DNA of 64,000 nt from contig NC_061062.1 in NCBI RefSeq assembly GCF_021917145.1, positions 14,530,706-14,594,705 on the forward strand. The letters run 5' to 3'. The notes under the pieces are model-generated. The model was not told the DNA's origin and searched no databases. It was given only the letters and a program-made list of their open reading frames with translations. This DNA is from Hypomesus transpacificus (Eukaryota; Chordata; Actinopteri; Osmeriformes; Osmeridae). Positions 1 to 64,000 of this stretch are shown here, piece by piece. Both the position numbers and the translations under genes were made by a program. Each line of letters starts with the position of its first letter. Position 1 is the first letter of the stretch.

Positions 1-1094
1 CCAGCGTTGAGGAACACCAAGCTTGTTGGTCATTTATTAACGAATCCTAATGCGTACATCAAGTCTTTCTTTTCACTGCACTCATATTTACCGTGGTGGA
101 CGACTGTGTCTTGGCCTCTGTAATAAAAAGAACTGGGTGTCCTGTTTCTCTGTTGTCCTCTGTTGAACTGAGCTGAGCATGCATAACGAAGACAGGGAAA
201 GGCTTCTTGTTCCCTGCAGGACTGCCTCCAGCCAGGGATTCCTGCAGCAAGTATACCATTCAGAGGGATGACCTCCAGCGTGTCTGGGCCTCAGTTATAA
301 TTCTGGGTGCGGAGAAAACAAGCTGTAGCCAGACAAGGAGACATGCCCTCTGGGCTTAACCACAAAGGGTACAAATCTGAAAGCAGCAGATAACTGTAAA
401 CAAACCCAGATGCATACAAATATTAAACAATCCTTTCCACTTCCCACATTGTATATTAGATGTGTTGTAGTTAGGTAAATTAGTTATGTGACCTTTGAAA
501 TGTTCCTGAGTTTACACTGTATAAACAAGATAGACCATACAGTGGGCTAATCTGGTCATTCACAATTCTCACACCGCAACACTACAACTCATTTTGATTC
601 CTGTGGGAATCCCAAAAATAAAATCCCCTGACCACCAGTCAGGTTGTTTTCATCCTCATAAACATATCTTTTTATTGGTCAAACTGCAAGGAGGAGTTGT
701 GCAATGGTCCTGGCCGGGGGAGGGATCAGTGTAAAGCGCTGACACAGGACTTCCTGTCAGGATGGAGTCACATGGTTAGGTCAAACTGCATTTCATGTAC
801 AACAGCAAGACGCTGAGACCTGTGGACCAGAATCAGGTAGGATCAATCTGATACAGAAATACTGTAGCCTATTAACTGTATTGTCATCAAATATCCAGTT
901 TTGTTGCGCTTAATTGTTCATGTCCCATTTTGCACGTTACATACAATTGCAGTTTCAGTACTACATGTTAACATTGTTGAACTTTCTCATTTAATTGATC
1001 TCAAACTGGATGATAGCATCATTTAAATAGACACTTGTCTGTAATGCATATTTTGTTACATAACAATTCTAGGACAAAATAGTGCTCATCCGCG
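1..1094. other. Upstream noncoding region, possible 5' UTR exon of tgfbrap1
   Basis: No coding exon could be supported here. A possible noncoding first exon of the downstream gene ends at 836 (CAG followed by GTAGGATC), preceded by GC-richer sequence at 705-770 that includes an ETS-like CTTCCTG. This is inference only. A TTTATT at 33-38 would be a polyadenylation signal for a minus-strand gene ending at the window edge. A 66-codon minus-strand reading frame at 59-259 lies just upstream of that signal, but it matches no family I recognise. Confidence 0.3.
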
Positions 1095-4000
1095 ATGAGT
1101 TTCAGAGCCTTCACTCAATCACTCGTCTACGAGAGCCCTAATGTCCCTAAAGAGAAGGACAAATCTGGCATCCACTGTCTGGAGTGCTACGGCAGGAACA
1201 TCTACATCGGAACCAGGGGCTCGGTGGTCCAACACCTGACCCTACCCAGCAGCTCACGCTTAGAAGCCGACCCGGACAGGACCACCAGAGAGGGAAGGAG
1301 GAGGAAACTGGGCTCCGGCGGTCCAGTATCCCAGCTGCGGGCCGTGCCAGTTCTCAACCACCTCCTGGTGCTGTGGGACCGCTCCCTCAGCGCCTTCAAC
1401 ATGTTCTCTCTCGACCCAGCCCCCTCACTGAAAAGGATCCAGCACGTGTCTCTGTTCCAGGTCTGTGAGTCGTCTCTCTCAACCCAGTCCCAGCATGCGA
1501 GTGTGGAGCTGGTGACCGCCTCCAGCAGGAAGCGTGGGATCCGGATCCACGTGTTGGGGGTGGACCGGTGGGAGTGTGTGAAGGAGGTGGCCCTGCTCCA
1601 GGACCCCGTGGCCCTGGCGGTGGAGGACACTGTCGTGTGTGTGGCCACCGGGAACAGATACCTCCTCCACGACTACAAGACAGGCAACGGCGTGGATCTC
1701 TTCCCTCACAACCTCAACAAGCAGAATGTCATCGTGAGCAAGGCGGGGAGAGGAGAGTTCCTACTGAACGGACCTGACTGTTTGGGTATAAGCTGACGAC
1801 TGCTAGACAGTTTATGTACTGTGTCCGTTACAGACAGCTTGTGCAGAAAAAGCGGGTCGATCTCTAATCCCCAGAAACACTTACGTAGCAAAACATTAAA
1901 CACTGAAAGGCACTGTGAACACAGCTTATTTTCTGCCTTATCAGATAGAGTAACGTAAATGATGGATGACAATAGACTATTCAACATGCCACACACAGTA
2001 GGAGCCACATATACATACAGTACCAGTCAAAACTTTGGTAAGTGTCCAAACTTTTGACTGGTACTGTACATCTACAATGCTCTGGGATGTTTGTATTCTA
2101 GATTGTATGTTCCCTGTCTTGCAGGCATGTTTGTTATGAGCACGGGGGTGTGCCAGCGTCCTCCGCTCCAGTGGCCTGAGGGGGTGTTGGCGGCTGGGGT
2201 GTGTTTCCCCTACGTCTTGACCCTCCTGCCCCAGGCCCTCCATGTCTACAGCCTGGTGGATCAGCAGCTGAAAGAGACCGTCTGTCTGCTCGGTGCCAAG
2301 GGCTTGCTCCCAACCAAAGGTACTGCTGGATGTCATTACTGGAAGCACCCATCACGGGTGGATATGCACTTTGATGAGGAACAATTTATCCGTATAAAGA
2401 TACACTGTTTTTGTTTGGGTGTGTGTGGGGGGGATATGTATATTCCAGTTTTAATTCATTCATTCGTTTACTTTGTATTCAACCATTCATCCATTGATTC
2501 CTTTATTTATCTCTGTCTGTGTCTATCCATCCATCCGTCCATCAGATGGGGTGTATGTGTTCACAGAGAGGGAGGTCATCTTTTTGTCCATGGTGCCTCT
2601 GGAGGAGCAGATCCAAACCTTGGCTGGCTGTGAGAGGGTGCAGGAGGCCCTGGCTCTGCTGGGTGGAGTTCAACAACACCTACCCCAGGACTCGTACCAG
2701 GTAGGATACTACCCATTAACACACTACCCCATGAATGCTACCAGGTAAGATTCTACCCATTACGTAACACACACCTGGAGTAGGCTGCACAGGTTATGAG
2801 TGTGTCAGGAGAAGGAGTGGCACATGAGATCTGGTCTAATCTACCCCCCAAATGGCCTCTTCACCAAATATTTCGTGCACAATACATTTTATTACCAAAA
2901 TCACCATTTGAAAAAAGACCATCAGTCAACTTAGCACATATTTTTACAAAGCATTTTCCACAGCAGGAATGTTTGCAAAACGAGAAGCTATGTCAGTCAT
3001 GCCTACTGTATGCAATTACCCTGGCTCAGCACATGACTTATTTATGTTACAGGTTGTTTTACTTGTTGTCTTCCAGAGCAAAGCTCTGATGGGTGGCTGA
3101 TAGGAGACAGTGATTAAGACCTGGCTCATCACACCACACAGTACACGGTGTCCCCACCTCTTGAATCCAATTTGCATTCATTTAATGCTGTCACTGTCTG
3201 GAGATGTTACAGAGAGAGCACTGAAGGGTGGGGGCATTGCAAGACAGTCATCAGAACTCCAGTGTGTCCTAGGTGTCATATTGTGTTCTGCACAATTTTG
3301 TCATGCATAATGAATGGCACTTGGATCCTACAAAGGAAACACTTTAGGCTATTGCAGGACTGTAGGAGAGCTAGATGTGATGGAGAGCTAGATTAACTGG
3401 TGGCAAATGACCAGGGCTTGGACCCAAAACAGGGTGGACCATTAGACAATTGGACCCATTCCAAGATAATGTACTAAAGTGTGACTCCATCTTGCAATAG
3501 CTGTCAATCACATGGTATGCATTCTGATGAGTGCCAACTAGAAGCAAAGCAGACACAAGTAAATTACTTTCAAACAATTATTTACAAATGAATCCACACG
3601 GACAAAACCAAATGGACTTATGCCAGACATAAAATCTCACTGGGAAACCAGCTTGATCTGTTATGTCTCTAAAAAATCTAACCAATGAAACAAAGTACAG
3701 CACAAATAGACTCTCAGACGTTGTCTCCACAAGGGTTCTTAAAGTAAAACACAGAGGATAAACCAGATGGATTAAACAATTCATCTTCTGTGTCTCTTCA
3801 ATCCACTAGAAAACCTCACTTAATCCACCTATTCAAATACCATGCTAAATCCCCACTATTATGATTTCTCTGCAGCATTATGACATTGTTTTAGAATGGA
3901 TCATGAGATACACATGGATGTACAGTTAAAGAGCTGGCACGATTACTACAGTACCATCAGATTACACAGTCTATGAAAATAGATATTTTGTTGTGAAATT

Positions 4001-7000
4001 GTGTTAACAGCTGTGATTCAAAGAGTTGTTTTTTTTATGATGATGATGACTGGGCAGATGGCGATTGAGGGCGCAATCTGTGGAGTCTTAGGTTACAGGT
4101 CAAAGGTCATGAGGTTTCTTAAATGAATATTCACTCCGCATATGAATCATTTATTATGCTTTGTCTGTCTGCCTGCCTGCCTGCCTCATAAAAAAGACAT
4201 CTTGCAGCTTTTACAAAAAAGAAAAGAAAAAAAATAGTACTGCATAGCACACTGCCCTTGAGATTTAAGTGCAGCCATTTAATCCTCTGTTCTCATAACT
4301 TGAGTATAAAAACTGATGAATGGATACAATGATACGCTCATGCATTATGGGCCTGTTCTAAGAGCAAATGTCATTTGGCAGGAACTGCATAAGACCATAA
4401 CTTGCTTGGCTGGATTTGTTCACTTTCACCTGGGGGCCTTTACCGAAGCCAAAGATTTATTCATGTGAGATTAATCAAAACCACCGTACACATCATTGTT
4501 TCAAATAAGATGATCTTTTTTATGTTCAATATTACATATAATATCAAACGTCTCTCATGCAATCATTTAGATTGAACTGCTATTGTAGTGTATAGTTTGG
4601 TCAGGTTTTAAAAACTCCAATGATTCTTTCAAACAGTAAAGGTGAGCTGGACCCCAGAGAAGTAGTTAGACTGTATCCAGACTTGGAGCCTGTCTGCGGG
4701 GCCTTCCACTCACACCTAACTCCACCCAGCCACGCCAGGGATCTTAAAGCGCTACGGCAAGAGGACAGGGCCACATTTCAGTTGTACCAGGGCTTCCTGG
4801 TGGAGTTTCTCAGTGCCGTCAGGGGGACGGAGCAGGGTGGGAGGAGTGGCGCGGAGGTGGACGGGGCCCTGCTGAGGCTCTACGCTGAGCAGGGAGGCGC
4901 GGAGCAGCTGCACCTGCTGGTGTCCTCCTCCGAGGCGTGGGACCTGGACGCCAGCGTGGCCGTCCTCCAGCACCACCAGAGGTCGGAGGGGCTGGATGGG
5001 TAGGGGGGCATAGGACATTTAGAGGGGTCTCTACTAATACCATTAGCTCAATGGATTGTTGACCTCAGTGAGATGCCACACTGTCCAAAGCTGTTTCGTT
5101 CATTCAACTGCAGTCTTGCTTTCTCCCCTCTTCAGATATTTCACCCTGGGATTGCTCTACTATAGTCACAGGGACCATATGAATGCAATCGAGGTAAAAA
5201 AATTAAAAAGCCCAACAACGAAAAACAAGGGATGCACACTGTACAAATATGAGAGTATACTGAGCAGAACAGTGAAGCTTTGCTGCGTTGTGTCAGACCT
5301 GGGTGAGGATTGCAGATGGACACTATGAGGACACCTCGTGCTCAGACATCTATGAGCACATCGTACAAACTCTCAGCCTCCTGCCTTACAGCGACGTGCT
5401 GTGGGCGTTTGCAGACTGGACTCTTCTGAGAAACCAGGAGGTACCTGTTAATGATCTCTTTTCTCATCTCACCTGTAGAGGGCAGCGTTGCACAATTTAA
5501 CACAGCAGTGTAAAGGCCCAAACAGTAGAATAGGAGTATTGTCAGTCAATGTAAACGATGATATTTCATAATGATGTGTTCTAAGAAAACACATGTACAT
5601 ATATTCCATGTCATGTATTTTCTTGGGTCACGAAACAATCGTAGCTAACTGATTCATTCCATATTCGAAAGGTGATCAATCTTTTCTGTGACTTAAAAGG
5701 TCGGAGTCCGTATTTTCACCAGAAGAGACCCCGAGGAGACTCATCTGTCAGTGCAGGATGAGGTTCTTGTCTGCTTGAAAAAGTACCCTCAGGCGTTGGT
5801 TCGCTACCTAGAGTTTCTGGTTCATGATTTGAAAAGGGAGGTTAGTGCTGCTACGACATCACGTAAAAATACATGCTGGAAATATCCAAACAGCATGAAC
5901 ACTAACACAGAATTAATAGTGCATAGTGATGCTGATGATGATGGCACAGATCTGTCTCTCCTTCCCAATCTGTTCTCAGGAGGAGAAGCTCCACAGCCTT
6001 CTGGCTGTGGCATATGTTGCCCAGATACAGCCGGCTCTCCACAGGAGAGAGGAGGCAGACTCTGGTGTGCGAGAGGCCAGAGAAAAACTGCAACAGTTGC
6101 TATGGCAGTCGTCGCTCTTCGATAGTGCAGCTGTGCTCGGTTAGTGAGCCCAGTGGCAAATATGATCCATTCAGAAACACTGATTATGGTCATTCATGTG
6201 CGTATTTGCAAATAAAAGTATTTGATGTGATTTGTTTATGACCAATTTTCTACATCTGAATCCATAAATCTCCCGACAATTCCAATGTTCCAGCGAGACT
6301 CCAGCCGACAACCCTCCTTCTTGAGAAGGCCATCGTTGTGGGGAGGGGTGGTGACCACCAACAGGCCCTGGAGATGCTGGTCCACCAGGGGGGAGAGATT
6401 CAGGACGCGTGGGCCTACTGTCAGAGGGCTGGCCAGGGCCAGACCAGGGAACTCAAGCAGAGCCTGTCCCTCGACTTACTCCAAATCTACCTGGGTTCCT
6501 CTGGTTTCACCAGCGCAGCCGTGGACCTCCTCAATGCTAACGCTGCGGCCTTCGACCTGGGAAGAGTTCTCCAGGTGCTTCCAGAGTCCTGGTCTCTCCA
6601 GCTGGTCTCCCAGTTCCTGCTGGGCTCCCTCAGAGGGACATCTCACCAGAGGAGGATGGGGGGAGTACAGAGGGGTCTGGCCCAGGCAGAGCTACTCAGA
6701 CACAAGTACACTTGGGTGAGTTGTTTACATCCTCAGTAAAGCACTCACTTCACTAACAATAGGACATTCAAGACTTCCTGTTCCTGTGGACTCTTTGTAG
6801 TACCACAGTGCCAGAAGTAGTCTGTTCTTCCTGAAGTCAGTAAACCCTTTCAACCCCTCTCTCTTTCCACCCAGGCCCAGGCCTCAGGAGGGATGCTGAG
6901 AGTGGCCAGGGGTTGTGTGTGCACAGCATGTAAGAAGGACCTCACAGAGTCAGAGTTTGTGTGTAGTCTCACAGGTGAACTGACTCACACAACCTGCAGT

Positions 7001-7018
7001 AGCCGCACAAAATCCTAG
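1095..7018 (+). CDS. tgfbrap1: TGF-beta receptor-associated protein 1 / Vps3-like CORVET subunit, 11 coding exons
   Basis: Predicted product about 845 aa (human TGFBRAP1 is 860). Exons by splice sites and phase: 1095-1785, 2125-2319, 2546-2700, 4382-4464, 4637-4981, 5136-5193, 5297-5440, 5700-5840, 5980-6139, 6294-6715, 6875-7018; every junction keeps frame. The N-terminal third is a citron-homology (CNH) beta-propeller (FLLNGPDCLG then MFVMSTGVCQR, as in the human protein). The middle is the helical clathrin/VPS repeat region (CLKKYPQALVRYLEFLV; SAAVDLLNANAAAFDLGRVL). The C-terminus has a Vps39-type zinc knuckle (CVCTACKKDLTESEF...THTTC). Exon 4 is small and diverged, but AGFVHFHLGAFTEAKDLF aligns with the human segment at the same phase. 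The family protein tethers early endosomes in CORVET and binds TGF-beta/activin receptors and SMAD4. Teleosts may carry more than one such gene, so the paralogue is uncertain. The start is the first ATG of the CNH domain. Confidence 0.9.
2016..2068. repeat. Collapsed Tc1/mariner-like terminal repeat palindrome in intron 1
   Basis: A left arm at 2016-2038 (begins TACAGTACCAGTCAAAA) and a right arm at 2046-2068 are near-perfect reverse complements separated by 7 bases. The arm resembles the terminal inverted repeat of a Tc1-like family very common in salmonid and pike genomes, recalled rather than searched. The whole element is only 53 bp, so it is two ends joined with the interior lost, or a minimal MITE. 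Confidence 0.55.
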
Positions 7019-7289
7019 ACACAGTCCTGATTGGCTGGTGTGTGTGTTTATGTTTGTGTATGTGTCTGTGTCTGCATGTGTGCGTCTGTCTGTGTTGACA
7101 AGTATAAAGGGTTGTACTAGGGCCCAACACACAAAACAACAAATCCTGTTTGGACTCCTGGTTATGTTGACTCTGTAAATATCTTCTACTTACCCAGTCA
7201 TTATGCTGGATTAGCCACTGTCCTGGAGCTCTAAGAACACACTCCAAATCAGGGAGCAGGGACTAGACGCATTTCCCAATTACAAAACG

Positions 7290-7295
7290 AATAAA
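7290..7295 (+). terminator. Candidate poly(A) signal AATAAA for tgfbrap1
   Basis: This AATAAA lies 272 bases past the tgfbrap1 stop codon at 7016-7018. It is a plausible 3' end; other AATAAA-like strings occur further downstream, so its use is inferred. Confidence 0.4.
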
Positions 7296-9176
7296 ATATA
7301 AAAATACACTTTGCCAATAACTGCATAGTATGAGGGCTTTGCACAACATCCAAACCCTCGTGTTATGACAAGCAATGTACATTTCACTGTGGTTATGTCA
7401 AAACCATTCCCTTAAAAAAAACATTGATAGACAGTACTGGCTGTGCTGTCAACCTGCGGACTCCAGAGAGTCTGGCCATCCTGCTGCCCAGTCACTCTAC
7501 TATGTCCCTGCCCATTCTAATCCTTTCCATTCATTGTTTATTTTCAGTTTATGTTCCATATGGGGATTGAAATGAGACAGTACACAACCCAATGTCATGT
7601 ATAAAGGATCTTATTCCCCCACTATCACTGTGTGAAAAAACCTAATTGGAGACTCGGTTGGAAATGCAGATATGTTATAAAAAGGTCATGTAGAAATTGT
7701 CCTATGTGGAAAAAAAATGGACTGCTATTAAATTCTTACCAGAGCATGTCCTATTTGTAACACCGCCGTGTATTGCATTTAATAATACATCAGCAAATTG
7801 TAAGATATGGAAATTGTTGTAAATAAACTTAAAGACATATCATTAAGTCCTATGGAGGAACACCAGGCTCAAGATTTATTTATCTTTTTTAGTCTCTATT
7901 TAGTCGTTAGGCTAACCATAAGTGCAACTATTTCTTTATGCTGATACATTTAGGAATGCAAGCCAAGGAGACGCCTTGGGCCCAGAAACAGTGACTAGAC
8001 TTGTGCTTCTGGCTGGTCTGTTTGTTCTGCGTCTCGCACAAGTGTTTTCAGCTGAAAGCAAGGTGCTCCCACCTTGGGCCACAGCCTATTTCAGCCATGG
8101 TCATGGTTGTTCTTGATCAACCTATAGTGTTATCAGTTTCATTTCTGGAAGGAACAAGTGAACATAGACGACATACCTGGATCAGTTACTGTATGACATA
8201 CATGAATGTGAAGTACTTGCATGGTACCAGTGTGAAGCCTTGATTTGTTCTTGAAGGATCAATTTCCTATTTGTTGTTGAATGTCTGATCTGACATGGGA
8301 CATCTAAAACAGTTCTTCCAGGACCATGGCTAACTCTGCCTGGTGCTGGGCTCCCCCCGGGGCTCAGAGTCAGTCTTGAGGCTGACCACTGAGTGGACCC
8401 AAGCAGCATGGGTTCACTATGGGATCACTTCCAAACTCCTCCTTCCCCTCCTCTCCACCTCTCCTTCCTTCCTTTCAGGGCCAGACCAAGGAGGAAACTA
8501 ATGTTGTTTTGAATACTCGTGGGCCCCAAGCCTCAAAACTATTTTTCTCGTCTCTGATGTGCCTCGCTGCTTCTACAGAGCCAAAGGTGAAAACAAACAA
8601 TAAACAGACTCCACACAAACATCAGCTGCACAGCAAAGTCAGCACAACAGAACGTGTAATCATTCCAGAGTACGGGGGATTCTCGAGGCAATTTTGTGGC
8701 TTTGTTTTGCTCGAGCCCTCCATTCTGCTGCTGATGAGAGTGTAAGATCCTTGCAATCTGGTGCTGGGTGTTACGTGAGTGTGTGTCATTGCAGGCAACA
8801 GCTCCTCTGGAAGTCAGCCCTGGATCTTTAAAGGGACCAGGCCAGATGGTCATTTCACACATGAGGGAACAGGATGGAAGCAAAAAAAGGCAACATTTCT
8901 GAAGGAAAGCATGGTGGGGATCCAGACATTGGTCTCCATTATAAATATCCACCATCACCACAGACACGGAAGAAGAAGGAAAAACAAGAACATTTTACTC
9001 TTTTGCTTCTCTAAATTTAAAAAAGGCTGACTGGATCAGAGTAGGCTTCTGTTTACATGCACATCTTGTTTTGTTTTGAACATGCTCAGAATACGCATAG
9101 GCCTGGAAGACGGATCCTGGTGATTGTTTTGTCGATTGTTTTATTGTTGTGGAGTTTGGAAAATGTATTGTATTGT
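7296..9176. other. Intergenic, no gene seen
   Basis: Short reading frames on both strands lack splice context or recognisable protein motifs. Just before this interval, 7037-7100 is a degenerate GT-rich tract in the tgfbrap1 3' UTR. Confidence 0.5.
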
Positions 9177-9780
9177 AAGTTGTAGCAAACCAGGGGAGTC
9201 AGACCAGCCAATCCGGGAGTCTACCTGCCGGTCGAGGTGCTGCAGCCACTGGGCACATGGCACTGGTCACACCTGGAGCCCACCAGACAATCAGGCGAGG
9301 GCTTAAAGGGAGCCAGCCCAAGGCCGCAGGGGAGGGAGAGAACCAGAGAGACAACCCTGGAGGAGTGTTGCAACTAACGTTTCCCTCTGCTTTGACCCCC
9401 CCAGAACCACACTCCTTGAAGGACCACAGACCCCGGACGGGAAGAATCAGAATCAGAATCAGAAGGATTTTATTCGCATTGAATGTTTGCACAAACAAGG
9501 AATTTACTTTGGCAAGGAGGTGCATACATTAAACATATAGGAATATAGAAAACTTAAACATGTGGACTAACTATACAAAAGGAGCAAAGTCTAGCTAATA
9601 CTAAGGGGGGTCTAACTAATACTAAGGGGAATAAAAAATCAAATATAAAGACCCCTAATTTAAAGTTTGTCCCACTACCCTTACCCTGACACCCTTTAGT
9701 AAAGACCAGTTTATGTTAACCCCCCGTGTCTGAGTTCTATTTTATTGTGTATCGGGTTGTCCCCTGGGTTGCTACAAAGT
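9177..9780. mobile_element. Solo LTR (or Ginger-like MITE) with 4-bp target duplication AAGT
   Basis: The element runs 9181-9776 (596 bp). It begins TGTAGCAAACCAGGGG and ends CCCCTGGGTTGCTACA, so its ends are inverted repeats matching at 15 of 16 positions. It is flanked on both sides by AAGT (9177-9180 and 9777-9780), a 4-bp target duplication. TG...CA ends, a 4-bp duplication and about 400 bp of own sequence fit a solo LTR of a Gypsy-type retrotransposon. The long terminal inverted repeat starting TGTA with a 4-bp duplication also fits a Ginger DNA transposon derivative. No coding sequence is present. A LINE 3' fragment (9446-9644) is nested inside. Confidence 0.6.
9446..9644 (-). repeat. 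LINE 3'-end fragment with (TGATTC)n tail, nested in the LTR
   Basis: GAATCAGAATCAGAATCAG followed by AAGGATTTTATTCGC is the reverse complement of a common teleost LINE 3' end. It continues through an internal short duplication (CTAACTAATACTAAGGGG-like) to about 9644. A second copy of the same 3' end lies in the opposite orientation at 15261-15324. The right boundary is approximate. Confidence 0.55.
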
Positions 9781-11168
9781 CCACCAATACAAAAGAGATT
9801 TTCATTATCACTGTATATGCAGCTTTGAATTGATGAATCAATTAATTTCAAGCCCAATTTCTGAGCCTTTGCTTCCAACAATATATTGCAGTGCACTTAT
9901 TGCAAATGAAAAAAAAACAGCAGGTTGCTCATTAAGTGAAACCCATGGGAAAAAATGAACCTTTGATTCTTTGCATTGCTGCCGTTTTAAGCATAGCAGC
10001 CACAAATGACTGCATCATGTCTCTTATGACGCATTTTTTTAGTCTCTTAGCGGTTGGCAAGAGACAAGGAGAATTTAATTTGCAACCCCTGGTAGCAATA
10101 ATGTTAAGGTACTAGAAAACCTAAAGGCATTGAACCTTCTTTAATTTCTACTTTCCCCAACTAAACTAATGCTACAGCCTGGCAGAGTAGGCATGGGAAT
10201 AAATAGCTGAAAGAGGATGATCAAAACGTGTCTATTTTTTAACTCCTAAGGCAACGCTATCATTTCCATCGCTTTCTTTACCTTTGGTTTTGGAGCCGTG
10301 CCACTGGGGGAGCTGGGCAGGCTGGCCCAGAGGAGGCTCAGAAGGGGGAAAGGCAGTCACCGCAGGCCCCCACCCTGTCCCCCCACGCACAGACGTAGGC
10401 TATAGCACATGGTGTGTATAATACCAGAATATCATCCTGCATCTAGAGGCCTTATCTCACAGGCTCGCTCCTTTATATCTGCTGCAGCTTGATCTGACAT
10501 AAGGGCAGGGTGGCAATAGGGCTTTATTGGGTTTAGATTGAGCCAGATCGGAGTCCTTGAGTTCAGCTGATATTTCAAAATCTATTTGTGAAACACTTTG
10601 GAACTAATCATTGTGGCTTCTATTTGTTGACAGTGCATTACGTTTTAAAATGGTTGTAGCTGAAGGGGAAAGAGTTGAGGAGTAAAACCACAAAGATTGT
10701 GTAATAAACAAAAAAAATGCAACTCTGTATTTATCCTCCCATTAGTAACACACATCGTTGGAGAAATGTAGCCCGGGCTAGGTGTCTAGGCAGTCTCTGA
10801 GGTATACACTCACTGCTGGTTCAACCACGCTTATCTTTTGAAAATAAGCTGGTGTGACTCACGCAATCCTGAAAAATTGCTCAGGCTTTTACGGAGCTAC
10901 AGAGAACCTCCAGTTCTCTCTGTGACCTTCAGTCAACCATGAATGTGTTACTTATGTGGCATTAGCCTAATGACCTGTACAAGTGCAGGGGTAATAACAC
11001 CATCTTGGATAAGGAACAAGGCTTGGTAAATGGCAGATGACAGTTCCTGGCATACTCCCTGTTTTTCTCAGATTCAGGGAACTGATAGAAGGCCATTGTG
11101 AGTACACCTTTGTAATTGAGATATTTCAAATTAAGGTCCATTCAGCAAGTGCGTGGCCGAAGGTGATG

Positions 11169-11193
11169 GTGTGTGTGTGTGTGTGTGTGTGTG
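11169..11193. repeat. (GT)n microsatellite
   Basis: An uninterrupted GT dinucleotide run of about 12 units, followed by a G-rich stretch. Confidence 0.9.
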
Positions 11194-14100
11194 GAGGGGG
11201 AGGGGGTCAGGTGCGGCGAGCCCATTTGTGGCCTGGATCCGAGGGCAGACATGTGTTTCAGTTCCAGATACATCATTTTTCATCCCCGGCTCATTTGGCT
11301 GTCTGGGAAATGCTCCAAGCACAGATGCTGACTAAAGGGAACTTGGGACAAACCTGCCACAAAGACAGGAAACTGTAATAAACTAGTAAAGCCTGTGATG
11401 TCTTGCTGGCATCAGACACAGCTTTCCCAAAAGGAAGATAAGGTGCAGGTGAACTTCATCATCTGTAGCCTTTGATTCATTCGCTTGATTTACATGATCA
11501 TGAAAACAATATGAAAACGATTTTACCAGAAAATTAGCACTTGAGTGCTGATACACACAGAACATCATTTAGGTTCCTTTTGGCAAGATAGAATGCTGTA
11601 TAAAGCTTCTCAACATGTTCAGTTTCAGTATGTCCTGGCCCATGTGAAGGAGAACAAAGATTTATTGCTGAGGCAGACATGGTCAGATCCTGACCATCAG
11701 AAACAAGCTAGATTGTAACCTTTATCTCCCAGACTGCGTCCCATGTGGGTTTTGACATCACTGATTAAAGAGCAAATGTTGTATAAGTTACTGTTACTGT
11801 ACCCTGAGAAGCGAGAGAGCTTCGCTGCATCAAGCATAATTAGACATTTAGCACCAATCCTCTCCACAGATTAACACACCCATAGCCACATTAGAGAGGC
11901 CAGTGAATAATAGAGGATTCCAGAACCCCTCAATTGAAACCGAGTGAACTGCTTCTCTCACGCCCTCCACTTTCTCGTCTTCACACATCAGCCTACACAT
12001 ATTAAAGCATGAGCGCTGCCTGAGAGGGCCCTCGCATGCCTGGCCATCTCTGCCACGACAGAAAAACTCTGTCTTTGTTATAAAAATCAAACACTTAAAA
12101 CAATATCACAAAACACAGACCTGAGCTGGAGTAGAGGAGGGCTACTGCACTACAGGATTTCTGTGGTTTCTCTCCTCAGTACTCTTAGGGTATTTCAGAA
12201 GTTACTGGTCACAAAAAAATGCAAAAGCACAAGTTGTACTGGCAGTGGGAGAGTAAAAAAAAAAGTGTTATGGCACAATGACCTCCTAAAGGTCTGTGGC
12301 ATCCCATCCCTTCAGTTGTATTGTGATTCCCATCCCTCAGTACTACCATACTATACCTGACCTAACTAAAGATGGACTTTAGGATTGATACTGACATGTT
12401 GTCTTTATAGAAGAACTGAAGCCTGCTAATCCCTTTGGGTCTCCTGTAGGTGTGGATCATCTCTGGGTACATTAGCAGTATTTATGACAGCAGGGAAAGC
12501 CTTGTGAATCGCACTGTTCTCTTTGTTTTCCATTATCTTATCACTCAGACCGCAGAACGCTACCATGGGGTAACTTCAGCATGTCACTTAACTAAGCTGC
12601 GAAACCATGGCAACAGTGACAGTGTTATTGCTTGTAAATCTCAATCGCTATGTCGCCGTAAACCATGGTGATGTTCTTATGGAAGTCATGTTTTATGTCT
12701 GTGTTTGTGACTAGCAAGTAGTAACCTGCGCAGTACATAAAAAATAACCTACAATTTATCCTTAAGGGGAATTTTCGATTTTTTACTCGACTGTTGAAAG
12801 TACATTTTGTAGATGTGATTGACAGAATTTGCATTTCTGTTACAATCTCATGCATGATATACATGTTATTTTCATGTATTTAGCATTTTATTTAGACTCC
12901 AAAACATTATCATTTTGGGAGTGAATTCACCTGCCTCTGAATGTTCAGGTAAACCGCCTGGCAGAAGTAAAACCTAATGCCAAGATCTAATCTGGTCATT
13001 TCATCGCAGTGCATTCGCTGACCTCTCATGGAGATTGACTCAGGAGATTTGGACTTTCACTCGCCCTAAAAAGTGACTAGCTCGTAAAGTTAGGCTCTGG
13101 CACATTTCCGACCTTTAATTTGAGATGGGTGTTTCAGAAAAGTCACGAAACCTAGAAAGATAATGGTGGGTAAAAGTATAGCTTACAAAGGCTGCATGCA
13201 CAGAGGCAAGAATATAATTTTTTTAATTTCAATGGAGTCAACCACTTGTCTGGCGTATACAGATAGGATCCAACTCTGCAATCAACAAAGGCCTCACAAT
13301 GTGTACAGAAATAGAGAGTCGGGTTTAGGAACAGAGCTCAACAAATTTCAATAAGGTTGGATTTTCCCACCTCTGAGTCTTTCAAATACATAGGCTATGT
13401 AGCCCATGTCAATACTATTATAATACCATTGGTCCAGAGGAAGGCCTGCCCATAGTTAACTACAAATACAAATGCAGTATAGATTGCCTGACAAACAGAC
13501 CTAGATGATTCCTCTACGTGCCAACCATGACCAAGAATCCTGCGGGTGCCCCTGAGTGGCGCATTGTCCTATGACAGGGCCATGTTCCATGTTATTACAC
13601 TTAAATGTATACGATGTACACTTTATTTTAACATTGTGAGGTATCAGGATGATTCCAATTTAGAACTTTTCTTTCAGGCCTGGTTGTATATAGTCTATAA
13701 TAACTGCCTCAATGCAGGCTTGGGCCCAGCCTGTTTACCCTGCCTCCCCACAGGAAAACTCACTTGTGGTAATACTGGTGCCAAAATAAAAACCCAGAAA
13801 CAGAAGACATAGTCAGTGGGAGGTTCAGCCAGTCTGAGCGGCCTGAGCACGCTAATGCTGTTAATGAACGAGAAATTACCCACATGTTTGACGAATGGCA
13901 CAAACTGCTACCATAGACAGAAAACACTGGAAATAAGACTACAGATTTGAGCACCTGACTTCTTTGTGGTGTTGAAGAATATCCCAAGTATGTTTGCTTT
14001 AGAAATTGTGTATCTTGACTAAATGCCACAACTTGTGCCGATGCTTTTGCAGTATATAACTTGCTTTTGTAGACTGCCATCTTGGGGGGAAAAACAGACC

Positions 14101-15260
14101 TGATTGGGTTTTATTTCTCTTTGTGAAATGTCACTGCTTAAAGCCATGACCATGTTATAATAGAGCATGGCAAGAATTTCCATACATAGATTTCTGTCCA
14201 CCTGTCTGCTCCAATACGAGACCCACATTGTGGTTCGAGCCATGGTTTTATTCAACCACAAATTGTTTGTCCAACTGTATGTCAAGCAATGTAAACACTT
14301 CCCCAAAAAAGTACAGCTTAGGTGTATCAATATTAGTAGAGTATTTTTCTTTTTCCTTTTTCCCTCTTAACCACAAAAAATGCTGCATTTGGAAATTTCG
14401 TTTGAAATACAGCTCTGTAAATAGCTGAGAAAACTGTCTCAGCTGTTGGAAGCCCCATCAAAGTATCTTACGATGGTGAAAAGCTAGCTGGTTAGCTTGA
14501 GGAACAGAAGTTGTTCAACAACCACATTTGTATTTAAAAAAACTTTCTGGGACCTTCGGACATTCATAAGACTTCAGATTTCTTTTATTATCTATGGTCC
14601 ACAAGATTTGTTTTTAATGCGGCAAACTGCATATATTTAAATCCAATCTAAACAGTTCAATTTGCCATACACAGCTTTAGCTTTGTGGCAGTAGATCAGG
14701 AAGCTAGGCATAATGCCTACAGCTCCACAGCACCCTACTGTCTAAACATAGAAGCCCAAGTAGTTTATCATCATTCTCGTCTTTATTTTAATCATACTGA
14801 GAAAAGTAGAGATTTGTTTGTTCTGATGGGGTTCTTTGTTGGTAAAAAAAAGGCTAAAGGCATCCAAAAATAGCCACCATCAGGCCTGTGTATAAGACGC
14901 CTTTCAGTAAGCTATCATTGTATTTACAGACTTATACATGCTGCAATTGAAGGGTGAGTGTCCTGGGAAGTGACGGTATAATTATTACGTTGGGCCGGAA
15001 GGGAAAGTCTTGCATGTGGGTTTCTATGGTTAACAGGTCCTCAGTAGAGGTCAGCAAATACAGCAGCTGGGTGCTGAAATTACAGAGCTCACTGACTCAT
15101 TCTACTCTCTCGCTCTCTCTTTCTTTGCAGGAGACTTGGAGGCTTGTTCTAGGAGGGGTGAGCCCTTGGAACACACTTTCCACTTCAGATCTGATGCCTC
15201 TTCAGAAACACAGAGGGGAAAGAAAACCTTTGTACTTTTTGGCATTTGGGTAGCATCAGA

Positions 15261-15324
15261 CCACAATTCCTTGTCTGTGTAAACATTCATGGCGAATAAA
15301 TCCATTTCTGATTCTGATTCTGAT
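15261..15324 (+). repeat. LINE 3'-end fragment with (TGATTC)n tail
   Basis: CCACAATTCCTTGTCTGTG through GGCGAATAAATCC ends in repeated TGATTC units. It is the forward-oriented counterpart of the fragment at 9446-9644 and is severely 5'-truncated, as is typical of target-primed LINE insertion. Confidence 0.55.
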
Positions 15325-18300
15325 AGTGACATCCTTTTTTTAACCAAACATGGCTCAAACTTTGATAAACATCTTAAAAGCTACTAATTGAATGCCTGTC
15401 TATTTAAAGTTCATCATCAGTGAAGTTGGTGGAAATAGCAACCGCTTCGAACAGCTAATTTGCTATGAAATAAGCCTTATATCGTCTAGCAGATACAATC
15501 TTACAAAAATGTGTTCTGTCATGACTTTTCATTGTGAAAAAGGTGTGTGCTGTACCACTTTCAAATCCACTTTTGTAAAGTAAACATCATAAGCTTTATG
15601 CAGACATTTCTTAAACTCTGTCTAATACTGAGAAGCGCCACTCATAAAACAGTCTCCTGGCTTTAGAGATGTTAGGGCCTGTCTGTGTATGTATAGCACT
15701 ATGACTGAGACAGCCTCAACCGAAAGATGACCATCAGCCAGCCAACTTTAATATCATGTGGTTTCCATCGTATAGTTGCTTGTGATAGAAATATACTAGA
15801 CATGTTGTCCTACAGACAGTTTTCCGATCTATTTTCCGAGAAAGTTTTCCACAATCTCAGGCCACATGAGGCTTTAACGTGCACACAACACAGCCACACT
15901 CCGAGAAGCACCGTCTGGGACACTTTTTCAAAATATCCTGCAAACATGGAGGGCTTGGTTCAACCAAACCTCTGGACAAACAGATCACAAAGGCGACCAC
16001 GGACATCATGCAAAGTCTGGCCAATGAATACGCCATTATAAGTGTATTTTCTTTGATTTATTTAGGACAAGTTCCTTCCTCTACGATGACCAGACACCAA
16101 AACATCAGGAGAAACCAGAGGTCTTGGTTATGTCCTGTGAGATAAAAGTATAGTTTTTTGCAACTAAGAATGCACTCAGGTATTTGTTTTTGCAGTGAGT
16201 CACCATTGGTACACGCTTAACAGCCTGCCGCTAGTTAGATTGAACAATAATCATGACAATAGCAAAAAACACTATATTCTACAATAACACACATTCTTTC
16301 TATCACTTTAGTTCAGACTCAGCAGGCACAGTTTATTTTAGACATCCACAGTTGTGAACAGAGCTGTTTCTGACACCAGCGAGTGTCAGCTCCGACAGCC
16401 ACCCCAGGCCTCTAAATCACAGAACGCCAGCCTCAGCCCTGGCCTCAGAGTGGTAGGAAGCATGTGCAGAGCCATGGTTGGTTTCCTGTGACAGTGGGAG
16501 AGCATATACTACAGTAGAAGGGAGATATGTAAATAATGTTGCCTCCGGGTTCACTTTTTGGCACCCATAATTTTGGACCATCTTGGCTGGCCTCAGACAC
16601 AAGAACACTTGTTTTGTCTCCCCAAGACCCATTATGGCATCTAGTTTAGCATCCATTTTGGAGTGCAGTGTGACAGTGTCTACTCTCAGCTTCCTGTCTG
16701 TAGCTTTCCTTATATTTTAAGGCAGGAATTTAGTCTGATTTTCAACTTTTGGACAGGACTGTTTATTTTACAATAGACACACAGTTTATTTTATCTGGTA
16801 ACAGTACATAATTTGTTCCATAACCTGTTGACATTCTTCGTTCAGGCCCCTATTTCACACTTTGACACATTTTTCAAGTTTTTTTGTAAAATAGCTGACA
16901 TTATTCCATGCAGACAGTGCAACCTGCAATTTACAGGGTCTTGATGTCTTAGATTAGTGATTGTGCTTAAATACAGGACTCAACCACCAACACTTATGTG
17001 CTGAACTTTGATACCCTTAAATGATTCTACAAGAAGCATATACTCTTTTCTCCCATTGCCTCAGTAAGACCCAGGGAATTATTCAAGTAAAGCCAGGAAA
17101 CATGGCAGGGAATCCAAAGCCACATCTAAAAGAAAGTATTTGTTCACAACATAATGAAGGTATATGGAAAGTTAATTCCCCATTTAAGTTCTCTGGTGTG
17201 AACCTTTGTTCAACCTAAGCTAATTAAAATAAGAGTGTCTTCTGAAAGAGTCAGAAATTCCCTTTCTGTACAGCAACATTGTGGTTTTATGTATCCAGAT
17301 GGGTTACCAATGTCATCTGTAGCATTACACTTAGACACACAACAACCAGATAGTTCAGAAACTTTAATCTACACATTATTAATTTACACAGAAAACTTCT
17401 GTGAGACATACAGGCAAATGTATGGCGCTAGCTATGCATTTGTGGGTGTGCCGATTTACGTTTCAACCTCTGTTTCCATGAACGCCACTCTTCAGCACTG
17501 CTACACTTCCTTCTCGGAAAGAGGAGGGTTGCTTTGGGGACCCTGTAATTTTGCCACCAACCAGTCACAAGGGCTCCCACCAACCCTAGCATCCATGAGG
17601 CTCAAAGTACCTCTTAGTGGTCCATTGAGTTTATTGAACAGCTTAAATCAGTATCCCAGACATGATGGTGTATCTTTAGCCTTAGCTTAGCTCACGTGCT
17701 GGGTTAGGGTTAGGTCTCTATTACATCAACCAACAATTATGTCCTTTCTCTGGGTGTGGGAGAGGGCACAGGGGGGAAACCAGAAATATCAGTTTCCTGG
17801 GCACAAGAGGGCACACAAAAAAAGACAAAATGGGAAACCTTTTCTTTGGACACTCATCATCCCACACGTTGTAACCAGTTTACCATCAGCTCTGCTTCTC
17901 TCTCTCGGGGGGACAACAGGGAAGGCCTACTGAGGGCTGAGTGTGTTGTATGGCCTTACAAACAAGAACAGGCTGACCAGGGATCCCCTCAGGATGGTGG
18001 TTGTAGAACTCTAAGGTCAGGAGAGAAGTGGCCCTGCCATGACGTCTTCCTCTTCCTCCACTCTGGCTCCTCCCACCCTGGCTCCTCCCATCTGAACTGT
18101 GCTCAGGGCTGAGAAAAGGTGATAAACACACTCTCAGCACAAATACACTATGTCACACACACATTTGATACACATTTGATGTAGGCAGAAGAATAAGAAA
18201 CCCAATGCCCTCAACCCTCTCTTTATGACATGGAACAATTTATTAAACTGTTTTCATAATTTGATATATTGTCAGTTAAAGGGTCTGTGACACTCACACA

Positions 18301-20941
18301 CAAAGTGACAAGTGAGTTTAATACGTGTGGATTTTACAGTGTTTGGTATTAGACTATATAATATCTACGTCATCGACTTTCTATTCTAATGTGGTTGCCA
18401 CAATCCCTAATGGTTATTACAATGGAGGCAGGGCAGCCACATCAAACTATTGCGGGAGTGTTATGGGTTGAGCAGGCATACAGGGAAGAAACAGCCAGCC
18501 ACGTACTTTCATTTGGTCCTTTAACAGTCAACTCCAACCCCAAGAAACACAACAGTTAGGGCTTCACACATGCAGTCCATGGAGTGTGGCAAAACGTTGT
18601 GAATGCACAAAAACCAAGCAAATGACACTGTTAATTTGCTCACCTAATACCAAGGTACACAGCTGTTCTAAGACATGCATTGAGTTTAATTCCCTCAGCA
18701 CATGCCGAGATGCAAATTAAAGCTGTTTTTTTTTCTTAATCTTTCTCCTACAAATGTGTGGTTTGAACTGTTAAAAAAAACACATAAATAAACTGGAATT
18801 ATCTGAACCTAGAAACTCATAAAATAGTTACTCCACCCTCCATTGCTCTGTCATTTAGCTAAGACTGACTGGAGCTGGGACATGGAGTCTCTCTTGTGGC
18901 GTGTGAACACAAATAGAATCAAATGATAGAGCTGTAGATTGAGCATATCACTATACAGTAGGTGGCATAGGAAACACATGCTGTGTTGGCGGGAGTGGCG
19001 GCTCGCTTCCTTTGTGTACGCCAGCCAAGAAAGTTCACATTCAGAACTTTGCTTGTATACAACCTTACTTGTCAAAAGAAAACAATCCGATTGCTAACCC
19101 TGGATGGCTATGATGTCTAGCTGTCAACCTGTTCATGGAGAAAAATGCAAATGAAGTTACAGTAATTTTCATTTGATAGGGACAACATGTTCAAACAATG
19201 CTTGTCAACCATGAATGATTATTTCACTGTAAACCAGGGCAAGGTAGCACTTTGGAAAATGACAGTTAATTTGGTCTAATTCTAAAATTGGAAAGGTTCA
19301 AACAAGTCCCATGTTCTTGGAATGTTTAATTATACCCTTGAGTAAAGGAAACTTTCTGGCTAGCATGATGGTGAAATCTCTCCACACAATCCTGCTAAAT
19401 CCTCAGATTTCTACCATCCCTCCTTGCATCCATATCATCAACGATACAAATAGACAGAAAAACACTCAACTGAATTGGCACACAGGAAAATGCAAGCAGG
19501 AAATCCTACATAAATGGCCTTCCCTTGAGAAAAAAAAGGGAGGCGATCTGTGTATTGACTACCCTACACATCGTTTATGGCAGCCTGTGTTAAAACGTAT
19601 GATTATTTGGGTGTATGCATTTCCTATGTGGCCTGGGTGAAATTGAGAAATTACAGCTGGAGGAACCCAAAGTAAGCACAGCAAGGTGGAGAGTGAGGGA
19701 GGATGGGGACAGTAATAGGCTACTGGGGGGTATCGCTGATTGAGGAAATACTACATCATGACAGTCAGAGGCTGTAATTGTAGGAATCAGGCCTGAAACC
19801 TCTGATGATGTATATTCACAGAGAACTCCAAAAATAACAAAAGGTCACCACAGTATCCAATGCCACTTCCCAGCACTCCTGAGAATAACCCCAGTAGAAC
19901 CTGCTCTCTGGTGTTCAAGCTGGAGTATTGCAGCTCAGTGTTCTTTCACCACACTGGTCTTGCATTCACTGGGCTGCAGATAGAAACAGTTTCAACACAA
20001 ATGCCTTTTCCAGTGGCTCTTTATATATCTTTATGAGCTGTTTCTAGGGTGAAGCATTTACAAAAATATAAACTGACTATAAACTGTTAAGCCTGAAATA
20101 GTGTGCAAAATCAAAGCTAAGTATACTTGACCAAACAGGCAAGCTGACCAAACAGATTCTCAGATATGTTCAACACAGTAGAAATATTTAACCTAATGGT
20201 TAGGTGCTGTACATACAAATTCTGAATGTCAAATTAATAATACCAAATCTATAAATTAAATGGTTTTCAAGTGGTAGCTAAAGTTGTATTCATCACCAAC
20301 CCTGCCGCTACAGCAACATTGCCCCAGAGTGTTGCATGTTCACCTGATGGAGGGAAGGGGATGGAGGGGGCCCAGACGGTCAGAAGAGGTGAAGAACATA
20401 TCAAACACAGACCAACTGGGGCAGATGTAAATATGGAGATGTCCAGTCTCCTGTCCTCAATGCCACCTTTGTGAGAAGGTGGGTTCCACTAAAAGGGCAA
20501 CTAGAAACAAGGGCTGTTTTCATATTTGTTTTGACTATGGAGGTGGGAATATTTGTGGATTTTCTGCACTGTGCAATAAATTGCTTACATTTTAGGTTAT
20601 ATTGAAAAAAATATGGCGCTCAGAGGGTACAATGTTTATTAAGGCTGGGGGCAGTTATGGAAGAAGTTATATACTAACAAGTCTAAAAGTGAATCTAATT
20701 CTTATGTCAAAGTCAATTTTAAACTTTCTTAAAATGTCAATACCTGATCTTAATTCTTTTATTGTAGAAGAACTTTCAAGAACTCCTAATCCCATCTATC
20801 TTCAAGAAATATTCCTAGGCAGATCACTCTGATGTGACATGCCTACACTGGGCAGATCTGCCTTCTAATTACAGCTCTGCTCTGAGGAGGGAGGTACTTG
20901 TGTGGTGGGGGCTTTTTTAATGATGCAAGGGGCAGATATGG

Positions 20942-20949
20942 TATAAATA
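20942..20949 (+). promoter_or_regulatory. TATA box of col10a1 (TATAAATA)
   Basis: TATAAATA lies about 30 bases upstream of the inferred transcription start (about 20970) of the noncoding first exon, which ends at a good donor (CAG then GTACGT) at 21080. Collagen X genes are known to have a TATA promoter and a noncoding exon 1. Confidence 0.65.
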
Positions 20950-20969
20950 CCAACATCATTGTACTGGGA

Positions 20970-21080
20970 GGCAGCAGATCCTCAGACGTGCTCCCAGCCT
21001 ACGGATATACAGCAGCAGTGGAAGCACACTGGTGCTGAAGAGAATTATTTTCCCCTCTTTCTGGAACCCCCTGGATACAG
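20970..21080 (+). other. col10a1: col10a1 noncoding exon 1 (5' UTR)
   Basis: Inferred from the TATA box 20-30 bases upstream and the donor site at 21081 (GTACGT). It would splice to the acceptor at 21496, giving 15 more UTR bases before the ATG at 21512. The start point is approximate. Confidence 0.5.
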
Positions 21081-21511
21081 GTACGTCTGTGAGTTTCTTT
21101 CCCTCTCTACCCTCTCCATCCCTGGGGTAGTGATCCCAGAGAAGCCCTGGTGAGAAGCTCCCATCAGGGCTGCATGGTCTGGAGTTCAGATTAGGGGTCT
21201 TTGGGACTGCAGGCCGGGTAGCCTGGGTGCTGGAAGCTCCTGAGAACACAGTTGGATCTAGAGATCCAGGATGCTGTACATTGCTATAAAGTTTATTTAT
21301 GGGAGATTTTAGTATTTATCATTGTGCAGGTTTGGGTCTTGAATCGGGATAAAGGGCTTGGACAGTTTGATTTTGTTTCTATATCGTTTTAGTGAATCCA
21401 TGCTTACGTCCCAGTTTGAAAGTTCACATCCCTGTTTGTCTTATGTCTACACAAAAGACCAGGAGTCCTGAGCATCTTTATTTTCTCCTCTCACAGCTTT
21501 CACCTCTGAAA

Positions 21512-24500
21512 ATGGTTATCAGAGTAGCAAGCCTGATCCTCCTCCTGGTGGCCTTGACGGCCGCCCACGGTGAGAGATATGTGGTGAAGAAGGTGATGAA
21601 GGCCCCTCAGTACCAGCCCTACTCTGTCAAGAGCCACGGTAAGAAGCTGCACTCTGGTCTACAATAATAAGGGCATTTTAGTGATATTTGAATTCGGTTT
21701 GGATTCTACAATTTGTGCAAGTTTTTTGGGTATGATATGTGTGAAACAACAGGATCATGTTCATCATAATAGACTGTAGCCGTCAGAAGTTCAGACTGAA
21801 CCTATGGAAAAGGGGCCTCATACAATCATCATACTCTTCTGCAATTGAAACCAAAATCTAATCTGCAGTCAATTCCCCAAATGCCCCATGTGAGATAGTG
21901 ACATGTCAAAGTTGCTGCTTACCTGGAGGGGTCCAACGAAGGATCATGTCCTCTTACTCTAGGGTTCAAACACTTCTGACAACCAACCTGCTTGGCTTTC
22001 TGGCAGCTGTACTTTGAAACATGAGCTCCCACTTGCTAAGGAGCTATCCAGAGCTCTAATTGGCTACAGGGTTGTAAATCCTTGTCCAATGGGTTTGTTT
22101 CCCAGAAGTGACCATTTGTACACAAGCCTTCCTATTGCTTTGTACACAGCTGCTGCCTGCTTTGTTTGTAGTTTCCCACGGAGGGCGCTAGTTTTCATTT
22201 TGACCTGTGTAGATTATTGTCTCACATTATAAACAGTTTACAGATTTGTTTGTATATCATGGGACACACCTTCTATGATTGATAGATTCACACTTTCTGG
22301 TTTATCTGACTCTCTGGCACTTTAATTCTGATAGTTTTATTAAAATGGACATTACATTTAGTCTGACTGCTTAGAATTAGCAAGGTCTGGTAGCATTGCT
22401 TAGAGGTTTCTGTGCCACATTGTAGCTGTTTTTATGTTTCAATGCAAAAAGATTTTGCTATGTAAAACAAACATGTTCACATTTATCTTATTGTCCTCAA
22501 TCTGTCAAGAGATTTTGACCAATTTGGTTCGCAAGCAGGACCACAACCTGAACATAATGCAGTCTTGACTATGGATAACTAGGCATTTGTGCAGTCAAAG
22601 GCAATGATCCTCTCCTGACATTAACTCATATCTAAAAGTCTAAATCTAAAGCTTTCTTATTTCAAAATACTCCATCAGCCCTTCTGCCTTTCATTTAATT
22701 ATGTATAGTTTGAAACTGACAATTACAGTTCAGTCACCCTGCAATGTGGTTTGTTTGGGTGTGCCTAGCCATGCTCGAAGTAAAAACATCTGTTTGATGA
22801 ATCTAAACTGGAACCCTATGGCTGATGGGAAAGAGTTGCTTTTTGAGTTGCTCTGGGCCGTGTTACCACATAAAGGCAGCACGTAAAATGCTCAAGACTT
22901 AAGTCCTCAAGACTGACAACTGGTGTTTTAGTATGCTCCCTCTTATAAAGTATATATATTTTGTTAAATGTCCACATTGGATATTTTAGTTATCCCATTT
23001 CCTTGGATCTGCAGGTCATTTTCAGTAACAGTGGAGCAAAATATATTTAGGTTGTACAGGGTTAAAAGTTCATTGTGGACTTACATTTTTTGATTTTAGT
23101 ATTAATGCAGTACAAAATACAATAGGGTAAATATCACTTAAGAACATACTTGCATAAATGTAAATGTACTTCCAACATAAATTGTGTAGTTCAAATTACA
23201 AAGTAATTTTATTGCAGTTTTACAGTAGGGGCAAGTAACTTCAACATTACTTGCAAGCAATAGTTAAAGTTAAGTTAAGTGACAAGGGACTACAAGTATT
23301 ACTTGTACTCTAGTATTACTAGAGTGTTAATGAACAGGTAAAAAGCAATGTAATGTAATACCGTTGTTTTCTGTAGCAATTATTTTAAACCTTGATATTA
23401 TACTAGTCCCTTTATTTCTCTCTTAAAATAGTAATTGGTCCTTTGAAAATTGGCTAAAATGTACAAATAAAGAAAATGCTAGCTTAAGTAAACAATACCA
23501 TGTAAGCATGTACCATGTAAGATTCTGTTACAGTATAATATATATTTACATGTTCCTAGCCACACATAAGTGCATAAACACATTGACCACTTATAAAAAG
23601 ACAAATCAGTTGCTTCCAGTAGAATTTCACTCTTTCACTTAAGGTGTGCAGACAAGGTCCATTGAACTGACAATAACACATTTTCACATGCAAATATCAT
23701 TCTCACAATGTCACAACAGTCTGAATGAGGATTTGTCCTACATGTCTCAACAGTGGTGTCCGTGGCTGGTGAGCCTGGTGCCCCAGGTGAGCCTGGACCA
23801 GAGGGCCCTGCTGGCCCACCTGGCCCCGCAGGTGAGAACGCAGTTGGCATGCCTGGACCCTCTGGACCCTCTGGACCCCCTGGACCTGCTGGCCTCACTG
23901 TACCTGGGAAACCTGGTTCTCCTGGTGGGCCAGGCAAACCTGGTGTCCCTGGAGCCAATGGAGAGAAAGGTGATACAGGAGCTCCTGGTCTTCAGGGACC
24001 CAGGGGAATGCCTGGATCCTCTGGAAGCCCCGGACCCGCTGGCCTCTCCTCCTCAGGCAAGCCTGGGCCTCATGGTCTTCCAGGAGCAAATGGACAAAGA
24101 GGGGAGACAGGTCTGAAAGGACATCCAGGTGTTCCTGGTCTGCCAGGGGCTAAAGGAGATACAGGTGTGGGCTTTGCTGGGCCACAGGGAGCGACAGGAC
24201 CCACAGGACCAATGGGCCCATCCGGAGAGCCAGGTCAGCCAGGAGTTGGAAAGCCGGGAAGGGCAGGTGTGCCGGGTGAGCCAGGCAAGTCAGGTAGCCC
24301 AGGTGTTGATGGTGCACCAGGTGCCACGGGACCCATGGGCCCTAAGGGTCACCCTGGCGCCCCAGGTGTTGGTGTGTCAGGTAAACCAGGTGAGAATGGA
24401 GCCCCAGGCCTGCCTGGCGCAGTCGGCCCTAAGGGTCATCAAGGAGCTCCAGGTGCCACTGGTGCCCCCGGCATCGCTGGATATGGCAAGCCAGGTGCTC

Positions 24501-25600
24501 CAGGAGTGAAAGGAGATAGAGGAGCAACAGGTAGCCCAGGTGCTACAGGTGTGAAGGGAGAGTCAGGTGCGATGGGACACACCGGGGCCACAGGTGCTAC
24601 TGGAGCCAGCGGTCCCGTTGGGGCTCAGGGTGTTAGAGGTTTCACAGGTGATTCTGGCCCCATGGGTCCTAAAGGTGACACAGGTGCAGGGGGACCCCAG
24701 GGACCCAAGGGATACAAGGGAGATCAGGGAGCACAGGGCTTCCCAGGCAAGCAAGGTTATCCAGGGGCAACAGGCCCAGCTGGCCCCACAGGAGCCACCG
24801 GAGCTCCAGGTAACAAGGGAGACACTGGACACACAGGGGCCACTGGGGCCCCAGGTGTCTCAGGACCCGCCGGGCCTAAAGGCCTTCCCGGGCATGCAGG
24901 TGAACCAGGTGCTTCTGGACTCGATGGAGCCCCAGGTCCCAGAGGACCTGCTGGGGCTTCCGGTGCCGTTGGTGCACCTGGCCTTAAGGGACACCCAGGT
25001 CTCCCTGGAGCATCTGGCCCAGCTGGTCTGGCCGCCAAGGGCATCCCCGGACCACAGGGTCCCCCTGGTCTGCCTGGTGCTGATGGTCGGGATGGTGGTA
25101 TGGGCCCTGCTGGACCCCCAGGCCCACCTGGTGCCCCTGGTGAGGTGGTCTTTGAGAAGAGCATGGGCATGGGTGAGGTCCTTGTCCCAGCTCTGGTCAA
25201 AACCCCCATGTCTGCTTTCACCGTCTCTCTGGCCACCCCTTACCCTGCATCTGGAACCCCCATTAAGTTTGACCAAGTAGTGTACAATGCAGAGGCCCAC
25301 TATGACACCGAGACCGGCCTGTTCACTTGCCAGGTCCCCGGAATCTATTACTTCTCCTACACCATCCACGTGAACGGAGCTCACGCTCTGGTGGCCCTGT
25401 ACAAGAACGGCCAGCCTGTCATGTTCAGCTATGATGAGTACAACAAGGGCTTCCTGGACCAGATGTCCGGCAGCGCTGTCCTCCTTCTGGATGAGCAGGA
25501 CACAGTCTACCTGCAGATCCCCGACGATGAGGCCAATGGCGTCTTTGCCGCTGAGAATGTCCACTGCTCTTTCTCTGGGTTCCTTATTGCTTCGACGTGA
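21512..25600 (+). CDS. col10a1: Collagen type X alpha 1 chain, 2 coding exons
   Basis: Coding exons 21512-21638 and 23754-25600 join in phase and predict 657 aa (human COL10A1 is 680). Exon 2 of the gene encodes a signal peptide ([20 protein letters not shown]) and a short NC2 region. The large last exon encodes about 460 residues of Gly-X-Y repeats with a few short interruptions (GVGF, GVGV, GYGK and GLAAKG types), then the C1q-like NC1 trimerisation domain ([19 protein letters not shown] ... [11 protein letters not shown] ... [11 protein letters not shown]). Type X is a short-chain, network-forming collagen secreted by hypertrophic chondrocytes; in fish it is also expressed in dermal bone osteoblasts. 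The three-exon layout with one giant exon is the family norm. Regulation by Runx2/Mef2 is family knowledge and is not demonstrated here. Confidence 0.95.
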
Positions 25601-25981
25601 TACGGTGCTAGCCCAAGCCACACAACTCAATCTGCGAGCTATTTCTCAAACAAGTAAACTCCCTGTTATTTTTCCTCAGCCAAACAGCCAAGACAGGTAG
25701 TTCACTCTCTTATTTGAGGAATAGAAGCATCTCGACTTGAAAAATCAAAGAAATGGGTGCTAAGAGGAAGGAAATAATTTATGCAAACAGGTTATCAGGG
25801 ACAGGGAGGTTATCAGCCAAATCCAAGTTTTCTCTTTTGGAAACAGCATGTGAAACTGAGGTGTTATGTTGTGTCCTGAAAATTTCTCCTTCTTTTTTTT
25901 ACTGATTACAGTTGGTGATCCTTTTTTATGTATGTCTGTCTGTTTTTTGTACAACCTTGTTCTTTGGTGACCAATAATCTT

Positions 25982-25987
25982 ATTAAA
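25982..25987 (+). terminator. Candidate poly(A) signal ATTAAA for col10a1
   Basis: ATTAAA lies 382 bases after the stop codon. A canonical AATAAA follows at 26199-26204 and could be an alternative. Confidence 0.45.
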
Positions 25988-26204
25988 GTACATGATGACT
26001 TTCTGTGCACCATGTTGTATCTGACTTCCTTGTGTATGTGACTTGAATATTGTGAAATCATAATGGTCAAATTGACCATTTGAAATACTACAACATACAG
26101 CACACCAACAAAATACTGTTGTACAAATACAAACTGTTCACCACCAACATTGTTATATCCCTTAAGAATCATTAAGTTGTATAAAGAGTAATGATCAAAA
26201 TAAA

Positions 26205-27539
26205 AAACTTCTTACAGAAATAGTTTGTTTCAGTGGCACTTTATTAGTATCCTTTCATAACCACTATGTTCTCCTACAACAACAAAAAGATTTATGATAA
26301 TCACTTTTTTAAACATGTTACAATGATATCAAATCTTACTAGCCAACCTCAAACCACACTTTTTAGACTTGCCTGAAAGTCGATATTGCTATTAGAATAT
26401 ATATTCCTGTCACATACAGACAGTGAACCAGGCTTCACAGATGTACATCTCCTCAAGCTAGCCCTAGTTCTGCTGGTGGCGGACACAGTTTACATAACTT
26501 CTTCAAATAGTTGGTGAGCCGGGGCGTCGGAGGGAGTATTCCTTGGCAGGAATCTCTTCCCTGGTTCAAAGAGGGGGTGGTTAGGTGATGCACAAGACAG
26601 ACTGAACAGAGGACTCACTGGTAAGAGGAGGCCTGGTCCTGGTAGGCACAAACAATCTTCTTAGAGGTCTGGCATGTAGACAGAGGCTTCTGGTCAGGGG
26701 CACAGAGGTGGCATTGAGGTGGGGCAGGACAGGAGGATGGGCAGTGCCACCATCACTTAAGGGAGGTAAAGAGTGGTAGACACCTTGAAACTGGCCCAAC
26801 AGTAATAATATCCTCCTGCTCTGTTCAATCGTACTAGATGAGCACTGGCACCTCAATAAAAAGGGCACTGTGACCCCATTCTGTTTTCACTGGAGGTATC
26901 GAACAGAGGCTTTAATCCAGGAGACATCCATGCGAGACATGTAGCGACACTGAAACAGAGGTTGGCAGCCTGGACACCGCAAGCCTCAAGATCCTGTCCA
27001 AAACCCCTGGTCCAGAGAGCAGGAAGAGGAATATTACACGTAAAACACACCCTTTTTGTGGTGGCTGGATATTTCAGTGAACAGGGTTAATCTAGGAGCA
27101 AATAGCTGGTTTAAACTAGACGCTGGTGCAGTTGTGGGTGACTGAAACACCCAGGAGTGGCGTCTACTGCCATCTCGCGCAAACGTAAAAAACATCTGGG
27201 GGTTTTATGAGGTTTGGAGGTTGTGTCAAGCACAACTGTTCATTTGAATGAATTTAGCAGTTGTTTAGGTCAAGAAATTACTTAATGGAATTTAGAGGTT
27301 ACATGTTTGGTCTTGTCACTATTCAAACAATCAATAGTTTTGGCTCCTAAACATTGAATTGTCTACTGCAGTTGGGAAACCCATTGAGAAACTATTTTTA
27401 AGCAATGTCGGTGTCCACAGGAGGGTGCTGCAAATTAGAAGAAAACCGATATACTCTGGTGTGACCAGAATTGCCTAAATAAACGCATAGTGCAGTCAGG
27501 TTACAAAATAGCAAACAGACATCCAGCCTGCATTATTCC
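26205..27539. other. Intergenic between converging col10a1 and marcks
   Basis: No coding exon was recognised. The two genes converge here, so this interval contains their downstream ends and spacer only. Confidence 0.45.
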
Positions 27540-28552
27540 TTTATTCATTCACAGTGCTCACAGAAAAATGGAACACCTTAAGAAGAGAAATCTTACTACC
27601 ATTTGTAGGCAAAGTTACATTCCATCTCAAATTCAAATAGGGTGAAGCTTCATTATTTACAAAAGATGATGGTGTTCAGGAAATTGTACTGGCTATTTTC
27701 CTTCTTAAATCACCAGTTTGCTTTTTGTTGTTAAGTCATCAAAATTCACAATTTCAAACTTTTTTTGTTGCAAGTTATCACAGCTTGATGCAAAATGTTT
27801 AAAACATCTTCCAAATTTATTAATTCTTACCAAAACAAAAAGAAAATAAATCAATGTGGTGGTAAACAGGAAACTTCATTTACAACAAGCGGTTAAAAAC
27901 TTTAGGTACATCTCATGAAGGTCCTAAACCAGTAATATCAAAGTCTATACAACGTGCATTACTACAGTTTTGAAATGGTGAAATCTAATGAAATGAGCAT
28001 CTATGTTTTTTGTTTTTTTTTTACATTAAATCTAAAAACTATGTCATTCAGGAATGGTTTTGCTGCCACAGGGGCAATGATAAGGAATTGTAAACAATGT
28101 GGTGAACTGCACACTGACAACATCTAGATTGGTTGTAGGACTTCCCTTTGAATCTTGATGTGTCACTCTTGCAGTCTCAGCTACATCCAATTGCCCAACA
28201 CCAAATACTTCATTTTAAATATGACAACTTCCAACTTCAATACAGTTAGTTATATGGTTACGTGTAAAACAAATACTTACTCACATCCACACATGAAACA
28301 CACTCACTCACACAATCACATATGCAAAAAAACAGTGATGGAGCATGCCTTCTCTACAAATGCCCTGTCCTTCACTGCAGTTGACTTGGCAGCCATTTAT
28401 GGATGAAATGGATAGAAAACAGTAAACACCGACAACAAATTAACAAAAGAAATATCCCTGGTTTTAGACAAGTCCTCTCATTCCTTCAAAACAAACAAAC
28501 GGGTTCTTTGACTCTCTCCATTCTGGCGTCTCGTTCTGTGCACTGTGCAGGA
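27540..28552 (-). other. marcks: marcks 3' UTR with candidate poly(A) signal
   Basis: On the minus strand the stop codon is at 28555-28553. An AATAAA (plus-strand TTTATT at 27540-27545) lies about 1 kb downstream. The interval is AT-rich with T and A tracts and no open frame of note, consistent with the long MARCKS 3' UTR known in vertebrates. Confidence 0.45.
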
Positions 28553-30613
28553 TCACTCGCTGGAGGCTGGGGCCGCCTCCCCGCCGGCTGCTGACTCGGG
28601 CTCTGCGGGTGAAGGCTCCGTCGGCTTCTCCCCAGCAGCGGCCTCTCCCTTCACCTCTTCTGCAGCTTTGGGCTCCTCGGCCTTGGCCTCCTCAGCATGG
28701 GCCTCCTTGGCGGCCTCCTCCCCGGCCTCAGTGGGCTTGGCCTCCTCCTCCTCGGCGGCCGCGGTCTCCTCCGTCGCTTTCCCCTCCTCGGCAGGAGCGG
28801 CCTCTCCGTCCTCGTTCCCCTCCTCGGATTCCTTCTTGCCCTTCTTGAAGGAGAAGCCGCTCAGCTTGAAGGAGGGCTTCTTGAAAGAGAAGCGCTTCTT
28901 CTTCTGCTTGGCCTCGTCACTGGTGCCTGCAGCCTCCTCCTCCTGCTTGGCCTCCCCGTTGGTGGCGGCCGCAGCTGGCTCCTTCTCCCCCTCCGCAGCT
29001 TCTACCTTGTCTGCTGCCTCTTTGGGCGTCTCCTCAGTAGGGGAGCTGCCGTTGGCCTGGACCTCAGCTTTGTTTGTTTCCTCTGTAGGAGAGGCATCTC
29101 CATTTGTTTTCGCATGTCCATTCTCCTGAAGGGGACAAATATATAGTTAAAAGAATGGATTTGATTCCACCTTTTACCTCCATAAATGCATCTCATGGAC
29201 CACCAGAAGGTACAAAAGAAATGTTGTGACTTGAAAAGCTAGTTCTTTGAGAGCAACTCCTACAGTTCTTACTTGAGCCATTGTGTCTAATACAATAGTG
29301 GCTGTTCATTGGCACTAACCCCTGTAAGAATGGTTCAACAATGCACTTTCGGACCTAGACCATCTGCTGTGGGCCTACCAAGTATGCACTATTTGTATGT
29401 TGTTTCTGCTAAATATATGAATGAAAATGCAAAAAGAAACCACAATGAAACCTCTGGATAAGCTTGTCGAAATTTGAAGACAAGAGTACCACCTGCACAA
29501 GCAGCAAGTATATGGCATGCCTTTTTTTGCATATGTCTGGTGGCAGCCAATAAGAAATGTCCTTAAAGTGTGGCAACATCTGTTACTAGGAGAATAAGGA
29601 CCGATCATTCTGGGGCCTAGCCCCCCGACTACACTTTACAACTAGCAACCACTAGGTGTCGCTGTGGCCTTCCAATAAATGCATAATAATCACGGTACGT
29701 GCGCCGGAATTCGGGATGATTTAAATGGCCTTGTCTCTTCAATTTAACTAAGCCTCTAAAACAACAAGTTAACGTAAAAATGACAACGGTGCCAAATATG
29801 CCATTTAAAACGTTACCTTTAGGAAACCATTGACCCAGCCAACTCTAGCGAATATCATTGCGAGTAATATTGCAATTGACCGAATTGATCAAGCAAACTA
29901 TGGCCAGCTTGGCCTGCTTTGTCGTCGCCCCCCCCCCCCCCCCCATCCTCCCCGATTATCTGTGTATTATTTTCGATCAATTTACTGGTCTTTGAATGGG
30001 GAAAGAGAGCATGGCAATCTTGCAACAAAGGTGTGGTAACTTGATTAAAATGGTCATGCACGTTGAGTGGCAAGTCTAGACATTTCAGCGTTAATTACTG
30101 AAGTTGTCTTGTCTAGTATTCATGCTTCCTCCAAAAAACACAGGTTACACAATGTAACAAAAACATCTAGGCATCGCCACACACAAAAAGAAATGTTTGG
30201 TATGTACCAAACGTTGCAATGCCGTTACTTGATCTTCTCTCCCAAGAGAGAAAACTACCGACTAAATTAGGCACTAGAATCCACAATCCTTACATTTACA
30301 AAAAAAATCTGGATATTTTTAACATGCCAATTGTTTAGGATGAAAGGGTGCCGAATATAGCTTTTTCCAAAATGGATACATGTGGCCACTTTCCCTGAAT
30401 ACCGGCGATCATTGGGATGCGCTCAATTGCGCAGGAGCTCGCCATTGGCGCAACACTTTGCCAAATTTTTAGACAAAGACTTATGAATCACCAAATTATT
30501 TGCAAATATTTAAGTACCTGTCCGTTTGTCTTGGCTGCAACTGCCGCTTCTTCTGCTGGTTTATCCGCAGCGGTTTCTTCTTTCGCACCGGTTTTGGAGA
30601 TTTGTGCTCCCAT
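28553..30613 (-). CDS. marcks: Myristoylated alanine-rich C-kinase substrate (MARCKS), 2 exons
   Basis: Minus strand: exon 1 is 30613-30518 (32 codons, MGAQISKTGAKEETAADKPA at the start) and exon 2 is 29125-28553, predicting 222 aa. Gly2 of MGAQ is the myristoylation site. The intron falls at TNGQ|ENGHAKTNGD, the conserved MH2 splice position of the family. The basic effector domain, KKKRFSFKKPSFKLSGFSF, is at about residues 108-126; it binds PIP2, calmodulin and actin and is phosphorylated by PKC on its serines. The remainder is Ala/Glu/Pro-rich and disordered. It is shorter than mammalian MARCKS (human 332 aa). The effector domain has an extra Pro between KK and SF compared with human MARCKS, recalling MARCKSL1 (KKPF). 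I call it marcks because fyn, traf3ip2 and col10a1 are its neighbours, as in human 6q; marcksa versus marcksb is not resolved. Confidence 0.92.
29927..29944. repeat. Poly(C) tract in the marcks intron
   Basis: An uninterrupted run of C (poly-G on the transcribed minus strand) inside the marcks intron. Its length is likely to be unreliable in an assembly. Confidence 0.8.
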
Positions 30614-32736
30614 GCTTCTAGCCCAACAAAGAAACCCAAACGATCAAATGAATGAACAAAGACCGCAAGCTTCCTTCCAAAATTCTAGTGAGATCTTGAA
30701 CTCTCCCTTTGTTAAAAGCTTAGGACGCAACTTCGAGCCAGTAGCACCCCACTTGAAATATACAGAGAGCAAAAAAGCCGCAAGATTTAATTCAAGGAAC
30801 AAAAAATCTTCCAATTTATTCCCCGAAGAGAATTTGAAAATGGAGAAATTGCCCCTGCTGCAAATGAGATGCGGAGTACAACGCCCAAGTCCACTGATGA
30901 ATGGGCATTCCAGGGTATGACGACACAGCAATCCTGGTTCGACCAATGAGAAGTCTTTAAAAAGTAGAGGGTGGGGAGGTTCATGGAGGGCGATGTTAAA
31001 TTAGACAATGGAGGAAAAATACAACTTGTTTTTATTCACACATTAATCAGTGTCACACAGTAAACAGCCAATCTGTTTTCTTAAACCATTTTCTTCACAC
31101 AAAATTGTATATTTGCTCCAGGCAGCTACTAAGCAATCTCAGAAATGACTAAATCCTATCAATAGATTTGTTGTTGGTCAACTAATTAGGAGGTTTGTCA
31201 GAATACATTCATTTCTCGTTCTGTGTAAGGCAACAACAATTTTAAAGAGTTTGAACGTCGTTGTTGCGACTGTCGGGTTTAACTCATTCAAGATTGTGCT
31301 CATTGCTACTAGACACAGGGTAAGATTTTGATCATTTATCTTTCTGTCAGCTAGAAAGTAACTGCTAACGGAAATACAAGTGCACCCATAAAAAAAGTTG
31401 TTGAAGCCAGTGATATTAATAACAAATAAAAAAACGTATATGCCTATTTGTTATTGAGTTTGACATCATCAGCATTTGTGCTTTGCCAAACAACATAGTT
31501 TTTTCTAAAAGTTAATATTGGTCATGCATTTACATGGCACAGAAACATTTGTTGTCACACACACACACAGAGACACACAGACACACACACACACACACTC
31601 CATCCCATTTACTATAACTCTGATATTAGGCTTGTTGCTTCTTGGGAGCATCCTAGTGACCTAAGTGTACATTATTAACTAACGTTTTTACATTAGTGTT
31701 TACTGAGAGTTCTAGCATGCTGATCTACCACAAGTCTTCTCTCTCTCTCAGCTTCAACACCAATCAATGCATGACCTGTATTTCCATGGTAACCTCTGCA
31801 AAATGGCTCCTTGATGCAATGCAATCATTACTGAATAGAGTAGGTTTTAAATAAGTCAGGTTAGTCTCCAACCATATACCCATTTCTTCTGGTTATTTCT
31901 ATGTTTTATCCTGTCATGATATTGTCGGAAGCTTCGGATATATCCTACCATAGATCTGTAGCAATGCATTACTTAAAATGGTTATCAAGAAGGAATTAGG
32001 ATATATGAAACTGACAGTCTTAAGAATCTGTGATGTTCAAACAACATGTTCATTTAGAGGCAGCCATTCAAAACACCTGTAAAATCTGAAATGTGGGTGT
32101 GCATGTGTCCTTGCAGTTGTTGCCCACTACTGCCTCCCATTGGACAGTGAGAACAGTTCAGCTCGGAGGAAGAATCCGTTTGCATTAGTTTGGCATTTCA
32201 TTATTAGCATCTAAGCAGTCAACTAACATTGTGTACATCCAAAATGTGATTGATATCAAACTTTTTCAGCGTTACTTTTGACACTTCACCAAATCAAATA
32301 ATGCTTTCTTTAGATCCCCACCCCACTCCTGAAGTCCCTCTGGGGTCCTGGTTATCTTAAGGATGACATTTACAAAGATAATGGGTTTTACCCGTGCCTT
32401 ACTTTGGTATGGTGTAAAAACAAATTATTCGTTTGTTTTTTAATTTGTGATACTTTTGTCAGAAACCTATGTCAACGGACTCTATGTTGTGTAAAGCAAT
32501 TTGCTAAAATTGTAGGAATAATAGTAAGAGGGTATTTTATTGTAAATAATAATATTGCATTCTAGGAATGAGCTGTAATCCATAATGTGTACATTAGTCC
32601 TTAAATAACAGGCATTTAGGTCACTATATCATAGTCCTTTAAATGCCTAGGCCAGTGATGTCGCGTCTGTTTTTTAGTCACTTCACAAATCCGTGGGCAA
32701 GACAAAAATGGGTTCGACAACATATTGTAGCCGCCG

Positions 32737-32955
32737 ATTGGCTGTAGAGGCTGTCAATTACAGCTTTGGTCCATGCGAATTCGCATCATATTTTACGCCA
32801 TCGTCTGTTCGCACAGACTGGAGAGGCGCAGGGACGGGCAGGATTCTGTTGTTTTCGCATTGCAAAAGCCTCCCCACATATGTAGTCATTTCGATGCATG
32901 TGTTGCTGTAGACCTAATGCTAGAAAACCTAATGGATTAGGCCGCTTTGTCCACG
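32737..32955 (+). promoter_or_regulatory. Candidate fyn promoter and noncoding first exon
   Basis: An inverted CCAAT box (ATTGG, 32737-32741) in GC-richer sequence is followed by a possible exon ending at 32955, where CCACG meets a strong donor GTAAGCATG. FYN genes have several noncoding 5' exons far upstream, so the position is reasonable. No homology was used. Confidence 0.3.
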
Positions 32956-35900
32956 GTAAGCATGTTTTTTGTCTTGAATTTGATGGTGCACCCGCCTCCT
33001 TCGCCTCGCTGTAACTGCTCTCTGAATGGGCTACACTGGCGAAAGGTGATAAAAAAAACTGTTGACGAGATTTAACATTGCAGAAAACATCACGCCATGT
33101 GTGTTAACTATATTATCTGATTCGGAAGAAACTAGTGATTTCGATAGGTATAACAGAATGAAGGAACCCTGTTATTCTAGGGGTGTTTTGCAATACTGTT
33201 AGTCCGGAGGGTTGGTCGATTGCAGTTCTATGGTTGCACTGGGAAAGGATGCGCTGCAGAGTAGCCAAGGCTACAATACACAAATCTGAACTGCTCCGGC
33301 GGCCTTCACGGTTTATAAGGGGTTTCTTCCAAATACAATTTATGTTGACTGCACTGAGACGCAATCAATTATCTACAAAAAACGGAATCCAGGTTATCAC
33401 CATCTGTACATGTAGCCAAATAGTTTGAAATTACTAAAACGAATACATAGAACGTCTTGGTGCAACCTTGTTGCCATTTCACCACACGTTCACAATTACC
33501 TAAAGGCTATAGCTTAGTTTTCTGAACAAGACTCAGGAATGCTTTCAACGTATTGCCTTATACACGGGAGTCAGCGATTGATTACAATTACATTGCAAGG
33601 AGTTTCATATGGAGTTCACCTGTGTTATATCACTCAGAATTAGAGTAGGGAGTTGCCGATTGGCCGGTGGATTCATGTGCCTATGTAAATCACATTTGGC
33701 TTGCGTGATATCGCTCACAGATTTGTCATCGCTTAGACAAATGTAATGAATGCATCACAATGTCTCGCGAGGATTCCCCAGGCTATTTAAACCACCAGGG
33801 ATAGACGTGATAGAATGCACAACAGTATGCCATTCATAAAAGGTTCTATTCGTTTTGTGTTTTTATCCATTTCTGCAGACCCACTGCATACTGATCATAT
33901 TTTGTTGTCAATAGAAGCAGCAAGACTTTTTAAATGCATGAAATGCCAAGTTAGAACATTTCATACATCACAATCTATTACATAATTCACATGTAAAAAG
34001 TTGCTAACAAAACATTGATCCACCCTATACTTCTGTAGTTTATACCCATCAAAAAAAAACATTCCTTTACAGTACAAAAGAGCCTTCCAATCTCACATAA
34101 TGCATGTCCTACCACTATGTTTTGAACATCATAATTTCCAGTGGGTTCTGACTCCTGACCATATTGCCCCAACCCACTGGCAGGAGACCTGGAAAGAACT
34201 TTGTATTCCAAAGCAGATTCAACATCCACAAATCAGGCAGGACATGACCTGCTAGTGTGGATGTCTGAATAGAAACAGAAATATAGTTTTTCTTTTTCCA
34301 ATAACGCTATCTTACACCATCACAGCTCTCACAAATGTAAGGGTTTAGGGATTTTGGTTTACTAATGGGATATTCTCAGGCCAGTGCAGTGTGATGCTAA
34401 AACACAGCTTATAATAGCCACTCTTTAAATGTGAGCTGTGGGTCAGCTGTGGGCTTTCTGACAACCTTTTTTTCATTCAGTACATGAAGAATGCTTTGAA
34501 AGGCTAACACTGCATTGCATTGTGTAGATAATCTTGTGGGCCAATGAAACATGGCCATTGTGTTTCTGTTGATACACTGAATGAACTCAGTTTTCGAAGA
34601 CAAGCAAATATTGTAGCTATCCAGAGAATGGGGTCCATGTAAAGGGAGAATATATAAGCCTGCGCTAAAGCAAACTTTGTAAGCTCACTGGTAGCTTCCA
34701 GAAGCTAGTAAATGGTACACAACTGAAAAACCTTTTTTTGGAGCCATTTCACAGTTAAATGGGTGGTGGGTTGTATTATGTAAGTAAAGTCATACTATAT
34801 TGAGAGCACTTCAGAGAGATGGGAGTGGGAGGGGTGTCCCTGGTTTGTTTTATTAGGCTGGAGAACAGAATCACCCCATACTTGACAGAGTGACAGGCTT
34901 GTAGTTTATTAAATCACATAATGATTTGTGATTAAATAAGCCTGTGCAGATTTAGTTTCCACAGGGTTCAAAAATCAAGAAGAGGGCCGGCGTTGTCCAC
35001 AAAGGAAACACATTTTGTGTTTTGATCTGATCAAGGACATGGAATTAATCAAGGCCATGACATGTCCTGTTCTTTGGAGTTCAACACTTCCATCATTAGC
35101 TGGGTCATCATATTGTAAACACAAAGAAAAGGGTTAGTTATGAATTGGCAAGACAACAATATGGGTACCTATTGCTATAGACTCTGTTTGCTGATGCATG
35201 TGACCCCTACCGACGCTTTCTATCCTATGTCCAACATTGATCTTCCAGCCATGTGGGCAGTAGGTCTGGTTTAGTGAACCCTGCTTGTGAAGGTCTTCTG
35301 TGATTTGTTAGGCGATTAAAGCACAGGTCATTCAGATTGCAAAAATAAAGCCGCCCACTTCATGAAATTAATTTACCCCGGTACCCATTCCGGTGTGCCG
35401 ATTAAACAGCAAACCTGATCAAGTGCTCAAGGATCAGGATAGGAGCGAGGACAGGAGCTCAACATGCTCAAAAACCATTTACAGTATGGGAAACATTCTA
35501 CCAGGACTGTTGACAAAGTCTAATCCAGCGCTGTGCAGACTTTTAAATCAAAGTAAAAGCTTCACGTCCATTAGTCTGGCACCAACTATTGATCATCAAT
35601 AGTAAACCTCTGCAGATTCAGGCATCTCTATGCTCACCCAGTGTGTGTGGCTATGGATGTGTGTCTGCTTGAGTGTGAAGTGCTTATTATTCCTAGTTAC
35701 AAAGTCCCAACAAACCCCTACAAAGAGAACACCCCCGTGCCCCTCCTCTCCTCTTGTCCTTGTGCCTTATACTTTTAACAGTGAAACATTTTACAGTGGT
35801 GTCCTCATCGGAGGCTCTTCATTATGGCAGTTTGGTCCTCCTCACAGAGGCAAGCTGCTTGTTTGGGTCTGAAAATAGCCTGACTCGCCTCTTTGTTATG

Positions 35901-36909
35901 CCAAGGTGGTCATGCGATACCCTGCACCACTGAGGGTGAAAACCCCCTCGGCTCTGATGCCACCATCTTTTGGGAGGAATTTTGTGCCTGAGGTTCCACT
36001 GGCGAGCAGGCCTGTGCGTCTGTCATGGCACAGTGCTAGGAAGTGCCCCGAGAACTGGACCTGGAGATTGTGCATGTGTGGTTTAGTCGGAGTATGTGTT
36101 CGGTCTGAATCAGAGCCTTTCCATATCTCTGAATTTGAGTGGGGCACGTGTAGCTGAAGAGCTAGGTTTTGTGTGACTGGGCTCAGATAACTCCACATAC
36201 AGTGATTGGTAGATTCAGTCACAGCTCACAGCTCAAGTTGAAATATTGTAGCCTATGAAGCCATTTGAAAATGTTAACAACCTACAGCAGTCCACCTATC
36301 TTGAGCATTTAGCTGCAAAGTTATATCTAAATATGTAGAACACTTCACAGTGTAGTCCATCATCTTGCTTTTCCAAAACGTCTGATTTCCGTGTCTTTTC
36401 CTGTAACTTTACCCATTACACCCAAATGGATGCAGGCATGGTTCATTCATTCATATGCAAATGTTTATTAAGCCAAAGCACATTATCAACACAGTAGGTC
36501 GACAAATAATTACATGTAGACAATGACGAATGCCCTAGTTTCCTGCCATGCTTATTTCAAAGCTCTCCTCGTCAACAAAAAATGTTTTTTTTGTATCCCT
36601 ATGGGGAAAATGATGACATCACAATCCTCATTTACTCATCATTCCCCATTAAAACAGTTGCAGTGTGAAATGGTATAATACCTAAAGATGCCTCCTAAGA
36701 AGGAGCACATACTGTACATATACGGTATGCTGATGGATATGAAAATGTACATAGAGAAAGATTATCCTATCATTTACAGATTACCAGATTTTAATGTCAT
36801 AAAGGATTATGGTTGAGTAGAGGATTATACAGGAATGGTCATTGTCATATCCTTCTCTCTTTTCATTTCAAACTGTAATGAATCAAATAAATCTGCCTTG
36901 TATCTGCAG

Positions 36910-36986
36910 TGGCTCCGTTGTGCTCTGTGCTAAGCAATGTGGACCCAATAGAGAACTGGACACAGTGACACAACAGCGTCCCATAG
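36910..36986 (+). other. Candidate noncoding internal exon of fyn
   Basis: A pyrimidine-rich acceptor (TTGTATCTGCAG) and a consensus donor (CATAG then GTAAGTGCC) bound 77 bases upstream of the fyn start codon. This would suit a 5' UTR exon. There is no transcript support. Confidence 0.3.
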
Positions 36987-38767
36987 GTAAGTGCCAAAGC
37001 ACCGTAGTAAATGTGTCTGTGCTTGTCTTCCCAGTAGTGGTGGGTGTTTTGACATAAGAAATGTTCAGACTGCAGTTTTAGAAGCTGTACCTTGAAGGAA
37101 AACATGCATACATTTTAGGAATGATGCAAATATTCCGCTTTTCAAATAATACGTAAGTTAGCAGTTCTGCTGTAGCCTGTTTTAGCAGCGGTATGTTATA
37201 AACAACACATCTGTTAGCGTTTTCTCTGCAGGCTTTCCTGTCCACAGCTTGTAAAGCCTGGCTAGGCTGTGCAGTCCTGGAGGATCACAGTCTCTCTCCT
37301 GACTGTTCTGCTTTCGCTGTTACAGCAGCATCTGGGACTAGAACTTGTTTAGAAATCAACACCACCGAGAAAGTGAGGCTTATCCATCCCGTCTGGAATC
37401 AGTAGTAGTAATTGGGATTCAGGTTTGCGAATACATTGACAGTATAGGAATGTGTCATTCACTCGCATTATTACCAGTGGCGTCTATGTTGTTCAGGTGC
37501 TGGGGTTGTTTTGGCTAGATGCAATAAAGCCAGGTTTTTTTTAGCTGATGAAATACCTAGAAAAGAGACAGCTTGCTGCTGGCACCGTTCCATTACTTTG
37601 ATAAGGATGTATTGTTGTCATCACTGTCCAGGGGCAAAGACCTTGACCTTCTATTTTCAATCTGCTTTACCAGTCTTGCCATTTCTCACAAGACGAGCCT
37701 GTGACTAGTTATGCTGAGCCACTCTGACACAATGGTGTCAGCACCGGTGACCCATTCCTACCCCACCGGGGCTGTGGGTTGAGAACACTGGGTCTGGGGT
37801 CTGTGTATTGTCTTCTACTAGGCTTCAACCCGGGGGTGTCAAAGTATGCCCTCAGTAGTGGAAAGCTAGCCAGTGTAGTTCTCCCCGGCCACAGTAGAGG
37901 AGGTAAACAAGTTTGAATGAACGTTGTCGCTGAAGTCACCTGGTGGTGATGGAGGATGATGACTCTTCACGTTGCCCAACCGGCTAGGCAGGTTATCCAG
38001 TTGCTCAGGGTCTTGGAGTTTAGGGGAGAGCTAGATATCTGGAACATGCATTAGTCTTATTAGTCCCTTCAAGACCGCAACGTTTTTTGAAGCTTAGCTT
38101 TAGAGAAGCCAAATCGGTTGTTTCAATGGAGCTCTACCGCCTTAAGGCTGGGAGCTGGGCTGTTTGACTGTTTTTGTTTTCTGATTCTGTGTGTGTGTGA
38201 GAGAGATAACTATACAAGCTTCAAATGGTTTATTTATAGTAGGGCCTGGACCTCATGAAACAGACAACAATAAAGTATTTCTGCCATCTCATAAACGCAA
38301 CTACTGAGCATACATTTTTTTCTCAGACTGTTATATTGCCTGACAAGATTATTAAGATTGTTAAACCTGGATGACATACTTTAAAGAATACCCATAACAT
38401 TCTTCATACACAAATGTAGTCCTGCTGTAGTTAACGTAATCAAATTAGTCCAGCACAGCTGCTTGACTTGTCATGCTAGGGTGTAATACTGTACACATTA
38501 CCAATTCATATCAGAGTCTTCTGTATAATCAGTAATGGGATTTGACATGATGTTTTTCATTTCATTCTAACTGGTACAATTTTCTGGTTGGCCCTGGTGT
38601 CTCCCCAAGGAAAATTCACCATAATGGAATTTTGAATCGTGGAATGCCTTGAGACTGTTTTCCTTTTGGCTCCTTTCTCATTTCCTTGTCTCTCCTCCAC
38701 TTTCCTTCCCCTTCGTTTGCTTTCGTGTCCTCTTTCCTCTCCTCTCCTCCCCTGCAGACAGTAGAGA

Positions 38768-44006
<5,239 letters not shown>

Positions 44007-45483
44007 GTGACCCATCCCTACCTGCCCCTGTCTCAACCAGCAGAGGGCGCCATCACCACCACCACCTCCACCATCACCACTCAATCTGTTTGCAGTGAGA
44101 TGAATGACTTGACAGACTGACAACCTATGTCTGGTACAGGGACCCTAGCCACCGCTGCGATGCAAAGACAACTTAGTATCACTTTCCAACTTCCAGTTCC
44201 CTCTGAGATTCTTTCTCGCTTTCTAACCTGACCCGCACCATCTTCCATTGAGAAGGATATGCATTCAGTACTGACCAGACTAAGACCCATCAAAAAGTGC
44301 TGTTTGAGGAAGCCTGGATGATACTAGGTTTGAATGGGTGTGGTGGAAGGGATGAGACATGTTGTGTACTTGTATTTAGTGTAAATATAAAATGCTTGTT
44401 TACTTATCCCTGTTATTTTTTTTGTTCTGTTTACTTTTATTTCTTTTGATATTTTGGAAATGTGGGGATTTTTTTTCAATCCAGACCACGATTAGTGAGA
44501 ATTATGGTTTGTAGCGAAGTGTGCTAGTCACAGTTGAAAACGAAAATTGTGATTTTAAGTGTAGGAATGATTCTCGTTTGAAATTGTGCATTGGAATATC
44601 CCGGAAACCTCTCTCTGGGAGTCAACCAACCTTTTTTACAAGGTTGATAATGATAACTCTTATTGTCTTCTCAAGGAACTAGATGTATTATAGCACCCGT
44701 TCTTGCCTTTTTATGTTTAGTAATACTCCTAAAATGTAAGGGAATGCCTTCATGCTTTCTGAACACAAAATGCCTATATTGCATCATGAACCTCTTTCCT
44801 CACCAGACTTGTATGGCACCTGCACTGTCAGTGCCTCCATCTGTATTTGTGCTTCAGCCAATGATTTTGAACCAGCTTAGAGTAACCTTAGTTCATAATA
44901 GCATCTTGCTGTTGTGAGGAGGGATTGCAGCCCTTTACACACAGTGACAGATTGTTAGGCCAATTGCTTATAACAATAATATTTTAAATGGTGTATGTTT
45001 GTTGCATATTGTAATGGCAGCAGGCTGTGTAAGAATTATGCTTTGAACATACAGTATGTCCTTTGCTTATAAGGCCAAACCAACATAAACTGCCATTTTA
45101 ATGACTGGAATGAAGGATAAATATTTGTTTCTCAATCATGTGTATTTGGAAATAACATGTTGTGTATGTGAGACCAAACAAGTTAAGTTAATGTCACTGA
45201 TACTGTCTTTAACCTCAGATGCCTAGCCATAGGTTCTTAACACAGTCCCAAGTAACACTTGTTGTAATGGATCGTGCTCTGACTGACAAGACAACCCAGA
45301 ATTTGACGCCATCTCTTTTTGAGTATTTACAGGTTTATTATTATTGTTTTGTGGGAAGGAACTGGTCAGAGAATCCATAGTTTTTGCATAATTTATTTAA
45401 CACCGCCCATTAGATATTTGGGATATGATTTGGTCCCTATGTTATTTATTGTCTTTGTCTCAGTTATACACAACTGGTTTTGA

Positions 45484-45489
45484 AATAAA
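45484..45489 (+). terminator. Candidate poly(A) signal AATAAA of fyn
   Basis: The signal lies about 1.5 kb after the fyn stop. The intervening 44007-45483 is AT-rich without exons, consistent with the long FYN 3' UTR. Confidence 0.4.
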
Positions 45490-46117
45490 CAACCTACCAT
45501 AACTTCCATGGCAACTGGCTCTTTTGTTTTGGTTCTTCTTTGTACCAGCTTTGCACACCGTTTCACCGAGACTGAATTGACTGAATGACTGAATTTCAAT
45601 GTACCATTGCACAATTTAGTAATATGAGCAGTAAAATATATTGGTCAGGCCTGATACAGAAAAGGTATTCAGACACCTGACAATTTCAGTCATATTACTC
45701 AATACTAGTTAGACACAAAAACAAAAAAAGTTAAAAAGTGAAGAAAAAATTACAAATGCTTTAAGAAGAAGAATTACAATAATTAATATTATAAATTCTC
45801 AACATGTAACGTTTATATTGCCCGCAAATACAGAAGACAAAAGAAAATCTTGGGTGCCTAGGACTTTTACACAGTAGGCTACTGTATGTATACACACACT
45901 AGCAAAGCACTAGATAAATAGCTTTAAATAACATCCAAAAAATCACACTAGCAACAAATAAACTAATGAACCACATTCAATTTAGAATTATTATTTCAAA
46001 ATTATGATTTAAGTCCCATAACCCTCTAATAACCCTAACAGGTCTCTAGAATTTGTCAACTGGTTTACAGATTACAGCACACAAAGGTTTTGCGCTAAAT
46101 AAAATACTACCCTAGTA

Positions 46118-46385
46118 AGTAAGTTAAGTATATTTGTATGGCACCTCTCGCAGATAAAAATCACAAAGTGCTTCACAACAAAATACAATATAACACAACA
46201 AATAAAGAATACAGGAGCATTTGAAATAGAAAAACATGACAGACAACCACAACCCCTCAACTAACTAAAAGCCTGCTTGAATAGCAAAGTCTTGAGTTGC
46301 TTTTTAAAAGCTTCGACAGAAGTGGCACACCGTAGAAAGGGAGGGCATTCCACAGCCCGCGCCACTGCTCGGAATGATCGATCCT
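46118..46385. repeat. Interspersed retroelement-like fragment
   Basis: The pattern TATTTGTATGGCACCTCTCG ... AAAGTGCTTCACAAC ... TCTTGAGTTGCTTTTTAAAAG ... GGGAGGGCATTCCACAGCC is familiar from interspersed repeats in many fish genomes. I recall the pattern but cannot name the family. Limits are approximate. Confidence 0.35.
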
Positions 46386-47154
46386 ACAGGTAGGATACAT
46401 GATACACTATTGTAACTAGGGTGTTGTAATAAAACACTTTTACTAATCGATTTTGTGAATGTATTCAGCATAAAATGGCACAGGTGGCTGAGCATTCACA
46501 GCAGGGTGGCAGTGGCCGTGGTCTAGTCTGAAGAGGTTCTACATCTGCAAGTTGTGCTGCATGTTCGATCCACATTTCATAAGTAATAATAACCGAGGCA
46601 ACAGCGAGGAAAATACTCTTGTCTCTAGCATACGTATCATATGTTTTAGAGCATATAGTTATATAGAAAGTACAATTTAAGTTTAATAAGCATTCTTTAC
46701 TTGCTGTGTGTTCTGTCGACTAATATAAAACACAAAAAAAGCCTGCAACTTGTTTTTCCTCTTTTTCCCCACGTGAGACTGGTGATGGCAGCGGACCGTA
46801 AACTACATAAACTTGCAGTGTAGAGTTCAACTGGGATCTCCTTCGCCTCATTGGATGATACACGATTCAAGTATTTGCATACAAACACAGCTTATAATGA
46901 CACCCTATTCTAACCCGAGAGGAATTTCTCGAAAGGTAAGAGTGTTTTAGGACTGTTTGGGTGTTTATCGGACTTAACATAACTAACTTAACATAATTAA
47001 CTTAACGTAACTGAACAACTGAAGTTTGCATGCTAACTTTATGTTTTAAAGGACACTGAGTCAGAACAATGGAGGCTCACTCCTACTGACAGGTGTTGCA
47101 GTATTTGAATCCTTAACGATATAGTATGGTATTTTACTCAACAACTGTTTTGAC

Positions 47155-47305
47155 TGTTTTTAATGTTTTATTGAATGTTATTAACTGTTTTTAAATCTTG
47201 TTTTTCTTTTGCATTATGTTTTGATGCTTTTAATGGTTTTATGTGAAGCACTTTGAATTGCCTTGTTGTTGAAATGTGCTATACAAATGAACTTGCCTTG
47301 ATAGT
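47155..47305 (+). repeat. L2-type LINE/SINE 3' tail
   Basis: GTGAAGCACTTTGAATTGCC followed by TTGTTGTTGAAATGTGCTAT and ACAAATGAACTTGCCTTG is the typical 3' end of fish L2 LINEs and the SINEs that share their tail. Only the terminal part is present. Confidence 0.5.
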
Positions 47306-47746
47306 ATAGGTAAACCTTTTTCTTGGTGATCCAGGCAAGAACATCCACATCCTGTTTAGGTGTGACTACACTAGACTTTTAGAATTGTGAATATGAAGAA
47401 CTATATTGCTTGCTATTGTAACGGGTGTGAATCCGTGAAACTCACTCCTCAACTATATAACAGGCCACCTTCGTCAATGAAGAGCTGGTTTTTTGTTGGC
47501 GTAGCTGGTAGTGGTCGCGCTTGGCAAGTCAGAGGTAGCATGTTCGAGCCCAGCAAGTGGTGAACATCGGTCCGTAGACCTTGTGATAGAGTGTGGCCAC
47601 GTCTGTTACATACCTGTCACACTATCATTGTTTTATTATTAGAACCTTGTTACCATGTCCCAAAATAATTTGCCAGGATTTTTACATTGCTGCATTTACT
47701 GGTCCCTTTTACAGGTTTCTGTTCCCATCAAAACATTGGCATCAAG

Positions 47747-50261
47747 ATGGAGAAGTACTATTTCAACTCAAAGTTAAACGTTTTTTGTAATTCAAACAAA
47801 TGTGCAGAAGTTGGTGGACACAATATAACCTCGGCTGTGCAAGCAAACCAATTGCCCCGGACCTGTGCTTATGCTGTTGCAGGCTGTTATAGGGCTTGGG
47901 AACATCACAATCCATCTATACACACAAACAAAACAGTATGCATGGGTCCATGCGCTCACAGAGAGCCCCCGATACCAGGACAGTCTGCTCCCCCTCCACA
48001 GCAACTGAAACAGACTGAAGCACAAAGGAGAGTGATGAGTCATGATAATATGCCTCAGCTTCACAGAGAACACCCAGAAGATCATGTTACTGGAGCTGGT
48101 GGCAAGAACAGACAGGTACAACAAGGAAGGTCATGGGGGAACTGCGTGGTTGGTGCTCTTGGTCAGGCTGAGCCCTCAGGACAGCCCAGGCAGGACACAG
48201 AGTCTGTGGGCCAACAACATGGAGACATGGAGGTGGATCTGGATCCTCCCTTACCACTCAGGTCTGATGTTGGCTATCAGTATCACCTGCAACCCTACTG
48301 TTCTACTCCATACCACCACTCTGACCCCTACGGTAAGGACCTGCCACATATGTGGACTAATATATGAATTATATAACAGTTAAAGGTTTTTTCTTTTTTT
48401 CTTTTCTTGTTTTGCATCTAAAATATCACATTTGTGTTTCGTAATGTATATTGGGGCTCCCCAACCCTGTTTCTGGAGAACGTCAGCCCGGTATGTGGCA
48501 AATACAGTGAATCAGCTTGTCAAACAGCTTCTATGAATAATTAAGTTTGCTTTATTACATTTAGATGGAAAAAACCTACTGGACGACGTCTAGAAACAGA
48601 CAAATGTTGAATGGATTACACATATGAATGACAAATGTTATCAGCTTAAATAACGTTTGCCTATAGGCTGCCATACCATTGATGCTAGGTTGTATCCCCC
48701 TGCTGCGGGTGGGTGGAGGGAAGCTGAGGAGCAGGTTTATAACTATCCACCCCACCACTGTCCCTGGCCCACTCCCTATCCACACAATAGAGGCCAGCCT
48801 GGCCCGCAAGCCTGGTAAGTTGAGCCGTGGGGGTGAGAGACAGGAAGGAGGAGGAGGAGGCAGGAGGAATGCTCCTGTCAAGATATTTGCATATTCTCCA
48901 GCTCAGAATGTCATGTAGAAATGGAATGCAAATGTCTACACATTCTTATCCTTCTTATCTTATCCTCACATCCTATTCCTTTAAGGTCACAATATGTTGC
49001 TTGCTTTACCTCTAAGGGTTCCACAGCTTCAGGGAAACTCTGAGAGTTATGGCCTTCTGAGATCCAGTTACTCAATCAACATGCCACAGTACTCCACTCC
49101 CCCTGTAGAGGGCGTGTTTCAGGTCAGCGTCAAGAACCTGGCGGCACAGGAGGAGTCAAGCCCTTCAGGGGGGGCTGCAGGGGGCATGTCTGATCCTTTG
49201 GAAAAGAGGAGGACAATCAGTCTGCCTGACGAATGTCGTGAGTCACCACATAAGAATGCATACCTGTATCACGGTTTCCCCTGTTGTCATGGAGATAAGA
49301 TGAAGTTTGATTTAATTGACACTCAACCTTGAATGACTTCTTTGTTAAAATACTTGTGTGTTGTTATGACATGTTTTGAACATTTACTAGTCAATTTTTT
49401 TGCCCAGGAAACATTTTTGTGACCTATTCTGAGGATGCATCTTCAGAAATGGTTCCTTTTGTAGAATACCTAACAAATCAAGGCTTCCGATCAGAGGTGA
49501 GGTTTTTTTCTCACAGTCAAGAGTTTTCTTTTGACAATCAATTCAGAAGAGGTGTCATTCTATTCTATTGTCATAATGTTCCATCCAAAATTATTTATCT
49601 GATTTTCACAGATTGACATATTTGATAACCCCATCAGACGTATGGACATCAACAAGTGGATGGACAGCTACCTAAAAGATGTAAGTTAACAGGATGCAGT
49701 TGATTGATTAGGTCTGTCATATTCTGTAATATTCTGTAGTTTTGTATCTTTTTCCTACTCCTGACAGATATGTCAGGTGTAGTGGTCATGTAAGAAATCT
49801 GTATCTATGCTTTTTATTACAGCAATCAGTGATTATTATTATTGCCATCAGTCCCAAGTACAAGGCCCATACTGAGGGCTCAGGTGTGGACAGACATGGA
49901 CTACACACCAAGTACATTTACTCTATGGTGAGAGAATCTTTTTTTGTGTTAGTGTTCATTCAATCAAAATATACTGAACACTTAGTGGTGCTGAGAAACC
50001 AAACGGTTGAAATGTGTTTTGTTGTTGTCTCAAGGTATCATTGTTGGGTTTGTCACATAGATGCAGAATGAGTTTATTCAACAAGGAAGCCTGAATTACA
50101 GATTTGTCCCTGTCCTTTTCCTCAATGCAACTCTGGTAAGAAGAGTCAAAAGCTGACTTTCTAATTGATAAATGATCAAATAGCAAGTGTTACTTTTCTG
50201 TCTGTCTTTCCTTCTTTCATTACTGTTAAGCCTTTCTCTCTTTTATCTCTGTCTTACTTGT

Positions 50262-50316
<55 letters not shown>

Positions 50317-50517
50317 ACACACACACACACACATACACTCTTTCAGAAGCATGTCCCAGGCTGGCTTCAGAACACACATGTGTACCGCTGGCCCCAGGAC
50401 ACAGAGGACCTCCTTCTGCGCCTGCTACGAGAGGAACGCTACGTCGCCCCTCCGGTCCCCATGGAACTCACCCTCATCATCAGGCCTGTGGTCTCTGGCA
50501 GCCATGTCACCCTCTAA
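47747..50517 (+). CDS. traf3ip2: TRAF3-interacting protein 2 (Act1/CIKS), 8 coding exons
   Basis: Exons 47747-48332, 48667-48814, 49017-49237, 49408-49496, 49612-49680, 49823-49927, 50061-50135 and 50347-50517 keep frame and predict about 487 aa (human 574). The N-terminal half is Pro/Gln/His-rich and poorly conserved; it includes PVEGVF, which fits the TRAF6-binding pattern P-x-E-x-x-aromatic. The C-terminal half is a complete SEFIR domain: [92 protein letters not shown] and [24 protein letters not shown] contact couples Act1 to IL-17 receptors, where the family protein recruits TRAFs and acts as a U-box-like E3 ligase. The start is the first ATG in the exon after a good acceptor; an in-frame upstream extension exists, so the N-terminus is tentative. 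In human it also neighbours FYN. Confidence 0.9.
50265..50337. repeat. (TC)n then (AC)n compound microsatellite in a traf3ip2 intron
   Basis: About 20 CT units followed by about 9 AC units, ending immediately upstream of the acceptor of the last coding exon (50347). It effectively serves as the polypyrimidine tract. Confidence 0.9.
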
Positions 50518-50762
50518 ACATCTGTAGCTCAAACCACTGTGAATACGTGCGTATGTGTGTTTGAATGGCTGTAAATCATACAGATGGCCTTGGGGAGTAT
50601 TGTGACATGCTTGATTGATTATGTCTGCTAGAATCAATCACCCATGTGGTAAGAAAGGGGACTGAGTGTCTGTTACATTCACAGGATCATGCTTTCATTT
50701 ACTTACCTGCTATTTGATTATCGTTGTGAAATGCATTTCCTCTCCTTTTTGTATTTTTGTTG

Positions 50763-50772
50763 AATAAATAAA
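50763..50772 (+). terminator. Overlapping AATAAATAAA poly(A) signals of traf3ip2
   Basis: Two overlapping AATAAA hexamers lie 246 bases after the traf3ip2 stop codon. Confidence 0.6.
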
Positions 50773-50974
50773 GATTCAAAAGATTTTAGTTCTTTTTAAT
50801 ACAGCTGTGTTGTGATTTTTCAGTTCATGACCTTTTTGTTCGGCAACACAGTGCTCATGGTCTTTTCATTTTATTAGAGACTAGAAGAGTTGACAGAATT
50901 CCCTGAGGTCTGGCACATTGTTCCTAGCATGGCAAGACAGGCAGTATTTACGGTGTAATGTAGTCTATGTATCT

Positions 50975-53900
50975 GAAGGTTAATACCTTTGGGATGCAGT
51001 TAGTGTGAGAACACACATTGTAATTTCTATTTTTTGGGTCACACATTCTGACGGCCGTCAGAAATGGTGACCTCTGTGGCACTGGCTCTGTGATGACTCC
51101 AAATCAGAAAACATGGGTCCATATTAGTATGAAAATTGTATGGTTCCAGATTAGTGTGAAGGGATGATATAACTACCACAAACCATTGTTTGAAGATTTA
51201 ACTCCTTTGGGAAGCAGTTACGGTGGGGTGAAGCATTTTTTGGAGGGCTTTTTTCGCGGGTCACACATTCTGACGGCCGTCAGAAATGGTGACCTCTGTG
51301 TTATTGGCTCTGTGATGACTCCAAATCAGAAAACATGGTTCCAGATTAGTGTGAAGGGATGATATAACTACCGCAAACCATTGTTTGAAGATTTAACTCC
51401 TTTGGGAAGCAGTTACGGTGGGGTGAAACATTTTTTGGAGGGCTTTTTTCCCGGGTCACACATTCTGACAGCTGTCAGAAATGGTGACCTCTATAGAAGT
51501 GGCTCTGTGATGGCTCCAAATCAGAAAATATGGTTCCAGATTAGTGTGAAGGGATAATATAACTACCACAAACCATTAATTGAAGTTTTAACTCATTTGG
51601 GAAGCATTTACGGTGGGGTAACACGTAATTTCGATCAATTTTATTTATTTATTTTTTTTGGGGGGGGGGGGTCACACATTCTGACGGCTGTCAAAAATGG
51701 TGACCTCTGTGGTATTGGCTCTGTGATGGCTCCAAATCAGAAAATATGGTTCCAGATTAGTGTGAAGGGATAATATAACTACCAGAAACCATCGTTTGAA
51801 GATTTAACTCCTTTGGGAAGCAGTTACGGTGGGGTGAAACATTTTTTGGAGGGCTTTTTTCCCGGGTCACACATTCTGACAGCTGTCAGAAATGGTGACC
51901 TCTGTGGTATTGGCTCTGTGATGGCTACAAATCAGAAAATATGGTTCCAGATTAGTGTGAAGGGATGATATAACTACCACAAACCATTGTTTGAAGATTT
52001 AACTCCTTTGGGAAGCAGTTACGGTGGGGTGAAAAATTTTTTGGAGGGCTTTTTTCCCGGGTCACACATTCTGACGGCTGTCAGAAATGGTGACCTCTGT
52101 GTTATTGGCTCCGTGATGACACCAAATCAGAAAATATGGTTCCAGGTTACTGTGAAGGGATGATATAACTACCACAAACCATTGTTTGAAGATTTAACTC
52201 TTTTGGGAAGCAGTTACGGTGGGGTGAAACATTTTTTGGAGGGCTTTTTTCCCGGGTCACACATTCTGACGGCCGTCAGAAATGGTGACCTCTGTGTTAT
52301 TGGCTCTGTGATGACACCAAATCAGAAAATATGGTTCCAGATTACTGTGAAGGGATGATATAACTACCACAAACCATTAATTGAAGTTTTAACTCATTTG
52401 GGAAGCATTTACGGTGGGGTAACACGTAATTTCGATCAATTTCCTTTTTTTTTTTTTTTTTGGGTCACACATTCTGACGGCTGTCAGAAATGGTGACCTC
52501 TGTGTTATTGGCTCTGTGATGACTCAAAATCAGAAAATATGGTTCCAGATTAGTGTGAAGGGATGATATAACTACCACAAACCATTGTTTGAAGATTTAA
52601 CTCCTTTGGGAAGCAGTTACGGTGGGGTGAAACATTTTTTGGAGGGCTTTTTTCCCGGGTCACACATTCTGACGGCTGTCAGAAATGGTGACCTCTGTGT
52701 TATTGGCTCTGTGATGACACCAAATCAGAAAATATGGTTCCAGATTACTGTGAAGGGATGATATAACTACCACAAACCATTAATTGAAGTTTTAACTCAT
52801 TTGGGAAGCATTTACGGTGGGGTAACACGTAATTTCGATCAATTTCTTTTTCCTTTTTTTTTTTTTTTGGGTCACACATTCTGACGGCTGTCAGAAATGG
52901 TGACCTCTGTGTTATTGGCTCTGTGATGACTCCAAATCAGAAAATATGGTTCCAGATTAGTGTGAAGGGATGATATAACTACCACAAACCATTGTTTGAA
53001 GATTTAACTCCTTTGGGAAGCAGTTACGGTGGGGTGAAGCATTTTTTGGAGGGCTTTTTTCCCGGGTCACACATTCTGACGGCCGTCAGAAATGGTGACC
53101 TCTGTGTTATTGGCTCTGTGATGACTCCAAATCAGAAAACATGGTTCCAGATTAGTGTGAAGGGATGATATAACTACCGCAAACCATTGTTTGAAGATTT
53201 AACTCCTTTGGGAAGCAGTTACGGTGGGGTGAAACATTTTTTGGAGGGCTTTTTTCCCGGGTCACACATTCTGACAGCTGTCAGAAATGGTGACCTCTAT
53301 AGAAGTGGCTCTGTGATGGCTCCAAATCAGAAAATATGGTTCCAGATTAGTGTGAAGGGATAATATAACTACCACAAACCATTAATTGAAGTTTTAACTC
53401 ATTTGGGAAGCATTTACGGTGGGGTAACACGTAATTTCGATCAATTTTATTTATTTTTTTTTTTTGGGGGGGGGGGGGTCACACATTCTGACGGCTGTCA
53501 AAAATGGTGACCTCTGTGGTATTGGCTCTGTGATGGCTCCAAATCAGAAAATATGGTTCCAGATTAGTGTGAAGGGATAATATAACTACCAGAAACCATC
53601 GTTTGAAGATTTAACTCCTTTGGGAAGCAGTTACGGTGGGGTGAAACATTTTTTGGAGGGCTTTTTTCCCGGGTCACACATTCTGACAGCTGTCAGAAAT
53701 GGTGACCTCTGTGGTATTGGCTCTGTGATGGCTACAAATCAGAAAATATGGTTCCAGATTAGTGTGAAGGGATGATATAACTACCACAAACCATTGTTTG
53801 AAGATTTAACTCCTTTGGGAAGCAGTTACTTTGGGGTGAAACATTTTTTGGAGGGCTTTTTTCCCGGGTCACACATTCTGACGGCTGTCAGAAATGGTGA

Positions 53901-56900
53901 CCTCTGTGTTATTGGCTCTGTGATGACACCAAATCAGAAAATATGGTTCCAGGTTACTGTGAAGGGATGATATAACTACCACAAACCATTGTTTGAAGAT
54001 TTAACTCCTTTGGGAAGCAGTTACGGTGGGGTGAAACATTTTTTGGAGGGCTTTTTTCCCGGGTCACACATTCTGACAGCTGTCAGAAATGGTGACCTCT
54101 GTAGAAGTGGCTCTGTGATGGCTCCAAATCAGAAAATATGGTTCCAGATTACTGTGAAGGGATGATATAACTACCACAAACCATTAATTGAAGTTTCAAC
54201 TCATTTGGGAAGCATTTACGGTGGGGTGAAACATTTTTTGGAGGGCTTTTTTCCCGGGTCACACATTCTGACGGCCGTCAGAAATGGTGACCTCTGTGTT
54301 ATTGGCTCTGTGATGACACCAAATCAGAAAATATGGTTCCAGATTACTGTGAAGGGATGATATAACTACCACAAACCATTAATTGAAGTTTTAACTCATT
54401 TGGGAAGCATTTACGGTGGGGTAACACGTAATTTCGATCAATTTCCTTTTTTTTTTTTTTTTGGGTCACACATTCTGACGGCTGTCAGAAATGGTGACCT
54501 CTGTGTTATTGGCTCTGTGATGACTCAAAATCAGAAAATATGGTTCCAGATTAGTGTGAAGGGATGATATAACTACCACAAACCATTGTTTGAAGATTTA
54601 ACTCCTTTGGGAAGCAGTTACGGTGGGGTGAAACATTTTTTGGAGGGCTTTTTTCCCGGGTCACACATTCTAACTGGGTTCAGTTTTAGGCCCTCTGTTA
54701 TTTTCACTCTATATGTTGCCTTTAGGAAACATAATTAGAAGTTTTGGGGTAGATTTTCACTGCTATGCAGATGATACTCAGCTATACATGTCTATAAAGC
54801 CGGGAGAATTTCCACATGCTATGGAAACCTGTGTTTCCGGGTTGAAAACTTGGATGACTGCAAATTTCCTTCTTCTTAATTTGGATAAAACCGAGGTTCA
54901 AATTTTTGGTCCGAAAAAACACCGAAATAATTTATCCCATCTAACCTTAGACTTAGACGGCGTCAAAGTATCTCAAAGCCAGCTGGTAAAAAATCTGGGA
55001 GTCACAATGGACCCAGACCTTTCATTTGAGTACCATGTTAAGCAAATCACCAGAACAGCATTTTTCCATCTACGTAATATTGCCAAAATACGAAAATTCC
55101 TCTCAAAGGATGATAGTGAAAAACTAATACATGCTTTTGTTACGTCCCGATTGGACTACTGCAATGTGTTGTTCTCTGGCCTCCCAATTACCTACCTAAA
55201 AAACTTACAGCGGGTGCAAAATGCTGCTGCTAGACTATTGACTAAAACTAGAAAGTTTGATCATATAACATCGACTCTTATCTCTTTACACTGGCTCCCT
55301 ATCCAAGCCAGAGCTGATTTCAAAGTTCTACTACTAACTTACAAATCTCTGCATGGATTGGCACCACTGTACCTCTCCGGTCTCCTTGCACCCTATTGCC
55401 CCGCAAGGTCTCTAAGATCTCAAAATGCCGGCTATCTGGTAATACCCAAAGTTAAGAAAAAAACTGCTGGAGGTAGGGCGTTCTCATATAGAGCACCTCT
55501 TCTTTGGAACAAATTACCCATCTCAATTAAGGAAGCTGATACTGTCTCGACATTTAAAACTAGATTAAAAACGTTCTTGTTTAGTCAATTCTATGATTGT
55601 TAAAGGGAAGTATGTGTGTACTTTCTATGTAAACCTGGGATGTGTGCTTGCCTATGTGTGTATCACATGTAACTTTTAAATTTTAATTATAGCTTATGTT
55701 CACATTGCCCAGCTAGATGTTACAAATAAAGTAAACCTGTTACTGTATATTGTTAGTATTATTATTATTATAGTTCCGTTGCTGTATATTGTTACTGTTA
55801 TAGTTTTTATTACTAGTTGGAGACAACGGGGGACTGGCTGTTTTCATCCTTATTCGTATAAGTATAACCTACTTTAGAGTTCTTTCCCCTGGAACAGATT
55901 TCATGTTCCAACTGAGGGGGGCTGTCGTTGTTTTGGTGTGTGGGGCTGCATCAAATACCCTTTTTGCTCTGTTAAATTGCTGCACTAGTCCACACTTGAC
56001 CGGTGGGGATCTCATTCTATTTTGACTGTAACTGTTAGCTGCTCCTGGCATTCTCTAATCCCTGCTCTCCTCTCTGTCCCCCCCCCACACATTCCCTGTG
56101 GTGTGGGGGGTTTGAGCTGTCAGGACCTGCTTGGTCGTCGGTCTGCCAACGCTGAACCAGGTCGTCACCCGGAATCCAGTCTCCATGACGGCCAACAGCG
56201 AGTTTCCCGGTCCCATCCAACGTCTATAAAGCCGAACAATGGATTTTGGTGTTTCAAAACCCATTGACACTGTATGACTATGTTTAGCTTGTGTTCTGCT
56301 CCTCTCTCTTACCAACCGTCTCTGGAGGAGGGGATCCCTCTCTGAATTGCTCCTCCCAAGGTTTCTTCCATTTTTTCTCCCGGTGGGAGTTTTTCTGGGA
56401 ATTTTTCCTTGTCTTCCTTGAGGGTTTAGGTTGGTTGAGGGGCAGTTCTATGGGCGCATGTGAAGCCCTCTGTGACATGCTTGCGTGTAAAAAGGGCTAT
56501 ACAAATAAAGTTGATTTGATTTGATTTGATCTGATCTGACGGCTGTCAGAAATGGTGACCTCTGTGTTATTGGCTCTGTGATGACACCAAATCAGAAAAT
56601 ATGGTTCCAGATTACTGTGAAGGGATGATATAACTACCACAAACCATTAATTGAAGTTTTAACTCATTTGGGAAGCATTTACGGTGGGGTAACACGTAAT
56701 TTCGATCAATTTCTTTTTCCTTTTTTTTTTTTTTTGGGTCACACATTCTGACGGCTGTCAGAAATGGTGACCTCTGTGTTATTGGCTCTGTGATGACTCC
56801 AAATCAGAAAATATGGTTCCAGATTAGTGTGAAGGGATGATATAACTACCACAAACCATTGTTTGAAGATTTAACTCCTTTGGGAAGCAGTTACGGTGGG

Positions 56901-58478
56901 GTGAAGCATTTTTTGGAGGGCTTTTTTCCCGGGTCACACATTCTGACGGCCGTCAGAAATGGTGACCTCTGTGTTATTGGCTCTGTGATGACTCCAAATC
57001 AGAAAACATGGTTCCAGATTAGTGTGAAGGGATGATATAACTACCGCAAACCATTGTTTGAAGATTTAACTCCTTTGGGAAGCAGTTACGGTGGGGTGAA
57101 ACATTTTTTGGAGGGCTTTTTTCCCGGGTCACACATTCTGACAGCTGTCAGAAATGGTGACCTCTATAGAAGTGGCTCTGTGATGGCTCCAAATCAGAAA
57201 ATATGGTTCCAGATTAGTGTGAAGGGATAATATAACTACCACAAACCATTAATTTAAGTTTTAACTCATTTGGGAAGCAGTTACTTTGGGGTGAAACATT
57301 TTTTGGAGGGCTTTTTTCCCGGGTCACACATTCTGACGGCTGTCAGAAATGGTGACCTCTGTGTTATTGGCTCTGTGATGACACCATATCAGAAAATATG
57401 GTTCCAGGTTACTGTGAAGGGATGATATAACTACCACAAACCATTGTTTGAAGATTTAACTCCTTTGGGAAGCAGTTACGGTGGGGTGAAACATTTTTTG
57501 GAGGGCTTTTTTCCCGGGTCACACATTCTGACAGCTGTCAGAAATGGTGACCTCTGTAGAAGTGGCTCTGTGATGGCTCCAAATCAGAAAATATGGTTCC
57601 AGATTACTGTGAAGGGATGATATAACTACCACAAACCATTAATTGAAGTTTTAACTCATTTGGGAAGCATTTACGGTGGGGTGAAACATTTTTTGGAGGG
57701 CTTTTTTCCCGGGTCACACATTCTGACGGCCGTCAGAAATGGTGACCTCTGTGTTATTGGCTCTGTGATGACACCAAATCAGAAAATATGGTTCCAGATT
57801 ACTGTGAAGGGATGATATAACTACCACAAACCATTAATTGAAGTTTTAACTCATTTGGGAAGCATTTACGGTGGGGTAACACGTTATTTCGATCAATTTC
57901 CTTTTTTTTTTTTTTTTGGGTCACACATTCTGACGGCTGTCAGAAATGGTGACCTCTGTGTTATTGGCTCTGTGATGACTCAAAATCAGAAAATATGGTT
58001 CCAGATTAGTGTGAAGGGATGATATAACTACCACAAACCATTGTTTGAAGATTTAACTCCTTTGGGAAGCAGTTACGGTGGGGTGAAACATTTTTTGGAG
58101 GGCTTTTTTCCCGGGTCACACATTCTGACGGCTGTCAGAAATGGTGACCTCTGTGTTATTGGCTCTGTGATGACACCAAATCAGAAAATATGGTTCCAGA
58201 TTACTGTGAAGGGATGATATAACTACCACAAACCATTAATTGAAGTTTTAACTCATTTGGGAAGCATTTACGGTGGGGTAACACGTAATTTCGATCAATT
58301 TCTTTTTCCTTTTTTTTTTTTTTTGGGTCACACATTCTGACGGCTGTCAGAAATGGTGACCTCTGTGTTATTGGCTCTGTGATGACTCCAAATCAGAAAA
58401 TATGGTTCCAGATTAGTGTGAAGGGATGATATAACTACGAAAACCATCGTTTGAAGATTGAACTCCTTTGGGAAGCAG
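50975..58478. repeat. Satellite array: 28 monomers of about 195 bp in three higher-order blocks
   Basis: Taking the first A of ACACATTCTGAC as unit start, monomers begin at 51041, 51263, 51458, 51674, 51869, 52064, 52259, 52467, 52662, 52874, 53069, 53264, 53481, 53676, 53871, 54066, 54261, 54468, 54663 (split by a LINE), 56741, 56936, 57131, 57326, 57521, 57716, 57923, 58118 and 58330. Most are exactly 195 bp. A subtype with AACACGTAATTTCGATCAAT and a T-run tail is 208-217 bp. Variant marks repeat at 1,806 bp, giving blocks 51263-53068 (9 monomers), 53069-56935 (10 plus LINE) and 56936-58478 (8, the last cut by a transposon). A diverged partial unit precedes the array (50975-51040). No open frame is conserved between monomers. 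Confidence 0.93.
54672..56535 (+). mobile_element. 5'-truncated L2-type non-LTR retrotransposon
   Basis: It interrupts the satellite monomer starting at 54663 and adds about 1,866 bp compared with the uninterrupted sister monomer at 58118. An open frame from 54673 to 55603 encodes the last part of the reverse transcriptase: it opens inside the GSVLGPLLF motif and has the catalytic YADDTQLY box, then [31 protein letters not shown] and a C-terminal LLWNKLP region. A 3' UTR of about 0.9 kb ends in AAAGGGCTATACAAATAAAG followed by TTGATT-type repeats, as in fish L2/CR1-like elements. The endonuclease and first ORF are absent. No clear target duplication longer than TCT is visible. The frame has no stops, so the insertion is fairly young, but it cannot be autonomous. 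Confidence 0.88.
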
Positions 58479-58751
58479 CAGTGTGCGAAATACGGGGGGG
58501 TTCGGGGGGGCTCGACCCCCCCGATTGACCCATGAGCCCCCCTGAAAGCCTCAAAAGTAAAATTTGAGGGGGGTCTCAACTTTTGTAAAAAATAAATAAA
58601 AATATGTTTTTTATATATGTTAATGGTCACTTTAATGTTTTTATGCTGCTCACCATGTCCAATATTCAGAATTCAAAATATTTATTTACAACTAATGTGC
58701 TATTTTTTGCCAAGCGGAGCAAGCCCGTCCTGTGCTCTATGCAAATTAGCC

Positions 58752-61008
58752 ATGCGCGCCAAAAAGAATAAACAAGACGAAATACTAAAAATGGCTAGCA
58801 AGCGAAAGCGCGTGAATGTGTCACTCGCACACTTTGGATTCACATCTAAAAAGGTGACACTCAGAGATGAAGAGGAGCCTAAAGACGATGCTGGTACAGC
58901 TGACACAGTGGCAAGAACAGAGGATCTTCTCCCACCCAGTGGCTCCCCAGAAGAAGAACAACGTGAAGTTGAGGCTAATTGCTCCGAAGACGCAGCAGGT
59001 GCTGCGGAAACTTTAACTACTGCTGCTGCTAGCAGCAATAGTGACTTGCCGGCTGGTTGGACACTGAAGCAGGTGGGCGAATGGAAAGATCGCAACGCTT
59101 GGCTTGACATTAAGGCAGGAAAATTGGGGTGTTTAGTCTGTAGAATTGCAAAAACGTTGCTACTGTCAGAAAAGGGACCGGGGTGTACACCTCGCAGAAG
59201 AATGGATCAATGGTGATGTTACGAGCTCTGAAGCAAAGAGGCTACGGAAGAAAATATACAAACACAGGGACAGCCAGGCCCACGCAAGGTCAGTGGAAAT
59301 AGCGCAGGTGAAAGGGAAAGACACCCTTCCGAACACGTTCATTGACATACAGTCCGAGTTACTCAAGACAACAACAGTCTCGTTCAGAACAGCTTACACC
59401 GTGGCAAAAGAAAGGCTATCCTACAGAAAGCTCAACCCACTAATGACAATGCAGGAGCTAAATGGAGCCGAAGTTGGTAATATCCACAAATCTGACCATG
59501 CATGCGCAGAAATAATCAGTCACGTTGCCAAGGAAATGCGCCGCAAATTTGTCTGCAGTGTGAAAGAAATGGATTCACGGGTGTCAATCACAATTGACGA
59601 AAGCACCATTCATGGCAGGGCCTATCTAATACTCTACGTAAGATGTGATGTCAGCGGCAAGGGGAATGTAGAGAATGTTTTCCTGGATCTAGTGGAACTT
59701 ACAGATGGGGTCGATGCTGAATCCATTTTTAACTCGATGATGGCGAGTCTACTTAAAGCGGGAATGGATGATGCATTTTTGAAGACGCACCTGATAAGCA
59801 TTGCCACCGATGGAGCTGCGGTGCTGACAGGAAAAGCCAGTGGGCTTGTCGTTAGACTCAAGGAAAAGTTTCCGAACGTGCAGTCTGTTCACTGCCTGGC
59901 GCATAGATTAGAACTGGCTGTCAAAGATGCTCTTAAAGAAGTGGCTGGCACTAATCAGTTTGAGTTCTTTATTTCAAAGTTATACTCCCTTTACAATCAG
60001 TCAACCAGGAACGCCAGGTTGCTTAGAGAAGCAGCGGCCGAGCTCGACATGGAAATACTGAAAATAGGTCAAATATTCACCATCAGATGGGTTGCCAGCA
60101 GCTTTAAAACAGTTAAGGCAGTATGGAAAGATTTCCCCGCACTAGCACACCATTTCAAAACAGCTAGTGAGGACACATCACGCAATGATCTTGAAAGGCA
60201 AAAATATAAGGGACTTCTGAAGCACCTTGCTAACTCAGGATTTGTGGAAGATTTGGCTGTCATGAAAGACATCCTGCGTGAACTCCAGGGCCTGTCTCTC
60301 AAGCTGCAGAAAAGAGAAATGTCACTAGTGGATTCAAGTCTCGCCATCGAACAAACTATTAATGTTTTGGCGACCATGAAGACGTCTGGTGGGGGGAAAT
60401 CAACCAAGAAGGCCGAACAGTCCGTCTCATCTGGCCTTTTTAAGGGCGCAGAGCTGAGTGAAGGCAGGGCGAAAATAAACAGCTCTCGGTTTTATGAATC
60501 AGTGATCGCGTCTCTAACTAAGCGATTACCGGAGTCAAATTTGGTCATGATGCTCAAAGCTCTTGACAAGCGTTTTTGGCCAGGAGAGCAGGAGGATCTG
60601 CTTTTGCATGGTGAACCAGAAGTACACAGCCTTGCGAAAGCGCTTGGATTACCAACCAGAGAGGCCGTGGAGCAGTTTCGAGATTGGAAATTGCAGGGCA
60701 CTGCACCGGGGAAAACATTGGAAAGTATGCACATAGCAAGTCGCACGTATCTCCCCACGTCAGCTGAGTGCGAACGAGGCTTTTCCGCAGTTAATAACAC
60801 GGACAACCAGAAGCGCAACAGGTTGCGCGAAGACAGCCTGTCTTCACTCCTGTTTGTGGACCTCAACGGACCTCCTCTGGACAAATTTGACCCAGTTCCG
60901 TTTGTCAGAAGCTGGATTAAAGCAGGACATCGCCTGTCTTCATCCTGGAAACCTGGACGGCAACCACAAGAAGTTGAGCCAAGGCATCTTTGGTCTATTT
61001 TAACTTAA
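58752..61008 (+). pseudogene. hAT transposase (KIAA1586-like), one-base frameshift
   Basis: The first segment (ATG at 58752 or 58791, MASKRKRVNVSLAHFGFTSK) runs to about 59180 and covers a nuclear, acidic N-terminus and the start of a zinc finger (GCLVC). The second segment, in the frame one base on, runs to the stop at 61006-61008 and covers the finger's HRDSQAH half, the RNase-H-like core (SITIDEST, SIATDGAAVLTG, VHCLAHRLELAVKDA) and the C-terminal hAT dimerisation region (SAECERGFSAVNNTDNQKRN). The two frames overlap at 59146-59216; the join is best explained by one extra base in the GGGG run near 59180. Otherwise there are no stops over about 750 codons. Fish homologues are often labelled E3 SUMO-protein ligase KIAA1586-like, but here transposon ends flank the gene, so transposase is the better name. 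A sequencing error or genuine inactivation are both possible. Confidence 0.8.
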
Positions 61009-61011
61009 GGT

Positions 61012-61062
61012 AAGAGAGAGAGAGCAAGAGAATGAGAGAGAGAGAGAGCGAGAGAGAGAGCG
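61012..61062. repeat. (GA)n imperfect microsatellite
   Basis: GA-rich run with interruptions directly after the transposase stop codon, inside the hAT element. Confidence 0.85.
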
Positions 61063-61584
61063 CACCCGCTGTGGTGATGTTTGGCTTTTTGTGGGCTGTC
61101 TGTCAGCATCCGCTGTGGTGCTTTTTTCAATTTGAGCGATGGGCCTGTTTGCACGGTTAGACGAATGTGCTTTGTGTAGGCCTATGTGTTTAATGACGTA
61201 TCTGTCTGATCATATTTGCTGTAGATAGATAGTTAAATAATGTCACACTAACGGTCATACACTGCAGGCTCTCATTTGCAAGTGCACGGATTGCGTGCCA
61301 GTCTCCGATTTATTCAGCGGCATTTATTCAGTTGATTGCTCTGTAAGTGCGCCAGATTGGTGCCAATTATTGTCGTTTCTGCATTGTATTCCACAACGTT
61401 GCCTCTTAAAACAACGTGTATCCAAACAACTTTAGCCAATGCAATGTCAGTGAATAGGCTACTATGTCGGATTATCAAAAAGTGTTAGTGTGTCCGTGTG
61501 TGATGTCATGTAGGCTATAGACTGGAGAAAAAAAAAATCGGGAGATGGGGACCCCCCCGAATATGGATGGGTATTTCGCACATG

Positions 61585-61760
61585 GTGGGGTCACACATTT
61601 TTTGGAGGGCTTTTTTTCTGGGTCACACATTCTGATGGCTTTCAGAAATGGTGACCTTTGTGGAACTGGCTTTGTGATGGCTCCAAATCAGAAAATATGG
61701 TTCCAGATTAGTGTGAAGGGATGAAATAACTACCCCAAACCATTGTTCGAAGTTTTTCTT
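61585..61760. repeat. Diverged terminal satellite monomer beyond the hAT element
   Basis: GGGTCACACATTCTGATGGC ... CAGAAATGGTGACC ... GGTTCCAGATTAGTGTGAAG continues the array after the transposon. Its dyad is decayed (TCTGATGGCTTTCAGA). It is more diverged than any inner monomer, as expected at an array edge. Confidence 0.85.
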
Positions 61761-64000
61761 GTGTGCTCACTTAATACACTCTGACATCTTGTTGATTTGG
61801 TCTTTGTGTAACATGAAGTTTCAAGAGAGAGCACCAGAGGGCACTCTTTAAGGGCTTGTTCTGTGTCAAGCCCTTACAGACAGTGGCAAATGCTTACTTT
61901 GCTCATTGCTGAAGGTATTTATAGCTGGAAAAGAATGTTTATTTTCAACCAGTCATTCGAAACCACAGTTTAGTACACATCTTCACAGATTTAATTAAAG
62001 AGTGGCGATTGGTCTGACGTGAACTTGGGAAAGGACAAATTGGCAACCGAGTAGTAGGCTAAATATGTAGCAGACTGTACAGCACGATAACCTCTGACCA
62101 TATTAGTCAACTAAAACATAAAGTTTATTATATGTTTTCTTGAACATAAATCATACTTAAGACGACCAACATCAGTTGATGCCACGTTGTAGTTGTTGTC
62201 CCTGTTAGGAGCACTGTGTCATCTGACCTCTGACACTTTCAGAGTCTTCAGAGCTCTAGTGTCGTGACAGACCTCTCTGGGAGCTCCCTGGCTCTGTACA
62301 ACCCCCAACCGCCTAAAAAGGCCTGGCGGAGCTGTGCTGTAGCACTGAAAGTCCTGGCTAAGAATAAACCCAGGCTACAGGGGATAAGGTTACCTTGCAG
62401 CCCCCACCCCTCCAGCCGTCTGTGCCGTGTTCTGACCTATACCCATGTGAGGCACCAACAACACATGCTGGGCTTCTCATCTGCTGTCCCCTTTCCCTAC
62501 TCTGCCCCTGGTTTGGCGCTCTTCCCCCCATTTTAGCTGTCTTTCCCAGACCCCCCTCTGCAATGCTGTGACGCTGGCAGCTCTGCAACTGTAAATCTTT
62601 TTAAACGTTTTTCTCCAGAAGAATTCAACCTTTGGATTACGTGTAGAAAGTCTGAAAACCAAGGAGTTCACTGGGTTAACTGAGCTGGAACGTTAATTAA
62701 TGGAATTTTGTTTTTCTTTTTAGATTTGGTCGGAATCTAAGTAACTGTTTGGATTGCAAAGAGTCTGCTTAGTTCCTACGTAGAAGCTTTGCTTCTCCGC
62801 TGAGGGTTTGTGCCTGATATTAAGTCTTCATAATCATCATGGCGGCAGCTGCTCCTCAAGGTAAAGCTGGCACACCTTTCGGGTTCTGTAAATTAGAACT
62901 ACAATAATGCTTCATTGTACGTTTCTGCCACAATATAAACAATGTATGTTATCAGGAGGCCATTCTTGTTTCTATGACATCTCCTGTTTGGAAAATGTAG
63001 TGAATGTTGGTTGCTATAAATACCACATATCATGTAGCCTGAGATTGAGTAGCGCCACCCTGGAACATGACAGTGCAGCAGTGGCCACTGGCTGTTGGAA
63101 CTCACTGGCTCTGTAGCTGACTGTATGTAACACAGTTAAACTGATACAAACGTAAACAACTTTTCACAAACAACGACAGAAAAAAGTATTATGGGCAAGA
63201 CTTGATATTATTATATCAATATATCAAGTATTATTGCCTGAAAATGACAACTGACATTCTGGTGTTATCGAGTTGTGGGTGTTTTAAAATGCCTGTTTGT
63301 TAGTGATTCTTCATGTGTTTATGTTTGGAGGAGTGGATCATGGAAGTTACGCTTATGTTGAAGCAGCACTTGAAGGAAGGGAAGGAGGTGTGATGACTTT
63401 GGCAGTGTTTAAAACCTACCCAACACCACCAGTAGTACATAACAGCCAAGGACATAAATATCAGCTTACCATGAACATCCTCTCCCACATTATTCCATAT
63501 AATTAACAGCCTTTCACACATGACTTCACACAGTGACAGATATAAAGTACTATACGTACTCTAAACTCAACTCAAACTCAACCAAAGTGTTGACTTGGGT
63601 TTTAATTATTGATCAAATAAACCCAAAAGTACACCACCTAAGTGGTGTCTATGTTGCTGAAGAAGCAAATGGCCCTTTCTGTGCTTCGGGAAGGAGAGTT
63701 ATGATGGATCATCATTGATCTGAGCAATCAAGCAAATCCAGACATCTTGTTAGGGATGAGGTGTAAAATTATGAATTCAATAATAAGCCATGCAGTAAAA
63801 ACAGAACACAATAGCTTGATGCAAGGCAAAGATCCACATCCCGTGATCATATCTCAAAGCTCCTGAGGACAATCTCTCTCAACTGTCCTTAGAGGTTAGC
63901 TGCATGTCTAGTGCATGATGCAGCTGTTTGTCTTGTTAGGTACAGTACTGTATAGTACAGTATAGTACAAACCCTTCATAGTCTTACAATACTGTCCATT
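61761..64000. other. Mostly unassigned sequence at the right end
   Basis: No recognisable protein-coding exon apart from the weak candidate at 62839-62860. 62230-62540 is CT-rich and GC-richer, with short frames on both strands but no motif. Confidence 0.4.
62839..62860 (+). CDS. Possible first coding exon (MAAAAPQ) of an unidentified gene
   Basis: ATGGCGGCAGCTGCTCCTCA ends in AAG and is followed by a consensus donor GTAAAG at 62861. The Ala-rich start, the Kozak-like context (ATCATCATGG) and the donor suggest a 5' coding exon, but the product cannot be identified from seven residues and the rest would lie beyond the window. Confidence 0.25.

What the first reader, a model, noticed from the sequence alone, without database searches (positions are those of the whole stretch)
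50975..61760. Satellite monomer framed at its dyad looks like a MITE with abutting terminal inverted repeats
Each monomer carries a 38-bp imperfect dyad. The left arm GGGTCACACATTCTGACGG and right arm CCGTCAGAAATGGTGACCT pair at 15 of 19 positions. If the array is cut at the dyad centre instead of an arbitrary point, every 195-bp unit starts and ends with these 19-bp inverted repeats and units join with no spacer or target duplication. That is the structure expected if a short non-autonomous DNA transposon became a tandem satellite. Arms, spacing and periodicity are seen directly; the transposon origin is inference.
Basis: partly seen in the sequence, partly recalled or inferred. Interest (0 to 1): 0.75.

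Follow-up and report, generated by a model that had tools for sequence, protein, structure and literature searches.

The report
Transposon-borne repeat turned fish satellite
A 195-base tandem repeat with a mirror-image motif is real, and it most likely descends from the inside of a small mobile DNA element in the same genome rather than being that element itself, a route from jumping gene to satellite already known from frogs and flies.

Summary
The dyad is real: 29 places in the window, arms pairing 15, 14 or 13 of 19 in the 28 complete ones; 15 is reached in 0 of 300 shuffles. Unit spacing is 195 in 17 of 26 uninterrupted steps, otherwise 207-222. The interval also holds a LINE 3' end (54672-56534) and a hAT-like element (58479-61583).

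The same genome holds the repeat (F1) in at least 38 places. Its ends lie all over the unit: 24 of 67 near the dyad, 15-17 expected. So the unit is not a MITE cut at its dyad.

A transposon link does exist. In 8 places F1 adjoins one ~175-bp sequence, F3. F3 lies inside short elements with ~45-bp terminal inverted repeats (25 pattern hits, reversed control 0); six have both ends. Seven F3 loci keep only the last ~60 bp of an F1 unit before F3. No two-ended element with a whole F1 unit was seen. F1 is best read as an internal tandem repeat of this non-autonomous transposon, freed and grown by block duplication. The dyad arms resemble inner TIR sequence (15 of 18; about 1% by shuffling). Target duplications could not be tested.

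The parts
50980..54674 (+). Satellite array, first part (18 dyads, 51036 to 54463); the first unit is divergent
51258..51295 (+). One dyad: GGGTCACACATTCTGACGG|CCGTCAGAAATGGTGACCT, 15 of 19 paired
51258..51452 (+). One 195-bp type A unit
52657..52868 (+). One 212-bp type B unit with a T-rich tract before the next left arm
54672..56534 (+). 5'-truncated LINE (L2-like, name recalled) 3' end, inserted in a dyad and splitting the array; ORF 54713-55603 matches RVT_1 weakly, below the curated cut-off
   Evidence: borders by eye
56535..58478 (+). Satellite array, second part (1 truncated and 9 complete dyads)
58479..61583 (+). hAT-like element inserted in the array; similar inverted ends (TGTGCGAAATAC), ORFs 58617-59216 and 59146-61008
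   Evidence: Pfam matches below cut-off
61584..61756 (+). Last, divergent satellite piece (about 0.9 unit, one dyad at 61620)

Best explanation
The 195-bp monomer (F1) is an internal tandem repeat of a non-autonomous terminal-inverted-repeat DNA transposon, freed from that element and grown into satellite arrays. Shown: short elements in the genome have ~45-bp TIRs (composite of several ends: CAGGTGTTGCACCGAAAGCTGTGACCCATCAGAAACTGTGACCGCA), a left module, the last ~60 bp of an F1 unit ending ...GGGGTCACATATTCTGAC, then F3, then the other TIR. Shown: other F3 copies have one or more whole F1 units directly before F3, and at C1, C370 and C13 a TIR on the far side of F3; a second TIR was not found at these. 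Shown: the window array and most fetched arrays lack F3 and the TIRs; window units match units 1.5 kb or more away better than their neighbours. Inferred: a segment starting in or next to the inner TIR motif was duplicated in tandem inside the element; unequal exchange lengthened some arrays; ends were lost; pieces were spread further by recombination. Inferred: each dyad is the junction of a unit end and a unit start that both resemble the inner TIR (perhaps a transposase-binding site), which is why abutting units form a palindrome. Extra internal binding sites could help mobilisation at first, as suggested for Galileo and Tetris; long arrays would no longer transpose.
For: F1 next to F3 at 8 places (C169, C114, C16, C13, C9:1.63M, C370, C1, C23:5.95M; C114 and C16 are identical over the compared F3 stretch, so 7 independent; the last has only 41 bp of F3), against 0.003 pairs expected within 1 kb from 38 F1 and 20 F3 places (both numbers are lower bounds). 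The junction falls at the same place with small variants, TTCTGAC|AACTTACCC, in L046, L071/L072, L079, L081, L083, L084, L085. TIR 25-mer, up to 3 mismatches: 25 hits, reversed control 0; inverted pairs of 351, 411, 396, 986 and 1675 bp, each holding F3 or part of it; a sixth, L083, about 400 bp, read whole, ends matching 33 of 39. Left-module search, 19 of 19 candidates scored, 21 matches, largely the same loci. Of 17 F3-bearing matches, 6 have at least a unit of F1 before F3, C370 has a diverged stretch, 7 start at query 150-164 (5 at 150 or 151), 3 start later (190, 214, 296). F1 consensus against TIR: score 13, reached in 23 of 2000 shuffles. Closest relative at 98.5-100% for 25 of 29 window units and 1.5 kb or more away for 28 of 29, neighbours 86.5-97.9%.
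Against: No target-site duplication seen: L083 shows none by eye, the others could not be read. No autonomous partner found. The window and L039-L058 except L046 have no F3 or TIR in the stretches held, so the derivation of those arrays rests on sequence identity and on the other loci. The arm-TIR likeness is about 1% by shuffling of the consensus; with single units it ranges from 0 to 74 of 500 shuffles, and for type B (L089 test) and for the old unit (L083 test) the best match was not the arms. The direction (element to satellite) is inferred. F1 is also next to a different palindromic family, F2, at 5 places, which this account does not explain.
Confidence: 0.68

Rival explanations
1. One reading: the unit is itself a MITE whose own TIRs are the 19-bp dyad arms; tandem insertion or head-to-tail joining made the array.
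For: Arms resemble inner TIR sequence. The F1/F3 junction falls at the dyad. Mild excess of ends near the dyad: 24 of 67 against 14.8-16.9, p 0.007-0.036, or 0.031-0.109 when the shared F3 junction is counted once.
Against: 43 of 67 ends are elsewhere; single copies L075, L076, L077 start and stop elsewhere; the true TIR extends about 25 bp past the arm motif; several older units have extra bases between the arms.
Confidence: 0.1
2. F1 was an ordinary satellite first, and the F3 transposon captured it, as proposed for miDNA4 in Xenopus.
For: F1 places without visible F3 outnumber F3-linked ones (38 against 8). No two-ended element with a whole F1 unit was seen.
Against: Seven F3 loci keep nearly the same F1 tail, 5 starting within 2 bases of one another, as if it were native to the element; the F3-linked units that I read (L071, L081, L084) are of the divergent type without the T-rich tract.
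Confidence: 0.17
3. F1 spreads mainly as extrachromosomal circles cut from arrays and re-inserted, not by transposition.
For: Some loci start and stop at nearly the same phase, at different phases in different loci (L039, L056, L074, L078).
Against: The excess is weak: 4-5 of 33 within 5 nt against 1.5-2.0, p 0.041-0.063; within 10 nt 6-7 of 33, p 0.14-0.15. My first version of the test looked stronger because of a pooling error. Does not explain F3 and TIR.
Confidence: 0.1
4. The dyad is kept for its own sake (for example as a cruciform or protein site of a satellite) and its likeness to a TIR is chance.
For: The same 24-mer before the right arm occurs in 57 of 247 complete units from 28 sources and close variants in most others listed (not compared with the rest of the unit). 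Likeness to the TIR is only about 1% by shuffling.
Against: Core variants are simple CpG changes; physical link to the element is far above chance.
Confidence: 0.12

Closest known systems
Tetris foldback element and TIR-220 satellite, Drosophila virilis (PMC4079207; abstract and sections 10 and 19 read)
   Same: [quoted passage not shown] the repeat shares a short stretch (37 bp, ~80%) with the outer TIR; rearranged, modular copies; units in both orientations.
   Different: Here an F1 piece is seen on one side, between one TIR and F3, not in two long TIRs; other sequences and host; target duplications (8-9 bp in Tetris) not testable here.
Xstir and miDNA4 MITEs, Xenopus (seen only through passages of the review PMC12628747)
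   Same: MITE-type elements whose internal sequence exists as single or tandem units, with hybrid forms and stand-alone arrays.
   Different: Different sequences and host, not compared; miDNA4 is Tc1/mariner and was read as capture of a pre-existing repeat.
Angel elements, zebrafish (passages of PMC12628747)
   Same: MITE of a teleost with a foldback amplification model; -> <- unit pairs occur here too.
   Different: No sequence compared; no Angel consensus was on hand.
hAT superfamily (recalled)
   Same: One terminus reads CAGGTG... (L068), compatible with the CAG ends of hAT elements.
   Different: Target duplication and transposase not tested; a lead only.

Membership tests
MITE (the F1 unit itself) | Dispersed copies begin and end at the unit's terminal inverted repeats | tested here: not met
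   24 of 67 ends within -23..+19 of the dyad, 43 elsewhere
MITE (the F3 element) | Terminal inverted repeats in inverted pairs | tested here: met
   25 pattern hits, reversed control 0; five inverted pairs plus L083
MITE (the F3 element) | Short, non-coding, multi-copy | tested here: met
   Four of six two-ended copies are 351 to about 411 bp, the others 986 and 1675; about 20 F3 places, 20 of 20 candidates scored. Only L083 was read whole, so coding capacity of the longer copies is not known.
MITE (the F3 element) | Target-site duplication of constant length | tested here: inconclusive
   L083 shows none by eye; flanks of the other pairs could not be fetched
Satellite DNA | Head-to-tail arrays with block-wise homogenisation | tested here: met
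   F1 matches also spread over about 16 kb at C7:7722594-7738537
Foldback element with tandem repeats in its TIRs (Tetris type) | Tandem repeats in inverted arrangement at both ends of one element | tested here: inconclusive
   Units in both orientations at L040, L047, L049, L050, L068, L069, L082; of these only L068 has a TIR match beside them
hAT superfamily | 8-bp target duplication and a hAT transposase of a partner | not tested
   The PF05699 search of the genome did not complete

The most novel reading that the evidence does not exclude
The genome keeps a set of otherwise unrelated repeat families (F1, F2 and the flank motif X of L077/L081) that share only short palindromic arms and sit beside one another far more than chance. 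The arms would then be swapped transposase-binding modules, and the dyad satellite an array of abutting binding sites for a still unknown autonomous element.
Probability: 0.2. Interest if true: 0.55.

Novelty: new member of a known kind. Interest (0 to 1): 0.4.

Why it matters
It shows several stages between a mobile element and a satellite in one genome: TIR element with a fragment of the repeat, F3 copies with a few units, solo fragments, and pure arrays of twenty units or more. That makes the direction of change testable by a rooted tree. It also shows that a dyad inside a satellite monomer can point to a transposon without being its ends.

Tried and rejected
Rfam on the window: 0 matches at gathering scores. 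MITE with dyad-centred ends: rejected on end phases. Circular re-insertion: one search gave p 0.014 within 10 nt and a near-dyad excess of p 2e-5, but I had pooled all T-rich-tract ends at one position next to the dyad; redone without pooling both are weak. Empty-site test: L069's upstream flank matches L055 up to 5 bp before the F1 start, but the match does not resume after the insert, so nothing could be read. F1-F2 likeness: weak with single sequences (best 5 of 300 shuffles, others 19 to 83 of 300); strong with consensuses (0 of 2000, where 1 of 12 F2 rows was really F1; repeated on 17 arm rows, 0 of 2000). A 21-bp terminus ending at GATGG was my first reading of L083 and L085; five other ends (L068, L083 left, L087, L088, L089) showed that the terminus is longer; L085 and L086 stop matching there, and L090 and L091 show no TIR in the 76 bases read. 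Literature: no paper in the library holds the left-arm string or the inner-TIR string (its six hits were unrelated papers holding one of the two 11-mers); '195 bp' with four other terms gave none; some searches gave listings for background only.

Rows dropped before counts: L072 (duplicate of L071), L068 and L069 (units in both orientations), the flipped end of L040, and L083-L091 were left out of the end-phase test; L079-L082 phases were read by eye. L044 and L045 are two stretches of one contig region and were counted as two. Some ends in that test are junctions with inverted units or with nested inserts rather than ends of F1 (L047, L049, L050, L078, L082).

Full report
What is there. The satellite occupies 50980-54674, 56535-58478 and 61584-61756 on the + strand. 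A dyad is found at 29 places; 14 pair at 15 of 19, 11 at 14, 3 at 13, and one truncated copy at 11. Abutting arms scored 15 of 19 in three of four units tested, reached in 0 of 300 shuffles, and 14 in the fourth, reached in 1 of 300. Spacing is 195 in 17 of 26 uninterrupted steps and 207-222 in the rest, because a T-rich tract before the left arm varies. A LINE 3' end sits in a dyad at 54672 and a hAT-like element lies at 58479-61583.

How the window array grew. The closest relative of 28 of 29 units lies 1.5 kb or more away, at 98.5-100% identity for 25 of 29, while the 26 neighbour pairs are 86.5-97.9% identical. One stretch of 1.7 kb (51139-52823) is repeated at 52945-54629 at 95%. That is multi-unit duplication, most simply by unequal exchange (inference).

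Where else it is. Searches of the genome with four F1 queries and one F1+F3 query give at least 38 places on 29 contigs, the window included, by my count; the tool scores only the best candidates and caps its lists, so this is a lower bound. Places range from one unit or less (L073, L074, L080) to arrays of more than 5 kb (L040, L044, L047) and 3.9-4.4 kb (L043, L053); matches at C7 spread over about 16 kb. Units in opposite orientations occur at L040, L047, L049, L050, L068, L069 and L082.

If the unit were a MITE framed at the dyad, dispersed copies should end there. Of 67 ends measured, 24 lie within -23..+19 of the dyad (11 of 34 starts, 13 of 33 ends); 14.8 to 16.9 are expected (p 0.007-0.036; 0.031-0.109 when the shared F3 junction counts once) and 43 lie elsewhere. 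Single copies L075, L076 and L077 start and stop at other phases. Several older copies also have about 7 more bases between the arms.

The element behind it. Several F1 copies (L046, L071/L072, L079, L081, L083, L084, L085) run straight into one shared sequence, F3, after ...GGGGTCACATATTCTGAC or a close variant. The F3 search had 20 of 20 candidates scored and 21 matches. L083 (C14:9953660-9954110) has inverted ends matching 33 of 39, with the last part of an F1 unit and F3 between them. Ends L087, L088, L089 and the flank of L068 continue the same terminus towards GGTGCAACACC; L085 and L086 stop matching earlier, and L090 and L091 show no TIR in the 76 bases read. The pattern GGGTCACAGCTTTCGGTGCAACACC with up to 3 mismatches hits 25 times against 0 for the reversed control, with five inverted pairs: C366 (351 bp), C6 (411), C23 (396), C79 (986), C7 (1675); F3 or part of it lies in all five. 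The left module of L083 finds largely the same loci (19 of 19 candidates scored, 21 matches). So a family of small TIR elements exists. The F1/F3 link (8 places against 0.003 expected within 1 kb; 7 if C114 and C16 count once, and one of the 8 with only 41 bp of F3) is not chance, even if both families are several times more numerous than counted.

What F1 is in that element. With a query of one F1 unit plus F3 (L084), 17 F3-bearing places match: six over most of it (C1, the query itself, C114, C16, C13, C9:1.63M, C169), C370 over 53-386 at 72%, seven from query position 150, 150, 150, 150, 151, 159 or 164 on, that is with ACAATATTTTGAAGTTTAAC (or a little less) and the rest of the unit up to F3, and three only from 190, 214 or 296. 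Short elements thus keep a fixed ~60-bp F1 tail that looks native to the element. C1, C370 and C13 have F1, F3 and a TIR beyond F3, but no second TIR was found there, and no two-ended element with a whole F1 unit was seen; the insides of the two long elements could not be read. The window and the arrays L039-L058, L046 excepted, carry no F3 and no TIR in the stretches held.

The dyad arms. Right arm CCGTCAGAAATGGTGACC against TIR CCATCAGAAACTGTGACC is 15 of 18; the left arm of a unit of L070, TGGGGTCACATATTCTGATGG, against TGCGGTCACAGTTTCTGATGG is 18 of 21. The two matches are not independent, since the arms pair with each other. With single units the shuffle counts run from 0 to 74 of 500, and in two of eight tests the best match was not the arms; F1 consensus against TIR composite scores 13, reached by 23 of 2000 shuffles. 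I read the arms as copies of the inner TIR, perhaps transposase-binding sites, at about two in three. Tetris of Drosophila virilis is the close parallel: its TIR-220 repeat shares 37 bp at about 80% with the outer TIR, and its authors suggest extra binding sites by analogy with Galileo (PMC4079207, sections 10 and 19).

A second family, F2, of palindromic units (CCTGATATAATGTGTATCCCCTCTGTAACT ... AGTTACAGAGGGGATACACATTATATCAGG) lies beside F1 at C6, C10, C23, C149 and C13, 5 places against 0.006 expected within 1 kb from 38 F1 and 33 F2 places. Its arm matches F1 just before the T-rich tract (AGTTACGGTGGGGTCACACATTATTTC), consensus score 19, 0 of 2000 shuffles, though single sequences gave 5 to 83 of 300. 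I do not know why; it is the base of the novel case.

Verdict. This is most likely a transposon-derived satellite, a known kind (review PMC12628747, passages seen), with several intermediates in one genome. Target duplications, the autonomous partner, a whole two-ended F1-bearing element and the direction of change remain untested.

Noticed in passing
54672-56534: LINE (L2-like) 3' end with a TTGATT-rich tail, inserted between the arms of a dyad; 786 bp of it (55740-56525) are 99.4% identical to a copy in L057, which suggests recent activity.
   Followed up: partly
58479-61583: hAT-like element with similar inverted ends (TGTGCGAAATAC) next to G-rich tracts and a 620-aa ORF with weak matches to Dimer_Tnp_hAT and DUF659, below Pfam cut-offs; by eye, four satellite bases seem lost at its insertion point.
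   Followed up: partly
23753-25600: ORF with collagen repeats and a C1q domain.
   Followed up: no
L041:1000-1900, L057:1800-2013, L047:1251-1461, L069:2474-2660: F2: palindromic repeat units of about 78 bp or longer, often joined by a TGAAAAAACGG spacer; about 33 places, beside F1 at 5 of them.
   Followed up: partly
L040:681-1246 and L056:2839-3109: Another repeat, matching itself at shifted positions (tandem-like), borders two F1 arrays.
   Followed up: no
G000:C9:11363068-11363144: Inner TIR motif matched three times within 77 bp; L089 shows a similar short duplication.
   Followed up: no
L082:1-15: The fetched stretch starts with TGTTGCACCGA, the same as 11 bases of the TIR, directly before an inverted F1 piece; may be chance.
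   Followed up: no
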